This document shows, in pieces, positions 1 through 64,000 of a DNA stretch of 64,000 nt. The notes below the pieces were generated by a model. It saw only the letters and a program-made list of their open reading frames with translations, was not told the DNA's origin and searched no databases. The position numbers and the translations under genes were made by a program. Source of the DNA: Hyphomonas sp. (GTDB lineage: Bacteria > Pseudomonadota > Alphaproteobacteria > Caulobacterales > Hyphomonadaceae); contig NZ_JAGYJH010000003.1 of assembly GCF_018402285.1 (NCBI RefSeq), positions 124,001 through 188,000 on the forward strand, read 5' to 3'. Every line of letters begins with the position of its first letter. Within the stretch, counting starts at the first letter, position 1.

Positions 1-262
1 CCGCCTTGGCGATCTTCGGCGACCACTCTTTTGAGACCTTGCCGCCGGCCGACATCAGCACGACATCGACGCGGCTAAAGTCAAACTGCTCCAGATCGTG
101 GCATTTGAGGGTGCGATCTCCATAGGAGACTTCCTTGCCAATCGAGCGGCGCGAGGCGACTGCGAAAACTTCATCGGCGGGAAAGAGTCGCTCGTCCAGA
201 ATGTTGAGGAGTTCCCGCCCGACATTACCTGTGGCGCCGACAACCGCGATGCGTGTGCCCAT
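1..262 (-). CDS. asd: Aspartate-semialdehyde dehydrogenase, N-terminal part (cut by window edge)
   Basis: Converts aspartyl-4-phosphate to aspartate semialdehyde, the branch point to lysine, threonine and methionine. Only the first 87 residues are in the window; the rest lies beyond the left edge. The start is the ATG at 262, with an AGGAG ribosome site 6 bases upstream. The N-terminus is a Rossmann NADP loop, GATGNVG at residues 9-15, followed by the SRRSIGK segment typical of Asd. It precedes the leucine genes on the same strand, which fits an amino acid biosynthesis neighbourhood. The family call is firm even though the catalytic cysteine is outside the window. Confidence 0.93.
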   Translation of the reverse strand, partial: MGTRIAVVGATGNVGRELLNILDERLFPADEVFAVASRRSIGKEVSYGDRTLKCHDLEQFDFSRVDVVLMSAGGKVSKEWSPKIAKA

Positions 263-387
263 GTTTATCTCCTCTGATGCATGTTCGGGGGCTATATGGC
301 CCATCTCGTGTGTATCTTAAAGCGGCTTGTGCAATTCCCCCGCGTCGGGCAGGACTGCCCCGGACTTAACAGGGCGGAGCAGCGACC

Positions 388-759
388 ATGCTCGACGAGA
401 TCATCCGCAAATACATCGCGGCCTATAATGAGCGCGATATCGACACGATGCTGACCCATGTGACCGAAGACGTTGTCTTCGAGAACATCTCCAATACCGG
501 CCAGTCAATGCGCCTGGAAGGCAAGGAGATGATGCGGCAAGTGGCCGAAGTGTCCGGCAACGCCTTCTCCTATCGCCGCCAGCGGCTGATCAATTTGGTC
601 TCCGGCGCGGGCAAGGCAGCGGCAGAGATCGAATTTGAAGGCCGCGCCGCCGTAGACCTGCCGACCGGCGTCAAGGCGGGCCAGTCGGTCAAGGTGCGCG
701 GGGCGAGCTTCTTCGAATTTCGCGGCCCCCTGCTCTGCCGGATTGCAGATTACAGCTAG
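388..759 (+). CDS. SnoaL/NTF2-like fold protein
   Basis: A 123-residue single-domain protein. It opens with the pattern usual in SnoaL-like NTF2-fold proteins, a helix of the type IIRKYIAAYNERDID followed by VTEDVVFEN, then a run of beta strands ending in a short FFEFR strand. Such proteins are small cone-shaped dimers that act as isomerases, hydratases or ligand binders; the substrate cannot be told from sequence. Length is normal for the family. The stop codon overlaps that of the converging amidohydrolase gene, so the two genes end tail to tail with no terminator between them. Function beyond the fold is unknown. Confidence 0.75.
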   Translation: MLDEIIRKYIAAYNERDIDTMLTHVTEDVVFENISNTGQSMRLEGKEMMRQVAEVSGNAFSYRRQRLINLVSGAGKAAAEIEFEGRAAVDLPTGVKAGQSVKVRGASFFEFRGPLLCRIADYS

Positions 760-1946
760 GCGCTTGCGCGCGTCGCCGGCCGCCGCAGATTGGCCGCAAG
801 GCCTTCGCCCATAAGGTCGATAAAGTTCTCCGAATAGAAGCACTCGACCTGTCCGGGCGTGCATCCGGCAAGGGTTTCATCGAACCGCTTGAGCGGATTC
901 CGGCCGCCTTCGACATGGGGATAGTCTGAGGAGAAGAGGCAGATCTCATCGCCTGTATTCCGGATGATCCAGCCAGCATCCTCGTGCGGATAGGGCGCGG
1001 CGCGGAACTGGCGGCGGACAATGTCGGAAGGTCTGGCGGAGAGCTTTTGCAGGCGCTCCTCACTGCGCCCGAAGGCATGGGCCGCCGAATCCATGGACCG
1101 CATCCATCCTGGAACCCACGACGCGCCGAGCTCGATGGCGCCCCATTTCAGCTTCGGAAACCGGTCGAATACACCGTCGAAGATAAGCGTGGCAAGCGTC
1201 TGCATCGCGGCATTCGGGATCGGCATATAGGAGACGGAAGTGAAGTTATCGTCGCCGCCATGGAAATCCTTGACCGGCGGCAGGCCGTTTTCCTTGTAGA
1301 CGGGGTTGAGCTTCTCCTCCCCGCCGACATGCAAGAGGATTGGCAGGCCCGCCTCCTGGGCCACGCGCCAGACCGGATAGAGCCCGATATGGCTGGGCGC
1401 GTGCTTCTGCGGGCAGATCGAGGGCACCATGAGCGCCTTGGCGCCGAGCTTTATGGCGAGCTTCGCGGTTTGCTCTGCTCTCGGAAAGTCTTCCAAAGGC
1501 ACATAAGCAACTGGCAAAAGCCGCCGGTCAACCGAGCAGAAATCCGTCATCATCCGGTTGTGGGCATCTGCCGCCGCATAGCAGAGCTCCATGTCACCGG
1601 ATTGGTCGAGCCCGAAATTTCCGAGGCAGAATGTGGTGAAGACAAGCTGGCTTGCAAAGCCGAGCCGGTCCATGACCGCCGGGCGGTCTTCCCGGCGGAA
1701 TGATCCGAGTGCTTCATAATTCTTCTTCAGGAGGATCGCGTCCCCAGCTGCGGCGCGATAGGCCGCGTCTTCGTGCCGGGCGCGCTCCTCATTCATCCAG
1801 TGGGCGTGGGAGTGTTTCCATTTGAAGACTGGCAGATCATGGTATCGCGCCAGAAGACGCGCCTCGAAATAGGGATCGAGACAATCGGTCATCTCCATCA
1901 GATGACTGTCGGCATCATGGATCAGCCGCCCGGCAGCATACGACAT
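756..1946 (-). CDS. Amidohydrolase-2 family metal-dependent hydrolase
   Basis: A 396-residue TIM-barrel hydrolase or decarboxylase of the amidohydrolase-2 (ACMSD-like) family. The metal-binding strand at the N-terminus reads DADSHLME (residues 11-18), and the C-terminal SSDYPHVEGG segment (about 339-348) supplies the conserved metal-binding Asp. A central LHVGG may give another metal-ligand His. Members hydrolyse or decarboxylate aromatic and cyclic substrates; the substrate here cannot be assigned. The start at 1946 has a strong GGAGGA ribosome site, which lies inside a perfect 9-bp inverted repeat (separate entry). It converges on the NTF2-like gene with overlapping stops. Confidence 0.8.
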   Translation of the reverse strand: MSYAAGRLIHDADSHLMEMTDCLDPYFEARLLARYHDLPVFKWKHSHAHWMNEERARHEDAAYRAAAGDAILLKKNYEALGSFRREDRPAVMDRLGFASQLVFTTFCLGNFGLDQSGDMELCYAAADAHNRMMTDFCSVDRRLLPVAYVPLEDFPRAEQTAKLAIKLGAKALMVPSICPQKHAPSHIGLYPVWRVAQEAGLPILLHVGGEEKLNPVYKENGLPPVKDFHGGDDNFTSVSYMPIPNAAMQTLATLIFDGVFDRFPKLKWGAIELGASWVPGWMRSMDSAAHAFGRSEERLQKLSARPSDIVRRQFRAAPYPHEDAGWIIRNTGDEICLFSSDYPHVEGGRNPLKRFDETLAGCTPGQVECFYSENFIDLMGEGLAANLRRPATRASA

Positions 1947-1954
1947 AGCTTGTT

Positions 1955-1981
1955 TCCTCCGCTATTGTTTTGAGCGGAGGA
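1955..1981 (-). promoter_or_regulatory. Hairpin sequestering the ribosome site of the amidohydrolase gene
   Basis: On the minus strand TCCTCCGCT (1981-1973) is followed after 9 bases by its exact complement AGCGGAGGA (1963-1955), 8 bases before the ATG at 1946. The downstream arm contains the ribosome site GGAGGA and the upstream arm is its complement, so an mRNA starting above 1981 could fold and hide the site. A dyad operator read as DNA is the alternative. The repeat is directly visible; the function is inferred. Confidence 0.45.
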
Positions 1982-2027
1982 TGTCACAAGGCTGTCTGCT
2001 TGTCCAAAGCCGCGCTTCTGGCGGCGA

Positions 2028-3080
2028 CTACAGCGCGGAGATAATCGCGTCGGCCATCTGGCGGGTTGTCAGCTCTCCGCCGAGGTCGCGCGTACGGGCG
2101 CCGCGGTCGAGCGCCTTGCCGACGGCCGCAAAGAGCGTATCGGCGGCCTTTTCTTTGCCGAGTGACCAGCGCAGCGCCATTTCCAGAGACAGAATTGCGG
2201 CGCAAGGGTTTGCGATGCCCTGCCCGGCGATGTCCGGCGCAGAGCCATGCACGGGCTCATAGAGCCCCGGCGTGCCCGGTGTGCCGAGCGAGGCCGATGG
2301 CAGCATACCGATTGAACCCGTCAGCATGGCAGCTTCATCCGAGAGAATGTCGCCAAAGAGGTTGTCTGCCAGGATCACGTCGAACTGCTTGGGCGCGCGG
2401 ACAAGCTCCATCGCGCAGGCATCGGCATACATGTGGGAAAGCTCAACGCCGCCACCGAACTCGGCATGGGCGAGGGTGACTTCCTGACGCCAAAAGAGGC
2501 CCGATTCCATCACATTTGATTTTTCGACCGACATGATCCGGGACTTGCGACCGCGGGCAATCTCGAAAGCGATGCGGGCAACCCGCTCGATCTCCGGATG
2601 TGTGTAGACGGCGGTGTCATACCCCCGGCGCAGGCCGCCTTCCTCATCGATGCCGCGTGGCTGACCGAAATAGACCCCGCCCGTCAGCTCACGGACGATC
2701 ATGATATCGAGGCCCTCAACCCGGTCCCGCTTAAGGCTGGAGGCGTCCACCAATGCCGGAAAGCAGAAGGCGGGGCGAAGGTTGGCAAACACATCGAGCC
2801 CCTTGCGCAGGGCAAGGAGGCCAGCCTCCGGACGCTTGTCACGGGCGGCCGCGTTCCATTTGGGACCTCCGACAGCGCCCAGCAGTACGGCGCTCGCCTT
2901 GCGGGCGCGCTCGAGCGTCTGTCCGGTCAGGGGCATGCCATGGACGTCATAGCTGGCGCCGCCGACAAGCCCCTCCTCGATCTGAACATCGGGAATGAGG
3001 GCTTCAGCGATACGCCGCGCCTGGGCGACAACTTCCGGGCCGATACCATCGCCCGCAAGCAGGAGGAGTGTCTGTTTCAT
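2028..3080 (-). CDS. leuB: 3-Isopropylmalate dehydrogenase
   Basis: Oxidatively decarboxylates 3-isopropylmalate to 2-oxoisocaproate with NAD in leucine synthesis. The 350-residue protein is normal length and shows GDGIGPEV at residues 10-17, the substrate-binding arginine-rich helix region, the [10 protein letters not shown] segment, the [11 protein letters not shown] metal-site strand and the C-terminal [15 protein letters not shown] nucleotide loop that marks NAD specificity in this family. The ATG at 3080 has no clear ribosome site nearby; AGG lies about 17 bases upstream. leuD and leuC are on the same strand further along, but three small lipoprotein genes sit between leuB and leuD. Confidence 0.96.
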
Positions 3081-3093
3081 TTATGGTTTGTGC

Positions 3094-3360
3094 CTACTTC
3101 GGCATTGAAACGCCGCTGCCCCGATTGGACGAGCGGTCGAGGAGGCTGCGCGCATCAGCGTTGGTTTCCTTATCCACGGCTTCCCATTCCTGCTTGGACA
3201 GGCAGATCCGTTTCGGGAAATTGGTCCCCATCTCTTCAACGCGGCGGCAAACTTCCGGGCTGTCAGCATTTGCCAGCTCAGTGGTGTCTGAAGACGTCGT
3301 TGTGCAAGCAGCAACGCCAACCAGGGCGGCGACGGCCATTGCGGAAAAATTTGCTTTCAT
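3094..3360 (-). CDS. Small lipoprotein, divergent member of a three-gene tandem family
   Basis: An 88-residue protein with a lipoprotein signal ending VGVAAC (lipid cysteine at about residue 19), so probably anchored in an envelope membrane. The mature part carries CRRVEEMGTNFPKRIC followed by a W four residues after a serine. This is the same C-R-x4-(T/M)G-x2-FP-x3-C-x-S-x3-W core seen in the next two genes, but it lacks their long shared C-terminus and last two cysteines. It lies 13 bp upstream of leuB on the same strand. I do not recognise a named family and assign no function. Confidence 0.7.
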   Translation of the reverse strand: MKANFSAMAVAALVGVAACTTTSSDTTELANADSPEVCRRVEEMGTNFPKRICLSKQEWEAVDKETNADARSLLDRSSNRGSGVSMPK

Positions 3361-3392
3361 GTCTGGTTCTCTCTTAACAGACCAGGGGAGGA

Positions 3393-3713
3393 TCAGCAGC
3401 TGCCTTCGGCCTGGGTTGAACAGCCTGTGTTCAGTCGCTGGAAGCCGTCTACAGCTGATTTTGCATTCTCGGCCATGAGCTTGTCAAATTCTTCCCAGGC
3501 TTTTTCCGACTTGCACTCTTTTGCCGGAAAGCGGGTTCCGGTCACCTGCATCGCGCGGCATTTGATGATCGTGCCGTCGTCAGCTGTGTTGCCTTCCATC
3601 GCGGTCGTGATCCTGGCATCCGCAGAAAGCGGGGCGCCGGCTGCCGACGTCGCGCAGGCGGCCATGGCGAAGGTCGCGGCCACGCCGGTCAGCATCTTGA
3701 GTGAATTCAGCAT
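3393..3713 (-). CDS. Small Cys-rich lipoprotein, tandem paralogue 2
   Basis: A 106-residue protein with a lipoprotein-like signal ending FAMAAC (about residue 20). The mature part has four cysteines: KCR, the AKECKSEKAW segment, NTGC and the C-terminal residue. It is clearly homologous to the following gene and the same length: both contain a TG-(T/S)-RFPAK-(E/D)-CKSEKAW core, then FD-(K/Q)-LMAENAK, FQR and NTGCST. It probably resides in the periplasm or an envelope membrane. A short beta unit held by two disulfides is possible but inferred. No known function. Confidence 0.72.
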   Translation of the reverse strand: MLNSLKMLTGVAATFAMAACATSAAGAPLSADARITTAMEGNTADDGTIIKCRAMQVTGTRFPAKECKSEKAWEEFDKLMAENAKSAVDGFQRLNTGCSTQAEGSC

Positions 3714-3808
3714 TCTGCTTTTCCTGGAGCTCGGGGGTCAATCGATTGGCAAGCGTCTTGAAGCCGCCTTTACGGGCCGACCCGGTTTGTGGGTGACGGT
3801 GATGTGGG

Positions 3809-4129
3809 TCAGCAGGTGCCGGTAGTGGAACAGCCCGTATTCACACGCTGGAACTTGTCGGTCTCATTCTTGGCATTCTCTGCCATCAGCTGATCGAATT
3901 CCTGCCAGGCCTTTTCAGACTTGCAGTCTTTCGCCGGAAAGCGGCTGCCGGTGACCTGGATGGACCGGCATTTGATCAGGGTTCCGTCCGGCGCGGTCTG
4001 GCCTTCGATGGCGGCACGGACTTTGTCTGCTCCCGCGGCCGCAGAGGCGCCTGACGTGGTTGTCGTGCAGGCGGTCATTGCAACCACGCCAAACAGCGCA
4101 ACAAGGTTGGTTCTGTGGGCAAGTGCCAT
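3809..4129 (-). CDS. Small Cys-rich lipoprotein, tandem paralogue 3
   Basis: A 106-residue protein, the same length as the adjacent paralogue and very similar to it across the mature part (TGSRFPAKDCKSEKAW, FDQLMAENAK, NTGCST). The start is placed at the ATG at 4129 because a lipoprotein signal (MALAHRTNL, then GVVAMTAC) begins there with GGAG upstream. A longer reading frame upstream lacks a signal and a ribosome site. Four cysteines are conserved with paralogue 2. The three genes lie head to tail between leuD and leuB, probably from local duplication. Function unknown. Confidence 0.72.
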   Translation of the reverse strand: MALAHRTNLVALFGVVAMTACTTTTSGASAAAGADKVRAAIEGQTAPDGTLIKCRSIQVTGSRFPAKDCKSEKAWQEFDQLMAENAKNETDKFQRVNTGCSTTGTC

Positions 4130-4254
4130 TTGGCAACTCCGTTTGGGGTGTCTTTCGATAGCAAAAGCTATGGCAGCGGTTTCTGCGCGTTGCAATTGAA
4201 TATCGATAAAGTTTTGTCCCTTGGAACCGTGTGCGCCAATTGCCAACGATCCGC

Positions 4255-4887
4255 CTAATTGCGGGCGGGTTCCAACCAGGGAGTAGCCAGGCGCCGCTGA
4301 TCTTCAAACCGGTCTATGTCAGAGGCCGCCGTGAGCGATGCGCCGATCTCGTCGAGCCCGGCCATCAGATTGGATTTACGGCCGGGATCAACTTCGAAGG
4401 CATGGACTTCGCCAGACGGTGCGGTCACGGTCTGCGCCTCAAGGTCCACCGAAAAGAGGTGGTTGGGGCCACCCGCTTCAGCCGCCAGTTTTTCGCAGAC
4501 GCCTGCCGGCAGGCGGACCGGGAGTATGCCGTTCTTGTAGCAATTGTTGTGGAAGATGTCGGCAAAGGACGGCGCGATGATGCACGTAATGCCCTGATCG
4601 GCGAGCGCCCATGGCGCATGCTCGCGGGAGGAGCCGCAGCCGAAATTATCTCCGGCAATCAGGATGCTCGCCTTGGCATATTGCGGGCGGTTGAGCACGA
4701 AACCGGGATCTTCAGACCCATCCGCCCGTGTTTTCAGCTCATAGAAAAGGCCCTTGGCGAGCCCGGTGCGTTCGGTCGTTTTCAGGAACTGTTTCGGAAT
4801 GATCATGTCAGTGTCGACATTGGACATGGGCTTGCCCTTGTCCATAAGCGGCGCGGCGGTTCCGTCGAGGCGAATGAAAGGTGTCAT
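4255..4887 (-). CDS. leuD: 3-Isopropylmalate dehydratase small subunit
   Basis: Small subunit of the LeuCD isomerase that turns 2-isopropylmalate into 3-isopropylmalate; it supplies the swivelling substrate-binding domain for the iron-sulfur LeuC. The 210-residue length is normal. The N-terminus has NVDTDMIIPKQFLK and the centre has the hallmark FGCGSSREHAPWAL loop (about residues 82-95), followed by an IIAPSFADIFHNNCYKNG strand. LeuC is encoded about 3.7 kb away on the same strand, separated by cysteine and biotin genes, so the two subunits are not cotranscribed as a simple pair. Confidence 0.96.
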   Translation of the reverse strand: MTPFIRLDGTAAPLMDKGKPMSNVDTDMIIPKQFLKTTERTGLAKGLFYELKTRADGSEDPGFVLNRPQYAKASILIAGDNFGCGSSREHAPWALADQGITCIIAPSFADIFHNNCYKNGILPVRLPAGVCEKLAAEAGGPNHLFSVDLEAQTVTAPSGEVHAFEVDPGRKSNLMAGLDEIGASLTAASDIDRFEDQRRLATPWLEPARN

Positions 4888-4898
4888 GGGATCGGCTT

Positions 4899-5747
4899 TT
4901 AGACTGCCTCATGGGCGATGAACAAGGTCGGCACATTCATCGCGCCGTTGCGGACTGTAAACACGCGGCTTCCAGGCTTGCGGCCCTTGCGGATCTCCGA
5001 AACGTCAAACCCGGCTCCGGTCAGACGGCGGCGCGCCGCTTCGATATCCACGACCGCCCAAGTGAGGCCCCATAAACGATCCGGCTTCGCGGTGTCTTCC
5101 GGGTCAGAAAGCCGCTTCGCAATCTCGATGGTCAGGCTGCCAGTGCGGAAGAAGATGAGGCGGACACCCCAGTCCGGATTGGTCCGGTCCATCGCCAGGC
5201 GCAGCCCGAGCTTGGCGCCATAGAAAGCAAGTGCCCGATCCGGCGCGGCCGTGTTGATGACTGCATGATCGAGCCCGGCAACCGCATCGGCGGCGGCAGG
5301 CTGGGGCGTGAGCACCCCTTCCCCCGGCTGGACAACAAAGACCTTTATCCCGCCCGCCTTGTCATCGGGAATTCGGAGGCCCTGCCAGTCGCGCAAGGCG
5401 CCTGTCTGAGCATGGGTGGACCTGCCCGCAGCAATCGCGCCAGGCGCCAGCCCGCGGCGCGTAAAGGTCTCATGATCGGCCGCCACGCTGTCGCTGCCAA
5501 AGGCAAGCGTCGTCAGGCCGGGGCCATCGGCCTCGATGATCGCGGCGAGGCGCTCGGCCAGCGGTCCCTCCCCTGCCGGGGCAAGAAGCTCCAGCGATGT
5601 ATTGCCGAGGCGGAAGAGCGCAGCCGCCCCGCCACCTTCTACCCGCGCAAGCCAGTCTGCCGTGCGTCCAAGGAGTTTTTCGTACACTGCCGTCCCGGAT
5701 TGGATCTCCGGGCAGACGAGCACCAGATGGTCGAGCCCTGTGATCAC
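4899..5747 (-). CDS. Two-module VOC (glyoxalase-like) protein
   Basis: A 282-residue vicinal-oxygen-chelate protein with two modules, each beginning on the classic strand: GLDHLVL with His7 and GLDHAVI with His161. The AFYGAKLGLRL helix follows the second. Such proteins are dioxygenases, isomerases or hydrolases using a metal held by His and Glu; the substrate is not evident. The start is the GTG at 5747, which overlaps the TGA stop of the upstream GST gene as GTGA. Translational coupling is therefore likely and the two proteins probably share a detoxification or aromatic-compound role. A longer frame upstream would run through the GST gene and is rejected. Confidence 0.75.
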   Translation of the reverse strand: MITGLDHLVLVCPEIQSGTAVYEKLLGRTADWLARVEGGGAAALFRLGNTSLELLAPAGEGPLAERLAAIIEADGPGLTTLAFGSDSVAADHETFTRRGLAPGAIAAGRSTHAQTGALRDWQGLRIPDDKAGGIKVFVVQPGEGVLTPQPAAADAVAGLDHAVINTAAPDRALAFYGAKLGLRLAMDRTNPDWGVRLIFFRTGSLTIEIAKRLSDPEDTAKPDRLWGLTWAVVDIEAARRRLTGAGFDVSEIRKGRKPGSRVFTVRNGAMNVPTLFIAHEAV

Positions 5748-6382
5748 GCCGCTTTCACGCTGGCCTGCGGAAGGCAGTCCTGCGGCCCCTTGAAGCCTGA
5801 AAGGTCTTCCACCCGCGCCATCCATTTGCGGACATTGCCAAAGGCCTGAAGGTCGATCTGTGCCTGGCCCGCATAGCTGACGATGCCATAGATATCGATG
5901 TCAGCAATCGTGGCGCCGCTGCCGACCAGCCAGCTGCGCCCGGCCATAAGCCCGTCGAGTTCCTTCAGCGCCCCGAGCGCAGACTGCAGGTTTGCTGCTT
6001 CCACATCTGGCGGAAACTTGAAGAAGCCCAGCCTCACCGCGCGGGTCCGGTAGATACCCGTAGCCAGCGGGCCGGCGCCCCAGAACTGCCATTCGCGGGC
6101 CCGCAGGCCATCTGCGCGGTCCTTGCCACCGAACCGGCCTGTTTCATCTGCCAGATAGTCGAGGATGACCGAGGACTGGGAGAGGCAGATGTCCTGTTCG
6201 TGATCTTCCAGCACCGGGACCTGCCCATACCGGTTCTTGGCAAGGAACGCGTCGGCCTTGTGGGCGCCCGAACGAAGGTCGACATGCTCATAATCGTGCG
6301 GCGTGCTGGTCAGACGCAGCATCAGGCCGACCTTGTAGGTCGGTCCCGACGGCCACATTCCATGCAGTGTGTATCGGGTCAT
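5744..6382 (-). CDS. Glutathione S-transferase family protein
   Basis: A 212-residue cytosolic GST: N-terminal thioredoxin-fold domain (MTRYTLHGMWPSGPTYKV, then YGQVPVLEDHE and LSQSSVILDYLAD, the glutathione-binding cis-Pro and Ser regions) and an all-helical C-terminal domain from about residue 90. The ATG at 6382 has GGAGGAAAC upstream, which decides it over a much longer open frame that begins inside cysK. Its stop overlaps the VOC gene start by GTGA. Conjugation or isomerisation of electrophiles with glutathione is the family role; the substrate is unknown. Confidence 0.85.
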   Translation of the reverse strand: MTRYTLHGMWPSGPTYKVGLMLRLTSTPHDYEHVDLRSGAHKADAFLAKNRYGQVPVLEDHEQDICLSQSSVILDYLADETGRFGGKDRADGLRAREWQFWGAGPLATGIYRTRAVRLGFFKFPPDVEAANLQSALGALKELDGLMAGRSWLVGSGATIADIDIYGIVSYAGQAQIDLQAFGNVRKWMARVEDLSGFKGPQDCLPQASVKAA

Positions 6383-6473
6383 CGGTTTCCTCCAGTGATC
6401 TGTCAGGCGGAGGCACTTATCCACCAGCTCCTGGAGATTGGCGAGCCCTGCCGCTGCGAAGCCCCTGGGCCGG

Positions 6474-7457
6474 TCAAACCCCGTCGAAAAGGGCGGTCGA
6501 AAGGTAGCGCTCGGCAAAGCTCGCGAGGACAACGACAATGGTCTTGCCCACCATGTCCGGCCGTTTGCCGATTCGAACAGCGGCGGCAGCGGCGGCGCCG
6601 GACGAGATGCCGCCCGGGATACCTTCGGTCTTGGCGAGTTTGCGGGCCGTCTCGAACGCCTCATCGTTGGAGACCTTCACGATCTCGTCGATCAGGCTGG
6701 TATCGGCATTCCCCGGAACGAAGCCGGCGCCGATACCCTGGATCATGTGCGGGCCGGGCTGGCCACCGGACAGAACAGGCGAGGCTTCCGGCTCGATCGC
6801 AAACATTTTAAGGCTGGGCTTGCGCGGCTTCAGGACCCGGCCGAGGCCGGTGAAGGTGCCCCCGGTGCCGATGCCGGAAATGATGGCATCAACGCCGCCG
6901 GCGGTATCGGCCCAGATTTCCTCGGCAGTGGTCTTTTCATGGATCGCCGGGTTTGCCGGATTATCGAATTGGCTGGGGCTGACCGCGCCCTGAATTTCGG
7001 CAAGCAGTTCCTTAGCGCGCGCAATGGCGCCGCCCATGCCCTTCTCCTTGGGTGTCAGCACCAGCTCTGCGCCGAGGTAAGCCAGCATCTTGCGCCGCTC
7101 TATGGACATCGATTCCGGCATCGTGAGAATGAGGCGGTAGCCCTTGGCGGCAGCCACGAAGGCAAGGCCGATGCCGGTATTGCCCGAGGTCGGCTCGATC
7201 AGGACGCCGCCTGGCTTGAGCTTGCCCTCCGCCTCAAGACCGAGGACCATTGCAAGGCCGATCCGGTCCTTTACGCTGGCGAGCGGGTTGAAGAATTCGA
7301 GTTTGAAGAGGATGTCGGCGCTTACGCCTTCGGCGTTGGCGAACTTTTCGGCGCGCACCAGCGGCGTGGAGCCGACCGTTTCAAGGATCGAGCCATAGAT
7401 CCGCCCGCGGGGGCCATCGAGCGTTACGTCGCCCTCAAGCTTGACTGTTCCGGCCAT
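6474..7457 (-). CDS. cysK: Cysteine synthase (O-acetylserine sulfhydrylase)
   Basis: Makes L-cysteine from O-acetylserine and sulfide with pyridoxal phosphate. The 327-residue protein has the PLP lysine in NPLASVKDRIG (Lys63), the TSGNTGIGLA substrate loop at residues 90-99, and the glycine-rich phosphate cup GIGTGGTFTG. The C-terminus is slightly longer than in enteric CysK. The start at 7457 uses ribosome site GGGAG, which is buried in a perfect 12-bp inverted repeat (separate entry) and so may be controlled at translation. CysK is the likeliest paralogue; CysM is less likely given the length and motifs. Confidence 0.93.
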   Translation of the reverse strand: MAGTVKLEGDVTLDGPRGRIYGSILETVGSTPLVRAEKFANAEGVSADILFKLEFFNPLASVKDRIGLAMVLGLEAEGKLKPGGVLIEPTSGNTGIGLAFVAAAKGYRLILTMPESMSIERRKMLAYLGAELVLTPKEKGMGGAIARAKELLAEIQGAVSPSQFDNPANPAIHEKTTAEEIWADTAGGVDAIISGIGTGGTFTGLGRVLKPRKPSLKMFAIEPEASPVLSGGQPGPHMIQGIGAGFVPGNADTSLIDEIVKVSNDEAFETARKLAKTEGIPGGISSGAAAAAAVRIGKRPDMVGKTIVVVLASFAERYLSTALFDGV

Positions 7458-7461
7458 GACT

Positions 7462-7492
7462 TTCTCCCTTCAGATCTTTTCTGAAGGGAGAA
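7462..7492 (-). promoter_or_regulatory. Perfect 12-bp hairpin enclosing the cysK ribosome site
   Basis: On the minus strand TTCTCCCTTCAG (7492-7481) is followed after 7 bases (7480-7474) by its exact complement CTGAAGGGAGAA (7473-7462), 4 bases before the ATG at 7457. The downstream arm is the ribosome site GGGAG and its flanks, so the folded leader would block initiation. It could be a thermosensor-like or protein-controlled leader, or a dyad DNA operator. There is no T-run after it in the right place, so it is not a terminator. Confidence 0.5.
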
Positions 7493-7550
7493 TATCGGAC
7501 CCCACGGCCAGAATGGCAACCAAGGCAGCGTTTAGCAGACCTAAAGGACC

Positions 7551-8513
7551 TCAGCAGGTCGTGCAGCTGCCACCGACGGATTCCAAGAGGCGGGCGTCCT
7601 TGTCCATCGCCGGGTTGGCAGTTGTCAGCAGACGGTCGCCCACAAAGATCGAGTTGGCGCCTGCCAGGATGCAGAGCGCCTGGCCTTCAGGGCTCATGGT
7701 TTCGCGACCCGCCGAAAGGCGCACCCAGCTTTTCGGGAACACGATGCGGCAGACGGCAATGGCGCGGGCGAGCTCCAGCGTGTCGAGCTCTTCACTGTTT
7801 GCCAGCGGCGTGCCTTCGATCGGCACCAGCTTATTCACAGGTACGCTTTCCGGATGCGGGCTGAGCAGGGCAAGCTCATGGATCAGGCCGACCCGGTCAG
7901 AGCGCGACTCGCCCATGCCGAGGATGCCGCCGCAGCAGAGCTTGATGCCTGCCTGACGCGCGCGGCCAAGCGTTTCGATCCGGTCGTCAAAAGTCCGTGT
8001 CGTGACGACCTTGCTGTAATACTCGCGGGAAGTGTCGAGGTTGTGATTGTAATAGTCGAGGCCCGCTTCCTTCAGTGCTTCGGCCTGGCCCTCTTCGAGC
8101 ATGCCGAGCGTGACGCAGGTTTCAAGGCCTTCGGCTTTCACCGCCGAGATCATCTCGGCCACTTTTGGCAGGTCGCGGTCTTTCAGCGAGCGCCAGGCGG
8201 CGCCCATGCAGAAACGGTCAGCGCCATTGGCCTTGGCGCGGCGGGCCGCATCGACCACCTCTTCAACCGGCATCAGCTTTTCAGCCTTGAGGCCTGTCTT
8301 GAAGCTTGCCGACTGGCTGCAATAGCCGCAGTTCTCTGCGCAACCGCCGGTCTTGATCGAGAGAAGTTGGGATTTCTGGACCTTTCCATCAGCCCAGTGC
8401 GCAGCCTTGACGGCAAGCGCGCGAGCGAACAGCTGGTCCAGCGGCAGGTCATAGAGCGCTGCGATCTCTTCGCGTGTCCAGTTCTGGCGGGGAGTAAGGT
8501 CTGCAGACGTCAT
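7551..8513 (-). CDS. bioB: Biotin synthase
   Basis: Radical-SAM enzyme that inserts sulfur into dethiobiotin. The 320-residue protein has the radical-SAM cluster motif CAENCGYC (Cys58, Cys62, Cys65) followed by [15 protein letters not shown], the [13 protein letters not shown] segment, and the downstream R and C residues that hold the second iron-sulfur cluster ([12 protein letters not shown]). It ends in a cysteine-containing GGSCTTC tail. The start at 8513 has AGGAAA upstream. It lies alone between cysK and leuC, with no other bio genes in the window. Confidence 0.96.
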
Positions 8514-8540
8514 GTACGCGTTTCCTGGTTCGTTGACGGA

Positions 8541-9938
8541 TTATCCGAGCATGCCGTTGATGGCAGCCCGGGCGGCCAGCGCGGGGCTCATGAGATGGGT
8601 ACGCCCACCCCTGCCCTGCCGGCCTTCAAAATTGCGGTTGGAGGTTGAGGCGCAGCGTTCGCCTGGCGAGAGAATGTCCGGGTTCATGCCAAGGCACATA
8701 GAGCAGCCCGGCTCACGCCATTCAAAGCCTGCTTCTATGAAGATGAGATCAAGTCCCTCGGCTTCGGCCTGCGCGCGGACGAGGCCGGACCCTGGCACCA
8801 CCATGGCGCGCACGCCGGACGCGACCTTGTTGCCTTTGGCGACTTCCGCAGCCGCGCGCAGGTCTTCAATCCGGCTGTTGGTGCATGAGCCGATAAACAC
8901 GCGCTGGACCGGTGTGCCCGCAATCGGCTTGCCGCCTTCAAGGCCCATATATTCCAGCGCGCGCTGGCACGCAGCGCGCTTGACCGGATCGGAAAAATCT
9001 TCCGGCTTCGGAATAAGGCCGGAGAGTGGAATGCCCTGCTCCGGGCTGGTGCCCCAGGTCACTGTCGGCTCGACCTCTTCACCCTTGATGCGCAGGATTG
9101 TGTCGAACACGGCGTCATCGTCCGAATAAAGCGTCCGCCAGTGTGTCTCGGCGAGCTCCCAGGCCCCGCCCTTGGGCGAGGACGGGCGGCCCTTCATATA
9201 ATCAAACGTCACCTCATCCGGCGCGACAAGACCAGCGCGCGCCCCGCCTTCGATGGAGAGATTGCACAGCGTCATGCGCCCTTCCATGGAGAGGGCGCGG
9301 ACGGCGTCTCCGCGATACTCGATCACATGACCAGTGCCGCCGGCCGTGCCGGTAATGGCGATGACATGCAGGGCGAGGTCTTTCGCCGTCACCCCGTCGC
9401 GCAGGCGGCCAGAGACCTCAACCGCCATATTCTTCATCTTGCGGGCGCGCAGGGTTTGCGTCGCCAGAACATGTTCGACTTCAGATGTGCCGATGCCGTG
9501 GGCCAGCGCGCCAAAGGCGCCATGGGTGGATGTGTGGCTGTCACCGCACACGATGGTCATGCCGGGCTGGGTGCGCCCCTGCTCCGGGCCGACGACGTGG
9601 ACGATGCCGTTATTGATATCGCCCATCTGGAAGAACTGGATGCCGTATTCGGCGACATTGCGCGTCAGTGTTTCGAGCTGGTTCCTCGCTTCGGAGTCTT
9701 TGACGCCAGCAAGGCCGAGGGCCTGGTTTTCCGTGGGGGTGTTATGATCGGCGACGGCAAGCGTCAGCTCAGGGCGGCGCACCTTGCGTCCAGCCGCTTT
9801 CAGGCCAGCGAAGGCCTGCGGGGTCGTGACCTCATGAATGAGGTGGAGATCGATATAGAGGAGGCTCTCACCCGACTGCGCATCGGTGTGAACGACATGG
9901 GTGTCCCAGATCTTGTCGTAGAGCGTCTTTGCGGACAT
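8541..9938 (-). CDS. leuC: 3-Isopropylmalate dehydratase large subunit
   Basis: Aconitase-type iron-sulfur subunit of the leucine pathway isomerase. It has 465 residues; the start is set at the ATG at 9938 ([16 protein letters not shown]) with AGAGG upstream, because an earlier in-frame start would run into the terminator-bearing gap. Markers are [27 protein letters not shown] with a cluster cysteine, and [11 protein letters not shown] with the other two cluster cysteines. A bidirectional-looking hairpin separates it from rplS, so it probably has its own promoter within about 70 bp. Confidence 0.96.
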
Positions 9939-10004
9939 TTCGGCCTCTTGCTTTTGCGGCGCACAATAGCGCTGGCGCGCACATAGGGAAGCCTTGCCCA
10001 TGCG

Positions 10005-10033
10005 AAAACGCCCTCCGCGGAGGGAGGGCGTTT
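10005..10033 (-). terminator. Rho-independent terminator after rplS
   Basis: On the minus strand a 10-bp perfect stem (AAACGCCCTC at 10033-10024 pairing with GAGGGCGTTT at 10015-10006) ends in a TTTT run. It lies 29 bp beyond the rplS stop and ends the ffh-trmD-rplS direction of transcription before leuC. Confidence 0.8.
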
Positions 10034-10061
10034 ACATGGCTGGTATGCCGGAAGGGGAAGC

Positions 10062-10607
10062 TTACGCTTCGCCGCCCTCTGCAGGAGCTTCAGCAGCAGC
10101 GGCCGCCTCGGCTGCAGCAGCTGCGTCAGCTTTTGCCTTGTCGGCGCGTGCCTGGGCAGCAACTTCCTTGCGGTTTGCCTTCTCGGCATCCTTCTGGCGG
10201 CGGCGCTCGGTTTTCGAGACGGTAATTTCCTGAGTCTCGATGCCGTGGCCCGTGGTACGTTCGGCGATACGGGCGCCTTTGCCCCGCAGGTCTCGCAGAT
10301 AATAGAGTTTCGCGCGACGCACACGGCCCTTGCGGATCACTTCAACCGACTCGATCATCGGCGAAACCAGCGGGAATACCCGCTCCACACCTTCACCGAA
10401 GGAAATCTTGCGAACCGTGAAGCTCTCATTGATGCCACCGCCCGAGCGGGCAATGCAGACGCCCTCATAGCGCTGGACGCGCTCACGGTCGCCTTCCTTG
10501 ATCTTCACGTTCACGGCGAGGGTGTCGCCGGGCGAGAATTGCGGGATTTTCTTGTCGCCAAGTACGCGCGCGATTTCAGCGGTCTCAAGCTCTTTAATCA
10601 GGTTCAT
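10062..10607 (-). CDS. rplS: Ribosomal protein bL19 with Ala/Lys-rich tail
   Basis: Large-subunit protein at the 30S-50S interface. It has 181 residues; the core up to about residue 115 is typical bL19 ([67 protein letters not shown]). The last 60 residues are a charged then alanine-rich extension ([17 protein letters not shown]) longer than in E. coli. The ATG at 10607 lies inside the end of trmD, so the two overlap by 14 bp and are probably coupled. A strong terminator follows. Confidence 0.96.
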
Positions 10608-11349
10608 CGCCAGTCTCCGGCGCAGTAGGGGTCGGGGTTTCGGAGTAAGCGGCGTATAAATCGGGGCGGCGATCAAAAGTCAACGCCTTTGAGCGGCTGA
10701 TTCGCCACTCTTCTATCCGACCGTGGTCGCCAGACAGCAGAACCGGGGGGGTCTCACGCCCTTCCCACTCCCTGGGCAGAGTATAATGGGGATATTCGAG
10801 GAGGCCGTTCTCGAAGGATTCCCCTGCAATCGACGCAGAATTGCCCGCCACACCGGGGAGGAGACGAATCGCCGCCTCCAGCATGGCCATGGCCGCGACA
10901 TCTCCGCCCGCCAGCACAAAATCACCGAGGGAAACTTCCTGCATGTCCCGCGCCTCTATGGCGCGTTCATCCAGTCCCTCAAACCTTCCGCAGAACAGGA
11001 TGACACCCGGCCCGGCGGCCCATTGCCTTGCCATTTGCTGGTCAAACCGGCGTCCGCGCGGCGACAAATAGATGACAGGCCGTGCCAAACGGGTGGACCT
11101 TTCGGCCAAACCCGTACAACTACGGACAGAATCGACAGCCGCTGCGGCCACATCCGGACGCAAAACGAGCCCTGCACCGCCGCCGGCCGGTGTGTCATCG
11201 ATCTTGCGATGCTTGCCCAGACCGAAGGTGCGCAGATCGACCGTTTCGAGATCCCAGATGCCTTCGGCCTGCGCGCGTCCTAGGATGGAGGCGCCGAGCG
11301 GACCCGGCCAGGCTTCCGGAATAAGGGTGATGGCAGTGGCCTTGAACAT
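10594..11349 (-). CDS. trmD: tRNA (guanine-37 N1)-methyltransferase
   Basis: Methylates G37 next to the anticodon to prevent frameshifting. The 251-residue SPOUT-family protein has the [16 protein letters not shown] loop, [11 protein letters not shown], the SAM-binding trefoil knot segments [16 protein letters not shown] and [13 protein letters not shown], and [14 protein letters not shown] with the catalytic region. It overlaps rplS as in the usual rpsP-rimM-trmD-rplS order, but here rimM lies about 4.4 kb away with unrelated genes between. Confidence 0.96.
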
Positions 11350-11380
11350 GGGCGGGGTTTAGCGCGGCCCGGGGGCCACG

Positions 11381-13186
11381 TCACCCACCCGCTGGTTCGA
11401 CATCGGTTTCGGGCTTGCCCGCATTGAGCGGCACAGCGCCCCCTCCATTGCCGAACATCAGCTCGCGGCCTGCGAACATGCCGCCGGTGAGCTGGAGAGC
11501 GAAGCGTTCCTCGTCGCGGCGGCGGACTTCGTCGATGGCGTCGGTGATCGCGCCTTCGGGCTCCCCCAACCTGTCGAGGGCCGCATGGGCGAACTTGAGG
11601 GCGGATTCGAAGGTTTCGCGAACGGGATAGTCTGCCCCTGCCTTTACCAGCTCGAGGCCGTGGTCCCGGTCATAGGCGCGGGCGAGCAGGAGGGCGTTTG
11701 GAAATTCGTGGCGGACAAGCTCCACGATCTTGGTGGCGGCGGCCTGATCGTCGACGCAGACGAGCACCAGTGAGGCATGATGGGCCCCGGCAGCATGAAG
11801 AATGTCGAGCCGGGCGCCATCGCCGTACCACACCTTGAAGCCGAACTGCCCGGCGACACGGATCATCTCGGGATCATTGTCGATGGTTGCGATCGTGTAG
11901 CCGCGCGCGAGCAGCGGCTGGCTGACGACCTGGCCGAACCGGCCGAAGCCGATCAGGAGCGCGGTGCCGCGCACATCATGGGGGGTTTCGACGCCGGAGG
12001 CATCGACCTCGGCTTCGGGCATCAGACGGTCATGGATGATGACAAACAGCGGCGTCATCAGCATCGAGACGATGATGATGGCCGTGAGCATGGCGCTGCC
12101 TTCAGGCGTGATGATGCCGACCGCGAGCGCGGCGGCATAAAGGACGAAGGCAAACTCGCCGCCCTGCGTCATCAGGACCGTGCGTTCGACGGCTTCCCGG
12201 TGATTGGCCCTTAAAGCGCGGGCGACACCGTAGACGCCCGCCGCCTTGAGCAGGGTGAAGGCGACGACGCTGATGGTGATGATCTGCCAGTTGGCAACGA
12301 CCACATTGAGATCAAGAGACATGCCGACGGCGAGAAAGAAGAGCCCGAGGAGGATGCCCCGGAAGGGTTCGATGTCAGCTTCCAGCTCATGCCGGTAGGA
12401 GGATTCCGACAGGAGCACGCCGGCGAGGAAAGCGCCCATGGCGGTGGAAAGGCCGCCGAGCTGCATCCACCAGGCCGCGCCCAGAACGAGCAGCAGGGAG
12501 GCAGCCGTCATCACTTCGCGCGCGCGGACGGCGGCAAGAATGCGGAAAGCCGGGTTGAGCAGGTAGCGCCCCGCCAGGACGAGGCCGAGAATGCAGCCAA
12601 GGGCGATTGCGACGCCCTGCAGGCGCTCCATGAGGGTGACGTCCCCGCCCCCGGGCGAGAGGAAAGCGACCAGCGCCAGCAGTGGCACAATAGCGAGATC
12701 TTCAAACAGCAGGATCGACACCATCTTCTGGCCGCGCGGCTTGGCAAGGTCGCCCCGTTCCTGAAGCATCTGCATGACGATGGCGGTCGAGGTGAGGACA
12801 AAGCCTGTGCCTGCGATCAGCGAGGTCTGGGCCGAGTAGCCGAGCGCGACCCCTACCCAGGAGAGGAGCAGCATGCAGACGCCGACCTGAACGAGGCCAA
12901 GCCCGAAAATGTCCTTGCGCATCGACCAGAGCCGCGAGGGCTGCATCTCCAGCCCGATGATGAACAAGAACATCACGACGCCGAGTTCAGCGATATGCAG
13001 GATGGATTCAGGCTCAGTGAATACGCCGAATCCGAAGGGGCCGATGACAAGGCCAGCGGCGAGGTATCCCAGCACCGAGCCAAAGCCGATCTTCTTGAAC
13101 AGGGGCACCGCCAGCACGGCCGACCCCAGAAGGATGACGATCGGGGCAAGGTCGAGCGCGTGAGACGCGTGCGATTCTGCGGCCAT
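11381..13186 (-). CDS. CPA2 monovalent cation:proton antiporter with RCK domain (KefB/KefC-like)
   Basis: A 601-residue inner-membrane protein. The N-terminal ~380 residues form many hydrophobic helices of the CPA2 Na/K-H exchanger fold, with FEDLAIVPLL and the GLEMQPSRLW segment typical of Kef proteins. From about residue 390 comes a cytosolic Rossmann RCK/TrkA-N domain, LLIGFGRFGQVVSQPLL then TIDNDPEM, which binds nucleotide and gates transport. The glutathione-adduct regulation of true Kef systems cannot be read from sequence, so I give no symbol. The gene sits inside a split ribosome-biogenesis cluster, 31 bp from trmD. Confidence 0.88.
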   Translation of the reverse strand: MAAESHASHALDLAPIVILLGSAVLAVPLFKKIGFGSVLGYLAAGLVIGPFGFGVFTEPESILHIAELGVVMFLFIIGLEMQPSRLWSMRKDIFGLGLVQVGVCMLLLSWVGVALGYSAQTSLIAGTGFVLTSTAIVMQMLQERGDLAKPRGQKMVSILLFEDLAIVPLLALVAFLSPGGGDVTLMERLQGVAIALGCILGLVLAGRYLLNPAFRILAAVRAREVMTAASLLLVLGAAWWMQLGGLSTAMGAFLAGVLLSESSYRHELEADIEPFRGILLGLFFLAVGMSLDLNVVVANWQIITISVVAFTLLKAAGVYGVARALRANHREAVERTVLMTQGGEFAFVLYAAALAVGIITPEGSAMLTAIIIVSMLMTPLFVIIHDRLMPEAEVDASGVETPHDVRGTALLIGFGRFGQVVSQPLLARGYTIATIDNDPEMIRVAGQFGFKVWYGDGARLDILHAAGAHHASLVLVCVDDQAAATKIVELVRHEFPNALLLARAYDRDHGLELVKAGADYPVRETFESALKFAHAALDRLGEPEGAITDAIDEVRRRDEERFALQLTGGMFAGRELMFGNGGGAVPLNAGKPETDVEPAGG

Positions 13187-13340
13187 CGGGTTCCCCTGCG
13201 GTGAGCATTACGCACACTCTTAGAAAGTTTACCCGCTTTCGCAAACCCGCACCTTCTCCGGCAGGCGGCGTCAGCGCTCGGCGGCTGACACGGCCCCCGA
13301 AATGCGGTTAAGAGGCTAACCATACAACAAGGCCCTCCCC

Positions 13341-14090
13341 ATGAGCCCAGCGCCTCAGCTTTCCGTCCTGATCCCCTTCTTCAATGAAGCCGGCAACATC
13401 CATCCGGTGATCGAAGAGGTGCGCACGACGCTTGCCGGCATCGATTTCGAGATTGTCTGCGTCAATGACGCCTCGGGCGACGCAACCGGGGCTGAACTGG
13501 CCGAGGTGAAGGCGAAATATCCTGATCTGATCACCGTGCTCACGCATCTGCAGCGGCGGGGAAAATCAGCCGCGCTGTTCACCGGCCTCAAATCGGTGCA
13601 CGGGCAATGGGTGCAGCTGCTGGACGGGGACGGGCAGAATGACCCGGCCGACACCGCGCGCCTCTGGAACGAAATCATTGCGCCCGGCGCCCCGGCGCGG
13701 CTCGGCATCATTGCGGGCAAGCGCAACAGCCGGAACGATTCCGGCTTCAAATGGGTCCAATCGCGCATCGCCAATGGCGTGCGCCGGTTCGTGCTGCAAG
13801 ATGCCGCGAAGGATACAGGCTGTGGCTGGAAACTGATCCGGACAGCTGCGTTCCGGGACCTGCCCTATTTTGCGTCCATGCACAGGTTCTTCCCGGCCCT
13901 GATCAAACGGGCCGGATGGGACGTGCGCGAGGAACTGGTGAACGACCGCCCCCGCCTCGCCGGGCAATCCAAATACGGATTCCTCGGACGCCTTGGCGCG
14001 GGGATATTCGACCTGATCGGCATGTTCTGGCTGATCCGGCGCGGCGGCTATGGCATCGCCGCCGAGTGGAATGATGCGCGCGCGGACTGA
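13341..14090 (+). CDS. Family 2 glycosyltransferase (dolichol-phosphate mannosyltransferase-like)
   Basis: A 249-residue GT-A-fold enzyme beginning SVLIPFFNEAGNI, with NDASGD nucleotide-binding region and the DGDGQNDP acidic motif at residues 95-102 that holds the metal and sugar nucleotide. The RPRLAGQSKYG segment near residue 212 resembles the acceptor loop of polyprenyl-phosphate sugar transferases. A single hydrophobic stretch near the C-terminus (GIFDLIGMFWLI) suggests membrane contact. Likely role: transfer of a sugar to undecaprenyl phosphate for envelope glycans; the sugar is unknown. Divergent from the antiporter; convergent with the next gene, 10 bp apart. A TTAA and a TAACCAT lie 18-33 bp upstream, weakly CtrA-like. 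Confidence 0.82.
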   Translation: MSPAPQLSVLIPFFNEAGNIHPVIEEVRTTLAGIDFEIVCVNDASGDATGAELAEVKAKYPDLITVLTHLQRRGKSAALFTGLKSVHGQWVQLLDGDGQNDPADTARLWNEIIAPGAPARLGIIAGKRNSRNDSGFKWVQSRIANGVRRFVLQDAAKDTGCGWKLIRTAAFRDLPYFASMHRFFPALIKRAGWDVREELVNDRPRLAGQSKYGFLGRLGAGIFDLIGMFWLIRRGGYGIAAEWNDARAD

Positions 14091-14100
14091 CCCTTGAGGA

Positions 14101-15699
14101 TCAGTCCTGGCTGCTGCCCGGACGCCGGCCACCGCGGCCGCCGCCTTCGCCGCCGCCCCTGCCCCGGCCGCCTTCGACGCGGGGCGCTGGAGCTGGACGG
14201 GCAACCGCCGTCTGAGGCGCTGCCGCTGGCGGAGGCGTGTAGGATGGCGCCGACGCGCCGCGCCCACCACCGCCATCACCGCCGCCGCCACGGCGTCCGG
14301 AGTCTCCGCCGCCACGCCAGCTGTCGCCGCCGCTCCCACCGCGCGGAATGTCCGCCGCAGGCGGCGCGCCGCCCGGGCCGCCGAGCAACCTGCCTTCGCC
14401 GCGCCGTCCACGGCCATCGCCGCGCGGGCTGTCACCGATGGAACGGTCGATCGAGGGCGGCGTACGGGGCGGCGTTGTCACGGCGGGGGGGCTGGAGGGA
14501 ACCGTACCGAAGCCGGAGCGGCCTTCGCCGCGCTCCCGGCCGCCACGGCCGCCTTCACCCCTTGATCTGTCACGGTCACCGCCGCGCCAGTCCCGGCTGC
14601 CCCTGTCGCGGCCGGAATCGGCCGGAGGGGTTGCTATTGTTGCGTCACTGACCGGGCTGCCGCGCCACTCGCCGCGGCCGCCGCCTTCGCCGCGGCGCGG
14701 ATCTCTTGGAATGGAGCTGTCGCCGGTTACAGGAAGACGGGTGCGATCCGTGCGCGGACCATCGCCGCCGCGCCGGTCGCGGTCGCCCGCGCCCCAGGCC
14801 CGGTCACGGTCGTCCGTGCGGTCACGCGGGGAGATGGCGGCGTCACGGCCACTCCCGCCCCGTCCCGGACGCCCATCGCCGGGGTCGCGGTCTCTATCCC
14901 GGTTCCAGTCGCGATCACGATCACGGTCCCAACCGCCATCACCCCGGCCCCGGCCACGATCATCATCGCGACCGCGCCAATCGGGCTTCTGCCGCCAGTC
15001 ATCGCGGTGACCCCGGCGTTCCCAGTGCTTGTGGCTCTTGCCCCAATGCTTCTTCCAGTAGGTGTTGATAACGACCGGACGCGGATGAACGCGGTAGGTA
15101 TAGGAGACATAGCGCGGGCCGCCATAGGGGCGCCAGGCGAAGCCGTAGGGGTCGTAACCCCAGCGGGGGTCGTAATATCCAAAGCGCCAGTAGTCGGGCG
15201 AATAACCGTAGTGCTGGACACTCAGACGGACGGAGCTGGAGTATCCGTAATTCCAGGTGTCATAGCCATAGGCTTCGTTGTGGGCGTAGCGGATGTAGCC
15301 ATGGTCGTCGCGCGTAAACATGAGGCCGTGCTGGGCCTCGGTGTATTCAAAGATCGGACGGATGGAGGAGATGCGGCCTTTGAGACCGAACCAGGCGAGG
15401 TCTGCCACATCCTCGCGGACGAAGACGCAGCGGCCGGTGAAGTTTACGTGCTCGCAGAGCTCCCACTGGCCGGCGAGGACGGCGACGGAGCGCGCGCGGT
15501 CGTTGAAGGCAAGATCGTGCATGGAGACGAAGGGGTCGAACGCCTCGCGGACATCGCCGTAGAAGTTTTCCGAGGTGAAGAGAGCGATGGCAGCCGGGGG
15601 CTGGCCATCATCATAGTAGGCCTCCTGGGCGAAAGCCGGGGCTCCGGCCGCTGCCGGAAGGGTGAGGGCTAGCGCAAAGCGCCGGATCGAGACCCGCAT
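14101..15699 (-). CDS. Secreted beta-gamma-crystallin domain protein with long Arg/Asp/Gly-rich tail
   Basis: A 532-residue exported protein. A signal peptide (RRFALALTLPAAAGAPAFA, cleavage before QE) is followed by one beta-gamma-crystallin-type unit at about residues 38-118: IALFTSENFYGD and AFNDRARSVAVLAGQWELC, then NFTGRCVFVREDV and GLKGRISSIRPI. A tyrosine- and glycine-rich stretch follows to about residue 215. The remaining ~300 residues are low-complexity: RD/DR dipeptides first, then proline-bearing RGG-like repeats. The tail is probably disordered and highly charged. A paralogue with two crystallin units is encoded about 0.6 kb upstream, beyond rimM. Function is unknown; calcium-binding, envelope or biofilm matrix roles are guesses. 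Confidence 0.75.
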   Translation of the reverse strand: MRVSIRRFALALTLPAAAGAPAFAQEAYYDDGQPPAAIALFTSENFYGDVREAFDPFVSMHDLAFNDRARSVAVLAGQWELCEHVNFTGRCVFVREDVADLAWFGLKGRISSIRPIFEYTEAQHGLMFTRDDHGYIRYAHNEAYGYDTWNYGYSSSVRLSVQHYGYSPDYWRFGYYDPRWGYDPYGFAWRPYGGPRYVSYTYRVHPRPVVINTYWKKHWGKSHKHWERRGHRDDWRQKPDWRGRDDDRGRGRGDGGWDRDRDRDWNRDRDRDPGDGRPGRGGSGRDAAISPRDRTDDRDRAWGAGDRDRRGGDGPRTDRTRLPVTGDSSIPRDPRRGEGGGRGEWRGSPVSDATIATPPADSGRDRGSRDWRGGDRDRSRGEGGRGGRERGEGRSGFGTVPSSPPAVTTPPRTPPSIDRSIGDSPRGDGRGRRGEGRLLGGPGGAPPAADIPRGGSGGDSWRGGGDSGRRGGGGDGGGGRGASAPSYTPPPAAAPQTAVARPAPAPRVEGGRGRGGGEGGGRGGRRPGSSQD

Positions 15700-15793
15700 G
15701 AGGGCTCCTTTCGTCCATTACACCCTCAGAATGACACGCGCCACCTGAACGGCCCGCAACAAACTGCAATTTGCGTGCAGAAAGCGCGCCGGC

Positions 15794-16333
15794 TCAGGCG
15801 TCGTCGTCGGGATTCGCCCAGAGGGAGAGTTCCGGAATAACGATGCGCCGGGCGGCCATGTCGATGACGGGCACGTCGGCGCGGGTGAGCGGAACATAGA
15901 CCGTGGCCGGGGCGCCTGGGATCTCGATCTCGAGGAGATCATCGGAGCCGAAATTCTGCACCGCGCGGACGCGGCCCTCGGGCGCGTCGCCGACTGTAAA
16001 GACGGGCATGCCGACCAGGTCCTCGATATAGAACTCGTCTTCCTCGGCTTCCGGGAGGCGGTCGCGGGCGACGTGAAGGAGGCAGCCGCGCAGGGCGTCC
16101 CAGTCTTCCTTCTGCAGGTTTTCCTTCGGGCGGACGATGAAATGGTCCTTGCCCGGCCGCGCGGTGATCGGCGTGAGCAGCACCTTGCCGGCTTCATCCG
16201 TGAGGGGTCCATATTTAAAGAGGGCGTCCGGATCGGCGGTGAAACTCTTCACCCGGACCTCGCCGCGAACACCATGGGCGCCCTTCAGGACGCCCATGGG
16301 AATTAGTCGTTGTGTCTTGGTGTCTGCGCTCAT
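15794..16333 (-). CDS. rimM: 16S rRNA processing protein RimM
   Basis: Assembly factor for the 30S head that binds uS19. It has 179 residues, starting at the ATG at 16333; a longer frame overlaps the upstream gene and has no basis. The N-terminal RimM barrel reads PMGVLKGAHGVRGEVRVKSFT and the C-terminal PRC-barrel reads FYIEDLVGMPVF, VPLTRADVPVIDMAARRIVI. It lies between the two beta-gamma-crystallin genes rather than next to trmD, an unusual break of the rpsP-rimM-trmD order. Confidence 0.94.
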   Translation of the reverse strand: MSADTKTQRLIPMGVLKGAHGVRGEVRVKSFTADPDALFKYGPLTDEAGKVLLTPITARPGKDHFIVRPKENLQKEDWDALRGCLLHVARDRLPEAEEDEFYIEDLVGMPVFTVGDAPEGRVRAVQNFGSDDLLEIEIPGAPATVYVPLTRADVPVIDMAARRIVIPELSLWANPDDDA

Positions 16334-16343
16334 GGCGCGCTTG

Positions 16344-17207
16344 TTAGCGGCAAACGACGTCGGAGAGAACAGGGCCGGGCGCTTTGTAAGCAGCTTCATA
16401 AAAGCCCATACTCTGGCAGAAGCGGGTGGCGGCGCCCGAGCCGTCATTGATGCGGCGGCCATTATAGGTGGGCGCGGGGAAGAACACCGACTGCTCACCC
16501 TCAAATCCGCTGCGCGTATCGCGGATCGGAGCCGGGGCCGGCACTACCGGGCGGCGCCAGGGGCCTTCACGGCGCACATTATAGCGGCGGAAGGAGGTGA
16601 TCTTGTCGTTGAGGCCGATAGCGGCGAGGTTGCCGGTGGAAGCGTCCAGCAGTTCGCACTGGCCGCGATAGTCGGCGTCCTCGCACACGAGCCAGGTGCC
16701 GCGATTGACCATCACCGAGCTGGCCGTGTCGTTGAACCGAAATTTAGAGAAGTTCGCCTCGCCCTCGTCAAAGCCAAGGAAAGGGCCGGAAAAATTTCCG
16801 TCGGCGAAGAAAGCGATATCATAGCTGCGCGGGCCTTTGTCATAGGGAACGCGCTTGGCCGAGGATATGGCGCCGGAAAGTCCGATTTCGCCGAGATTAC
16901 GCACTGTCCGGTCGATGTATTCGCACTGGCCGCGATAGTTGCCATCCGAGCAGACAAGCCAGACGCCCCCGCGCACCTCGATGCTGCGGGCATGGTCGTT
17001 GAACCGGATGGTGTTGAAATTGGGCTGGTCGCCGGTGAGCTCGACGGCGGCGCCGCGCAGGTTCGTATCCGAATAGAGCGTGATGCCCGCCGGACCCGAT
17101 GGCAGATCCGGGCGCCCGCCGCCGCGCTGGGCGAGGGCAACCGGGCTGAGAGCGGCAGCCGCAAGGCCAGCAGCCAGGAGCAGGCGGGAGAAAGCGGGGG
17201 TGAACAT
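16344..17207 (-). CDS. Secreted protein with two beta-gamma-crystallin domains
   Basis: A 287-residue exported protein. The start is the ATG at 17207 with AAGGAG upstream; the longer frame begins at a TTG without a ribosome site. After a signal peptide ending PVALAQ come two homologous units: ITLYSDTNLRGAAVEL with FNDHARSIEV and WLVCSDGNYRGQCEYID, then IAFFADGNFSGPFLGF with FNDTASSVMV and WLVCEDADYRGQCELLD. Each carries the paired Cys and the N-D-x-A-x-S Greek-key signature. The C-terminal 80 residues are proline-rich, then contain a cysteine-flanked segment. Function unknown; it resembles the crystallin unit of the gene beyond rimM. Confidence 0.78.
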   Translation of the reverse strand: MFTPAFSRLLLAAGLAAAALSPVALAQRGGGRPDLPSGPAGITLYSDTNLRGAAVELTGDQPNFNTIRFNDHARSIEVRGGVWLVCSDGNYRGQCEYIDRTVRNLGEIGLSGAISSAKRVPYDKGPRSYDIAFFADGNFSGPFLGFDEGEANFSKFRFNDTASSVMVNRGTWLVCEDADYRGQCELLDASTGNLAAIGLNDKITSFRRYNVRREGPWRRPVVPAPAPIRDTRSGFEGEQSVFFPAPTYNGRRINDGSGAATRFCQSMGFYEAAYKAPGPVLSDVVCR

Positions 17208-17317
17208 GAGCTGCGCTCCTTTCAATCTTCGGAGGCCCGTCTGCCATGACCGGTCTGAACAGTGTGTGCAGCCACTGTTGGCCGTTGTTCAGATTGAAGA
17301 TTTTTGGACCCCGACAT

Positions 17318-17350
17318 GAAAAGACCGGCGCCTCATGGAGACGCCGGCCG
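17318..17350 (-). terminator. Rho-independent terminator after rpsP
   Basis: On the minus strand GGCCGGCG (17349-17342) pairs with CGCCGGTC (17330-17323, one G-U pair), extended by CTC/GAG in the loop, and is followed by TTTTC. It lies about 35 bp past the rpsP stop. It therefore separates ffh-pheA-rpsP from the crystallin-rimM genes. Confidence 0.75.
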
Positions 17351-17382
17351 TTTCAGGAGAGGCCTTCAGAAGCCTTTAAAAC

Positions 17383-17796
17383 TCAACCTTCACTGGTTTC
17401 CTCGGCCGGGGCAGCAGCCGCCTCAGCGGCGGCAGCTTCCTTGGCAGCGGCCTTATCAGCGCGCTCTTTCGCGCGTTCCTGGGCTTTCTTGCCGGGCTCG
17501 GCTTTCTTCGGGTTGTTGCCATGGGTCCAGTTAGTGACCGGCTTGCCGTTGACTTCGACTTTCGAGAGGAAGCGGGCGACGCGGTCGGTGGGCTGGGCGC
17601 CTTTCTTGATCCATTCGGCAGCTTTTTCAGCGTCGACCTTCACGCGCTCGCCGGAGTCTTTGGCAAGGCGCGGATCATAGGTGCCGATTTTCTCGATGAA
17701 ACGGCCGTCGCGCGGGGCGCGGGCGTCAGCAATGACGATCGAGTAGAAGGGGCGTTTTTTCGAGCCGCCGCGGGCGAGCCGGATTTTGAGTGACAT
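17383..17796 (-). CDS. rpsP: Ribosomal protein bS16 with Ala/Lys-rich tail
   Basis: Small-subunit protein needed for 30S assembly. The first ~85 residues are canonical bS16 ([23 protein letters not shown] as a broken motif: [36 protein letters not shown]). The total of 137 residues includes a 50-residue lysine- then alanine-rich tail ending EETSEG, a style shared with rplS here. It follows ffh and the chorismate mutase gene on the same strand and ends at a good terminator. Confidence 0.95.
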
Positions 17797-17834
17797 GGGG
17801 ATCTCCTGTAAGTCTTGTCTCTCGAGGGTTTTGT

Positions 17835-18146
17835 TTACTCGGCCTCCTGGCCGCGAATCTGCTCATGGTGGCGGATGACTTCCGCCACGATGAAATTGAG
17901 AAATTTCTCGGCAAAGGCCGGGTCAAGCCCGGATTCCCTTGCAAGATGGCGCAGGCGCTCGATCTGCTCTGCCTCGCGGGATTTGTCCGCAGGCGGCATA
18001 TTGTGCAGCGCTTTCAGCTTGCCGACCTGCTGGGTCAGCTTGAAACGCTCGGCAAGCGTATGGATGAGGATCGAGTCCATATTGTCGATGGACGCGCGAA
18101 GCTGGCCGAGCTGGAACTGGGCGAGGGTCTGATCGGGGTTGGTCAT
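17835..18146 (-). CDS. Chorismate mutase, AroQ class
   Basis: A 103-residue all-helical single-domain enzyme that rearranges chorismate to prephenate for phenylalanine and tyrosine. Signature: [30 protein letters not shown] in separate pieces ([21 protein letters not shown], then [14 protein letters not shown]) with the active-site Arg and Lys residues. It starts at the ATG at 18146, which overlaps the ffh stop as ATGA. The ffh-chorismate mutase-rpsP order is common in alphaproteobacteria. Confidence 0.88.
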
Positions 18147-19630
18147 TTCTTCTTGGTTCCCCCTGGAAGGCCGGGAAGCCCGCTGCCGGGCAGGCCAGGA
18201 AGGCCATTGCCGCTGAGGCCGGGCAGACCGCCAGGAGGCAGCGCCCCGCTGCCCATCTTGGCAAGGTCCGCCTGGGAAATGCCCGCCTGCTGCGCCATGC
18301 CGAGCAAGTTTTTCATGCCGCCCTTGCTGCGCATCTTCTTCATCATGGTGGCCATCTGAAGATGCATCTTGAGCACCTTGTTGACGTCCGACACATCCAC
18401 CCCTGCCCCAGCAGCAATGCGCTTGCGGCGCGAGGCGTTGAGGAGGGCAGGCTTGCGGCGCTCTTCGCGCGTCATGGAGGAAATAATCGCCTCCTGACGT
18501 TTCAGGACACGGTCATCGACATTGGCGTTCGCCATGGCTTCCTTGGCTTTGCGTACGCCGGGCATCATGCCCATGATGCCGCCAATGCCGCCCATGCGCT
18601 GCATCTGGCGCAATTGCTCGGCCAGGTCTTCAAGGTCGAACTCACCCTTCTTGAGCTTGGCCGCCATGCGTTCGGCCTTTTCGGCATCGAACTGTTCGGC
18701 GGCTTTCTCAACCAGGCTGACAATATCGCCCTGGCCAAGGATGCGGCCAGCGACACGTTTGGCGTCGAAGGCATCAAGGCCATCGAGCTTTTCGCCGACA
18801 CCAAGGAATTTGATCGGCAGGCCGGTGACCGCGCGCATGGAGAGCGCGGCGCCGCCGCGGCCATCGCCATCCATCCGTGTAAGGACAAGTCCGGTGAGCG
18901 GCAGGCGCTCATGGAAGCGGCGGGCAGTTTCCACTGCGTCCTGACCGGTGAGCGCGTCGGCCACGAGGAGAACTTCGGAAGGATTGGCAATCGCAGCGAT
19001 CTCGGCCGCCTCGGCCATCATCTGTTCGTCAATCGACGTGCGGCCGGCGGTGTCGAGGAAGAGGACATCATAACCGCCGATCTTGGCGGCCTGCAGCGCG
19101 CGGCGGGCAATGTCAGCGGGCAACTGGCCCGGAATGATCGGCAGGGAGCTGACGGTTTCGCCGGCCTGCCCCGCAAGGATCGCAAGCTGCTCCATCGCCG
19201 CCGGGCGGCGCACGTCGAGCGAGGCGAGCAGGACCTTCTTCTTGCCGCGATCAGCAAGACGTTTGGCAATCTTGCCGGTGGTGGTGGTTTTGCCCGAGCC
19301 CTGAAGGCCCGCCATCATGACGACGGCGGGAGGCGTATCAACGCGGAGGTGGTTTTCCTCCTCGTCCGAACCCAGCATGTCGACCAGAGCATCATAGACG
19401 ATCTTGATGACCTGCTGGCCGGGCCGGACCGAGCGGATGACTTCCTCACCGACAGCGCGAACGCGCACTTTTTCGACAAAATCCTTGACGACGGGGAGCG
19501 CGACGTCGGCCTCGAGCAGGGCCACGCGGATTTCACGCAAGGCTTCCCCGACATCCTTGTCGGACAAGGCGCCGCGGCCGGTGAGGCCGTCGAAGATACT
19601 GCCAAGACGTTCGCTCAGGGCGTCGAACAT
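18143..19630 (-). CDS. ffh: Signal recognition particle protein
   Basis: GTPase that binds signal peptides and 4.5S RNA and brings ribosomes to FtsY. It has 495 residues; the ATG at 19630 (MFDALSERLGSIFDGL) is chosen. N domain residues 1-90, P-loop GLQGSGKTTTTGK at 108-120, LDTAGR G3 and TRMDGDGRGGAALS, then a methionine-rich M domain with the SRRKRIAAGAG RNA-binding segment. The last 30 residues are a GLPGL repeat tail. The 4.5S RNA gene was not seen in the window. Confidence 0.96.
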   Translation of the reverse strand: MFDALSERLGSIFDGLTGRGALSDKDVGEALREIRVALLEADVALPVVKDFVEKVRVRAVGEEVIRSVRPGQQVIKIVYDALVDMLGSDEEENHLRVDTPPAVVMMAGLQGSGKTTTTGKIAKRLADRGKKKVLLASLDVRRPAAMEQLAILAGQAGETVSSLPIIPGQLPADIARRALQAAKIGGYDVLFLDTAGRTSIDEQMMAEAAEIAAIANPSEVLLVADALTGQDAVETARRFHERLPLTGLVLTRMDGDGRGGAALSMRAVTGLPIKFLGVGEKLDGLDAFDAKRVAGRILGQGDIVSLVEKAAEQFDAEKAERMAAKLKKGEFDLEDLAEQLRQMQRMGGIGGIMGMMPGVRKAKEAMANANVDDRVLKRQEAIISSMTREERRKPALLNASRRKRIAAGAGVDVSDVNKVLKMHLQMATMMKKMRSKGGMKNLLGMAQQAGISQADLAKMGSGALPPGGLPGLSGNGLPGLPGSGLPGLPGGTKKK

Positions 19631-19802
19631 GCCGCTACTCCTCTTTTCGGCAAAAAACACGAAAGCCCCGCTGAGCGAGACATCGCCGGGCGGGGGGCCC
19701 CGCTAGCCTCCCGTTCCCATATATAGGAACTTGTGCCGGTCAGGGCGCGCTTCTGAGTTTGCGCGAAATGTGGGCGGCCTAAAGCACGGGGCTATCCACA
19801 GG

Positions 19803-20399
19803 TCAAGCCTGAGCGGCCGCCAGGGCGTCCACATGCTGGTGCAGGCTGTCGATCGTGCGGTCGATTTCCTGGCCAATCAGCGAGAACGCGGCCACATCGG
19901 CCCAGAGGCCATTGGCCGTGCGCATATAGTGGCGCAGCACCCCTTCCCGCGCCGCGCCGAACCGCTCAACCGCCGCGATGGCATCCTGATTGGCCACATT
20001 TACCAGAAACTCTATCCTCTGGAACCGGCAGTCACGGGCCCGCTGCATCAGCGCAAGCGAGGTGGCAGCAGATTCCAGCCCCCCGCGCAAATCCTCAGGA
20101 TGCCACCGGTAACCAATCCGCAGGCGCCGGTGGAGGCGAACAATGTTCATGAAGGTTACCACGCCGCAGAACATTCCGTCCGACAGGCGCGTGATGGCGA
20201 AGGGCACCATCCGGCCTTCGCGGGCTTCCTGCAGGGTCTGGTCGAAATAGGCGTTGAAGCTGGTGCCTGTGTCCATCAGCGGCATCCAGTTCCACATCGC
20301 TTCGATGGCGCCGGAAGTCGCAAGGATTTCCCGGTGCACCTCGTTCACACGGTCGAGGCGCACGTTTGCCACCTCTAAACCGGGCGCATCGAGCTTCAT
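19803..20399 (-). CDS. GNAT family N-acetyltransferase (RimJ/RimL-like)
   Basis: A 198-residue acyl-CoA transferase of the GNAT fold, start ATG at 20399. The pattern is that of the RimJ/RimL subfamily: WNWMPLMDTG near the N-terminus, FAITRLSDGMFCGVVTFMNI, then RLRIGYRWHPEDLRGG in the place of the acetyl-CoA loop and FLVNVANQDAIAAVERFGAAREG before the C-terminal strand. The substrate may be an N-terminal amine or a small molecule; not assignable. A terminator hairpin lies just upstream on the same strand, belonging to the preceding peptidase gene. Confidence 0.8.
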   Translation of the reverse strand: MKLDAPGLEVANVRLDRVNEVHREILATSGAIEAMWNWMPLMDTGTSFNAYFDQTLQEAREGRMVPFAITRLSDGMFCGVVTFMNIVRLHRRLRIGYRWHPEDLRGGLESAATSLALMQRARDCRFQRIEFLVNVANQDAIAAVERFGAAREGVLRHYMRTANGLWADVAAFSLIGQEIDRTIDSLHQHVDALAAAQA

Positions 20400-20431
20400 T
20401 GACAGATTATGCCACAGGTGGGACGCCCCGG

Positions 20432-20467
20432 CAAAAGAAAGGACCGGCCAGCAAAGCCGGCCGATCC
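20432..20467 (-). terminator. Terminator after the prolyl oligopeptidase gene
   Basis: On the minus strand GGATCGGCCGGC (20467-20456) and GCTGGCCGGTCC (20452-20441) form a 12-bp stem with two non-Watson-Crick positions and a three-base loop. It is followed by TTTCTTTT, about 36 bp after the stop at 20503. Confidence 0.7.
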
Positions 20468-20502
20468 TCATATCTGCGGGAGCGGCGCAGTGGCCGCCGC
20501 CG

Positions 20503-22677
20503 TTATTCTTCAGCCGGTTTCGGGAATAGCTGACGGGAGAGATAGGTATATTCGAGGGCGGAGCGCTTGGCGCGCGCCGTCTGGTCAGCGGCGGCTGCAT
20601 GGCCACCGTCCATGTTCTCGAAATAGTAAAAGGGCAGGCCCGCCTCCTCGAAGCGCTTGGCCATCTTGCGGGCATGGCCCGGATGGACCCGGTCATCCTT
20701 CGTCGAGGTGACGAAGAAGGGCGTGGGATAGGGCTTGGACGCATCGAAGTTCTGGTAGGGCGAGATGGTCTCGAGGAAGGCGCGCTCTTCCGGCACATCG
20801 GGTGATCCGTATTCATCGACCCAGGAGGCGCCTGCCAGGAGCAGGTGGTAGCGCAGCATATCGAGCAGGGGCACCTGCACCACGACCGCGTTCCAGAGAT
20901 CCGGGCGCTGGTTGAGCATGACGCCCATCAGGAGGCCGCCATTGGAGCCGCCCATGATGCCGAGATGCTCGGGCGAAGTGATACCGCGGGACACAAGGTC
21001 TTCGCCGACGGCGATGAAGTCATCATAGATTACCTGGCGCTTCTGCTTCAGGCCCGCCTGGTGCCAGTTGGGGCCGAACTCGCCCCCGCCCCGGATGTTG
21101 GCCAGGACATACGCTCCGCCCTGTTCCAGCCAGAGCCGGCCGGTGACCGGGCTGTAAGTCGGGCCGTAGGAAACCTGGAAACCACCATAGCCGTAGAGGA
21201 GCGTTGGGGTTGATCCGTCCAGCGGCATGTCGGCCTTGTGGACGATGAAGTAGGGCACCTTCGTGCCGTCTTTCGAGGTGGCGAAGAACTGCTCGACCTT
21301 GAGGCCTTCGGCATCGAACTTGGCCGGAAGGGATTTGAGGCGCGTCACGTCGCCCGTCGTCACATCATAATTGAGGAGCGAATCCGGGGTAAGGAAGTCC
21401 TCATAGTTCAGGAAAACGGTTGTTTCCTGGCTGTCAGAAAAGGTAATGCCGACCTGGCCGGTGCCGGGCAGATTGACCGGGCTCGTCGTCCATCCGGCCT
21501 CGGACGGTTCGATGCGGAGCACCTTGCCGGCGACATTTTCATTGATCGAGAGAAGCGCGGCGCCCTTGGCGATGGCAACGCCATTGACCGCCTGGGTTTC
21601 CGATGGGCGGAAGGCAAGCGTGAGCGGTGGCAGGGTGCGGTTTTCAAGGAACATCTCGAGGTCAAACGCCAGCAGGTCGCCGGCCTTGAATGAGCCCTGG
21701 CCTTCAGGCGACCAGTCCTGCTCGGTGGTGAAGAGGAACTGGCCCTTGTAGATGCCGTTCATGGAAACCTTCGGCGGCAGCGGCCACTGCACTGCTTCGG
21801 TTTCACCTTCCGGGAACCAGAAGTATTTCGAGGTGAAGAAAGTCTCCGCCTGGACGGCGCCCTGCAGGACGCGGCCATCTTCAAGGCGGACCGCCATTGG
21901 CCAGACGCCGACATCGGTTTCTTTGCCGCGGATAAGTTCTTCGGCCTGCCCAACCGGTGTACCGCGCTGCCAGCGTTTGACGATGAAAGGATAGCCCGAT
22001 TGGGTGAGCGTGCCTGCGCCCCAGTCGGTGGCGATCAGCAGGGTGTCCGTGCCGGCCCAGGCGAGGCCCTGCTTGGCTTCAGTGGTGACGAAGCCGCCAT
22101 CGACGAAGGATTTGGTGGCGAGGCTGAACTCACGGATGATGACCGCGTCCTTGCCGCCATCTGAAAGGGACACGAGACAGCGCCACTCACTGCCTTCGTC
22201 CGGGCGGCGGCAGTCGGCGCCCTTGTAGACCCAGTTGGCGCCTTCCTCGGCAGCCAGCTTGTCGACATCGAGGATGGTTTCCCATTCGGGGACGTCGGCC
22301 GCGTAGCCGGCGAGCGGGGTGCGGCGCCAGAGGCCGCGGACATGTGTCTCATCCTGCCAGAAATTATAGACATAACCGTCGCGTACTGCGCCGTATGGAA
22401 TACGTTCTGACGAGTTCAGGACTTCCAGCGCGCTTGATTCATAGGCGCTGTAGCGGGGGTCGGCCTGAAGTTCGGCGAGGGTGCGATCATTCTGAGCGGT
22501 CACCCAGGCAAGTGCGGCTTCGCCTTCGACTTCCTCCAGCCAGAGATGGGACGCTTCATCCAACGCAGTGGTTTTGGTATCGGCGGGCGTGTCGGGGGGC
22601 AAATTCGTCTCCGGTGGGGTGCCTGTCGCGCAGGCTGTGATAAGCAGGGCACTCAGCGACGCAAAAAGAGTGCGCAT
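20503..22677 (-). CDS. Prolyl oligopeptidase family serine peptidase, lipoprotein
   Basis: A 724-residue S9A peptidase that cleaves short peptides after proline. The start is the ATG at 22677 with GGAG upstream; an earlier frame lacks a signal. A lipoprotein signal ends LLITAC, so it is envelope-anchored. An N-terminal segment and a seven-bladed propeller run to about residue 430, then the alpha/beta-hydrolase domain with the nucleophile in GGSNGG, Asp in TKDDRVHP and His in DGGH. It is convergent with nothing and ends at its own terminator. Its catalytic triad is complete. Confidence 0.9.
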   Translation of the reverse strand: MRTLFASLSALLITACATGTPPETNLPPDTPADTKTTALDEASHLWLEEVEGEAALAWVTAQNDRTLAELQADPRYSAYESSALEVLNSSERIPYGAVRDGYVYNFWQDETHVRGLWRRTPLAGYAADVPEWETILDVDKLAAEEGANWVYKGADCRRPDEGSEWRCLVSLSDGGKDAVIIREFSLATKSFVDGGFVTTEAKQGLAWAGTDTLLIATDWGAGTLTQSGYPFIVKRWQRGTPVGQAEELIRGKETDVGVWPMAVRLEDGRVLQGAVQAETFFTSKYFWFPEGETEAVQWPLPPKVSMNGIYKGQFLFTTEQDWSPEGQGSFKAGDLLAFDLEMFLENRTLPPLTLAFRPSETQAVNGVAIAKGAALLSINENVAGKVLRIEPSEAGWTTSPVNLPGTGQVGITFSDSQETTVFLNYEDFLTPDSLLNYDVTTGDVTRLKSLPAKFDAEGLKVEQFFATSKDGTKVPYFIVHKADMPLDGSTPTLLYGYGGFQVSYGPTYSPVTGRLWLEQGGAYVLANIRGGGEFGPNWHQAGLKQKRQVIYDDFIAVGEDLVSRGITSPEHLGIMGGSNGGLLMGVMLNQRPDLWNAVVVQVPLLDMLRYHLLLAGASWVDEYGSPDVPEERAFLETISPYQNFDASKPYPTPFFVTSTKDDRVHPGHARKMAKRFEEAGLPFYYFENMDGGHAAAADQTARAKRSALEYTYLSRQLFPKPAEE

Positions 22678-22795
22678 CTTGTCTCCAGTAAAGGTTTCAG
22701 GGGAAGGGTGAGTGGCCGGATAAAAGTTTCTCCCATGCGCGAGGAAACCAGAACGTTGATCCCTGCCAGAATCAATGCGCGCAATGACGCACCGT

Positions 22796-23395
22796 TCAGC
22801 TGCCGGTCGCTTCGGCGGCGGGCAATCGTTCAAGCACAATCTGCTCCACAATTAGGGCGCGAGACTTGTCCGGCACAAGAGGGCGGAAAGCGATATAGTC
22901 GACGCCCTGCTCACCCTGGAGCGGGGGCACGTCATACTCGAAGCTCACCTCGGAAAAGCCCGGCTGCAGATTGAGCACCTGCCAACCTGAATCCCCTGCC
23001 CGGCCGGTCGAGTAATTCAGCTCCACCTGTTCGGCGCCGCGGGTGTCAGCCGGGCGCACACGCGCCGTTACCCGGATGCGGCGGCCGGCAAACTGCGCCT
23101 CGATATCCGGCGCCAGCCGGAAATGCGGGCCCAGTTCCGGCGACGCTGCCAGCGCGTCCAGATCGGCTTCGACATAAAGATAGTAGGTCCGCTCGTCCCG
23201 GATCAGCTGGACCCGCGCGTCTCCGCCCGAGATGGCCTTGTTGAGATAGGGGCCCGCGATCTCGATCCGGTCGTAATTGAGCCCGTCCCCGGCGACAGCG
23301 CCATCGGGTAGACGGCCAATGCCTGGCTGGATCGCCAGGAAGACCATCATCACGGTCAAGAGCACCGCAAGGGGAAAGAAATACTTGTCGCGCAT
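22796..23395 (-). CDS. Membrane-anchored hypothetical protein
   Basis: A 199-residue protein with one N-terminal membrane segment (residues 5-24, FFPLAVLLTVMMVFLAIQPG) and a ~170-residue extracytoplasmic domain. The domain is rich in alternating strands (VQLIRDERTYYLYVEADL, RIRVTARVRPAD, VELNYSTGR, SEVSFEYDVPP, DYIAFRPLVPD) and reads like a beta-sandwich such as a carbohydrate-binding-type fold, though I recognise no named family. It diverges from the AGE-family sugar epimerase gene about 116 bp away. No function assigned. Confidence 0.6.
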   Translation of the reverse strand: MRDKYFFPLAVLLTVMMVFLAIQPGIGRLPDGAVAGDGLNYDRIEIAGPYLNKAISGGDARVQLIRDERTYYLYVEADLDALAASPELGPHFRLAPDIEAQFAGRRIRVTARVRPADTRGAEQVELNYSTGRAGDSGWQVLNLQPGFSEVSFEYDVPPLQGEQGVDYIAFRPLVPDKSRALIVEQIVLERLPAAEATGS

Positions 23396-23511
23396 CGGCG
23401 CTCCTGCGTTGCCTGCCCGGCGCTGGCCAATCTGTCAGGCTCCTGTTAGCAGGTGGACCCGTAGATTGGCGAGCCAATTGCAGCGGACGAAACCGCAGGA
23501 GGCAAGGACGA

Positions 23512-24654
23512 ATGTCGGTATTGGCCCTTCAGCGGCGCGCCCGGGAAGCCAGGCTCTGGCTGCTCGACAGCTGTTTCCCGCTCTGGGCTGCTCACGGCGT
23601 AAACGCCTCGGGCCTCTTTCCCGAAGCCCTGACCATGTCGCTGGACGAGGCGCCCTCTGACACAACCCGCGTGCGGGTGCAGGCACGGCAGACTTATGTC
23701 TTTGCCGAAGCCTGGCGCCTCGGATGGAAACGCGACACGGCCGCCCGGCTGGTGACCGCCGGGGTCGCGACCCTCGCCGGGCCAGCTCTAAATCAACAGG
23801 GGCTGGCCGGACGACTGCTCTCCACCGAAACGGGCAACCTCGCCGAACCGGTCTTCGATCTTTACGATACGGCTTTCACCCTGCTCGGTCTGTCTGAAGC
23901 CGCCCGTGGCCCCGGCCCGGCCGAACCGGCGCTGGCGACAGCGGGTGCCATTCTGGCAGCCCTCGACCGGGCGGCGCGCGATAGCATTCATGGCGGCTAT
24001 GCCGAGACGCTTCCCCGGCCCGCTCAGCGGCAACAGAACCCCCACATGCACCTCCTGGAAGCCTGCCTTGCGCTGCATGCAGTCCAGCCCGGCGGCGGGC
24101 ATATGGCGCGGGCGCAGGAATTGGTGGCGCTGTTCGAGACCCGGTTCACGGCCGGTGAAAACGGTTTGCTCGGCGAGTTCTTTGCGCCCGACTGGTCGCC
24201 CCTGCCCGGGGACGCAGGGCGCATCGTCGAGCCTGGCCACCAGTTTGAATGGGTATGGCTTCTGCATGCCTATGCGCGCCTGCGCGGAGAGCCGGTCTCT
24301 CCGGCCGCTCAACGGCTTTATACCTTTGCCCTGACGACGCTGGATGTAGACGGGCGCGCGATCCAGTCTGCCGCCCGGGGCGGCGCGCCGATCGATGCCT
24401 CGCGCCGGACATGGCCGCAGACAGAGGCGCTCAAAGCCCATCTGGCAATGTATGAAACCCGCCGGGACGAGCGCTTCGCCGAAGCCGCCTGCCGCAGCTT
24501 TGACGTGCTGATGGACGAATACCTGACCGAAGACGGCGGCTGGATCGATCATTTCGGCGCCGATGGCGCGGTGCTTTCGGGCAACATGCCCGCCTCTACG
24601 GGCTATCATGTGGTTCTCGCCTTTGCAGAGCTGATCCGCGTGATGAACGCTTGA
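23512..24654 (+). CDS. AGE family epimerase/isomerase
   Basis: A 380-residue (alpha/alpha)6-barrel enzyme of the N-acylglucosamine 2-epimerase / aldose-ketose isomerase family. Catalytic surroundings are visible: QNPHMHLLEA (His around residue 179), EPGHQFEWVW (His around 242), RTWPQTEALKA and PASTGYHV with the C-terminal His. Members isomerise mannose, glucose or mannose-6-phosphate, or epimerise N-acylglucosamine; the exact sugar is unclear. The start is ATG at 23512. It is followed by gpmA on the same strand, suggesting a sugar-metabolism pair. Confidence 0.82.
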   Translation: MSVLALQRRAREARLWLLDSCFPLWAAHGVNASGLFPEALTMSLDEAPSDTTRVRVQARQTYVFAEAWRLGWKRDTAARLVTAGVATLAGPALNQQGLAGRLLSTETGNLAEPVFDLYDTAFTLLGLSEAARGPGPAEPALATAGAILAALDRAARDSIHGGYAETLPRPAQRQQNPHMHLLEACLALHAVQPGGGHMARAQELVALFETRFTAGENGLLGEFFAPDWSPLPGDAGRIVEPGHQFEWVWLLHAYARLRGEPVSPAAQRLYTFALTTLDVDGRAIQSAARGGAPIDASRRTWPQTEALKAHLAMYETRRDERFAEAACRSFDVLMDEYLTEDGGWIDHFGADGAVLSGNMPASTGYHVVLAFAELIRVMNA

Positions 24655-24729
24655 AATTGCCGGGATTTGCGGGGAAGAGAGCCCAACACCCGATCAGCCG
24701 GGCCCGGCTGACCCAAACTGAGGAATGCC

Positions 24730-25443
24730 ATGACCAAGCTCGCCCTGATCCGGCACGGCCAGTCCGCCTGGAACCTTGAAAACCGCTTCACCGGCTGGTG
24801 GGACGCTGACCTGACTGAGAAAGGTGAAGCCGAAGCCCGAAAGGCCGGGCAGATGCTCGCCGCGGTCGACGCTGATTTCCGCGTTGGCTTCACCAGCGTC
24901 CAGACCCGCGCCATTCGCACGCTCTGGCTTGCGCTGACCGAAATGAGGCGCGCCTGGTTGCCGGTCGAAAAGGACTGGCACCTCAATGAGCGCCACTATG
25001 GCGGCCTCACCGGGCTCGACAAGGCAGAGACGGCGGCAAAGCATGGCGAGGAGCAGGTGCGTGTCTGGCGGCGCAGCTATGACATCCCGCCTCCGCCACT
25101 TGAAGTTGGCAGCACCTATGACCTATCAAACGACACGCGCTATCGCGGCATCGATATTCCGGACACGGAAAGCCTGAAGACGACGCTTGAGCGTGTGCTG
25201 CCCTATTGGGAACAGCGGATTGCGCCGGAACTGATCGCGGGCAAGGACACGCTGATCGCCGCCCATGGCAACTCGCTGCGCGCGCTGGTAAAGCATCTTT
25301 TCAGAGTGCCCGACGAAAAGATCACGGGCGTGGAGATCCCGACCGGCAATCCACTGCTGATCGAGCTCGACCATAATCTCAAGCCGGTCTCCGTGCGCTA
25401 TCTCGACGAGAGTCGGTCCCAGCCGCTTCCCGACCTGCCGTGA
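24730..25443 (+). CDS. gpmA: 2,3-Bisphosphoglycerate-dependent phosphoglycerate mutase
   Basis: Interconverts 2- and 3-phosphoglycerate in glycolysis. The 237-residue protein has the phospho-His motif [10 protein letters not shown] (His9), the [13 protein letters not shown] segment, [15 protein letters not shown] and the second catalytic His in [14 protein letters not shown]. Length is normal. The ATG has AGGA upstream (GAGGAATGCC). Its TGA stop overlaps the GTG start of the deaminase gene (GTGA), so the two are probably coupled. Confidence 0.95.
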
Positions 25444-25889
25444 GCAAACGCCGTGACCGCCGGATGATGGGACGGGCTTTCCAGCTCGCCCGGCTCAATC
25501 AGGGCCTCACCGGGGAGAATCCTTCTGTCGGCTGTATCCTTCTGGATGCGGATGGTCATGTTGTTGGCGCCGGAGTGACCGGCATCGGCGGGCGCCCGCA
25601 TGCCGAGGAAGTTGCGCTGGAAGAGGCCGCCAGAAAGGCGAAAGGAGGAACGGCCTATGTGACCCTCGAGCCCTGCCGGGAACGCACGAGCGGCGCGCAG
25701 TCCTGTTCCAGCAAGCTCGTTAACGCCGGGATCGCACGTGTGGTGGTCGCGATTGAAGACCCCCACCCTACGGCGCGCGACGGGCTCGCCGTGCTGCGCG
25801 CGGCCGGCGTGCGCGTGGAGACCGGTCTCGGCCAGCGCATGGGCGCGCGGCTCTATCGCTGGTTTTTCGCCGCCGGCAGCAAGCACTGA
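25440..25889 (+). CDS. Stand-alone RibD-type deaminase domain
   Basis: A 149-residue zinc deaminase of the RibD N-terminal type, without the C-terminal reductase of full RibD. The zinc site is visible as [10 protein letters not shown] and [14 protein letters not shown]; the cysteines are separated by nine residues where RibD usually has eight. Substrate-loop pieces [12 protein letters not shown] match the NPxVGxV segment of riboflavin deaminases. It starts at a GTG overlapping the gpmA stop. It may deaminate a pyrimidine intermediate in riboflavin synthesis or another amine; unproven. Confidence 0.78.
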
Positions 25890-25891
25890 GC

Positions 25892-25995
25892 GGGGCCTCT
25901 GGCGCGTCCAGCAGCGTCGTCGTGTTGCAGCCGGGCTGCAGCGGCAGCGGCAAACTGTGCTTGGCAGCGGGGAATGAACTGCCTAGAGAGGCCCC
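25892..25995. repeat. Long-range inverted repeat in the deaminase-GST gap
   Basis: GGGGCCTCT at 25892-25900 is exactly complementary to AGAGGCCCC at 25987-25995. Between them is a second short hairpin, TGCAGCC then GGCTGCA near 25926-25941. The 129-bp gap therefore could fold as a closed RNA domain just before the GST start at 26019. I recognise no riboswitch class, and chance remains possible in GC-rich DNA. Confidence 0.3.
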
Positions 25996-26018
25996 ATGCT
26001 TCCAGAGAGATTTTTCTG

Positions 26019-27044
26019 ATGGCCGTTTACAGGCTTTTCGGCGCGGACACCTCGCCCTATTCGTTCAAGGTGCGCGCCGCGCTGCACTACAAGGGCCTCG
26101 ACTTTGAATGGGTTGCGCGCTGCGCGGCCAATGAGGCCGAGTTCCGTGACCTTGCCCGGACACAGACCGTCCCGCTTCTGGTTTCGCCCGAAGGCAAGGT
26201 GAACCAGGATTCCACGCAGATCCTGGCGATCCTCGACAAGGCGCATCCCGAGCCTGCTATCCAGCCGGAAAACGGCGCGCTCGCAGCCCTCTCGCTGATC
26301 CTTGAGGATTATGCCGACGAGTGGCTGAACAAGGCGATGTTCCAGCAGCGCTGGGGCCAGATGCCCGACCGGGACGCGGCCTCCATCCGCGTGCTGGTGC
26401 AGATCAATGGCGGCAAGCGGCCCCGCGCCTACAAGACACCGGCCAAGCAGATTGCCGAGCGGATGCTGGCGCGGCTGCCGCTGGTTGGCGCCGAGGCAGA
26501 CAATGCGCCGACGCTGGAAGCCTCCTATCGCCGGTTTGCGCTGCGCCTGAACGAGCATCTTAAAGAGCACCTGTTCGTGTTTGGCGGCCGTCCGTCGGCG
26601 GCGGACTTTGCGTTGGCTGCGCAGTTCCAGCAGATGCTGACCGATCCGACCCCGGCGGCCTGGCTGAACGACCGCGCGCCCTTCCTTGTGGCGTGGTGCG
26701 AGAACATGGCCGACCCCAAGGCGGGCGGGCCGTTTGCGGCGCTGGATGCGCTGGCGCCGACACTGGCGCCGCTGTTCACAACCGAGATTGCGCGCACCTT
26801 CCTGCCCTGGGCGAACGCCAACGCCGCGAGCGCGTCGCGCCAGAAGCACCGGTTTTCGGTGACCCTGGACAATGGCGTGTTCGAGCAGTCGACGCAGAAT
26901 TATGCGGCCCGTTCGTTCCAGAAGCTACGCGACAAGGTTCGCGGCGCAGCCGATGCTGAAGGCCTGACCGGCTTTATGGAAGAGGCAGGCGTCGCTGATT
27001 TCTTTGCCGAGCCGAAGTCAAAGGAAAAGACCCCCGCGGCCTGA
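26019..27044 (+). CDS. Glutathione S-transferase N-terminal-domain protein
   Basis: A 341-residue protein starting at the ATG at 26019. Residues 1-80 are a GST thioredoxin-like domain (YRLFGADTSPYSFKVRAALHYKG split in pieces, QTVPLLVSPEGKVNQDSTQILAIL). A helical C-terminal domain follows with FGGRPSAADFALAAQFQ, the usual capping motif. About 90 further residues at the end (RFSVTLDNGVFEQ onward, ending in KSKEKTPAA) are extra to normal GSTs. Enzymatic activity is uncertain. Confidence 0.72.
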   Translation: MAVYRLFGADTSPYSFKVRAALHYKGLDFEWVARCAANEAEFRDLARTQTVPLLVSPEGKVNQDSTQILAILDKAHPEPAIQPENGALAALSLILEDYADEWLNKAMFQQRWGQMPDRDAASIRVLVQINGGKRPRAYKTPAKQIAERMLARLPLVGAEADNAPTLEASYRRFALRLNEHLKEHLFVFGGRPSAADFALAAQFQQMLTDPTPAAWLNDRAPFLVAWCENMADPKAGGPFAALDALAPTLAPLFTTEIARTFLPWANANAASASRQKHRFSVTLDNGVFEQSTQNYAARSFQKLRDKVRGAADAEGLTGFMEEAGVADFFAEPKSKEKTPAA

Positions 27045-27096
27045 GGCTGCAGGGGCCTTCGTTCCGTCGCCTAACGGCAAACGCACTAAAGCTGGC

Positions 27097-27582
27097 TTAA
27101 GCTGCGTTGTCTGTGGCGGACTTCTTGCCGATCAGTTTCGGACCCTTTGTCTGGGGGCCGGTGCCGATTTCAATCTTGCGGGCTTTCTTCTCTTCGGGAA
27201 TTTCGCGGATGAGGTCGATGCGCAGCACCCCATGCTCCAGATTTGCCCCGGTCACGAGAACGTGATCGGCCAGCTGGAAGCGCCGGATGAAGCTGCGCTG
27301 GGCAATGCCGCGATGAAGGAAATTGCGGCCATCGCCATCCTCGGATTCGCCTTTCTTGCCGGCGACCGTGAGGAGGCCTTCCTTGGTTTCGATCTCGATG
27401 TCGGCCTCGGTAAACCCGGCGACGGCGATCTCGATGGCGAAGGCGTTTTCGTCGACACGCTCGATATTATAGGGGGGATAGCCCTGCGTCCCGTCGAGGC
27501 GGGACGCCTGATCGATCATGCCGGCGAGACGGTCAAAGCCGACCATGGTCCGATAAAGGGGGGTAAGATCGATATTGCTCAT
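27097..27582 (-). CDS. Small heat shock protein, Hsp20/IbpA type
   Basis: A 161-residue alpha-crystallin-domain chaperone that holds unfolded proteins for Hsp70 and ClpB. The start at 27582 is MSNIDLTPLYRTMVGFDRL, typical of alphaproteobacterial IbpA/HspD proteins. The crystallin domain follows: YNIERVDENAFAIEIAVAGF, then GRNFLHRGIAQRSFIRRFQLAD and the conserved A-x-L-x-x-GVL (ANLEHGVLRIDL), with an I-x-I motif (KIEIG) near the C-terminus. It runs convergent with the preceding GST-fold gene and divergent from the methyltransferase gene. Confidence 0.92.
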   Translation of the reverse strand: MSNIDLTPLYRTMVGFDRLAGMIDQASRLDGTQGYPPYNIERVDENAFAIEIAVAGFTEADIEIETKEGLLTVAGKKGESEDGDGRNFLHRGIAQRSFIRRFQLADHVLVTGANLEHGVLRIDLIREIPEEKKARKIEIGTGPQTKGPKLIGKKSATDNAA

Positions 27583-27756
27583 TTGGACAGTCCTCTCAAA
27601 AGCAACTGTGGTTGGAGTTTTTCGGAAGGGAAGCGAGACCCCAGCCCGGTCGTGTGGCGCTGGCACTTCTTCCGGCCCCGGCCCGCTTGGTGGCACCGTG
27701 ACAAAACCTATTTGGGTAGCGTAGGAGGGGTATCAAGTACCCTGGGATGGAGACAT

Positions 27757-28659
27757 ATGATGAGACACCTGATGCTGATGGCCGCTTCGGCCCTGATCCT
27801 TGCCGCCTGCGCGCAGGAGACCCCTGCCCCCGCCGCGGCTCCTGCTGACGCCGCAACGGAAGCGGCCGCAACCGAGGCCGCGCCCGCGGTCACCCTGGCC
27901 GATATAGTCAATGCCGACCTGCGCTCGGCCGAGGAAAAAGCCCGCGACGCCTGGCGCAATCCGGCCGAAACGCTGGAATTCTTCGGCATCGAGGCCAATG
28001 ACAAGGTGGTCGAGATCTGGCCGGGCGGCGGCTGGTACACCAACATCCTCGCCCCCTGGCTCGCCTCGGGCGGCGGCACGCTGGTGGCAGCGGGTTTTGA
28101 CCCGGCCTCGGTGGAAGACCCCGAGCGGCGTGCTCAGGTGGAAGGCCGGATCCAGGAATTCAAGAATTCCTATGCTGACCCGCGCTTCGGAACCATTGAA
28201 TATTCAGCGTTTTCTGCCGTTTCCGGTCCGTTGACCGAGGCTGGCACGGCTGACGCGGTGCTCACCTTCCGCAACATCCATAACTGGATGTCGGGCGGCT
28301 ACACTGAAAAATTCTTCACCGACGCCTATGCCGCGCTCAAGCCCGGCGGCGTGCTCGGCGTGGTGGAACACCGCCTGCCGTCCACAGCCATGCAGGACCC
28401 GACCGCCGCCAGCGGCTATGTGCATGAGGACTTCGTGAAGGGCCTCGCCGTGGCGGCCGGGTTTGAATTCGTGGAAGCCAGCGAAGTGAACGCCAACCCG
28501 GCTGACACCGCCGACCACCCCTTCGGCGTGTGGACCCTGCCGCCCAACAGTGCGACTTCGGCCCGCGACGGAACGACTATCGAAGGCTTTGACGCGGCCA
28601 AATACGCTGCCATCGGCGAGAGCGACCGGATGACCCTGAAATTTCGCAAGCCGGAATAA
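27757..28659 (+). CDS. Exported predicted SAM-dependent methyltransferase, lipoprotein (COG4798 type)
   Basis: A 300-residue protein with a lipoprotein signal (LILAAC at about residues 14-19), then an Ala/Thr/Glu-rich linker and a Rossmann methyltransferase-like domain. The SAM-loop region reads VVEIWPGGGWYTNILAPWL and the next strand GTLVAAGFDP; further on come FRNIHNWM and LKPGGVLGVVEHR, as in class I methyltransferases. The start is ATG at 27757 with GGAG upstream. A much longer frame runs antisense through hsp20 and is rejected. It ends at a strong terminator. Cytosolic SAM would not reach a surface lipoprotein, so true activity is an open question. Confidence 0.75.
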   Translation: MMRHLMLMAASALILAACAQETPAPAAAPADAATEAAATEAAPAVTLADIVNADLRSAEEKARDAWRNPAETLEFFGIEANDKVVEIWPGGGWYTNILAPWLASGGGTLVAAGFDPASVEDPERRAQVEGRIQEFKNSYADPRFGTIEYSAFSAVSGPLTEAGTADAVLTFRNIHNWMSGGYTEKFFTDAYAALKPGGVLGVVEHRLPSTAMQDPTAASGYVHEDFVKGLAVAAGFEFVEASEVNANPADTADHPFGVWTLPPNSATSARDGTTIEGFDAAKYAAIGESDRMTLKFRKPE

Positions 28660-28682
28660 AGGCCCCTTCCCGCGACCCGTCA

Positions 28683-28716
28683 AAAGCCCGCCCGGACTCC
28701 CGCGGCGGGCTTTTTT
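28683..28716 (+). terminator. Rho-independent terminator after the methyltransferase gene
   Basis: AAAGCCCGCC is matched by GGCGGGCTTT after a ten-base loop and runs into TTTTTT, 24 bp past the stop at 28659. Confidence 0.85.
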
Positions 28717-28783
28717 CTTTGGGGGATAAGCGCTGCGAAAACTCCACCAGGGCCCCAAAAGCCCAATCTGCCAGAAACAGGCT

Positions 28784-28811
28784 TTAGACTATACCGACCG
28801 GCTGGTATATT
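28784..28811 (+). promoter_or_regulatory. Promoter with TetR-type palindrome in the spacer
   Basis: TTAGAC (28784-28789) and TATATT (28806-28811) are spaced 16 bp. The spacer holds ATACCGACCGGCTGGTAT (28791-28808), a palindrome with 7 of 9 pairs matching, in the manner of TetR operators. It sits just upstream of the decayed tetR gene. Confidence 0.5.
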
Positions 28812-28834
28812 TATCTTCAAGAGGCAAGGCTGCC

Positions 28835-29047
28835 ATGGCCCGCACGGCAAATCCGCAGAGCCGCGACAATCTCATGTAGGCTGCTTTCAGGCTGGTCCGG
28901 GAGAACAGCTTAAGCGCGACGAGTGTGGACGAGATCTGCGCTTCGGCAGGGGTTTCCAAGGGGGCGTTCTTTCATCACTGCAGGAGCAAGGAAGAGCGGG
29001 CGGTAGCGGCGGCCGATCAGCTTGAAGCGCTGGCAAAGTCTCTGTAA
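28835..29047 (+). pseudogene. Decayed TetR family regulator
   Basis: In frame from the ATG at 28835: MARTANPQSRDNLM, then a TAG at 28877-28879, then continuing without a shift through AAFRLVRENSLSATS and VDEICASAGVSKGAFFHHCR to KEERAVAAADQ and a TAA at 29045. This is the DNA-binding helix-turn-helix of a TetR regulator, with the usual G-V-S-K-G-A-F-F-H-H. It ends after 71 codons, so the ligand-binding part is gone. The internal stop and truncation make it a remnant. A promoter with palindrome remains upstream. The next gene starts 32 bp downstream. Confidence 0.8.
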
Positions 29048-29078
29048 GGGCGCCAGGAGCCTTCAGGAGCCCTGCACT

Positions 29079-29690
29079 ATGCGTATACTGTTTGCGACCC
29101 GGATCGAAGAATTGCCGATTGGCGCCCCTGCCCTGCGCGAGGGGCTGGAGCGGTGTACCTGGTCGCTGGCAGCCGACGACGCGGCGGGGAACGCTTGGTG
29201 CGAGGCGGAGGGCTATGACGGGTATACCTCGTATGCCTCGCTCGACGACCTGCCCCAGCGCTTTCCCGAATTCGCCGAACTGAAGAAGCATCTCGACAAG
29301 GCAGCTGGGAAATTTGCCAAGGACCATCACTGGGACATGGAGGGGCTTTCCCTCAGCCTGGACGCGATCTGGGTGAACATCCTGGGCGAAGGGGGACACC
29401 ATTCGGGGCACATACATCCCGGTAGTGTGATCTCGGGCACTTATTATGTAGCGGTTCCGGAAGGGTCGGGCCGCATCAAGTTTGAGGACCCGCGCCTTCC
29501 CATGATGATGGCAGCGCCGCAACTGCTGGCGGACGCGCCGGAGGAGGCACGGCGGTTTGTTTATTTGCAGCCACGCGAGGACCACTGCCTGCTCTGGGAA
29601 AGCTGGTTGCGGCATGAGGTGATGCCCAGCCAGACCGAGGAGGCGCGCATCTCGGTGAGCTTCAATTACGCCCTTAAGCGGACGGGCTGA
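29079..29690 (+). CDS. Putative 2-oxoglutarate/Fe(II) oxygenase
   Basis: A 203-residue protein resembling the TIGR02466 family of putative 2OG-Fe oxygenases. The iron-site strand reads SGHIHPGSVISGTYYV, followed by GRIKFEDPR; the distal His is in ESWLRHEVMPS, and the last strand is ISVSFNY. The start ATG at 29079 has AGGAG about 10 bases upstream. It lies directly after the tetR remnant on the same strand and could be under the same palindrome. Target unknown. Confidence 0.72.
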   Translation: MRILFATRIEELPIGAPALREGLERCTWSLAADDAAGNAWCEAEGYDGYTSYASLDDLPQRFPEFAELKKHLDKAAGKFAKDHHWDMEGLSLSLDAIWVNILGEGGHHSGHIHPGSVISGTYYVAVPEGSGRIKFEDPRLPMMMAAPQLLADAPEEARRFVYLQPREDHCLLWESWLRHEVMPSQTEEARISVSFNYALKRTG

Positions 29691-29712
29691 TTTTTACGCC
29701 TTGACTAATTCT

Positions 29713-29737
29713 ATATTTCAACAACTATTGGAAATAT
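29713..29737 (+). promoter_or_regulatory. Probable ArsR operator and arsR promoter region
   Basis: ATATTTC (29713-29719) and GAAATAT (29731-29737) form a perfect inverted repeat just before and across the arsR start codon. TTGACT at 29701-29706 could be a -35. A repressor bound here would block the whole arsenic operon. The box spacing of the -10 is unclear. Confidence 0.5.
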
Positions 29738-30089
29738 GGAATTGAAAACCGCTCTCTCTCAATCGGCTGCATTGTCGCAACTCTCGGCGCTGGCCCAGGA
29801 AAACCGGCTGGCGCTGTTCCGGCTACTGATCAAGGCCGGGCCTGACGGTCTGCCCGCCGGGGAGATTGCCGCCGCGCTCGGTGTGCCGCCCAATACGCTT
29901 TCGGCGCAGCTGACGCTGCTCTCGAATGCCGGCCTTATCGAGGGCACGCGGCAGGGCCGCTCCATCATCTACAAAGCCCAGTATGAGGCCATCAGCAGAC
30001 TGATCGTGTTCCTGATGGAGGATTGCTGCCAGGGACGCAGCGAGATCTGCGCGCCTGTGCTCGAGGCGGCGCAGTCGCGCTGCTGCTGA
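29736..30089 (+). CDS. arsR: ArsR family arsenic-responsive repressor
   Basis: A 117-residue winged-helix repressor: ALAQENRLALFRLL, then AGEIAAALGVPPNTLSAQLTLL recognition helix region and GLIEGTRQGRSIIYK wing. Cysteines at 97, 98 and 105 (DCCQGRSEIC) resemble the three-cysteine As(III) site at the C-terminus of Acidithiobacillus-type ArsR, with an extra CC at the end. The ATG at 29736 has only GGAA upstream, so the leader may be very short. It is first in the operon and its operator covers its own start. Confidence 0.88.
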   Translation: MELKTALSQSAALSQLSALAQENRLALFRLLIKAGPDGLPAGEIAAALGVPPNTLSAQLTLLSNAGLIEGTRQGRSIIYKAQYEAISRLIVFLMEDCCQGRSEICAPVLEAAQSRCC

Positions 30090-30113
30090 GATTCCGGGAA
30101 GAAAGGACCTCCC

Positions 30114-30578
30114 ATGAAACGCCTGCATGTTCACATCGCTGTCGATGATCTTCCACGGTCTGTGGCGTTCTATTCCACGCTGTTCGCCGCACCGCCGAGC
30201 GTGATGAAGGACGACTATGCAAAATGGATGCTGGATGATCCGCGGGTGAACCTGGCGATCAGCGCGCGGGGCGCGGCAGTTGGTGTCGAGCATCTGGGTA
30301 TCCAGGCGGAGACGGGCGAGGAACTGGCCGAGGTGTATGCGCGGCTGAAAGAAGCCGATGCGCCAGTGCGGGAAGAAGGCGCAACGGTCTGCTGCTACGC
30401 CCAGTCCGAAAAGAGCTGGGTGAACGATCCGGCCGGCGTTGCCTGGGAAGTGTTCTATACGGTCGGCGAAAGCGCCGTGTACGGAGGTGGCCCTGAAGTC
30501 GCGGACGGGCGGCTCGCCTCCACGCTGGCCGTTCCAGCACCTGCCCCGCAAGTGGTGCCCGCGGGTTGTTGCGGGTAA
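30114..30578 (+). CDS. arsI: ArsI-like C-As lyase (VOC family)
   Basis: A 154-residue VOC protein of the ArsI/CadI group. ArsI cleaves the carbon-arsenic bond of trivalent organoarsenicals such as methylarsenite using Fe(II) and oxygen. Metal ligands are likely His5 or His7, His60 and Glu112, and the arsenic-binding pair is Cys93-Cys94 in GATVCCYAQSEKSW, followed by NDPAGVAWEVF. The adjacent cysteines match the ArsI signature better than a plain glyoxalase. It sits between arsR and acr3 in the operon. A CGG-rich Pro/Ala tail ends in a further CC. Confidence 0.8.
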   Translation: MKRLHVHIAVDDLPRSVAFYSTLFAAPPSVMKDDYAKWMLDDPRVNLAISARGAAVGVEHLGIQAETGEELAEVYARLKEADAPVREEGATVCCYAQSEKSWVNDPAGVAWEVFYTVGESAVYGGGPEVADGRLASTLAVPAPAPQVVPAGCCG

Positions 30579-30584
30579 AGGGCG

Positions 30585-31610
30585 ATGGGGGCGTTTGAAA
30601 AATATCTTTCGGTCTGGGTCGGTCTCTGCATCCTGGCGGGGATTGGCCTTGGCCTGCTTGTGCCGGGCGCGTTTCAGGCGTTGGCCGCGCTGGAATATGC
30701 GAACGTGAACTTTGCTGTGGCCGTGCTCATCTGGGCGATGGTCTGGCCAATGATGATCGGGGTGGACTTCTCCGCCATGCGCCGCGTGGGCGACCGGCCC
30801 AAGGGCCTGATTATCACGCTTGTGGTCAACTGGCTGATCAAGCCATTCAGCATGGCGCTGCTCGGAGTGTTGTTCTTCCGGCATGTGTTTGCCGGGCTGA
30901 TCCCGCCAGAGGACGCGGAGGGCTATATCGCCGGCCTGATCCTTCTGGGGGCTGCGCCGTGCACGGCAATGGTGTTTGTCTGGTCGCAGCTGACGAAGGG
31001 CGACCCGAACTATACGCTGGTGCAAGTGAGCGTGAACGACGCGGTAATGGTGTTTGCCTTCGCGCCGATCGTGGCGCTACTGCTGGGCGTCACGGACATC
31101 TTCGTGCCCTGGGAAACGCTGCTGCTTTCCGTTCTGCTCTATGTGGTGATCCCGCTGATTGGCGGCGTGATGATGCGCAGCTGGCTGATTCGGCGCGGCG
31201 GAGCCGGGGCGGTTGACGCATTCACCCAAAGTATAAAGCCTCTGTCCGTGATCGGACTTCTGGCCACTGTGGTGCTGCTCTTCGGCTTCCAGAGCGAGAC
31301 GATCCTTGCGTCCCCGCTGGTGATCGCGCTGATCGCGGTGCCTATCCTCATCCAGTCCTATGGCATCTTTGCCATCGCCTATGCGGCAGCTTGGGCGTGG
31401 AAAGTGCCCCACAAGGTGGCCGCGCCCTGCGCTCTGATCGGGACGTCAAACTTTTTTGAGCTCGCTGTTGCGGTTGCCATCAGCCTGTTTGGGCTCAATT
31501 CCGGCGCGGCGCTGGCAACCGTAGTGGGCGTGCTGGTGGAAGTGCCGGTGATGTTGACGCTGGTGGCGTTCGCCAACCGGACGCGCGCCGCCTTTCCGGC
31601 CGAGGACTAA
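30585..31610 (+). CDS. Arsenite efflux transporter ACR3
   Basis: A 341-residue inner-membrane protein with ten predicted hydrophobic segments, of the ACR3/bile-acid transporter superfamily, not ArsB. It carries the essential cysteine in [13 protein letters not shown] (Cys126) and the [12 protein letters not shown] segment with the conserved Glu. It exports As(III) using the proton gradient. The start ATG at 30585 is 6 bp after the arsI stop, and the arsC gene follows 11 bp after its end, so cotranscription is clear. Confidence 0.93.
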
Positions 31611-31621
31611 AGGAGAGACCG

Positions 31622-32035
31622 GTGAAAATCCTCTTTCTGTGTGTTGCAAACTCTGCTCGCAGCCAGATGGCGGAAGGCCTGGCGAGGCGCCGATTTGGTA
31701 TACGGGCCGACGTGGCCAGTGGCGGCTCGTCTCAGATGCGGCCGAACCCCTACTCAATCGAAGCCATGTCCGAACTCGGCATCGACATCACCGGACACGC
31801 TTCCAAATCCGTTGATGGCATGAACGCGGCGGACTTCGATTTCGTGATCACGCTGTGCGCCGAGGAGATCTGTCCCTGGCTGCCCGGCACCACTAAGCGG
31901 CTGCGCTGGCTGATTGATGACCCGGAAAGTGACGATCCCACCCTCACCCCGGAGGACATGCGCAAGCGCCTTGCGCAGGCCCGGGACGTGATGTCCACCA
32001 AGCTCGCAGAGTTTGAGGCAGAACATCTCAACTAG
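31622..32035 (+). CDS. arsC: Arsenate reductase, thioredoxin-coupled (LMW phosphatase type)
   Basis: A 137-residue reductase of the low-molecular-weight tyrosine phosphatase fold. The catalytic loop CVANSAR (Cys7, Arg13) and the redox relay cysteines Cys79 and Cys84 in [13 protein letters not shown] match the S. aureus pI258-type ArsC, which passes electrons from thioredoxin. It reduces As(V) to As(III) for ACR3. It starts at a GTG with GGAGA upstream. A second, unrelated ArsC is encoded two genes further on. Confidence 0.9.
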
Positions 32036-32045
32036 GAAATACGAC

Positions 32046-32474
32046 ATGCTGGAATATTCTGTTTCCGCCCACCGCGTGGACAGCCATGGCGGTGAGGCGC
32101 GGGCCAAGGACGCTGTGCTTATTCTCGACACGGATCTTGCTGGCCGGCCGGATGCGTTCAACCCGGCGGAGCTCTTTCTGGCGTCCATTGCCGCCTGCAT
32201 GCTGAAAGGCATAGAGCGCGTAACGCCCCTGCTTGGCTTCCAGTTGAGAGGGGTATCGGTTTCCCTGCAGGGGGCCCGCCAGGACGCACCCCCAAAAATG
32301 CTGTCCGTCACTTATGACCTGGTGGTCGATACCGACGAACCCGACGCACGCCTCGACCTGCTGCACAAGAATGTGCGCAAGTACGGAACAATCTCCAATA
32401 CCGTTGCCGCCGCGCTCGACCTCCAGGGCACAATCCGCCGCAAATCCGACAGTCACAATCTGGAGTCCAAATGA
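32046..32474 (+). CDS. OsmC family protein
   Basis: A 142-residue OsmC-fold protein; start set at the ATG at 32046. The family is mostly thiol-dependent peroxidases with two cysteines; only one is seen here, in the SIAACMLKGIERV segment. The NPAELFLASIAACM motif and the DAVLILDT strand are typical of the OsmC group. It lies inside the arsenic operon with an overlapping ATGA to the following arsC. Its role there may be protection from peroxide or organoarsenical by-products; inferred. Confidence 0.78.
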   Translation: MLEYSVSAHRVDSHGGEARAKDAVLILDTDLAGRPDAFNPAELFLASIAACMLKGIERVTPLLGFQLRGVSVSLQGARQDAPPKMLSVTYDLVVDTDEPDARLDLLHKNVRKYGTISNTVAAALDLQGTIRRKSDSHNLESK

Positions 32475-32890
32475 TCGTCATTCATCACAACCCTGACTGC
32501 GGCACTTCCCGCAATGTACTCGCCATCATTGAGGCGAGCGGCGAAGTGCCGGTCGTGATAGAGTATCTGAAAGAAAGCTGGAGCCGGCCGCAGCTGCTGG
32601 GCCTGTTCGCCGCAGCCGGACTGACGCCGCGCGACGCCCTACGGGAAACAAAGTCTCCGGCAAAGCAAATGGGCCTGCTTGAACCGGGTGTCAGCGATGA
32701 AGAAATCCTGGCCGCGATGCTGGAGCATCCGGTTCTGGTAAACCGACCGATCGTCTGCAGCCCGAAAGGCGTGCGCCTCTGCCGGCCGAGCGAGCTTGTT
32801 CTGGACCTCCTGGAAAAGATGCCGCACGGCCCGCTCTACAAGGAAGATGGCGAGATGATCATCGACGAGAAAGGGCTGCGCATTGGCTGA
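32471..32890 (+). CDS. arsC: Arsenate reductase, glutaredoxin-coupled (ArsC/Spx fold)
   Basis: A 139-residue thioredoxin-fold reductase. The active-site motif is NPDCGTSRN with Cys10, as in R773 ArsC, and the arsenate-binding arginine segments are KSPAKQ and [18 protein letters not shown]. It uses glutathione and glutaredoxin, unlike the phosphatase-type arsC upstream, so the operon holds both reductase classes. The ATG overlaps the osmC-like stop. Confidence 0.9.
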
Positions 32891-33605
32891 TACTGACACG
32901 TCCCTGCCCGCGCTCGAAGACACCAGCTTTCAGGAGATCGGCCGCGACGCACTCCTTGCGCCGCCCCTTTCGAGCCATGCCCCGCGCATTCTGCTGCTGC
33001 ATGGTTCGCTGCGTGAGCGCTCTTTTTCCCGCCTGGCCAACGAGGAAGCCGCGCGCATCCTGCGACGGTTCGGCTGTGAAACGCGCCAGTTCGATCCTGA
33101 AGGCCTGCCGCTCGCGGACGGGGCACCGGATGATCATCCGAAAGTCCGGGAATTGCGGGAGCTGGTGATCTGGTCCGAAGGCATGGTGTGGTGTTCACCC
33201 GAGCGTCACGGGGCCATGACCGGGATCATGAAAACACAGATCGACTGGATACCTCTCGCCCTTGGCGGCGTGCGGCCCACTCAGGGCAAGACCCTCGCCG
33301 TAATGCAAGTCTGCGGCGGCTCGCAAAGCTTCAATGCCGTCAACCAGCTTCGCATCCTCGGGCGCTGGATGCGGCTGATCACGATCCCGAACCAGTCATC
33401 CGTGGCCAAAGCTTTTCTGGAGTTCGATGACGCCGGACGGATGAGGCCCTCCTCCTATTACGACCGCATTGTCGATGTGATGGAGGAGCTGGTTAAGTTC
33501 ACCCTTCTGACCCGGGACCGGGCAGACTATCTTGTCGACAGGTATTCCGAACGCAAGGAAGGCGCCGCACAGGTCTCTCTGAGGGTCAACCAGAAGAGCA
33601 TTTAA
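32883..33605 (+). CDS. arsH: ArsH NADPH-dependent FMN reductase / organoarsenical oxidase
   Basis: A 240-residue flavodoxin-fold protein. ArsH oxidises trivalent methylarsenicals to less toxic pentavalent forms. The FMN phosphate loop is [10 protein letters not shown] (residues 41-50), followed by [18 protein letters not shown] and [13 protein letters not shown]. The reading frame opens at a TTG at 32883, overlapping the arsC stop by 8 bp; no better ATG precedes the flavin loop, and the ~33-residue leader is usual for ArsH. It is the last operon gene; no terminator hairpin was seen. Confidence 0.9.
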
Positions 33606-33726
33606 GCAACTTCTGACAGATCGCCGTAGACCCGATTAACGAAGCGGCCCTTGACCTGAAGCCCCGGGCAGTTCATCGGAGCGCCGAACTTTCCTGCCCT
33701 CCCACAGCGAAGGACGCGAGCGCCTC

Positions 33727-34266
33727 ATGGACCTTTCCAAAATCTCCGCCGGCCAGAATCCGCCTGACGACATCAACGTGCTGATTGAGGTTCCGCTGGG
33801 CGGCGACGCGATTAAGTACGAGATCGACAAGGCCTCCGGTGCGATGTTCGTGGACCGCTTTCTCTACACCGAGATGCGCTATCCCTGTAATTACGGGTTT
33901 GTGCCCCACACGCTTAGCCTCGACGGCGACCCTGTTGACGTGATGGTGGTAGGTAACCGCCCGCTGGTGCCGGGCTCTGTGGTGCGTGCGCGCCCAGTCG
34001 GCGTGCTGATGATGACCGACGATAAGGGCCAGGACGAGAAGATCCTTGCGGTGCCCCACCCGAAACTGACGGGCTATTACGACAAGATATCGACCTATCA
34101 CGACCTGCCGCAGACCTTGTGCGACAAGATTCAGCACTTCTTCGAACACTACAAGGATCTGGAAAAAGGCAAGTGGACCCGTATCGATGGCTGGCAGGGC
34201 GTCGAAAAGGCCCGCGAGCTGATCCGCGAAGCCGTGGCGCGCGAGCAGGCAAACCTGAAGGGCTGA
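33727..34266 (+). CDS. ppa: Inorganic pyrophosphatase, family I
   Basis: Hydrolyses pyrophosphate to drive biosynthesis. The 179-residue protein has the metal-binding motif DGDPVD (residues 66-71), the [13 protein letters not shown] segment, LAVPHPK and the KKW-like GKWTRIDGW near the end. Soluble hexameric type. It converges with the carbonic anhydrase gene over a shared hairpin terminator. Confidence 0.96.
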
Positions 34267-34309
34267 ACTGGCCCCGTTTTGCCGGATTTGGCCAGTTATG
34301 ATCCGAGAT

Positions 34310-34340
34310 GGCCCGGAAGGTGATCCCTTCCGGGCCTTAT
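34310..34340 (+). terminator. Terminator shared by ppa and the converging carbonic anhydrase gene
   Basis: GGCCCGGAAGG (34310-34320) and CCTTCCGGGCC (34326-34336) form an 11-bp perfect stem with a five-base loop, followed by TTATT on the plus strand. It lies between two converging genes and can serve both. Confidence 0.7.
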
Positions 34341-34344
34341 TCGT

Positions 34345-34968
34345 TCAGGGCGCGACAATCTCGAAGAGCTGGGAGCGCGGGTTCCGCCAGTGCAGCTCGC
34401 CATGCTTGATCGCAAACCAGGCGCCGTGGATCTCCAGCGTTCCAGACTCGACCTTTTCCCGCACGAAAGGGAAGCTCATGAGGTTGGCGATGGAGGTTTC
34501 GATACCCTCCAGCTCGAGGGCAAATTGCGGGTTGACCTGCTGAGTGGCAAGAACGCGCTCGCGGGCGTCGTCCAGCAGCTTCACCCAAGGGGCCACGAAC
34601 TCGCCGATCAGCGGGCTGTCATTCTTGGTCAGCGAAGCGGTTATGCCGCCGCACCCGCCATGACCCATCACGACGATGATCTTCACCTTGAGGATGTTGA
34701 CCGCAAATTCGAGAGCCGCTGAGACGCCATGCAGCCCGCCATTGGGCTGGTAGGGCGGCACGAGATTGGCGACGTTGCGGACCACGAACATCTGTCCGGG
34801 CGCAGCATTGAAAATGTCGGACGGCTCGGCTCGGCTGTCAGCGCAGCCTATCAGCATGATGTCCGGGTCCTGGCCCTCGCCCAACAGGCGGTAAAGCTCT
34901 GCCTGCTCGGAATAGACACCGGATCGGAAGCGCCGGTAGCCGGTGATCATATCATCAACGGTTTTCAT
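34345..34968 (-). CDS. Beta-class carbonic anhydrase
   Basis: Interconverts CO2 and bicarbonate. The 207-residue protein has the zinc ligands Cys42 (CADSR with the Asp-Arg dyad), His103 and Cys106 (HGGCG). The start is the ATG at 34968 (MKTVDDMITGYRRF). The remaining strands (MFVVRNVANLVPPY, GLHGVSAALEFAV) are typical of the bacterial plant-type beta class. It is divergent from the TetR regulator gene over a 154-bp gap. Confidence 0.93.
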   Translation of the reverse strand: MKTVDDMITGYRRFRSGVYSEQAELYRLLGEGQDPDIMLIGCADSRAEPSDIFNAAPGQMFVVRNVANLVPPYQPNGGLHGVSAALEFAVNILKVKIIVVMGHGGCGGITASLTKNDSPLIGEFVAPWVKLLDDARERVLATQQVNPQFALELEGIETSIANLMSFPFVREKVESGTLEIHGAWFAIKHGELHWRNPRSQLFEIVAP

Positions 34969-35086
34969 CCCAGGCCTCCTGATTGCCGGAGGGGCGGATT
35001 GCGCAAATTCTGCTGCAGTGCAAGCAATTTTGAAACGAATTCTCCTTAACACGGAACGGTCAGTCTCGCCTAAAGGCCGAATCCGG

Positions 35087-35092
35087 TATAAT
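35087..35092 (+). promoter_or_regulatory. TATAAT -10 element upstream of the TetR gene
   Basis: A perfect TATAAT at 35087-35092, 30 bp before the ATG at 35123. A matching -35 is not clear (GGTCAG is the nearest reading), so this is a weak promoter call. Confidence 0.35.
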
Positions 35093-35122
35093 CAAGGCGT
35101 GCTGCGCGATGGAGAGTCACCC

Positions 35123-35731
35123 ATGACAACGCCCACCGAAACCCCCAGCACGCCTTCGCGCTCCCGCAAGGGCCCGACGCGCAGCGAGGTATCGAAAGCG
35201 GCGATCCTGGACGCGGCCCGCGACGAGATGGCCGAGAATGGCTGGCGCGGCTTCAGCGTCGATTCTGTCGCCAAGCGCGCAAGCGCCTCCAAGCAGACGA
35301 TCTATCGCTGGTGGCCGTCGATCGGTGCGATGTGCGTGGATGCCGCCCTCGCCCTCATCCCCGACGCACCCGATGGCGGGCGTGACCCGCAGGAGCGCAT
35401 CACAGCGTTGATCATTCCGCTGGAAGCGGCTGCCCGCACCGGCCACGGCCACGCGGTGCTGCGTGTCGCCTTGCTGGCGGCTGCCGATGACAAGGAAGCC
35501 GGCGAAGTATGGCGCGCCTGGGTGGGTCGCGACATTCGCCAGCCGCTGCGCATGCTGCTCGCCGAACTGGCTGGCAAGCGCGTGATCCGGCGTGACTTCG
35601 AGCTGGACGATGTTCTCGAACAGCTGCTCGGGCCGATCTTCCATCGGCTGACGATTTCGCGCGCGCCGGTCAAAGAAGGCTTCTGCGCCGAACAGGCAAC
35701 GGCGTTCCTGCGGACTTATGCGGCGTTCTGA
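35123..35731 (+). CDS. TetR family transcriptional regulator
   Basis: A 202-residue regulator with an N-terminal helix-turn-helix: ILDAARDEMAENGWRGFSVDSVAKRASASKQTIYRWW in outline, with the recognition helix SKQTIYRWWPS. A helical ligand-binding domain follows. The start is the ATG at 35123; an earlier frame is unlikely. It is divergent from carbonic anhydrase and may control its neighbours or itself; the ligand is unknown. Confidence 0.88.
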   Translation: MTTPTETPSTPSRSRKGPTRSEVSKAAILDAARDEMAENGWRGFSVDSVAKRASASKQTIYRWWPSIGAMCVDAALALIPDAPDGGRDPQERITALIIPLEAAARTGHGHAVLRVALLAAADDKEAGEVWRAWVGRDIRQPLRMLLAELAGKRVIRRDFELDDVLEQLLGPIFHRLTISRAPVKEGFCAEQATAFLRTYAAF

Positions 35732-35756
35732 ACGCGGCTCACCTCGAGCCGCGTAA

Positions 35757-36608
35757 ATGCGCGGCCGGGCCCTAATCTGTCTTCTGACTGCGCTCCTTCT
35801 ATTTCAGGGCTGCAGTGATCCGGAACGAGTTGACGAGGTTTCTCCTCCCCTAACCAATTCTTTCATGCTGCCTGGCTCAGGCGAGTGTATCGCTGACTCC
35901 GAAACGCTGCAGTTAAAGGCAGGCGACGCCGTTTTCTGCGGTCCGCTTGAGGCAGGCGCGGCAGAAAAGATCGTCGCCTCTTTCCGACAGTTCGAAGCGC
36001 AGAGACTTTATTTTTCATCGCCGGGCGGATTTTCAGAGGAAGCCATCCGCCTTGCCTCTGACCTCGACAACGCAGGCATTGCGCTACACCTGTTCGGTGA
36101 GTGCCTCTCTGCCTGCGCCCAGTTCCTGCTGTCTGGTGTAAATGACATTACCGTCGAGCCCGAAACACTGATCGGATTTCATCACACGGCGTCGGCTCAC
36201 CTTGAGCTCCTCGACCGGTCGGGCCTGGCGGTTTCTCAGGAGGTTTCCGGAGTTCTGCTGCGGCAAAGCGGAATGGAAAACGCATTCTATCAAGCGCAAG
36301 GGATCGATCCGCAACTTCTCACTACGCCCTACCGGGAACTGGTGCCGGAGTGCATTGAAGATGTTTCAACAGCCCGGATCAGAGTGCGGGCCCGCTGGAT
36401 CATGTGGACGCCGTCACGCGACTTTATAGACGCAATGCGCCCGGTACCGATTAAGGGTTGGTGGCCGAGTGACCGCTATGATCATCTTCGCACGGTTGCA
36501 GCGCGCTATCCGAGCGTGGAAATGCCCCAGTCTTTCAGGTTCCAGAATGATGCCGGGTTCGGAGCTGGCCGGAAGATGACGACCGTAGGCTGGTGCGACA
36601 CCTGGTAA
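35757..36608 (+). CDS. ClpP/crotonase-fold-like lipoprotein
   Basis: A 283-residue protein with a lipoprotein signal (LLLFQGC at about residues 13-19). The centre reads like the ClpP-type periplasmic protein family COG3904: RLYFSSPGGFSEEAIRLASDL, then LHLFGECLSACAQFLLSG and the later IGFHHT. The serine in ECLSACAQ and the His in GFHHT are candidate nucleophile and base. The C-terminal ~100 residues are less recognisable. Base composition looks lower in GC than the neighbours, so transfer is possible. It may be a surface peptidase; the catalytic set is not proven. Confidence 0.6.
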   Translation: MRGRALICLLTALLLFQGCSDPERVDEVSPPLTNSFMLPGSGECIADSETLQLKAGDAVFCGPLEAGAAEKIVASFRQFEAQRLYFSSPGGFSEEAIRLASDLDNAGIALHLFGECLSACAQFLLSGVNDITVEPETLIGFHHTASAHLELLDRSGLAVSQEVSGVLLRQSGMENAFYQAQGIDPQLLTTPYRELVPECIEDVSTARIRVRARWIMWTPSRDFIDAMRPVPIKGWWPSDRYDHLRTVAARYPSVEMPQSFRFQNDAGFGAGRKMTTVGWCDTW

Positions 36609-36622
36609 GCAAGCCGCGCCGA

Positions 36623-37165
36623 TTACTTCGCGCGGCGCCAGATCATCAGGGGATCGAAGGCGCCGGTTTCGGCGGCTTTCTGCAGGGCCGCCATCTGTTC
36701 AGAAACAGGGTTGGCGGCGCTGGCGGCGCGCGGAGGCTGATAGAGCGCCTCATCCAGGCGGCAGATCTGCTCGAACAGGGCCTCGGCGCGCCCGACGAGT
36801 TCGAGGAAGCGCGGGGGCAGGCCCCTGCCCTCCTGCATGGCCGGGTCAAGCGCGGGTTCATCCCGTCGGATGCGGTACTTCCGGGCGCCGGCATCTTCGC
36901 GGCGCATATCGCCGTCGCGGACAGCCTTCTGCATCACGAGCCAGGACGCGGCCTGCATCAGGCGCGTGGTGAGCTCCATGCTCCAGGCCGCATAGGTGAG
37001 GCCGGCTTCGCGGGAGAGGTTTTTTGACTGATCGCGGCCGGGACCGTCGAGATAGGCAGCGGTTTCCTCAACCAGCGCCATGCCGCGGGTGAACACGGTG
37101 TCGAACAGCTTGCCGCCAGTAAAAGGCTCCAGCGACTGCGGGGAAGCCATATCGCGCTCTGCCAT
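36623..37165 (-). CDS. rcdA: CtrA-degradation adaptor RcdA (DUF1465 family)
   Basis: A 180-residue helical protein of the DUF1465/RcdA family. In Caulobacter, RcdA delivers CtrA and other clients to ClpXP through CpdR and PopA. Family segments seen are LFDTVFTRGMALVEETAAYLDGPGR in pieces, AAWSMELTTRLMQAASWLVMQKAV and LPPRFLELVGRAEALFEQI. The ATG at 37165 has GAGAGG upstream. The call rests on the family profile as I know it. Nearby trcR and CtrA-type sites fit a cell-cycle setting. Confidence 0.75.
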   Translation of the reverse strand: MAERDMASPQSLEPFTGGKLFDTVFTRGMALVEETAAYLDGPGRDQSKNLSREAGLTYAAWSMELTTRLMQAASWLVMQKAVRDGDMRREDAGARKYRIRRDEPALDPAMQEGRGLPPRFLELVGRAEALFEQICRLDEALYQPPRAASAANPVSEQMAALQKAAETGAFDPLMIWRRAK

Positions 37166-37233
37166 TACACCTCTCCACGTATTCTCGCGGCATTCCTTTG
37201 CAGGGGTTTAACCCGGAAGCTGTTTCGCGCGGC

Positions 37234-37419
37234 TTAACCGTTACCACCAAACAGGGCGTCTGCCGCGCGTTTCTGCGCTTTCTTTTTTTCGATCTCGGTT
37301 TCGCAGGCGGCAATCTCGGCTTTCAGCTGCGCGATGCGCGCTTCCAGCTCGTCCACCGACATCTGGTCCAGTCCCTGAGCCTTGCGGAAAAGGACAGGCT
37401 CTTCATCATTGAGCGCCAT
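37234..37419 (-). CDS. DUF1192 family small protein
   Basis: A 61-residue protein, start at the ATG at 37419. It reads ALNDEEPVLFRKAQGLDQMS, then VDELEARIAQLKAEIAA as one helix likely to form a coiled coil, and a KKKAQKRAADALFGG tail. DUF1192 genes often sit between rcdA and a quinone oxidoreductase gene, as here. Function unknown. Confidence 0.75.
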   Translation of the reverse strand: MALNDEEPVLFRKAQGLDQMSVDELEARIAQLKAEIAACETEIEKKKAQKRAADALFGGNG

Positions 37420-37525
37420 TGGTGTTTCTCCCGAGCATGTCTCCGTCTCATTGATTTCATCAAAGCAGAAAGCCGGGCTAGAAGCGACTCCGAGACCATC
37501 AATAGACGCGCAAGGAGTGCCCCCC

Positions 37526-38500
37526 GTGACCGCAACCATGACCGCCGCCCATGGCGAAACCGGCCAGCCGCTGACCCTGGTGGAGCGCCCCCGCCCTGCC
37601 CCGGGCCAAGGGGAGATCCTGATCGAAGTCGCCGCCGCCGGCCTTAACCGCGCCGACCTCGCCCAGCGTGCGGGCCGCTACCCGCCCCCGCCGGGCGCGC
37701 CCGACATTCTGGGGCTGGAAGTATCCGGCACAGTGGTGGGCGAGGGGCCCGGTGCGGCGCGCTTTCGAGCAGGTGACCGGGTATGCGCCCTTCTGGCAGG
37801 CGGAGGCTATGCCAGCCATGTGGCGGTGGATGAGGGCTCGGTGCTGCCGGTTCCAGACGGCATGGGCCTTGTGACGGCGGCCTGTTTTCCCGAAGCGCTG
37901 ATGACGGCCTGGGCCAACGTGTTTGATCGCGCGGGCCTGAAGCCTGGGGAGGCCTTTCTCTGCCACGGCGCCACCAGCGGCATCGGGGTGATGGCAATCC
38001 AGATGGCGAGAGTGTACGGCGCCTCGAAGATTTTCGGCACGGCCGGGTCTGAAGAAAAATGCGCGCTGGCACGGGATCTGGGCGCAGACATTGCCATCAA
38101 TTACCACGTGCAGGATTTCGAGAAGATCGTGAAGGAGGCCGGCGGCGCGGATGTGACCCTGGACATGGTGGGAAGCGACTACATCCAGAAGAATATCGGT
38201 GCGGCCAAGGCCGACGGGCGCATCATCAACATTGCCTATCAGAACGGCATGGTTGCTGAAGTGAATTTTGGCCTCGTGCTTATGAAGCGCCTCTCCCTGA
38301 TGGCAACGACCCTGCGGGCGCGGCCGGTGCCGGAGAAATCGCGCATCCGGGCCGCCGTGGAGAAGGATTTCTGGCCGCATGTGGCCAGCGGAAAGATCCG
38401 CGCCGTGCTGGAAACCACCTATCCCCTGGCAGAGGCCGAAGCCGCCCTCGCGCATATGGAAAAGGGCGGCCATTCGGGGAAAATCCTGCTCACGCTCTGA
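37526..38500 (+). CDS. NAD(P)H quinone oxidoreductase (zeta-crystallin / PIG3-like)
   Basis: A 324-residue medium-chain dehydrogenase/reductase without the zinc ligands, of the PIG3-type quinone oxidoreductases. Signatures: AAAGLNRADLAQRAGRYPPPPG, ILGLEVSGTVVGEG, HGATSGIGVMAIQMA for NADPH binding, and GGHSGKILLTL at the C-terminus. The start is placed at the GTG at 37526, which has AGGAG 9 bases upstream; the ATG at 37538 is too far from it. Divergent from DUF1192. Confidence 0.85.
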   Translation: MTATMTAAHGETGQPLTLVERPRPAPGQGEILIEVAAAGLNRADLAQRAGRYPPPPGAPDILGLEVSGTVVGEGPGAARFRAGDRVCALLAGGGYASHVAVDEGSVLPVPDGMGLVTAACFPEALMTAWANVFDRAGLKPGEAFLCHGATSGIGVMAIQMARVYGASKIFGTAGSEEKCALARDLGADIAINYHVQDFEKIVKEAGGADVTLDMVGSDYIQKNIGAAKADGRIINIAYQNGMVAEVNFGLVLMKRLSLMATTLRARPVPEKSRIRAAVEKDFWPHVASGKIRAVLETTYPLAEAEAALAHMEKGGHSGKILLTL

Positions 38501-38566
38501 ACTGCTTCCCATGGGGGCTCAATTGGCCTATAGAGCGCTCCAAGGTTCACAGTTTGCCTGAAACCT

Positions 38567-38598
38567 CATCCGCCCGGCACTCGCGTGCCGGGCGGATG
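38567..38598 (+). promoter_or_regulatory. Perfect 13-bp hairpin in the trcR leader
   Basis: CATCCGCCCGGCA (38567-38579) and TGCCGGGCGGATG (38586-38598) form a perfect 13-bp stem with loop CTCGCG, 40 bp before the trcR ATG. No T-run follows, so it is a poor terminator for the oxidoreductase gene; a leader structure is possible. Confidence 0.45.
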
Positions 38599-38638
38599 CA
38601 TTTCAGGCCCCCAGTTTGGAAAGATACAGGAGACTTCC

Positions 38639-39310
38639 ATGGCCGATGTCCTGATGCCCCGCGCCACCGCCGTCTGGCTCCTCGACAACACAACGCTGAC
38701 CTTCGCGCAGATCGCGAAGTTCTGCGGCCTGCACCATCTCGAGGTGAAGGGCATCGCCGATGGCGACGTTGCCGAGAACATGCGCGGCGTCGACCCGATT
38801 GCCGGGGGCATGCTGTCGCGGGAAGAAATCGCCAAGGGCGAGGAAAACCCCGATTACGAGCTGCAGCTGGCGAAATCGAAAATCGCCCACATTCCGCAGC
38901 CCAAGCGCAAGGGCAGCCGCTACACGCCGGTCATCCGCCGTCAGGACAAGCCCGACGCTGTTGCCTGGTTCATCCGTAACCACCCGGAAGTTACCGACGC
39001 GCAGATCATAAAACTGATCGGCACCACGAAAACAACGATTAACAATGTTCGCGACAAGTCGCACTGGAATTCGCAGAACATCCGCCCGGTCGACCCGGTG
39101 ACGCTTGGTCTCTGCAGCCAGATCGAGCTGGACGAGGTGATCTCCAAAGCCTCCGACCGCCGCCGCAAGATGGACGCCGAACGCGCCGCCCGCGGCGAAG
39201 GCCCGGGCCTTACCGAGACCAAGGACACGGCAGAAGAGTACAAGGTTGAGGAAGAGGACGTCCGCCGGAAGGACGTTTCCGCCGCCGACGTGTTCCGCGA
39301 CTTCGATTAA
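38639..39310 (+). CDS. trcR: Cell-cycle transcriptional regulator TrcR (DUF1013)
   Basis: A 223-residue protein of the DUF1013 family, annotated in alphaproteobacteria as TrcR. The sequence is the family type: MPRATAVWLLDNTTLTFAQIAKFCGLHHLEVKGIADGD in pieces, then EVTDAQIIKLIGTTKTTINNVRDKSHWNS, which looks like a DNA-binding helix-turn-helix. The acidic tail ends DVFRDFD. The ATG at 38639 has AGGAG upstream. It is preceded by a 13-bp hairpin and followed by a terminator. Functional detail beyond the family name is limited. Confidence 0.85.
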   Translation: MADVLMPRATAVWLLDNTTLTFAQIAKFCGLHHLEVKGIADGDVAENMRGVDPIAGGMLSREEIAKGEENPDYELQLAKSKIAHIPQPKRKGSRYTPVIRRQDKPDAVAWFIRNHPEVTDAQIIKLIGTTKTTINNVRDKSHWNSQNIRPVDPVTLGLCSQIELDEVISKASDRRRKMDAERAARGEGPGLTETKDTAEEYKVEEEDVRRKDVSAADVFRDFD

Positions 39311-39333
39311 TCTTCTGCCTTCCGGCCAGATCG

Positions 39334-39366
39334 AAAAAGCCGGGCTTTTCATGGCCCGGCTTTTTT
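39334..39366 (+). terminator. Terminator shared by trcR and the Smr gene
   Basis: AAAGCCGGGC is matched by GCCCGGCTTT with an eight-base loop and a TTTTTT run on the plus strand; the AAAAA before the stem gives a T-run on the minus strand. It sits between converging genes. Confidence 0.85.
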
Positions 39367-39896
39367 CATTCCTTCCGCCTGAGGAAGACATAGAACGCGC
39401 CGCTACCGCCATGCTTGGGGTGGGACTCGGCATAGCCGGAGATGAGCGCGCGGGCCTGAGGGTCTTCCAGCCAGATCAGGAAGTTGCGGCGCAGGACACC
39501 CTGCCCTTCCCGGCCCTTGCCGGTAATTACGAGAATACAGCGCGCGCCGTCTGCCTGCTGTGCCATCAGGAAGGCGGGCAACGCCCGCGCCGCGCTGACT
39601 TGCGTATGGCCGTGCAGATCGAAGGTGGCGGCGATATCGAGCTTGCCACGCCGGACGCGCTTTTCGCGGCCACGATCGGCCGGCGGAAAAGGCTGCTTTG
39701 GCGCCGGAGGAGGGGGCGTCTGTGCAAGCGGAGGGGATTTCTTCGCCGGCTTCTCATTTCGCAGTTCGGGCTCGCCCGCTTCCAGAGCGGCCTGAAAATC
39801 CAGGAGTGATGCCTCCTGCGGACCGATCCGTTTCACGGTTGCCGCGACGCGGGCCCAGGCGCGCGTTTCTTCCTCGCTGAGCCGGCGGCCTCTCAC
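39366..39896 (-). CDS. Smr-domain (MutS2-type) protein
   Basis: A 176-residue protein with a proline-rich N-terminal half and a C-terminal Smr domain: DLHGHTQVSAARALPAFL, then ILVITGKGREGQGVL and HGGSGAFYVFLRR. Smr domains nick DNA or cleave RNA; the DLHG motif and TGKG are present. The start is the GTG at 39896, 4 bp after the mltA stop; an ATG inside mltA is less plausible. It follows mltA and timA on the same strand. Confidence 0.82.
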   Translation of the reverse strand: MRGRRLSEEETRAWARVAATVKRIGPQEASLLDFQAALEAGEPELRNEKPAKKSPPLAQTPPPPAPKQPFPPADRGREKRVRRGKLDIAATFDLHGHTQVSAARALPAFLMAQQADGARCILVITGKGREGQGVLRRNFLIWLEDPQARALISGYAESHPKHGGSGAFYVFLRRKE

Positions 39897-39900
39897 CGGC

Positions 39901-41127
39901 TCAGCCGGCGCCCGGCGCCTGGCGCGTCTCTGCAACGAGGCCTGCGCCCAGATCGCGGTAGAGCCGCTCGGCTACCTTGCGCGGCAGCAGCACCCAGAGA
40001 CGGCCGGGCGCATTCATGGTGCCCGCGCGCTGGCCGGCATCAAAGCCCGTGCCGAAATAGATGTCTCCGCGCACCGGGCCCTTGATCGCCCCGCCCGTGT
40101 CCTGCGCTATTAGCAGGCCTGACCAGGACCCGCCAAGACCGGGCGCTGTCGTCTGCACGAACATCGGTACACCCAACGCGTGGAAGGCAGGGTCCACCGC
40201 CATCGAGCCCAAGGTGGTGAGCGGTACATTGTGCGCGCCTTTCGGACCAAGGCTTGCATCGCCTTCGGGCAGGGACTGGAAGAACACGAAGCGTGGATTG
40301 ATGTTCATCGCCTGGCGCACTTCCTCCGCAGATGCACGGTCCATCCAAGCGCGGATGCCCTGCATCGAGCCTTCGGCGCGGGTGATGCGGCCAGTCTCGA
40401 TCAGCCAGTTGGCGACGGATTTGAAGGGCTGGCCGTTGTGCGCGCCATAGGCAGCGCGCAAGGTCGTGCCATCGGGAAAGGTCAAGCGGCCTGATCCCTG
40501 AACCTGGAGGAAGAACACGTCCGAAGGATGGGCCCAGGCGATCGCCTGCCCGCCCCGGGCAGTTATTTCGGCGCGCGCCGGATAGGGCCGCGTCGTGCCA
40601 TCCGGCAGGCGCTGGAGCGGCGCGTCGCCATTGGCGACAAAGTCGGACGGGATTGCCATCACGGGCTCGGTAAAGCCCGGCTCCGGGGCGCGGCGCGCCT
40701 CATACATTGGCTCGAAATAGCCGGTGAAGCGCGGCTTTCCGGCCGGATCGATTATCTCCACCGGGACGAACAGGGATTCAAACACGCGCCGTGCGGCGGC
40801 CTCATCGAGGGGCGCGGACAGGGACGCGCAGGCCGGGGACCAGTCTTCAGCCGTGCCCGCCCAGGCGGCACTGCGCGAGAGCGGAGCATCCCAGGCGCGG
40901 CGGCCAAAGCGGTCGCAAGTCCGGCGGAAAGCTTCCAGGGACGCGGCAAGCGGCGCGGACTGCCAACCGGGAAGGTCGCGGTAGCTTGCGGGGGTGGATG
41001 CAGGCGGCGGCGTTGTCAGCCCGGGGATTTCCCCATGCCCGGCTGGCGGCAGGGCAGCAGGCGGAGGGGACGACTGGCAGGCAGCCAGCAGCGCGGCGGA
41101 AAAAAGAAGCGTGGCAAAGCGGATCAT
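39901..41127 (-). CDS. mltA: Membrane-bound lytic murein transglycosylase A
   Basis: Cleaves peptidoglycan glycan strands to 1,6-anhydro products at the outer membrane. The 408-residue protein has a lipoprotein signal (AALLAAC, residues 11-17), the MltA domain with RFTGYFEPMYEA, the FFLQVQGSGRL segment and the catalytic Asp region QDTGGAIKGPVRGDIYFGTG. The ATG at 41127 is chosen because the signal begins there. It lies in the timA-mltA-smr run. Confidence 0.93.
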   Translation of the reverse strand: MIRFATLLFSAALLAACQSSPPPAALPPAGHGEIPGLTTPPPASTPASYRDLPGWQSAPLAASLEAFRRTCDRFGRRAWDAPLSRSAAWAGTAEDWSPACASLSAPLDEAAARRVFESLFVPVEIIDPAGKPRFTGYFEPMYEARRAPEPGFTEPVMAIPSDFVANGDAPLQRLPDGTTRPYPARAEITARGGQAIAWAHPSDVFFLQVQGSGRLTFPDGTTLRAAYGAHNGQPFKSVANWLIETGRITRAEGSMQGIRAWMDRASAEEVRQAMNINPRFVFFQSLPEGDASLGPKGAHNVPLTTLGSMAVDPAFHALGVPMFVQTTAPGLGGSWSGLLIAQDTGGAIKGPVRGDIYFGTGFDAGQRAGTMNAPGRLWVLLPRKVAERLYRDLGAGLVAETRQAPGAG

Positions 41128-41178
41128 GGCCCCGTTGTTATGCCGCGAAACCTCTCGAGCTGTCACCTGAGAGATGTG

Positions 41179-41841
41179 TCAGCCAGCGGCATCCACATCA
41201 TCCAGCAGCCAGTTGGGGTCGCTGGAGGAAACGTCGCGCATGAAGGTCCAGATTTCGCGGGCGAGCCGGGTCGTCTCGCCATCGCCAAGCTCGGCCTCAT
41301 AGCGAACCATGACCCGGGCCATGCTGCCGTCGAGTTCGGCGCGGTCGATTTCCGCCTTCTTGATGCGCAGCAACTCAAAAGGACGTGCGCCTGTGGTGTC
41401 GCGCTCGGCAATGGCTGCGTCCCAGGCTTCGTAGACGTCATCATCCAGCAGTGGGCGCAGCGCCGTGCGGTCGCCGCGCGCATAAGCGGCCACGATCATC
41501 TGATAAGCAGCCTTGGCACCGCGCATGAACTCTTCGGTGCGGAAAGTCTGATCGGCATTGTAGATGTCTTCCAGGCCACCCGCCGCCGGGCCGGTGAAGA
41601 CCGGGCGCTCGTTGTCCACACGGCGTGGCATCGGGGTCGGCGCCTCAGACTGAGGCGCGCGCTTGTCCGGGGCCGGCGCGGGACGCTGCATCGGGCCATC
41701 ATCCCCTCCCCGGCCAAGGGCAGAGTAAAGACGCCACAGGACGAACAGGGCAACAGCCGCAAGGATTAGGACTTCAATCAGCGGATTGGACATGTTGGCG
41801 GCGAAATCCTTCAGTCGGAGAAAAGTGTCTTGGGCAGACAT
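41179..41841 (-). CDS. Tim44-domain inner-membrane protein TimA
   Basis: A 220-residue protein with one N-terminal membrane helix (PLIEVLILAAVALFVLWRLYS), a proline-rich linker and a Tim44-like domain (FMRGAKAAYQMIVAAYARGDRTALRPLLDDDVYEAW, VRYEAELGDG, EIWTFMRD). It is the usual alphaproteobacterial protein found next to secB and related to the mitochondrial Tim44. It is divergent from secB over 87 bp. Precise role unknown. Confidence 0.85.
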   Translation of the reverse strand: MSAQDTFLRLKDFAANMSNPLIEVLILAAVALFVLWRLYSALGRGGDDGPMQRPAPAPDKRAPQSEAPTPMPRRVDNERPVFTGPAAGGLEDIYNADQTFRTEEFMRGAKAAYQMIVAAYARGDRTALRPLLDDDVYEAWDAAIAERDTTGARPFELLRIKKAEIDRAELDGSMARVMVRYEAELGDGETTRLAREIWTFMRDVSSSDPNWLLDDVDAAG

Positions 41842-41928
41842 AGTGCCAACACTGCCCGGTTGCCAGCCCATGCGTTGCACCTGGCAGGGCTGCATGCTAG
41901 GCGCGTGACCCTAACTTAGAGGTGGATA

Positions 41929-42429
41929 ATGACAGATACGACCGCCCCCGGGAACCCCACGCCCGGTCAGCAGCCCGCCAATCCGCCGAGCCTTCGGGTG
42001 CTCGGCCAGTACGTGAAGGACCTTTCCTTCGAAAATCCGGGCCATCCGCCGGTTCAGACCCAGCCCAACATCGATCTGGGGATTGACGTGGGCGCTGCGC
42101 CGCATGCCGATGGCAACGGGATGTTCGAGGTATCCCTCAAGCTTTCGGCCAAGGCGTCTGCAGGCGAGACCGTCCTGTTCATCTCCGAACTCGACTATGC
42201 TGGCCTGTTCCAGCTGCAGAACGTTCCGGAAAACCAGGTCGAGGCGATGCTTCTGATCGAATGCCCGCGCCTTCTCTTCCCGTTTGCGCGGCGCATCATC
42301 GCCGAAATCACGCGTGAAGGCGGTTTCCCGCCGCTGCTCATCGATCCGGTAGATTTTGTCGCGCTCTATCAGTCCCAATACCGGCGCGCTGCAGAGCGGG
42401 CCCAGAACGGAAACGGCCCTGCGAGCTGA
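41929..42429 (+). CDS. secB: Protein-export chaperone SecB
   Basis: A 166-residue homotetrameric chaperone that hands preproteins to SecA. Family pieces: VLGQYVKDLSFENPG, HADGNGMFEVSLKLSA, YAGLFQLQNV, CPRLLFPFARRIIAEITREGGFPPLLIDPVDF. The start ATG at 41929 has AGAGG upstream. It converges with dnaQ with a 7-bp gap. Confidence 0.96.
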   Translation: MTDTTAPGNPTPGQQPANPPSLRVLGQYVKDLSFENPGHPPVQTQPNIDLGIDVGAAPHADGNGMFEVSLKLSAKASAGETVLFISELDYAGLFQLQNVPENQVEAMLLIECPRLLFPFARRIIAEITREGGFPPLLIDPVDFVALYQSQYRRAAERAQNGNGPAS

Positions 42430-42436
42430 TCGCGTC

Positions 42437-43135
42437 CTAGAGTGAAGATTTCCAGAGCGCGTCAGGCCCAAGCTTTTCGACAAACGCAGCGTGGGCGGCG
42501 CGCTCTGCTTCGGTCACCAGCGACGGCAGCGGCTCCGGCCGCTGCAGCGCCATGGGCCGCTCGTAGCCTTCCCCGCCAAAGTTTGGCTCGAAACTGAACG
42601 CGCGGGCCCGCCCGCCGAGCAGCTCGAGATAGACGCTCGCCAGCAACTGGCTGTCGAGCAGCGCGCCGTGGAAGGAGCGGCTTTCCAAAGAAATATCAAA
42701 CCGCTTGCAGAGCGCGTCGAGGCTGGCGGGCGCCCCGGGATAACGCTTGCGCGCGATCTGTACGGTGTCGATCCAGCGGTCCTCCGGGATGATGTCGCGC
42801 CCGCAGCGCTTTAGTTCCATGTTGAGGAAGCCGCGATCAAAGCTGGCATTGTGGGCCACAAGGGTCGCGTCTCCGAGAAAGTCCAGGAACGCATCGACGA
42901 TGACCGGATTATCAAACGAAGGCTTGTCGCGCAGATCGGCGTCGGTGATGCCGGTAATCCGGATCGTCGCTTCGGAAACGGGCATGCCGGGATTGATCAG
43001 GCGACGGAATGTCTTGCCGGTCGGAATGTGATTGATCATCTCCACGGCGCCTATCTCGATGATCCGGTCGCCTTCATTCGGGCTGAGGCCCGTCGTTTCG
43101 GTATCGAATGCGATTTCACGCACGCGCTCGCTCAT
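42437..43135 (-). CDS. dnaQ: DNA polymerase III epsilon subunit (proofreading exonuclease)
   Basis: A 232-residue DEDDh exonuclease: [10 protein letters not shown] with Asp11 and Glu13, the [10 protein letters not shown] segment with Asp, and [17 protein letters not shown] with the catalytic His and last Asp. The C-terminal part is shorter than the E. coli clamp-binding tail. The ATG overlaps the coaE stop by four bases. Part of the leftward origin operon. Confidence 0.94.
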
Positions 43136-43740
43136 ACGGCCTCTCCTGAAGCGATTCGGTTCATCAACGAGATGATGGCGCGGACATGGTCGCGTGCAAA
43201 GTCGAAACCATGGGCTGTCGACAGGATAAAATCAGCGCGGGCGCGTTTTTCGGCGTCCGGCATCTGGCGGGCAAGGATCGATTCAAAGACGTCCTGCGTC
43301 ATGCCCGGGCGGGCGAGCACACGGGCCTTCTGGATATCGGGCGGCGCGGAGACGACAAGCGTATAGGTGCAATGCCGGTTGCCGCCGGTTTCGAACAGCA
43401 GCGGGATGTCCAGCACGGCGAAGGGCGCGCCCTCCTCCTTTGCGCGGCGGCGGAAGTCGAGTTGGGCCTCCCCGGCGAGCGGGTGGACGATGCCTTCCAG
43501 GCGTTTCATGGCGTCTGGATCACCCAGCACCCGGGTGCGCAGTTTCTGTCGGTCGATAGCGCCCTGAAGGCTGACGCCGGGAAAGGCTTCTTCCAACGGG
43601 GCAACGGCAGCGCCACCTTCAGCGTAAAGGGCGTGCACCGCTGCGTCCGCGTCATAGACCGGCACGCCTGCATCGCGGAAGAGGCTCGCCGTGGCAGATT
43701 TGCCCATACCGATGGATCCAGTGAGCCCCAGGATGATCAT
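43132..43740 (-). CDS. coaE: Dephospho-CoA kinase
   Basis: Last step of coenzyme A synthesis, phosphorylation of the ribose 3-OH. The 202-residue P-loop kinase has [10 protein letters not shown] (residues 6-15), [11 protein letters not shown], and [12 protein letters not shown]. The start ATG at 43740 overlaps the aroE stop. Transcribed away from the origin with aroE, maf and ppsR. Confidence 0.94.
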
Positions 43741-44549
43741 GAGGTTGCCTCCACGAGCTTGCGGCATCGTGCATGGGCTTCGGCCATGTCCGGCAGGACG
43801 CCGAACCAATGCTCGAAGCTGATGGCGGCCTGGGCCACAAGCATGCCGAGCCCGTCCAGAACGCGCCAGCCCTTGCTGCGAGCTTCGGCCAGGGCGGCCG
43901 CTGCGCCCCGGCCATAGCTGATGTCATAGAATATGCCGCCCACCGTTTGGGGCAGCTCCAGGTTTCCGCCTGAATGGCCAAGGCTCAGCGTGTTGACGGC
44001 AACTGCCGCCGAGGAAAGATGCTGCATCGCCTCTTTCAATCCGAGCACCCGCGCGCCGGGCGCAAGGTCGCGCGCCAGCGCTTCGGCGCGGGCGACTGTC
44101 CGGTTGCAAATGGTCAACTGGGCGCCGCGTTGGGCAAGCACGGAGGCAACCGCGCGGGCCGAGCCCCCTGCCCCGAGAAGGAAGATGTCGCGCCCGGCAA
44201 CATCGATGTCGCCATAGTCGAGGGTCATGGCAAAGCCCGGCGCGTCCGTGTTCTCGCCAATCCAGCCATTATCCCGGCGCACGAGGAAGTTCACCGCGCC
44301 GAGGCGTTTGGCTGTTTCGCTGGCAGAGGTGGCGAGCTGCAGCGCCTCTTCCTTGTGCGGAAGCGTGATGTTGAGACCGATCACCCCCTGACGACCAAGA
44401 GCGTCGAGACCGGAGGGCAGCTCGCCTGCCTTGACCTCAAAGGCCGAATAGACCGCGTCGATGTGGTTGGCACGCAGCCATCCATTTTGGATGAAGGGTG
44501 AAAGCGAATGGGCAATCGGATCGCCCACAACGCCGAGAAGATGCGTCAT
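43737..44549 (-). CDS. aroE: Shikimate dehydrogenase
   Basis: Reduces 3-dehydroshikimate with NADPH in aromatic synthesis. The 270-residue protein has [13 protein letters not shown] for shikimate binding, [11 protein letters not shown] with the catalytic Lys, NTDAPGF, and the Rossmann loop [10 protein letters not shown] followed by CNRTVARAE for NADPH. It overlaps maf upstream and coaE downstream, a tight operon. Confidence 0.95.
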
Positions 44550-45142
44550 GTAGGTAGCACTTTCCGGATACGGAGGTAGTCAAGAAGCGGCAACAGCGGC
44601 AGGCCGAGAATGGAGAAATAGTCTCCCTCGATCCGCGTGAACAGCTGCGCGCCTGGACCCTCGAGCTGGTAGGCCCCCACAGTCGAGAGAAGCGCCTCGC
44701 CGCAAGCCGAGACATAACTGTCTATGAACTCTTCAGTCAGCGGGCGTATGGTCAGTTTCGGACGGGCGAGATGGCGCCAAACAGGCGCGCCATCCTCGCA
44801 GATGACAATCGCGGTTTCCAGCGTGTGGGATTTTCCCGATAGCTGGCGCAGATGGTTCTTTGCAGCCTCAAGGTCGGCGGGTTTGTCGAAGGCTTGGTCG
44901 CCGAGCGCGAGCATCTGGTCGCCGCCAATCACCAGGCCGGGGCGTTTGGCTGATATCCGCATGGCCTTAAGTTCAGCCAGCTGCATCGCCTGCTCACGCA
45001 CAGGCAGCTGGTTGGCACGCATGGAGTTTCGGAAGGCTTCCTCGTCCACGTTGGGCGCGGCGCTTTCCGCCACGACACCTGCAGCGGCCAAAATGGCGCG
45101 ACGGCTCTTGCTGGTGGAGGCAAGCGTAACGGCGAGGCTCAA
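44546..45142 (-). CDS. Maf-family nucleotide pyrophosphatase (YceF-like)
   Basis: A 198-residue hydrolase of non-canonical or modified nucleotides. Family pieces: LASTSKSRRAIL at the N-terminus, NVDEEAF, VIGGDQMLALGD (the YceF-type version of GADT), AYQLEGPGAQLFTRIEGDYFSILGLPLLPLL. The usual target of the YceF branch is m7GTP; not proven here. It overlaps ppsR and aroE. Confidence 0.9.
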   Translation of the reverse strand: MSLAVTLASTSKSRRAILAAAGVVAESAAPNVDEEAFRNSMRANQLPVREQAMQLAELKAMRISAKRPGLVIGGDQMLALGDQAFDKPADLEAAKNHLRQLSGKSHTLETAIVICEDGAPVWRHLARPKLTIRPLTEEFIDSYVSACGEALLSTVGAYQLEGPGAQLFTRIEGDYFSILGLPLLPLLDYLRIRKVLPT

Positions 45143-45981
45143 GAATGCCCCCAGCGCTCATGCAGCAAGTTGAGAATGCCAGCCGCAGTTTCTTCCACAG
45201 AGCGGCGCGAGACATCGATCGTCTTCCAGCCATTGCGCTGGAACAGGCGGTTGGCCTGGGTGATCTCGTCGCGAACTGCTTCCTCATCGGCGTAGTCTGT
45301 GACCTCGTCCTGGTTCAGCGAGATGAGCCGCTGGCGGCGGATCTGCACGAGTCGTTCGGCAGAAATCTTGAGGCCGACAACGAGGGGTCCCTTCTCGCCA
45401 ATCTTTTCCATGAATTCGGGAAGCGGCACACCGGGAACCAGCGGGATGTTTCCTGCCCTCACCTTGCGGTTGGCAAGATAGACGCAAGTCGGCGTTTTGG
45501 AGGTTCGGCTGACACCTAGAAGGATGACGTCCGCGCCAATCAGGCTTTCCACATTCTGGCCGTCATCATGGGCGAGGGTAAAGTTGATCGCTTCCATCCG
45601 CTCGAAATAGTCCTCGTCTAGGGCATGCTGACCGGCAACCCGGTTATTGGCCGCAACGCCCAGATGGCGGCTCAGCATGGCGATCGAGGGGTCAAGCACC
45701 GGCAGCATCGGAATACTCCGCTCACGGCAGAAGGCTTCAAGCCGGGAGCGGAGGGCTGCATCTGAAATCGTGAACCAGACAACGCCGGGAGCCGCCTCGA
45801 TCTCGCGCATCACGCGCTCGAGTTGCCGTTCGGACCGGACAAGGTAGTAATTGTGCTCAAGGGGCTGCACATTCTCGAACTGGGCACAGGCAGCGCGCTG
45901 GATGGCGTTCAGCGTCTCGCCCGTACTGTCGGAAACGAGATGCACATTGAAATAGATACTGGGGCGTTGAGGCTGGGTCAC
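45139..45981 (-). CDS. ppsR: Pyruvate, phosphate dikinase regulatory protein (DUF299, RP001 type)
   Basis: A 280-residue bifunctional kinase/pyrophosphorylase that switches PPDK or PEP synthase. The N-terminus has VHLVSDSTGETLNAI and the centre a P-loop-like GVSRTSKTPTCVYLANRK. This is the gene that sits beside the replication origin opposite hemE in Rickettsia (RP001) and Caulobacter, as I know the literature. It starts at 45981 and reads away from the putative oriC. Confidence 0.9.
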   Translation of the reverse strand: MTQPQRPSIYFNVHLVSDSTGETLNAIQRAACAQFENVQPLEHNYYLVRSERQLERVMREIEAAPGVVWFTISDAALRSRLEAFCRERSIPMLPVLDPSIAMLSRHLGVAANNRVAGQHALDEDYFERMEAINFTLAHDDGQNVESLIGADVILLGVSRTSKTPTCVYLANRKVRAGNIPLVPGVPLPEFMEKIGEKGPLVVGLKISAERLVQIRRQRLISLNQDEVTDYADEEAVRDEITQANRLFQRNGWKTIDVSRRSVEETAAGILNLLHERWGHS

Positions 45982-46021
45982 GATAGCTGTCTTGCCGGTC
46001 TGAAACCGATTTCACAAGGGG

Positions 46022-46128
46022 TGTGACTCGCTTGTGGAATTCCAAATCACACACAGGGATTCACAGGCGACTCACAATTGCAGGATTCTCACCTCGGGAG
46101 AGTCACCCTGCGTTCTCCTCTGTGACTC
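46022..46128. repeat. Repeated TGTGANTC boxes in oriC
   Basis: The 8-mer TGTGANTC occurs on the plus strand at 46022-46029 and 46121-46128 and on the minus strand at 46058-46065 and 46069-46076. One-mismatch copies lie on the minus strand at 46084-46091 and 46100-46107. Each embeds a GANTC methylation site next to a TGTG start like that of a DnaA box. Confidence 0.6.
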
Positions 46129-46150
46129 CCACACGGTCATTTATACCCTG

Positions 46151-46158
46151 TTAACCAT
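46151..46158 (+). promoter_or_regulatory. CtrA half-site TTAACCAT in oriC
   Basis: TTAACCAT matches the half-site form of the CtrA recognition motif. CtrA bound at the origin blocks initiation in Caulobacter. No TTAA follows at the standard 7-base spacing, so this is one half only. Confidence 0.45.
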
Positions 46159-46270
46159 TGACTCATTTCGGGTTTGAAACGTCATAGGGTCGCGGGTCAA
46201 TCTGTGACTTGCCTGTGGATTTGCCGGGATAACCCGTTAACAGACAGGTTATCCTCGAATCCCTCGGGGT

Positions 46271-46276
46271 TATAAT
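46271..46276 (+). promoter_or_regulatory. hemE -10 element in oriC
   Basis: A perfect TATAAT lies 48 bp before the hemE GTG. The -35 is poor, so an activator or a weak promoter is likely. The Caulobacter hemE promoter also lies within the origin. Confidence 0.45.
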
Positions 46277-46323
46277 CATAAGCGCCCTGACGGGCATTTG
46301 AGTTAGATCGGGAAGGGGGCTGC

Positions 46324-47358
46324 GTGGCAACGTCCGTTAAGAAACTGCTGGCTGTACTGTCAGGTGAGGCTGTGAAGCCGCCACCGGTGTGGATGATGCG
46401 CCAGGCTGGGCGGCATCTTCCAGAATATCTGGAGACAAGAGCGCGGGCGAAGGACTTCCTGGATTTCTGTTACACTCCCTCTCTAGCGAGCGAAGCCACC
46501 CTCCAGCCCATCCGCCGTTATGGAATGGACGGGGCCATCCTCTTTGCCGACATTCTGCTCATCCTGGACGCGATGGGTCTGAAAGTGGCTTTCGAGAAGG
46601 GTGAAGGTCCGCTGGTCGAGCAGATTGAAACCCCTCTCGATCTTGCTCGGGTTACCCCCCAGAAGGCGGCAGACCGCCTGTCACCTGTTTACGAGACAGT
46701 GTCGCGGGTGAAGGCTGCCCTGCCCCCTTCTACCGCGCTGATCGGTTTTGCCGGCTCGCCCTGGACCGTCAGTCTTTATGCGATCGAAGGCCGGGGAAAG
46801 ACCGACAAGTCCGCCGCCTGGCGCTGGGCCCATGGCCGGCCGGATGATCTGGCCGCTGTCATGGATCTGGTGATCGAGGCAACAGCCGAATACCTCGCCC
46901 GTCAGGTAGATGCCGGCGCTGACGCGCTGATGCTCTTTGACAGCTGGGCAGAGGGCTTGCCCGACAACATCTTCCGCGAGGTCGTGATCGCCCCGACGAA
47001 AAAGCTCGTGGCCCGGCTGCGGGAGATGGCGATTACGGTTCCAATCATCGGCTTCCCGCGCGGCGCAGGTGTTATGCTGCCCGAATATGTCCGCGAGACA
47101 GGCGTTACCGCTGTTGGCCTTGATACGGCCGTCTCCCCGACCTTCATCAACGGCGAACTCCCGGCAGGCTTTCCAGTGCAGGGTCATCTTGATCCCCTGC
47201 TTCTTATCGAAGGGGGTGGGCGACTTGACGCACGCGTCCGCCAATTGCTGGACGCATACAACGGTCGCCCCCATATCTTCAATCTCGGTCATGGAGTTCG
47301 CCCCGAAACCCCCATCGCGCATGTCGAACGTGTGCTCGACCTGATCAGAAACGAATAG
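46324..47358 (+). CDS. hemE: Uroporphyrinogen decarboxylase
   Basis: Decarboxylates uroporphyrinogen III to coproporphyrinogen in heme synthesis. The 344-residue protein starts at a GTG with GGAAGGGGG upstream and has the signature PVWMMRQAGRHLPEY (residues 21-35), FADILL, FAGSPWT and the C-terminal FNLGHGV. It opens the hemE-hemH-hemJ-rho series to the right of the origin. Confidence 0.96.
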   Translation: MATSVKKLLAVLSGEAVKPPPVWMMRQAGRHLPEYLETRARAKDFLDFCYTPSLASEATLQPIRRYGMDGAILFADILLILDAMGLKVAFEKGEGPLVEQIETPLDLARVTPQKAADRLSPVYETVSRVKAALPPSTALIGFAGSPWTVSLYAIEGRGKTDKSAAWRWAHGRPDDLAAVMDLVIEATAEYLARQVDAGADALMLFDSWAEGLPDNIFREVVIAPTKKLVARLREMAITVPIIGFPRGAGVMLPEYVRETGVTAVGLDTAVSPTFINGELPAGFPVQGHLDPLLLIEGGGRLDARVRQLLDAYNGRPHIFNLGHGVRPETPIAHVERVLDLIRNE

Positions 47359-47373
47359 AAAGTGAGAGCCGAA

Positions 47374-48447
47374 ATGGGCCGCCGGATCGCTGTTGTGCTG
47401 TTCAATCTTGGGGGTCCTGATACTGGAGATGACGTTCAGCCGTTTCTAAAAAATCTATTCCGCGATCCTGCCATCATCCGGGCACCGTTGCCGGTGCGTT
47501 GGTTGATTGCCCGGTTAATTTCTTCCCAGCGTGCCCCGATGGTGAAGCAAAACTATGCTCTGATGGATGCTGGCGGCGGGTCTCCCCTCCTCCCGGAAAC
47601 TCGCAAACAGGCCGATGCGCTTCAGGCCGAACTGGGGCGGCTCCTCCCAGGTGATGAAGTGCGCTGCTTCATTGGAATGCGCTACTGGCACCCCTTCACA
47701 GAAGAGGCCGCTACCGAAGTGGAGAAATGGGGCGCGAACGAAGTGATCCTGCTGCCGCTCTACCCGCAATTCTCGACCACGACGACCGGGTCTTCCCTCA
47801 CCGCCTGGAAGAAGGCTTTCAAGGGAAACTATCGCACGATCTGCTGTTATCCGTTTGAAGAGAGTTTCGTTTCTGCCCATGTCGACCGCATCATGGAAGC
47901 CTGGGAGCGGGCGGGCCGGCCTGACAAAGTCAACCTCCTCCTCTCCGCGCACGGGTTGCCGGAAAGTGTCGTCAAGGCGGGCGATCCCTATCAATGGCAG
48001 TGCGAGGCCATGGCGGAAATGATCGCCGGGCGCGTTCCTGCCGACTGGGAAGTAGGGGTCTGTTACCAGTCCCGTGTGGGCCCGCTGAAATGGATCGGCC
48101 CTCCTACCGAAGAAGAAATCGCCCGGATTTCCGAACAGGGCCGCAACATCCTGATCGCGCCGATTGCTTTTGTCTCCGAGCATATCGAGACGCTGGTGGA
48201 ACTGGGCGAAGAATACCGGCTGGTCGCCGAAAAGCACGGCGCAGCGAGCTACACCCGCGTGGAAGCGCTTGGCGTTCATCCTGGTTTTATCGGGACGCTC
48301 GCTGGGGAAGTCCTTCAGGCGCTTGGCATGAAAGAAGCGATCCGGTCCTGCGCCGGCGGTCGTCTCTGCCCGTCAGGCTGGAGCGGCTGTCCGCATGCAG
48401 AATTGAAACAGAAAGCCGGCCTGCGTATTACGGAAACCGCCGGCTGA
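47374..48447 (+). CDS. hemH: Ferrochelatase
   Basis: Inserts Fe(II) into protoporphyrin IX. It has 357 residues; the ATG at 47374 with GAGAG upstream is preferred over a GTG at 47362. Motifs: VVLFNLGGPDT, YPQFSTTTTGS, the catalytic His in LLSAHGLPESVVKAGDPY, and GVCYQSRVGPLKW. The C-terminus carries four cysteines (SCAGGRLC then SGWSGCPH includes three), which resembles the [2Fe-2S] site seen in some bacterial and animal ferrochelatases. Confidence 0.94.
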   Translation: MGRRIAVVLFNLGGPDTGDDVQPFLKNLFRDPAIIRAPLPVRWLIARLISSQRAPMVKQNYALMDAGGGSPLLPETRKQADALQAELGRLLPGDEVRCFIGMRYWHPFTEEAATEVEKWGANEVILLPLYPQFSTTTTGSSLTAWKKAFKGNYRTICCYPFEESFVSAHVDRIMEAWERAGRPDKVNLLLSAHGLPESVVKAGDPYQWQCEAMAEMIAGRVPADWEVGVCYQSRVGPLKWIGPPTEEEIARISEQGRNILIAPIAFVSEHIETLVELGEEYRLVAEKHGAASYTRVEALGVHPGFIGTLAGEVLQALGMKEAIRSCAGGRLCPSGWSGCPHAELKQKAGLRITETAG

Positions 48448-48460
48448 TGGGAGCGCACCA

Positions 48461-48903
48461 GTGGATATCTACAACTGGCTGAAGGCCGGTCATATCATAT
48501 TCGTGGTCGCGCTAATGGCAGGCCTGCTCGTTTTCCCGCGCTACAAGATCCACCAGCTTTCGAGCCAGCCGGGCGAGCCCCTGTTTGAAACCATGAAGAA
48601 ATCATCCGGCCAGCTCCGGATGATCATCCTCAATCCCAGCCTGGTCCTGGTTTGGCTCTTTGGCTTGGGCATGGTCTATGATGACTGGCAGCGTGGGGGC
48701 AGCTTTATCTGGAAGGATGGTTTCACGCGAAACTTCTTCTGGTCCTCGTCCTTTCAGGGCTGCACGGATACTTCATCGGACTCGGCAACAAGGTCGACCG
48801 CGTGACTGGAACGGTTCAGGCGAAGACACTTCGGATGCTGAACGAGGTTCCGTTCCTCCTGATGATTGGCATCGTCATCCTCGTGATCATTCGGCCTTTC
48901 TGA
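48461..48903 (+). pseudogene. hemJ: Protoporphyrinogen oxidase HemJ with a one-base frameshift
   Basis: Membrane protein that oxidises protoporphyrinogen IX, the step after hemE and before hemH. It starts at the GTG at 48461 with GGGAG upstream: DIYNWLKAGHIIFVV, then MKKSSGQLRMIILNPSLVLVW. Near 48728-48734 the frame breaks. One frame ends as a nonsense tail at 48805, while reading one base over gives KLLLVLVLSGLHGYF and LNEVPFLLMIGIVILVIIRPF to the TGA at 48901-48903. Joined length would be about 147 residues, normal for HemJ. It could be a sequencing slip in a run of A, a true inactivation, or programmed shifting; the first is likeliest because both halves are well kept and no other HemG/HemY is seen here. 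Confidence 0.8.
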
Positions 48904-48924
48904 CACGCGCCCCGCCACAATCGC

Positions 48925-48954
48925 TTGACGCGCGGCCCGTTTCTGACAGATAAC
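48925..48954 (+). promoter_or_regulatory. Possible rho promoter
   Basis: TTGACG (48925-48930) and GATAAC (48949-48954) are spaced 18 bp. A short CGCCAA/TTGGCG hairpin (48968-48984) and a TTTTTT run lie in the ~90-base leader before rho, which might give attenuation of rho as in other bacteria. Confidence 0.4.
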
Positions 48955-49045
48955 CCTCTTGCTGGTTCGCCAAGTCCTTTGGCGCCGCGATGTTTTTTCG
49001 CCCGGCCCCTCCCCTTTTGACTTCTAAAGTCCGGATACTGCCCGA

Positions 49046-50335
49046 ATGGCTTCCACGATGCTCGACAACCTTACCAGCGTGACTCTGCGCGAACTCAAGG
49101 CGAAGTCGCCTGAGGAACTTCTGGCCTATGCCGAAGAACTTGAGGTCGAAAATGCTTCCTCGATGCGGACGCAAGACATGCTGTTCGCGATCCTCAAGGA
49201 GCTCGCCGACAGCGAAGTCGAGATCACCGGCCAGGGAGTTCTGGAAGTTCTCACAGACGGGTTCGGCTTCCTGCGTTCGCCGGAATCCAACTACCTGCCT
49301 GGCCCGGACGACATATATGTCAGCCCCGAAGTGCTGAAGAAAGCCAACATCCGCACCGGGGACACTGTCGAAGGCCCGATTGTCGCCCCCCAGGACAGCG
49401 AGCGTTATTTTGCCCTCACCGATGTGAGCCGTATCAATTTCGAGGAACCGGAGAAGGCCAACAAGAAGGTCCACTTCGACAACCTCACCCCCCTCTATCC
49501 GGAACAGCGTCTCAAGATGGAGAGCCGCGATCCGACCAAGAAAGACCGCTCCGGCCGGGTCATCGACATCGTCTCCCCGATCGGCAAGGGCCAGCGCGCC
49601 CTGATCGTCGCGCCGCCACGGACGGGTAAAACGGTTCTGATGCAGAACATCGCCGCCGCGATAGAAGAGAATCATCCCGAATGCTATCTCATCGTCCTGC
49701 TGATCGACGAGCGCCCTGAAGAAGTGACGGACATGCGCCGCACCGTGAAGGGCGAGGTGGTTGCCTCAACCTTTGACGAGCCGGCAACACGCCACGTCCA
49801 GGTTGCCGAGATGGTCATCGAAAAGGCGAAGCGCCTTGTCGAGCACAAGCGCGATGTCGTCATCTTGCTCGACTCGATCACGCGTCTGGGCCGTGCCTAC
49901 AATACGACCGTCCCCTCCTCCGGCAAGGTTTTGACCGGCGGTGTGGACGCCAACGCGCTGCAGCGCCCGAAGCGCTTCTTTGGCGCCGCGCGCAACGTTG
50001 AAAATGGGGGCTCACTCACAATTGTTGCCACCGCGCTGATCGATACCGGCAGCCGCATGGACGAAGTGATCTTCGAAGAGTTCAAAGGCACGGGTAACTC
50101 CGAGGTCGTTCTCGACCGGAAGATTGCCGACAAGCGTACCTTCCCGGCGATCGACATCATGAAGTCGGGCACGCGGAAAGAGGAACTCATCACGCCCCAG
50201 GACCAGCTGTCGAAAATCTACATCCTTCGCCGCATCTTGGGCCCTATGGGCGCCAACGATGCCGTGGACTTCCTGCTCGACAAGCTAAAGCAAACGAAGA
50301 CCAACGACGAATTCTTCGAAGCGATGAAAAACTAG
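49046..50335 (+). CDS. rho: Transcription termination factor Rho
   Basis: Hexameric RNA helicase that ends transcription. The 429-residue protein has an N-terminal helical and cold-shock RNA-binding domain ([21 protein letters not shown]), Walker A APPRTGKT at 189-196, Walker [12 protein letters not shown], and the Q/R-loop [20 protein letters not shown]. The start ATG at 49046 gives the standard alphaproteobacterial length. mnmE follows 12 bp after the stop. Confidence 0.97.
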
Positions 50336-50347
50336 AGGCAGGACCAG

Positions 50348-51673
50348 ATGGCCGCGCGCGACACAATCTGCGCTCTGGCTTCCGGCTCGCCGCCTTCGGC
50401 CATTGCCGTCCTTCGGATTTCCGGTCCCGGTGTCTCCGGGATCGCAGCCTGGATGCTGGCGTGCGGTTTGCCGGAACCGAGGCGCACCTCTCTTACATAT
50501 GTATATGACGCAACTGGCACGCTGATCGACCAGGGCCTCGCGCTCTACGCCAAGGCCCCGCAGTCCTATACCGGCGAAGACACTCTGGAGCTTTACCTGC
50601 ATGGTGGGCCGGCGGTCATAGACCATGCTCTCCGCGCGCTTACCTCCACTCCCGGCGTGCGCCTCGCCGAACCGGGAGAATTCACCCGCCGGGCATTCGA
50701 GAACGACAAACTCGATCTCACAGAAGCCGAAGGCGTAGCCGATATTATCGAAGCCGAAACCGGCGCCCAGAAGGCCCAGGCTCTTCGCCAGCTCGGTGGC
50801 GGCCTCACCGAAATTTATGATGGCTGGCGCGATGCACTGACCGGCGCGCTCGCTCTCGTCGAAGTCATGATCGACTTTCCGGATGAAGGCGATGTTCCGC
50901 TCGACACCCTTCGCCCAATCCTTGAGCTGCTGGACAAGGTAATTGCAGAGATCGAAGCCGCGATCGGGGACCGGGGTGTGGGCGAGCGGATCCGGGATGG
51001 TTTCCGCATCGCTATTGTCGGCCCGCCGAATGCCGGCAAGTCCTCCATCCTAAACCGGCTCGCCCGCCGCGAAGCCGCCATCGTAACTGATATTGCCGGG
51101 ACCACGCGCGACATTGTCGAGGTCCGCGTTATCCTCGGCGGCCAGGTCGTGTGGATTGCTGATACGGCAGGGCTGCGCGAAACCGAAGATGTAGTCGAAG
51201 CCGAAGGGGTCCGCCGCGCGCGGCGCGCTGCCGCCGAAGCCGATCTACGCATCCACGTCATCGATGGCGCAGCCCCCTCCCCTACCCCGGGGCCGGTCGA
51301 ATCCCAGGACATCGTCGTCTTCAACAAGGCCGACGCGTGCCCGGCGGTCCTTGCGCCCGATGGCGCGCTGCAGGTTTCGGCGGCGACCGGCGAAGGCATA
51401 GACACGCTTGAATCCTGGATCGCGCGCTTTGTCTCCGGCCGCGCCGCTTCTGTCGAAGCTCCTGTCATCACGCGTGCTCGCCACCGAGAGAAACTCGCCG
51501 CCGGCCTCATGAGCCTAACCGCCGCGAGGGTGGCTCTTGCTGATGATGCCGGCGCCGAACTCGCCGCCGAAGACATCCGCATGGCCCTTCGCCAGCTCTC
51601 CTCGGTGATCGGCAAGATCGATGTCGAGGACGTGCTCGGCGCGGTCTTTTCCCGCTTCTGCATCGGAAAATGA
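50348..51673 (+). CDS. mnmE: tRNA-modification GTPase MnmE
   Basis: With MnmG makes the cmnm5 modification on U34 of certain tRNAs. The 441-residue protein has the N-terminal formyl-THF-binding part (TICALASGSPPSAIAVLRISGP in pieces), a helical domain with an inserted G domain (GPPNAGKSSILN, DIAGTTRD, DTAGLRE, NKAD), and the C-terminal FCIGK with the catalytic cysteine. Followed by mnmG after a short gap that holds a CtrA-type site. Confidence 0.96.
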   Translation: MAARDTICALASGSPPSAIAVLRISGPGVSGIAAWMLACGLPEPRRTSLTYVYDATGTLIDQGLALYAKAPQSYTGEDTLELYLHGGPAVIDHALRALTSTPGVRLAEPGEFTRRAFENDKLDLTEAEGVADIIEAETGAQKAQALRQLGGGLTEIYDGWRDALTGALALVEVMIDFPDEGDVPLDTLRPILELLDKVIAEIEAAIGDRGVGERIRDGFRIAIVGPPNAGKSSILNRLARREAAIVTDIAGTTRDIVEVRVILGGQVVWIADTAGLRETEDVVEAEGVRRARRAAAEADLRIHVIDGAAPSPTPGPVESQDIVVFNKADACPAVLAPDGALQVSAATGEGIDTLESWIARFVSGRAASVEAPVITRARHREKLAAGLMSLTAARVALADDAGAELAAEDIRMALRQLSSVIGKIDVEDVLGAVFSRFCIGK

Positions 51674-51723
51674 CCCCTAGGGTTTGGCGCCCTCCGGCGT
51701 TATATACCCGCCTCTAGCTGCGC

Positions 51724-51738
51724 TTAAGGGTTGGTTAA
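51724..51738 (+). promoter_or_regulatory. Perfect TTAA-N7-TTAA (CtrA-type) site at the mnmG start
   Basis: TTAAGGGTTGGTTAA at 51724-51738 fits the CtrA consensus exactly; the last A is the first base of the mnmG ATG. If bound, it would block or control mnmG-rsmG-parAB transcription. Could be chance. Confidence 0.45.
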
Positions 51739-53603
51739 TGCCGGACTTCCCGGATTTCGACGTTATTGTCATTGGCGGCGGCCATGCCGGCTGTGAAGCG
51801 GCTGCCGCCTCTGCCCGCTTTGGCGCGCGCACAGCGCTCATCACCCACAAGCGCTCGACTATCGGCGAGATGAGCTGCAACCCCGCAATCGGTGGTCTCG
51901 GCAAGGGTCACCTTGTCCGCGAGATCGACGCACTTGATGGAGTCATGGGGCGTCTCGCCGACAAGGCGGGCATCCAGTTCCGGATGCTGAACCGGTCCAA
52001 GGGTCCTGCCGTCTGGGGCCCCCGCGCTCAGATCGATCGCAAACTCTACCGCGAAGCGATGCAGGCCGAGCTGGCCGACTATCCCAACCTCACGATCATC
52101 GAAGACGGCGCCGAAGACCTCATCGTCGAGGGCGGCGCAATTGAGGGTGTCATCGGGCTCACCGGCCAGCGCTATGGCGCGGCCAAGGTCGTGATCACGA
52201 CGGGTACCTTCCTGAAGGGCGAAATCCATATTGGCGCCAAACGCCTCCCTGCCGGCCGGATTGGCGAAGCGCCAGCCATTGGCCTTTCCGACCGGCTCTA
52301 CTCCATCGGACTCCCGATGGGCCGTTTGAAGACCGGCACGCCCGCCCGCCTCGATGGCCGGACCATCCATTGGGACCGGCTCGAGATGCAGCCGGCTGAT
52401 GATCTGCCGATCCCGTTCTCCTTCCTCAGTTCGGAGATCACGGTGCCCCAGGTCCAATGCGGCATCACCTGGACCACGCCTGAAACCCACTCGATCATCG
52501 AAGCTCATATGAGCGAGTCGGCGGTTTATTCAGGCGCCATCTCCGGGCGTGGGCCACGCTATTGTCCTTCCATCGAGGACAAGGTGAACCGCTTCGGAGA
52601 CCGCGACCGGCATCAGGTCTTCCTGGAGCCCGAGGGCCTGGACGATAACACTGTCTATCCGAACGGCATCTCCACCTCGCTCCCCGAAGACGTCCAGGAG
52701 ACATTTATCAGAACGATCCCCGGTCTTGAGGACGTGGCCATCCTTCAGCATGCCTATGCCATCGAATACGATTATGTCGATCCGCGTGCGCTCAGCCCCG
52801 CTCTGGAAGTCAAACTCTTGCCGGGCCTTTACCTGGCCGGCCAGATCAACGGCACGACCGGATATGAAGAAGCCGGTGCCCAAGGCCTCATGGCGGGTCT
52901 CAATGCGGCGCGCGCCGCTGCCGGAAACGAGCCCGTCATCTTCGATCGCGCTGAAGCCTATATCGGCGTTCTGATCGACGACCTTGTCACGCGCGGCGTG
53001 ACTGAACCCTATCGGATGTTCACTTCGCGCGCTGAGTACCGTCTCGCCCTGCGCGCGGACAATGCGGATCAGCGGCTCACTCAGCGCGGAATAGAGGCGG
53101 GCGTTGTGGGTGAAAGGCGGGCCGGAATGTTTCACGTGAAACATCGGGCTCTGGAATCGGCCCGTACACGTCTCAAATCGCTCAATCTCAGTCCGGCCGC
53201 TGCCGTGAAGAATGGTTGGTCCGTCAATCAGGATGGCCGGGTCCGCTCGGCCTGGGAGTATCTCTCTTACAAGGAGATCACCTTTGCCCATCTGACCGCA
53301 GTCTGGCCGGAGCTTTCCGACCTGCCGGCCGACATTGCTTCACAGATCGAGATCGAAGCGCTTTACTCGGCCTATCTTGATCGCCAGGCCGACGACGTCG
53401 CCGCGCTTCGCCGGGATGAAGCGCTCAGCATCCCCGCAGATCTGGATTTCGATCTCATCGGCGGCCTCTCCAATGAGGTCCGCCAGAAACTCAAAGCGGT
53501 CCGGCCGGGCACACTTGGTCAGGCCGCCCGGATCGAAGGCGTCACACCAGGGGCACTGACGGCGCTACTCGGGCATGTCCGCCGCGTCCGCAAAGCAGGG
53601 TAG
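51738..53603 (+). CDS. mnmG: tRNA uridine-5-carboxymethylaminomethyl modification enzyme MnmG
   Basis: FAD-binding partner of MnmE. The 621-residue protein starts at the ATG at 51738 ([22 protein letters not shown]) and has the FAD loop GGGHAGCE at residues 13-20, [47 protein letters not shown] and [13 protein letters not shown] perfect parS site lies within the gene (53127-53144), encoding the peptide MFHVKH. Confidence 0.97.
53127..53144. promoter_or_regulatory. parS: parS site 1 (inside mnmG)
   Basis: ATGTTTCACGTGAAACAT is an 18-bp perfect palindrome containing the 16-bp ParB-binding consensus TGTTTCACGTGAAACA. It codes for MFHVKH in the mnmG frame. Confidence 0.95.
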
Positions 53604-53606
53604 CAG

Positions 53607-54230
53607 ATGACAGGGCAAGACGACCGCGCGGCCTTCCTGGCCGCCAACGATGTTTCACGTGAAACATTGGACCGCCTCGGCCAGGTGATCGCCACACTCG
53701 ATGTCTGGCGCCAGAAGAGCAATCTCATTGGTCCGAAAGAATGGCCGCAGATTTGGACCCGGCATGTCGGCGACTCATGGCAGCTTCTCGATCATATTGC
53801 TCAAACCGCCCGCGTCGTTGATCTCGGATCCGGCGCCGGCTTTCCAGGACTCATCATCGCTGCGGCGCGCCCATCGGGTCACGTGACCATGGTCGAAAGC
53901 GTTGGAAAGAAGTGCGCCTTCCTGCGCGCGGCCATAGACGCTGCCGGTCTGCCCGCATCCGTGCATCAGGGCCGCGTCGAAGCAGCGCCACTGATTTCTG
54001 CGGAATTCGTCACGGCGCGCGCATTTGCGCCCATGCCGGAACTCCTTGATTATGCTGCGCCCTGGCTTCGGAAAGGTGCGGTTGGCGTCTTCCCGAAAGG
54101 CGAACGCTGGAAAGAGGAATTGACTGCGGCTAGGCAAAGATGGAATTTCGCTTATGAAGCGATTCAAAGTCGCTCTGGTGGGTCAGGCGTCATCTTGATT
54201 GTCAGGGAGGTGTCTCGTCGTCATGACTAG
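53607..54230 (+). CDS. rsmG: 16S rRNA (guanine-527 N7)-methyltransferase
   Basis: A 207-residue class I methyltransferase (GidB). It shows VVDLGSGAGFPGLIIAAARP for SAM binding, VESVGKKCAFLRAAIDAAGLP, and SAEFVTARAFAPMPELLDYA. parS site 2 lies near its start. The stop overlaps the parA start by 8 bp. The cognate partner gene mnmG is 3 bp upstream. Confidence 0.95.
   Translation: MTGQDDRAAFLAANDVSRETLDRLGQVIATLDVWRQKSNLIGPKEWPQIWTRHVGDSWQLLDHIAQTARVVDLGSGAGFPGLIIAAARPSGHVTMVESVGKKCAFLRAAIDAAGLPASVHQGRVEAAPLISAEFVTARAFAPMPELLDYAAPWLRKGAVGVFPKGERWKEELTAARQRWNFAYEAIQSRSGGSGVILIVREVSRRHD
53650..53667. promoter_or_regulatory. parS: parS site 2 (inside rsmG)
   Basis: Second copy of the same 18-bp palindrome ATGTTTCACGTGAAACAT, 523 bp from the first, coding DVSRET near the rsmG N-terminus. 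Confidence 0.95.
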
Positions 54231-55029
54231 GCCCAGAATTTTTGCCGTGGTGAACCAAAAGGGTGGGGTCGGAAAGACCACGACCTCGATCAACCTCGGA
54301 ACAGCCCTCGCCGCCGTCGGCCGCCGCGTTCTCATCGTCGACTTCGACGCTCAGGGAAACGCGTCCACCGGCCTTGGCATTTCACGTGCCGACCGTCTCA
54401 TGACCTCCTACGATCTGGTCGTGGACCGGGTGGCGCTCGAAGAGGCGGTGCTGTCCACCATCGTTCCGCGCCTCGACATCGTGCCGGGCGATGAAAACCT
54501 GTCAGGCGTCGAAACCGAGCTCGCTGGGGATGCCCACCGGTCCTACCGGCTCAAGGAAGCACTTCATTCCTACATCGACCGGGTCGAGCAGGGCGGACTC
54601 GTCAAGTATGACTATGTCCTGATCGATTGCCCGCCATCCTTGTCGGCTTTGACGCTCAACGCAATGACGGCAGCTGACGCTTTGCTTGTACCGCTGCAGT
54701 GCGAGTTCCTTGCCCTCGAGGGTCTCTCTCAGCTTTTGCGCACTGTTGAAGTCGTCCGCTCCGGTCTCAACCCGACGCTCGAGATCCAGGGCGTCGTTCT
54801 CACTATGTATGACCGCCGCAACAGCCTCTCCGATCAGGTCGCCAATGAAGTGCGCGCCTTCTTCGGAACAAAGGTCTACAACACCGTCATTCCGCGCAAT
54901 GTCCGCCTATCCGAGGCGCCGTCCTTCGGCAAGCCGGCGCTCCTCTATGATTACCGTTGCCCGGGCAGCGAAGCCTATATCCGCCTCGCCTCCGAAGTCC
55001 TGCAGCGGGAGAAGGCGAGGGCGGCATGA
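54223..55029 (+). CDS. parA: Chromosome partitioning ATPase ParA
   Basis: A 268-residue deviant Walker ATPase that moves ParB-parS complexes from the old to the new pole. Walker A is KGGVGKTT (residues 13-20), the second lysine-bearing loop is VDFDAQGNAS, and DCPPSLSALT follows. The start is the ATG at 54223; it overlaps rsmG. The parB start overlaps its stop (ATGA). Confidence 0.96.
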   Translation: MTRPRIFAVVNQKGGVGKTTTSINLGTALAAVGRRVLIVDFDAQGNASTGLGISRADRLMTSYDLVVDRVALEEAVLSTIVPRLDIVPGDENLSGVETELAGDAHRSYRLKEALHSYIDRVEQGGLVKYDYVLIDCPPSLSALTLNAMTAADALLVPLQCEFLALEGLSQLLRTVEVVRSGLNPTLEIQGVVLTMYDRRNSLSDQVANEVRAFFGTKVYNTVIPRNVRLSEAPSFGKPALLYDYRCPGSEAYIRLASEVLQREKARAA

Positions 55030-55994
55030 GTGATCCGGCAGAAGACAATCGTGGGCGCCCCAGCCGCCTAGGCCGGGGGCTCTCTGCGCTCATCGGTGAA
55101 GTCGAGGCGATGAATGTCCGCCCGGCTGCGCAGCCTGCAGCCCAGGTCGAGGCAGGCGCCGCTGCGCCACCGGCCGCACCAGGCCAGGGGACGAGCGAGA
55201 TCGCGCTCGACCTGATCCGCCGCAATCCGGCCCAGCCGCGGCGCACCTTCACCGAGGAAAACCTGCGCGAGCTTGCCGACTCGCTCAAAGCAAAGGGCGT
55301 CCTTCAGGCGATCCTTGTCCGTCCCGATCCAAAGGAAGAGGGCAAGTACCAGATCATCGCGGGGGAACGCCGCTGGCGCGCGGCTCGTATGGCAGGGCTC
55401 TCGTCCATTCCGGCGGTTGTCCGCAACGTCGATGAGCTCGAACTCCTGGAGATCGGCATCATCGAGAACGTCCAGCGCTCCGATCTCAACCCGATCGAGG
55501 AGGCCGAGGCCTATGACGCGCTGATGAAGCGTTTCGGCCGGACCCAGGAAAGCCTCGCTTCCAGCGTCGGCAAGAGCCGCGCCCATATTACAAACACGCT
55601 CCGCCTGCTCCAGCTTCCGGAGAGCGCGCGCACTCATGTCCGCGAAGGCCGGATCAGTGCCGGCCACGCCCGGGCCGCGCTGGGCGCTCCCGATCCAGAA
55701 GCCCTCATCGAGCTGGCAGTGGATAAGGGTCTCAGCGTCCGCGAGGTTGAGGCCCGTGCCCGCGACGCGCGCAGCAACGCGCCGATCGAAACGAAGTCGA
55801 TGGACAGCTTTGTCCCGCCAGTGAAGGACATCAACACCGAAGCGCTCGAGGCCGACATCAGCCGCACGCTCGGGCTGGATGTTGATATCCGTCATGGACG
55901 GAACGGCGGCGAGATCCGGATCAAGTACCGCGACCTCGAACAGCTCGACGAAGTTTGCCGCCGCCTGACCGCTAAGCGCCGTACGGCGGAGTAG
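55026..55994 (+). CDS. parB: Chromosome partitioning protein ParB
   Basis: A 322-residue CTPase clamp that loads at parS and spreads. N-terminal SRLGRGLSALIGE (ParA-contacting), then AGERRWRAARMAG box, ENVQRSDLNPIEEAEAYDALM, the helix-turn-helix TQESLASSVGKSRAHITNTLRLLQLP, and a C-terminal dimer domain. Its own binding sites lie 1.4 and 1.9 kb upstream. Confidence 0.96.
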   Translation: MSDPAEDNRGRPSRLGRGLSALIGEVEAMNVRPAAQPAAQVEAGAAAPPAAPGQGTSEIALDLIRRNPAQPRRTFTEENLRELADSLKAKGVLQAILVRPDPKEEGKYQIIAGERRWRAARMAGLSSIPAVVRNVDELELLEIGIIENVQRSDLNPIEEAEAYDALMKRFGRTQESLASSVGKSRAHITNTLRLLQLPESARTHVREGRISAGHARAALGAPDPEALIELAVDKGLSVREVEARARDARSNAPIETKSMDSFVPPVKDINTEALEADISRTLGLDVDIRHGRNGGEIRIKYRDLEQLDEVCRRLTAKRRTAE

Positions 55995-56026
55995 CGTCCA
56001 GGCGGGCTTTCTGAATAAATAATCCG

Positions 56027-57058
56027 TTAACGAACTTTTTCGGCAACCCGGGCCAGATCGTTTATCAGCAGACGGATAACCGGATCTCCCGTAGGCCCGG
56101 ACAGCTTGATCTGGCGCTCGGCATCATGAATACGCTCCATCACGCGCATAAGGCGCCGTGCCGGCCATTTGCCGAGCCGGGCCCGGTAAGCGGGCCATTC
56201 ATTCGGCCAGATCGGCGGGCGCAGATATTTTCCGGGATTGGCATCCCCGCCCGCAATCTTTTCATGCGCGCTCAGCATCCGGACGACTTCCATCTGCAGG
56301 GAGCGGAGAATCGAGATGCCGCTTGTTCCGTTCTCAGTGAGTTTGTCGAGCGCTGTCTGGGCCTCGCCCGGCAGGCCATCAAGCGTTGCGCTGATGGCGC
56401 CGGAGATTGCCTGCTTCACATCCGTCGCGGAAAGTGCGCGCACGTCTTCCAGGGTCAGCGGCCGGCTAAGGCCGCGGGCATAGAGGGCAAGCTTCTCGAT
56501 CTCCGAATTGGCGAGGGCGCGGTGTCCGGGTAAATCGCCCACGAACGCGTCCAGGGCAGGGGGGTCTATGACGGCCCCTTCGGCGAGCAGCGCGGTCTTC
56601 ACCCGGCTCGCGACATCGGCTTCCTCTTCAGCGAAAAGCTGCAGGCACGCAGCCCGCCGCGCGCCTTCAACCGCCCCGCGGAGTTTGGACTTTGCCGGAA
56701 GGCTGCCCGCTTCGATGATCAGCTTGGTCGCAAACCGCCCCGGGTCTGCGTCACCCATCTCGATGGCTTCCCCGAGCAGGGCGGCAATCTTGTCGCCGCT
56801 CGTGCGTACGCGCACCGCCCTTGCATCTCCCAAAAGCGAGACCGCTTCGAGGGCGTCGAACAGCAGGGCGGGTTCTTTCTTGATGGCATCGTCGTCGAGG
56901 AGCGTGACATCCATGCCCTGCTTGCCGCCCCATCCTGCGATCAGGGCCTGTCCGGCATCATAGGCTAGGCCTTCATCTTCACTGAAGGCGAGCACGGCCC
57001 AGACTTCCGGATCAGGCCGCCGGGCGAAACCTTCCGCCGCGCGCCCCTTGTGCAGCAT
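56027..57058 (-). CDS. holA: DNA polymerase III delta subunit
   Basis: A 343-residue clamp-loader subunit of AAA fold with a degenerate nucleotide site. Family segments: EVWAVLAFSEDEGLAYDAG, KLIIEAGSLPAKSKLRGAVE, LADLPGHRALANSEIEKLALY (as GDLPGHRALANSEIEKL), and RRLMRVMERIHDAERQIK. It converges with parB and its ATG overlaps the lptE stop. Confidence 0.9.
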   Translation of the reverse strand: MLHKGRAAEGFARRPDPEVWAVLAFSEDEGLAYDAGQALIAGWGGKQGMDVTLLDDDAIKKEPALLFDALEAVSLLGDARAVRVRTSGDKIAALLGEAIEMGDADPGRFATKLIIEAGSLPAKSKLRGAVEGARRAACLQLFAEEEADVASRVKTALLAEGAVIDPPALDAFVGDLPGHRALANSEIEKLALYARGLSRPLTLEDVRALSATDVKQAISGAISATLDGLPGEAQTALDKLTENGTSGISILRSLQMEVVRMLSAHEKIAGGDANPGKYLRPPIWPNEWPAYRARLGKWPARRLMRVMERIHDAERQIKLSGPTGDPVIRLLINDLARVAEKVR

Positions 57059-57531
57059 CAGGCGCCCGTGAATTTCAGGCGGATGTCATCGGCAATCTGT
57101 TTGGCCAGTACCCGCATCGCCCGGTCCCCGGCATTGGTCTGTGCGGCGATATCGCCATAGGGCGAGTCTGGAACAAGGAAGCCGGTCTCCACTGAGGAGC
57201 GTCCGGTCATGCTGGTATTCTCGCCCTCAAGCCGGTAAACGCCCGTCGCAAGCATGCTGGAGCGCGAGGCGGCACCATCAGGCTGAAGGGCGAGGCGGCT
57301 GAGATTGCTGTCAAGATTGACCGTCAGCGTCACCTTCTCCGTCAGCCCGGGAACACCGATGGCCAGCTCCTGCTGAAGCGCGCGGCGAAGCATGTGCCCC
57401 TGGCGTCCATCAATGGCAGCCACCTCGATCAACCCGCCTTCGGCATATTTCCCGTTGACCGGTGCATAGACCGGCTGGAAGCCGCAGGCGGCCGTGAATA
57501 CGAGCAGGAGGGCAGTCAGGACGAACTTCAT
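57058..57531 (-). CDS. lptE: LPS-assembly lipoprotein LptE
   Basis: A 157-residue outer-membrane lipoprotein (signal ending VFTAAC, residues 11-16) that plugs LptD for LPS delivery. After the lipid cysteine comes GFQPVYAP, typical of LptE, then a beta-rich domain. The usual order leuS-lptE-holA is kept, with four- and one-base overlaps. Confidence 0.88.
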
Positions 57532-60095
57532 GAGACCACGATATTCACAATCCGGCCGGGCACAACAATCGTTTTCTTCACGCTCTTGCCCTCGATGAAG
57601 GAGGCCACCTCAGGCAGCGCCTTGGCCGCGGCTTCCACATCACCGGCTGCCATATCCTTCGCCACGGTGATTTCCGCGCGCCGCTTGCCGTTCACCTGAA
57701 CCGCCAGCGTCACGGTATCGTCCACCACCAATGAAGCATCCACCTCCGGCCAGCTTGCCTGTGAAACAAGGTCTGTCTCGCCAAGGCGCTCCCAGCAGGC
57801 TTCGGCCAGGTGCGGCATGAACGGCACGAGGCAGCGCGCCAGCATGCCGGCGCCCTCAGCCCGCGCGCCGACGGTCGCCGGATCGCTCTCGGCTTTCTTC
57901 AGCGTGTTCACCCATTCATGCACCGTCGCGATGGCGGAGTTGAACCGGAACTCGTCGATCGCCCGGTCGATCGCGGCGACCGCCCTGTGGTTTGCCTTGC
58001 GCAGGGCCACCGACGCCTCGTCGCTCCCCGGGGCAGGGAAGGGGCCCGTTTCCGGCAGGGCATCGACGAACGACCAGATACGCTGCACAAACCGCGCCGC
58101 GCCCTCGGCGCCAGACTGTGTCCATTCGACATCCCGTTCGGGCGGAGAATCCGAAAGCACAAACCAGCGCGCCACATCGGCTCCATAGGTGGCGACGATG
58201 GCGTCGGGGTCGACCGTGTTCTTCTTCGACTTCGACATCTTCTCGATGGCGCCGACCTTGACTGGAAGCCCGGTCGCAATCTCGATCACCTGGCCGTCCT
58301 TCCGTTCGATGGCGGTGGGCTCCAGCCATGTTCCAGCCTCGGACTTGTAGGTCTCGTGCGTCACCATACCTTGCGTGAAGAGGCCGGCAAATGGTTCGCC
58401 GGTCGGCAGGTCCAGTTCGCCCACATCCCGCATCGCGCGCGAAAAGAATCGTGAATAGAGAAGGTGGAGCACAGCATGTTCCACCCCGCCGATATACTGG
58501 TCAACGGGCAGCCAGTAAGCGCGCTCCTCGGGATCGGCCACGCTGGCAAAGCGCGCATAATACCAGGAGCTGTCCACGAACGTGTCCAGCGTATCGGTCT
58601 CGCGCCGCGCCGCCTTGCCACATCTGGGGCAATTCACATGCTTCCAGTCCGGGTGCCGGTCCAGCGGGTTTCCGGGCACATCAAACGTCACGTCCTCGGG
58701 CAGGCGCACGGGAAGATCTGTCTCCGGAACACCCACGACCCCACAATCCTCGCAATGGATCACCGGGATCGGGCAGCCCCAATAGCGCTGGCGCGAAACG
58801 CCCCAGTCGCGCAGGCGGTAGTTCACCTTGCCCTGGCCCTTGCCGGCGCTTTCAATCCTCACAATTGCGGCGCGCTTGGCGTCCTCGATGGAGAGGCCAT
58901 CAAGGAAACCTGACTTATATATATGTCCGGGTCCGGTATAAGCCTCGGTGCTGACTTCAAACGTTGCTGCGTCTGCACCCGACGGCAGAACCACCGGAAA
59001 CACGTCCAGCCCGAACTTGCGGGCAAAGTCGAGGTCGCGCTGGTCATGCGCCGGGCAGCCGAAGATGGCGCCGGTGCCGTATCCCATCAGCACGAAGTTC
59101 GCGATCCAGACCGGCACCGTCCGTCCCGGCTCGAACGGATGGGCAACTGTCAGCCCGGTATCAAAGCCCAGCTTCTCTGCTTTCTCGATGGCTTCCTCGC
59201 TGGTGCCGATCTGCGCGCATTTCGCCCGGAACGCCTGCAGCGCGTCCGATTGTTCCGCCAGCTGAAGTGTCAACGGATGATCCGGTGAGAGCGCCACAAA
59301 GCTCGCGCCGAACAGCGTGTCTGGCCGCGTGGTGAAAACGCTGATGCCTTTCTCGAAGCCGGCGGGCGCCGCCCCGTCAAAGGCAAACGTCATCTCAAGG
59401 CCTTCGGACCGGCCAATCCAGTTGGCCTGCATCGTGCGAACCTTTTCCGGCCAGCGCTCCAGCTCCTGAACCGCTTCCAGAAGGTCATCCGCATACGCAG
59501 TAATCTTGAAGAACCACTGGGTCAGCTCGCGCTGTTCGACGGGCGCGCCCGAGCGCCAACCGCGCCCGTCGATCACCTGCTCATTGGCAAGCACAGTGTT
59601 GTCCACCGGGTCCCAGTTCACTTTCGAGGCCTTGCGATAGACAAGGCCCTTTTCCATCAGCTTCAGGAACAGGGCCTGCTGGGCGCCGTAATATTCGGGA
59701 TCACAGGTCGCAAACTCCCGGCTCCAGTCCAGCGACAGGCCGAGCTTCTTGAACTGCGCCTTCATCGAGGCGATGTTTGAATAGGTCCATTTGCCTGGAT
59801 GCACCTTGCGTTCCATCGCTGCGTTTTCCGCCGGCATGCCGAACGCGTCCCATCCCATCGGGTGGAGCACATTATAACCCTTGGCGCGCTTGTGGCGGGC
59901 AACCACATCGCCCATCGCATAATTGCGCACATGGCCCATGTGCAGGCGGCCGGAAGGGTAGGGGAACATCTCCAGTACGAACGCCTTGGGCGCACCGGGT
60001 GCCTCGGCGGGCGACCGGGTCCGGAATATGTCGGCCTGTTCCCAGGCCTCACGCCAGTGGGGTTCCGCTGTTTGCGGGTCATAACGGGTGGCCAT
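57528..60095 (-). CDS. leuS: Leucyl-tRNA synthetase
   Basis: Class I synthetase of 855 residues. The HIGH motif reads HMGH in [15 protein letters not shown], the KMSKS loop is [14 protein letters not shown], and an editing domain (CP1) lies at about residues 225-420. Zinc-like cysteines occur in [11 protein letters not shown] and [11 protein letters not shown]. The start ATG at 60095 gives the usual N-terminus [12 protein letters not shown]. Confidence 0.97.
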
Positions 60096-60145
60096 CTGCG
60101 GCTCCCTTGAAAGGCATTGAAGCGTTACGGGCGATTAACGGCGCT

Positions 60146-60574
60146 TTAGCCGATCTGCGAGGTTCGTAGAAGTCGCGCTCGTTCAAGAATCTTGTTTTCC
60201 AGCTGGATTGCCGTTTCCGGATCGGCTTCGGCATCCGTCCACTGGCCCTCGGTGTTCACCTGCCGGTAAACCGTCACCTTCACGCCGTCGGCGCGCAGGC
60301 GGGAGTCGAGGATGAATACAGTTGCCTTGACCCGCTCGTTCGGGGCGTCCGGAAAGGTCTTCCAGTCATAGGCAATGATGCCGCCGATCGGGTCGGTCGT
60401 CTGGATGGGAAGCGTGTCCATCGTATCCAGCGTGGCGCGCCACAGGAACGGGTTCGATGCGCCGACCGACTGGACCACCTGAGGGCCATCATTGGCTCCG
60501 CTGCGCGATTGGCAGCCAGAAACGAGCAGCAGGCCGGTAAAGGCGGCAGTGAGGATCGGCTTGATCATGTTCAT
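60146..60574 (-). CDS. DUF3576 family lipoprotein
   Basis: A 142-residue lipoprotein (signal ending LLLVSGC). The mature part fits the alphaproteobacterial DUF3576 family: NPFLWRATLDTMDTLPIQTTDPIGGIIAYDW then VKATVFILDSRLRADGVKVTVYRQ. Two start ATGs are possible (60574 and 60568); the ribosome site GGAA fits the second slightly better by distance. It sits upstream of leuS, as in relatives. Role unknown, envelope. Confidence 0.78.
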   Translation of the reverse strand: MNMIKPILTAAFTGLLLVSGCQSRSGANDGPQVVQSVGASNPFLWRATLDTMDTLPIQTTDPIGGIIAYDWKTFPDAPNERVKATVFILDSRLRADGVKVTVYRQVNTEGQWTDAEADPETAIQLENKILERARLLRTSQIG

Positions 60575-60690
60575 TTTCCGCGTGCAATTCCTTGTTGACG
60601 GGCCGTGTATAACAAGGGGGTTGTGGCCTCGCCAGTATTGATATGCGCATGGCTGTTTCCGCCATGCTGCCCGGAAGGGAGAAACATCCG

Positions 60691-61872
60691 ATGCTTAACG
60701 CTCGCCTGTTCTGTCTCGCGCTGACGGCGCTTGCGCCTGCCGCCGCCGCACAGGATGTCTGGGATGATCCCGGCGGGGTCGAAACGGATGTCAGCTTCAG
60801 CGGCGCTTTGGTCGTCGCCCCAGAGGCAGACGAGTTTGCCCTTGGCTTCGCAAAGGCAGGTCTCTCCCTCAACTATGTCCTGATGAGCGGGGCCGAGATC
60901 GGCGCGGTGGCGAGCCTCGAAGCCCAGTTGGACCACCCAGCGCGGGCCGGTTTCAGCGGCGTTTTCTCCTCTGTTGCCGGGGCAGGGGACGCCCCGGGCG
61001 GTGCGTTCAGCGGCCTTGCCCGCGGCCCGGCAGCAGAAGACGCAGACCTGCGCTTCAGCCTTGAGACTGCCTTCATCTATATAGACGGCGGATATGGCGA
61101 AGCGCGCCTAGGCGCAGATGACGGCATCTCCACCCGCTTCTTTGAAGGCGGGCCTGTCCTCTTTGCCCATGCCGGTCTCGTCAATCCCGCGCTCGATCAC
61201 TCAGGCGAGGTCATTGCCCGCACAGATCATGATCTCACCGGCCCCGCCGCCAAGTTCAGCTACGCCACCCCCCGCATCCTTGGCCTGCGGGCCGGGGTAT
61301 CCTACACGCCCGAAGCTGATCGCCGCGGCCTTGACCGGGATCCGGCACGCAGCCTCCCCGGCGCCCCCCTGCCAGAGATTGAGAACGCTTTTGAAGTTGC
61401 CCTCAACCTCTCCCGCCGCCTGCCGCAAAGCGGCGTGCGCCTGCGCGCCGGTGCCGCCTACAGCCAGGCCAGCACGCGTTATCCAGCCGGCCCCACGCTC
61501 TACGGTGATGTTGAAACCTGGTCGGCGGGCGCCTCGGCAGAATTCTCGCAATTCCGCATCGGCGGCAGTTATCTGGAATCGAACAATGGTGTTTCCGGCC
61601 GGCCGGGCGATTATTCCGCCTGGGCCGTCTCCGCTGCCGTCCCCTTCGGCAAGATCGAGGCAGTCGCAGAACTCGCCGGCGCAGAAGATGACGCTGCCCG
61701 CCTCACAAGTGACAGCTGGCAGCTGGGTCTTGCCTGGTCCCCGGATGACGCCTGGCGCTTTGCCGCGGGCTGGCGCGAGGTGGATACTGAAAGCTCGATA
61801 CCTGGACTTCCCCTGGCCGCCCGCGAAGGGCGAAGCAGCGGCATTGTGATCGAAATCACACGATCCCTGTAA
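60691..61872 (+). CDS. Gram-negative porin family protein
   Basis: A 393-residue outer-membrane protein with signal peptide ending APAAAAQ and repeated amphipathic strands to a C-terminal ITRSL. The start is the ATG at 60691 with GGAAGGGAG upstream. Segments VSFSGALVVAPEADEF, GYGEARLGADDGISTRF, and VRLRAGAAYSQAS fit a 16-stranded general porin. Substrate unknown. Divergent from the DUF3576 gene. Confidence 0.8.
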   Translation: MLNARLFCLALTALAPAAAAQDVWDDPGGVETDVSFSGALVVAPEADEFALGFAKAGLSLNYVLMSGAEIGAVASLEAQLDHPARAGFSGVFSSVAGAGDAPGGAFSGLARGPAAEDADLRFSLETAFIYIDGGYGEARLGADDGISTRFFEGGPVLFAHAGLVNPALDHSGEVIARTDHDLTGPAAKFSYATPRILGLRAGVSYTPEADRRGLDRDPARSLPGAPLPEIENAFEVALNLSRRLPQSGVRLRAGAAYSQASTRYPAGPTLYGDVETWSAGASAEFSQFRIGGSYLESNNGVSGRPGDYSAWAVSAAVPFGKIEAVAELAGAEDDAARLTSDSWQLGLAWSPDDAWRFAAGWREVDTESSIPGLPLAAREGRSSGIVIEITRSL

Positions 61873-61892
61873 ATCCCCGATTTTTCAGAATG

Positions 61893-61907
61893 TTAATCTT
61901 CCATTAA
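61893..61907 (+). promoter_or_regulatory. Perfect TTAA-N7-TTAA (CtrA-type) site upstream of the ntrZ-like gene
   Basis: TTAATCTTCCATTAA fits the CtrA consensus exactly and lies 39 bp before the ATG at 61946, in the intergenic gap after the porin gene. Confidence 0.55.
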
Positions 61908-61945
61908 GCGGCCTCCCTCACTATCGTCTCTGGTTGGGAGCCATC

Positions 61946-62398
61946 ATGCGCGCAGATATCGTCCTTTCCTTTGCCTTAGCGGCTGCAGCTTTTGCGCTGC
62001 CGGCTGTTTCGCAGGAACGCGTGACGGGCGACGCGATTCGCGTGGAAGCACCCACCCTCTCGGAAACCAATTCGGCCCGTTCTGAATGGTATCGCCAATT
62101 CTCCGAAGGCAAGTCGCCTGAATCCCGACTCCAATGGCAGGCAGAGCCCAATCAGGACTTCTCGGTCCAGATCGGCAAGGATTCCCGCTGGCAGCTAAAT
62201 CTCGACAAGGTCACCCGCCCGGGTGAGACCTACCTCCCACGTGAGGAAGTCCAGGCCGGCGCAACCTTCCGCATTACGCCCCGCCTCTCGGTTGGCGGTG
62301 AAGTGCGCATCGGCGCAGAAGAGCTCGACTCCTCAACCCGCTGGGAAAACCAGGAAGTCGAAGCCGGTATCCGCCTGAAGTCCGCCTTCAAGTTCTGA
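61946..62398 (+). CDS. NtrZ-like periplasmic regulatory protein
   Basis: A 150-residue exported protein with signal peptide ending PAVSQ. The mature part has SEWYRQFSEGKSPESRLQW, then SRWQLNLDKVTRPGETYLPREEVQAGATF with the conserved W-x-L-x-L-D, and the C-terminal ITPRLSVGGEVRIGAEE and LKSAFKF. This is the pattern I associate with the NtrZ family, which inhibits the NtrY sensor kinase in Caulobacter. Position near leuS and parB also matches that genome as I recall it. A CtrA-type site lies upstream. Confidence 0.6.
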   Translation: MRADIVLSFALAAAAFALPAVSQERVTGDAIRVEAPTLSETNSARSEWYRQFSEGKSPESRLQWQAEPNQDFSVQIGKDSRWQLNLDKVTRPGETYLPREEVQAGATFRITPRLSVGGEVRIGAEELDSSTRWENQEVEAGIRLKSAFKF

Positions 62399-62443
62399 TC
62401 CACTGACCCTCGCATGTTTGCTGGCGGCTCCTTCCTGGCCGCT

Positions 62444-63043
62444 TCATCCTTTTTCGTCATCCGTTTGGACCCCGAAACACTTCCACCCGTCAATCGCGGC
62501 CAGTCCGGCCGCCTTCGCAATTGAGAGCCCATTATCTGGATTCACGCCTCCAAGCGCGTAGACCGGGTAGGGCAGGGCGGCCACCAGCTTTCGAAAGCGC
62601 AGCGCGCCGATGGGATCTTCCGCGCTCGTGCTGCGCGACGGGAACACGGCCGAAAAAAGGATCGCATTGATCGGAAATGGCCGGAAATGGCTGGGATTGT
62701 CCCCGAAATGGCCGCTCATTGTCTGGATTTCGAACCGCCCGCGCCACTTGCGGGATGTTCCCGCCATCCGCGCAGGCCAGTGCACCCCGTCCGCGCCGAT
62801 CTTAGCGGCCAGCGCAGCATCTGCCCCGATCAGGAAGAAAATCCCCCGCTTCCGGCAGAGTTTCAGCAGCCGTCGCGCCACCGCTTCTCGGCCATCCGCC
62901 CCGAAATGCCGGTAGATCACCCCCCAACCAGACGGCAGCCAGGCCGCAATGGTCTCCGGGTCGGGCGTCCGCTGCGGATCAGTCAGGAAAAACGCTGGCG
63001 GCAATCCCACTGGCAAATGCCGCGCGGCAATGCGCGCCGCCAT
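62444..63043 (-). CDS. Thiamine-phosphate-synthase-like protein (ThiE/TenI fold)
   Basis: A ~199-residue TIM-barrel protein. Segments: PPAFFLTDPQRTPDPETI, GWGVIYRHFGADGRE, FFLIGADAALAAKIGADGVHWP, NAILFSAVFPSRSTSAEDP, and YALGGVNPDNGLSIAKAAGLAAIDGW. The catalytic CGxxHxG-like segment of ThiE is weak, so it may be a paralogue rather than the enzyme. The start is set at 63043 with AAGGCGAGG upstream; starts at 63085 or 63091 are possible but lack a ribosome site and crowd the divergent yggS start. Confidence 0.7.
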   Translation of the reverse strand: MAARIAARHLPVGLPPAFFLTDPQRTPDPETIAAWLPSGWGVIYRHFGADGREAVARRLLKLCRKRGIFFLIGADAALAAKIGADGVHWPARMAGTSRKWRGRFEIQTMSGHFGDNPSHFRPFPINAILFSAVFPSRSTSAEDPIGALRFRKLVAALPYPVYALGGVNPDNGLSIAKAAGLAAIDGWKCFGVQTDDEKG

Positions 63044-63089
63044 CCTCGCCTTGCGCCGCTGCCGGGATTGGGGTTTCTCACTCATCACC

Positions 63090-63758
63090 ATGACTGATAA
63101 CCTGAACCAGGACATTGCCAACCGCCGCGTCGCTATCCTCGCTGCGCTGGCGGCCGCGCACGATCCTGCGCCAGAGCTCATCGCGGTCTCCAAATCCCAG
63201 CCGGACGAGGCCATCGAAGCCATTCTCGCAGCCGGACAGCGGGTTTTTGGCGAAAACCGGGTCCAGGAAGCCCAGCAGCACTGGGACCACCGGCGGCTAA
63301 GCCATCCGGGCCTCATCCTTCACCTCATTGGTCCCCTGCAGTCTAACAAGGCGGCTGATGCTGTTCGCCTGTTCGATGTCATCCAGACGCTCGACCGAGA
63401 GAAACTCGCCGGCGCGCTCGCTGATGCCATGGAAAAGGAAGGCCGCCGTCCTAAGCTCTTCATCCAGGTGAACACCGGCGAAGAGCCTCAGAAAGCAGGC
63501 GTTTTCCCCTCAAAGGTCGGCTATCTTCTCCGCTATGCGCGGGAAGAAGCGGGCCTGGCAGTCGAGGGCCTGATGTGCATTCCGCCCGTCGATGAACCTG
63601 CCGGTCCCCATTTCGCCCTCTTGAAAAAGATCGCTCACGATTATGGCTTGCTGAGCCTCTCGATGGGCATGAGCGGGGATTACGAACTTGCTGCCCGCTA
63701 TGGCGCCACCCATGTCCGCGTCGGCACGGCCCTGTTCGGCGACCGGGCAAAAGCCTAG
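63090..63758 (+). CDS. PLP homeostasis protein YggS (PLPBP)
   Basis: A 222-residue TIM-barrel PLP-binding protein. The PLP lysine is in LIAVSKSQPDEAI, followed by FGENRVQEAQQHW, LHLIGPLQSNKA, FIQVNTGEEPQKAGV, GLMCIPP, and SMGMSGDYELAARYGATHVRVGTALFG. It starts at the ATG at 63090 and converges with the L,D-transpeptidase gene over a 4-bp overlap. Confidence 0.94.
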   Translation: MTDNLNQDIANRRVAILAALAAAHDPAPELIAVSKSQPDEAIEAILAAGQRVFGENRVQEAQQHWDHRRLSHPGLILHLIGPLQSNKAADAVRLFDVIQTLDREKLAGALADAMEKEGRRPKLFIQVNTGEEPQKAGVFPSKVGYLLRYAREEAGLAVEGLMCIPPVDEPAGPHFALLKKIAHDYGLLSLSMGMSGDYELAARYGATHVRVGTALFGDRAKA

Positions 63759-64000
63759 GCGCCTATCTCAAGGGTCGAGCCGCCCTCAAGGTGCCGCAAC
63801 ACCTCGCGAAGATCGCCCTCCGCCAGGGCCACGCAGCCTTCGGTAGGCACATAATCTGGCCGCGCCACATGCAGGAAAATCGCGCTGCCCTGTCCTGATA
63901 CCGGCGGATCGTCATTATATGCCAGCTGCACGACCAGGTCGTAGACCCCGTCCTCCCGCCACATCCGCTCATGGCTGGCAGGGAAGGGGAGGGTCACCAG
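63755..64000 (-). CDS. L,D-transpeptidase family protein, C-terminal part (cut by window edge)
   Basis: The last 81 residues of a YkuD/ErfK-type protein of the COG3786 branch. The catalytic segment is HVARPDYVPTEGCVALAEGDL with the His and the nucleophilic Cys. It would act in the periplasm on peptidoglycan or a related cross-link. The gene runs off the right edge. Confidence 0.82.
   Translation of the reverse strand: MVTLPFPASHERMWREDGVYDLVVQLAYNDDPPVSGQGSAIFLHVARPDYVPTEGCVALAEGDLREVLRHLEGGSTLEIGA

What the first reader, a model, noticed from the sequence alone, without database searches (positions are those of the whole stretch)
46022..46128. TGTGANTC repeats: DnaA-like boxes that each contain a GANTC methylation site
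Four exact copies of TGTGANTC (two on each strand) and two one-mismatch copies lie within 107 bp of the origin candidate. Each joins a TGTG start like that of a DnaA box to a CcrM-type GANTC site. A box whose methylation changes as the fork passes could couple initiator binding directly to the methylation clock. Seen: the repeats. Inferred: the function.
Basis: partly seen in the sequence, partly recalled or inferred. Interest (0 to 1): 0.75.

Follow-up and report, generated by a model that had tools for sequence, protein, structure and literature searches.

The report
Methylatable DnaA-like boxes in Hyphomonas origin
The place where this bacterium starts copying its chromosome carries short sites that look like landing sites for the starter protein fused to a DNA-methylation mark, and the fusion is preserved across the genus, which suggests that methylation helps decide when copying may start again.

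Summary
Four TGTGANTC copies lie in 107 bp (46022-46128), out of 29 in the 3.04 Mb assembly. They sit in a 342-bp Caulobacter-type origin between a Kinase-PPPase gene and hemE in Hyphomonas. In 39 Hyphomonas origins (median pairwise identity 0.59) the 8-mer stands at fixed places: 39/39, 38/39, 37/39 and 33/39; a fifth place has it in 15/39. At the four main places TGTG never changes and A, T and C rarely do, but N changes as freely as background. That is the signature of a CcrM target built into a box. Partner boxes (mostly TGTGGA) lie 11 bp away and show a different pattern. In Caulobacteraceae an aligned TGTG box does not keep the GANTC. CcrM and GcrA are encoded; the origin is GANTC-rich (23/kb against 1.9/kb in flanks). 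Best reading: weak DnaA boxes selected to be methylatable, so that DnaA assembly reads the replication-methylation clock. DnaA binding, methylation in vivo and any effect of it are untested, and CcrM is dispensable for initiation control in C. crescentus. Analogues: E. coli low-affinity sites overlapping GATC, Vibrio RctB 12-mers. New variant of a known kind.

The parts
45982..46323 (.). chromosome replication origin (oriC), divergent intergenic region between a Kinase-PPPase gene and hemE
   Evidence: Pfam names of both neighbours; length 335-353 bp in most family members read; cumulative GC skew of the window peaks here; origin of H. neptunium mapped close to hemE by marker frequency (PMC6650430 section 6)
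46022..46029 (+). S1: TGTGACTC, methylatable box
   Evidence: TGTGANTC in 33 of 39 Hyphomonas origins
46033..46040 (+). S1b: TGTGGAAT, ordinary DnaA-like partner box 11 bp from S1
   Evidence: TGTG 39/39, sixth base A in 39/39; TGTGGATAA in two Hyphomonas and in three of the Henriciella rows shown
46058..46065 (-). S2: TGTGAATC, methylatable box
   Evidence: 39 of 39, N = A, C, G or T
46069..46076 (-). S3: TGTGAGTC here; methylatable in 15 of 39, TGTGG-type in 22 of the other 24; 11 bp from S2
   Evidence: three state changes on the tree, TGTG 39/39
46121..46128 (+). S4: TGTGACTC, methylatable box without an 11-bp partner
   Evidence: 38 of 39, N = C, T or G
46203..46210 (+). S5: TGTGACTT here; TGTGANTC in most relatives
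   Evidence: 37 of 39; this genome and L006 read TGTGACTT
46214..46221 (+). S5b: TGTGGATT, ordinary DnaA-like partner box 11 bp from S5
   Evidence: TGTGGA in 39 of 39
46140..46154 (.). CtrA-type site TTTA-N7-TTAA
   Evidence: TTAA-N7-TTAA in 22 and TTTA-N7-TTAA in 17 of 39; consensus from PMC4285127 Table 2 passage
46084..46104 (.). further GANTC sites without TGTG (46084, 46100)
   Evidence: GANTC at these two alignment places in 28 of 39 each
45139..45981 (-). Kinase-PPPase (PF03618) gene flanking the origin
   Evidence: E 4.2e-88
46324..47358 (+). hemE, uroporphyrinogen decarboxylase
   Evidence: PF01208 E 1.8e-106
54199..55994 (+). parA and parB, about 8 kb from the origin

Best explanation
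The 342-bp stretch is oriC. TGTGANTC is a composite site: TGTG (CACA) is the core of a weak DnaA box and GANTC is a CcrM methylation target, and selection keeps both. In three places such a box is paired 11 bp away, on the same strand, with another TGTG box: an ordinary TGTGGA-type box beside S1 and S5, and at S2 either an ordinary or a second methylatable box. A fourth stands alone. Mechanism proposed: before S phase the boxes are fully methylated and DnaA can extend from the ordinary boxes onto them; passage of the fork makes them hemimethylated, weakening DnaA assembly at the new origins until CcrM is made late in the cycle; so the boxes themselves encode a refractory period. Shown here: place, conservation pattern, CcrM, GcrA and DnaA genes, spacing. 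Inferred: that DnaA binds them, that they are methylated, that methylation alters binding, the direction of the effect, and that CcrM is cell-cycle-timed in Hyphomonas as in Caulobacter.
For: Conservation at fixed places in Hyphomonas, also after collapsing similar origins to 27, 11 and 6 groups. Parsimony changes for T,G,T,G,A,N,T,C: S2 0,0,0,0,0,5,0,0; S4 0,0,0,0,0,5,0,1; S5 0,0,0,0,0,3,0,2; S1 0,0,0,0,1,5,2,2; 237 background columns average 3.6. For S1, S2, S4 and S5, 18 of 26 changes fall in the 4 N columns of 32, P 3e-11. A scan of every 5-bp frame found only four with outer bases at most 2 changes and centre at least 3: the GANTC of S2, S4 and S5, plus one in S5b. Partner boxes differ: sixth base A in 39/39 at S1b and at S5b. 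Same-strand TGTG spacing peaks at 11 bp in Hyphomonas (117 pairs) and in the other 57 family origins (56 pairs; mean 0.65 in 20 mononucleotide shuffles of those 57). S3 switches between the two box types with TGTG constant. CcrM orthologue E 6e-162 to 6PBD. Origin GANTC 23.2/kb against 1.87/kb in flanks, n = 39; GANTC is under-represented in the own-genome sample. In C. crescentus CcrM over-expression was reported to give extra chromosomes (PMC3973325 section 15).
Against: I found no binding or methylation data for this genus. In C. crescentus loss of CcrM left initiation control normal by flow cytometry (PMC3973325 section 15), and the same paper offers lower popZ expression as a possible cause of the extra chromosomes (passage). 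Its family mostly lacks these boxes, so that result may not transfer, but it is the nearest experiment. TGTGANTC departs from the classical box TGTGNATAA at the eighth base always and at the sixth whenever N is not A. S5 is changed in the window's own genome, S1 is absent in 6 of 39 and S3 is not methylatable in 24 of 39; only S2 is present in all 39. S3 does not show the fixed-A,T,C pattern (0,0,0,0,5,3,2,5). A looser ranking of the 5-bp frames (centre minus mean of the rest) puts S2 sixth and S4 eighth, behind frames that are not GANTC. At the place of S1 not every genus has a TGTG box: g10 rows read TGGGAG. The fused box is rare outside Hyphomonas.
Confidence: 0.52

Rival explanations
1. 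Reader-mediated sequestration: DnaA itself is indifferent to methylation, but a protein that binds hemi- or fully methylated GANTC (GcrA or an unknown SeqA-like factor) sits on the boxes and excludes DnaA for part of the cycle.
For: A GcrA gene is present (E 5.8e-47), and GcrA binding depends on GANTC methylation in C. crescentus (PMC3667746 passages). Further GANTC without TGTG are also frequent in the origin, 28, 33 and 28 of 39 at three places, and origin GANTC is dense in Henriciella (14.6/kb, n = 29) and genus g10 (25.3/kb, n = 10), which suits a reader that counts GANTC. E. coli SeqA works this way at low-affinity DnaA sites (PMC4285127 passages).
Against: A reader needs only GANTC near the boxes; it does not explain why GANTC is fused to TGTG in fixed register. 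The passages seen here name no such reader at an alphaproteobacterial chromosome origin; no search aimed at one was made beyond.
Confidence: 0.25
2. Pure sequence preference: TGTGANTC is simply a second class of weak DnaA box in Hyphomonas, like the weak boxes of Caulobacter, and methylation has no role.
For: A free N is compatible with any protein that skips one base. The DnaA residue aligned with E. coli R399 is lysine in the 30 Hyphomonas rows (numbering partly recalled), so box specificity may differ. CcrM is dispensable for initiation control in C. crescentus.
Against: The sixth base of the partner boxes in the same origins is A in 39/39 at S1b and at S5b. Henriciella shares the lysine but mostly not the box. 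GANTC without TGTG is also frequent in the origin while GANTC is scarce in the genome sample. In rows mostly of Caulobacteraceae an aligned TGTG box varies between TGTGGA, TGTGARTT and TGTGARTC.
Confidence: 0.14
3. Transcription: the GANTC sites belong to CcrM/GcrA-controlled promoters of hemE, the Kinase-PPPase gene or an origin RNA, and the TGTG overlap is secondary.
For: The region is a divergent promoter region; CcrM and GcrA act on promoters (PMC3667746 passages); the C. crescentus origin carries an ncRNA gene (PMC8959179 passages).
Against: No sigma-70-type promoter match was found (a weak test). The boxes keep TGTG in 39/39 at five places and pair at 11 bp on both strands, which promoter control does not explain.
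Confidence: 0.07
4. Chance overlap of TGTG and GANTC in an AT-richer intergenic stretch.
For: Four copies in 64 kb equals the shuffled expectation.
Against: Clustering P 8e-8 genome-wide and fixed-place conservation over origins with a median identity of 0.59.
Confidence: 0.01

Closest known systems
E. coli oriC low-affinity DnaA sites R5, I2, I3, tau overlapping Dam GATC sites, with SeqA sequestration
   Same: Weak initiator sites physically overlap an adenine-methylation site at the origin; newly replicated origins are hemimethylated (PMC4285127 passages)
   Different: GANTC/CcrM instead of GATC/Dam; no SeqA-like factor identified here (SeqA not searched); one 8-mer repeated in fixed places across a genus; in the Caulobacter model CcrM acts only late in the cycle, so origin sites stay hemimethylated long (PMC3708114 passage)
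Vibrio cholerae chromosome II 11- and 12-mers bound by RctB
   Same: Each initiator-binding repeat contains a methylation site; RctB binds well when it is fully methylated and much less otherwise (PMC2865523 passages)
   Different: Initiator would be DnaA, origin is the main chromosome's, methylase CcrM
Caulobacter crescentus Cori with G-boxes and W-boxes
   Same: Place beside hemE, CtrA sites, weak DnaA boxes (PMC4468827, PMC4285127 and PMC8959179 passages); several GANTC reported in Cori (PMC3973325 section 15)
   Different: The loci of, or near, Caulobacteraceae read here (L155-L193) hold 0 or 1 TGTGANTC and do not keep the GANTC at the aligned box
repABC replicon origins rich in GANTC
   Same: Alphaproteobacterial origin rich in CcrM sites (PMC6090056 passages)
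   Different: RepC binding was reported independent of methylation; sites not described there as part of the initiator box

Membership tests
Caulobacter-type oriC | lies beside hemE, near parAB | tested here: met
Caulobacter-type oriC | replication starts there | not testable with these tools
   measured by others in H. neptunium: maximum close to hemE (PMC6650430 section 6); GC skew of the window agrees
Caulobacter-type oriC | CtrA site TTAA-N7-TTAA | tested here: inconclusive
   exact in 22 of 39 Hyphomonas at one place; the window is one of 17 with TTTA-N7-TTAA
Caulobacter-type oriC | G-box TGATCCACA | tested here: not met
   the only TGTGGAT in the region reads TGTGGATTT
DnaA box | classical 9-mer TTATNCACA | tested here: not met
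   eighth base of TGTGANTC is always wrong and the sixth is free; perfect TTATCCACA in 2 of 39 Hyphomonas origins
DnaA box | CACA/TGTG core, oriented, regularly spaced | tested here: met
   TGTG invariant at seven boxes; 11-bp spacing
DnaA box | bound by DnaA | not testable with these tools
   no footprint or ChIP data; DnaA gene with RDHTTV motif present
CcrM target site | GANTC with free N | tested here: met
   N changes 5, 5, 5 and 3 times at S1, S2, S4 and S5
CcrM target site | CcrM encoded in the genome | tested here: met
   360 aa, E 6e-162 to CcrMI 6PBD, RAMA domain
CcrM target site | adenines methylated in vivo | not testable with these tools
   needs SMRT or nanopore data
SeqA/Dam sequestration system | SeqA present | not tested
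   seqA homologues reported only from a subset of Gram-negative bacteria with Dam (PMC4285127 passages); not searched here
RctB-type methylation-dependent initiator site | initiator is RctB | not tested
   no RctB search made; the candidate initiator is DnaA

The most novel reading that the evidence does not exclude
In Hyphomonas DnaA itself reads the methylation state of its boxes: fully methylated TGTGANTC is bound, hemimethylated is not, so the origin carries its own refractory timer without any SeqA-like protein, a direct CcrM-DnaA licensing switch evolved in one dimorphic genus by turning ordinary DnaA boxes into methylatable ones.
Probability: 0.33. Interest if true: 0.85.

Novelty: new variant of a known kind. 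Interest (0 to 1): 0.68.

Why it matters
Whether CcrM methylation acts directly on chromosome initiation in alphaproteobacteria is unsettled in the papers seen: an introduction of 2010 says that initiation in C. crescentus requires methylated GANTC (PMC2865523 passage), over-expression was reported to give extra chromosomes, yet deletion left initiation control normal (PMC3973325 section 15). Hyphomonas offers a natural origin in which the methylation site is part of the presumed initiator box, in a genus where H. neptunium has been worked on in the laboratory. It may also help explain why DnaA-site searches did not find the H. neptunium origin (PMC6650430 section 6). If true it would be a further, independent evolution of methylation-gated initiation beside Dam/SeqA and Dam/RctB.

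Tried and rejected
Chance overlap: rejected by clustering and conservation. A CRP/FNR-like reading of TGTGA was considered from recall and dropped because the TGTGA-N6-TCACA spacing was not seen by eye; no scan was made. Genus-specific change of DnaA specificity as sole cause: lysine at the place aligned with E. coli R399 occurs in Hyphomonas and in Henriciella, which mostly lacks the box, so it does not explain the box; the place was worked out from the equal-length range to 1j1v and a recalled residue numbering, that alignment itself not being printed. A methylatable dnaA promoter as the real target: one GANTC and no TGTGANTC in 400 bp upstream. A structured RNA at 46255-46330: fold no better than shuffles, z -0.14. 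TGTGANTC as a kept feature of Caulobacteraceae origins: 9 TGTGARTC, 7 TGTGARTT, 11 TGTGGA and 10 other states among 37 rows, mostly of that family. The free-N pattern does not hold for every origin GANTC: at alignment position 109 all 33 copies (of 39 origins) read GACTC, so some origin GANTC have another constraint.

Rows dropped: of 42 Hyphomonas genomes 39 are in the alignment. G042 (hemE outside the locus; five of five boxes intact when its two contig ends were read), G071 (contig ends; not scored) and G066 (L026, origin region 757 bp long; TGTGANTC at four places) were left out. Of 103 family genomes with the Kinase-PPPase gene 99 were read; G090, G099, G101 and G102 were not fetched. Of the 249 genomes of the order search 33 outside the family were read. 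The 60 loci of other families include at least five origins held twice under two locus ids. The 20 own-genome stretches are no random sample: 18 were chosen because they hold a TGTGANTC; this hardly matters for GANTC density but the TGTGANTC counts of that sample are not used.

Full report
What is there. They sit in a 342-bp stretch between a Kinase-PPPase gene (45139-45981, minus strand) and hemE (46324-47358, plus strand). parA and parB follow about 8 kb downstream, and the cumulative GC skew of the window turns here. The nearest named relatives of the window are mostly Hyphomonas records. In H. neptunium the origin was mapped by marker frequency close to hemE, after GC skew and DnaA-site searches had given no clear result (PMC6650430 section 6). 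So this is almost certainly the chromosome origin.

More than chance. The window as a whole holds no more TGTGANTC than shuffles (4 against 4.81), but the whole assembly holds only 29, against 67 for the reversed pattern, and four in one 107-bp stretch has a Poisson chance of 2.5e-14, or 8e-8 after scanning 3.04 million places. Eight of the window's 92 GANTC are in the 342 bp. In a sample of the own genome (462 kb with the window; 18 of its 20 other stretches were picked for holding a TGTGANTC) GANTC is under-represented, 620 found against 1105-2145 expected from Markov models of order 3 to 1, and no 342-bp stretch of the 398-kb part outside the window holds more than six.

Conservation test. 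The Kinase-PPPase gene was found in 103 of 105 genomes of the family; 99 were read and 97 gave the whole stretch up to hemE. Ninety-six were used: 39 of the window's genus and 57 of nine other genera (dropped rows under Tried and rejected). In the 39 Hyphomonas origins TGTGANTC is present at S1 33/39, S2 39/39, S3 15/39, S4 38/39 and S5 37/39; the window itself has TGTGACTT at S5. A fortieth genome, read at its two contig ends, has all five. The origins are far apart (median pairwise identity 0.59, minimum 0.52), and the pattern holds when they are collapsed to 27, 11 or 6 groups.

Which bases are held. On a tree of the two flanking genes, parsimony changes for T,G,T,G,A,N,T,C are 0,0,0,0,0,5,0,0 at S2; 0,0,0,0,0,5,0,1 at S4; 0,0,0,0,0,3,0,2 at S5; 0,0,0,0,1,5,2,2 at S1; and 0,0,0,0,5,3,2,5 at S3, against a mean of 3.6 for 237 background columns. 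At S2 the N is T, C, G and A in 14, 7, 9 and 9 species on the plus strand. For S1, S2, S4 and S5, 18 of 26 changes fall in the 4 N columns of 32 (P 3e-11; the sites were chosen from the window, the changes come from the other species). A scan of every 5-bp frame returned four with outer bases at most 2 changes and centre at least 3: the GANTC of S2, S4 and S5, plus one in S5b; a looser ranking puts S2 sixth and S4 eighth behind frames that are not GANTC. This is what a CcrM site under selection should look like. Against a simple story, the GANTC at alignment position 109 has its N fixed as C in all 33 species that carry it, so not every origin GANTC is only a methylation mark.

Why DnaA. TGTG never changes at S1-S5 or at the partner boxes S1b and S5b. 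The partners lie 11 bp away on the same strand and mostly read TGTGGA followed by A or T; their sixth base is A in 39/39, unlike the methylatable boxes. Same-strand TGTG pairs at 11 bp dominate in Hyphomonas (117) and in the 57 other family origins (56; 0.65 on average in 20 mononucleotide shuffles). Eleven bp is a 9-bp box plus 2, the spacing that I recall for E. coli low-affinity arrays; no call gave that number, though oppositely oriented arrays are described in PMC4285127 (passages). At the alignment place of S1 several other genera have TGTGGATGG, TGTGGATAG and the like, and at S1b some have TGTGGATAA, the full classical box; but g10 rows read TGGGAG at S1, and g2 and g7 rows include TGTGTATAG. 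S3 changes between the methylatable and the ordinary type at least three times on the tree with TGTG kept. The DnaA of this genome keeps the RDHTTV motif. DnaA binding itself was not shown.

Why methylation. The genome encodes CcrM (360 aa, E 6e-162 to 6PBD) and GcrA. Origin GANTC density is 23.2/kb against 1.87/kb in flanks in Hyphomonas (39), 14.6 in Henriciella (29), 25.3 in genus g10 (10), 5.0 in Ponticaulis (7), and 5.8 in 60 loci of other families. The fused box is much narrower: 8 of 57 other family origins have any, one has two. In rows mostly of Caulobacteraceae an aligned TGTG box reads TGTGARTC in 9, TGTGARTT in 7, TGTGGA in 11 and otherwise in 10 of 37, some rows being the same origin held twice, so there the GANTC is not kept.

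Mechanism. In C. crescentus origin-near GANTC are hemimethylated in about 80% of cells of a mixed culture (PMC3973325 passages). If Hyphomonas is alike, the methylatable boxes would be hemimethylated for most of S phase. The simplest use is a refractory period: DnaA assembles on fully methylated boxes and poorly on hemimethylated ones, as RctB does on its 12-mers (PMC2865523 passages), or a reader excludes DnaA as SeqA does at R5, I2, I3 and tau (PMC4285127 passages). I put the direct form first because the mark is fused to the box in fixed register. The nearest experiment speaks against a general role: C. crescentus without CcrM controls initiation normally (PMC3973325 section 15); but the loci of its family read here mostly lack the fused box.

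Known or new. Searches for GANTC, oriC, CcrM and DnaA (12 papers), Caulobacter, replication origin, DnaA, GANTC and hemE (1), DnaA box, GANTC and Hyphomonas (0), Hyphomonas with CcrM (5), Hyphomonas with oriC and DnaA (5), DnaA box with GANTC and related terms (98 papers, 15 listed) and hemimethylated, DnaA binding and GANTC (5) showed no paper that, from its listing or the passages seen, describes this box. I read no paper whole: two single sections, otherwise passages. The library lacks most subscription journals; Shaheen 2009 and Taylor 2011, cited in these papers as the comparative and DnaA-site studies of Caulobacter origins, were not read. The kind (an initiator site containing a methylation site) is known; this is a new variant.

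Noticed in passing
window 46084-46094 (only the first member is present in the window) and the matching alignment place in other Hyphomonas: Tandem GANTC pair about 6 bp apart (GAATCNGACTC type) without TGTG, its members in 28 and 33 of 39 Hyphomonas; the second always reads GACTC. A pair 5-6 bp apart somewhere in the origin: 24/39 Hyphomonas, 14/29 Henriciella, 8/10 g10.
   Followed up: partly
L084, L087, L088, L092, L093, L095, L098, L099: Genus g10 of the same family has 9-13 GANTC in 370-409 bp of origin in 8 of 10 species read but at most one TGTGANTC: a different GANTC-rich origin design.
   Followed up: partly
window 46140-46154: CtrA-type site, TTAA or TTTA, N7, TTAA, in 39 of 39 Hyphomonas origins at one place, 11 bp after S4.
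   Followed up: yes
L242-L291: DnaA residue aligned with E. coli R399 is lysine in the 30 Hyphomonas and 7 clear Henriciella rows and arginine in Ponticaulis and Hirschia-group rows (numbering partly recalled).
   Followed up: partly
L200, intergenic positions 259-269: Palindromic double box TGTGATTCACA in an origin of another family.
   Followed up: no
L026: One Hyphomonas MAG has about 410 extra bases inside the origin between S4 and S5; could be an insertion or a misassembly.
   Followed up: no
window 46278-46295: Strongly conserved ATAAGCGCCCTGACGGGC block before hemE, terminator-like on the minus strand.
   Followed up: no
own-genome stretches L203-L222 and the window: GANTC is 1.8 to 3.5 times rarer than Markov expectation.
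   Followed up: partly
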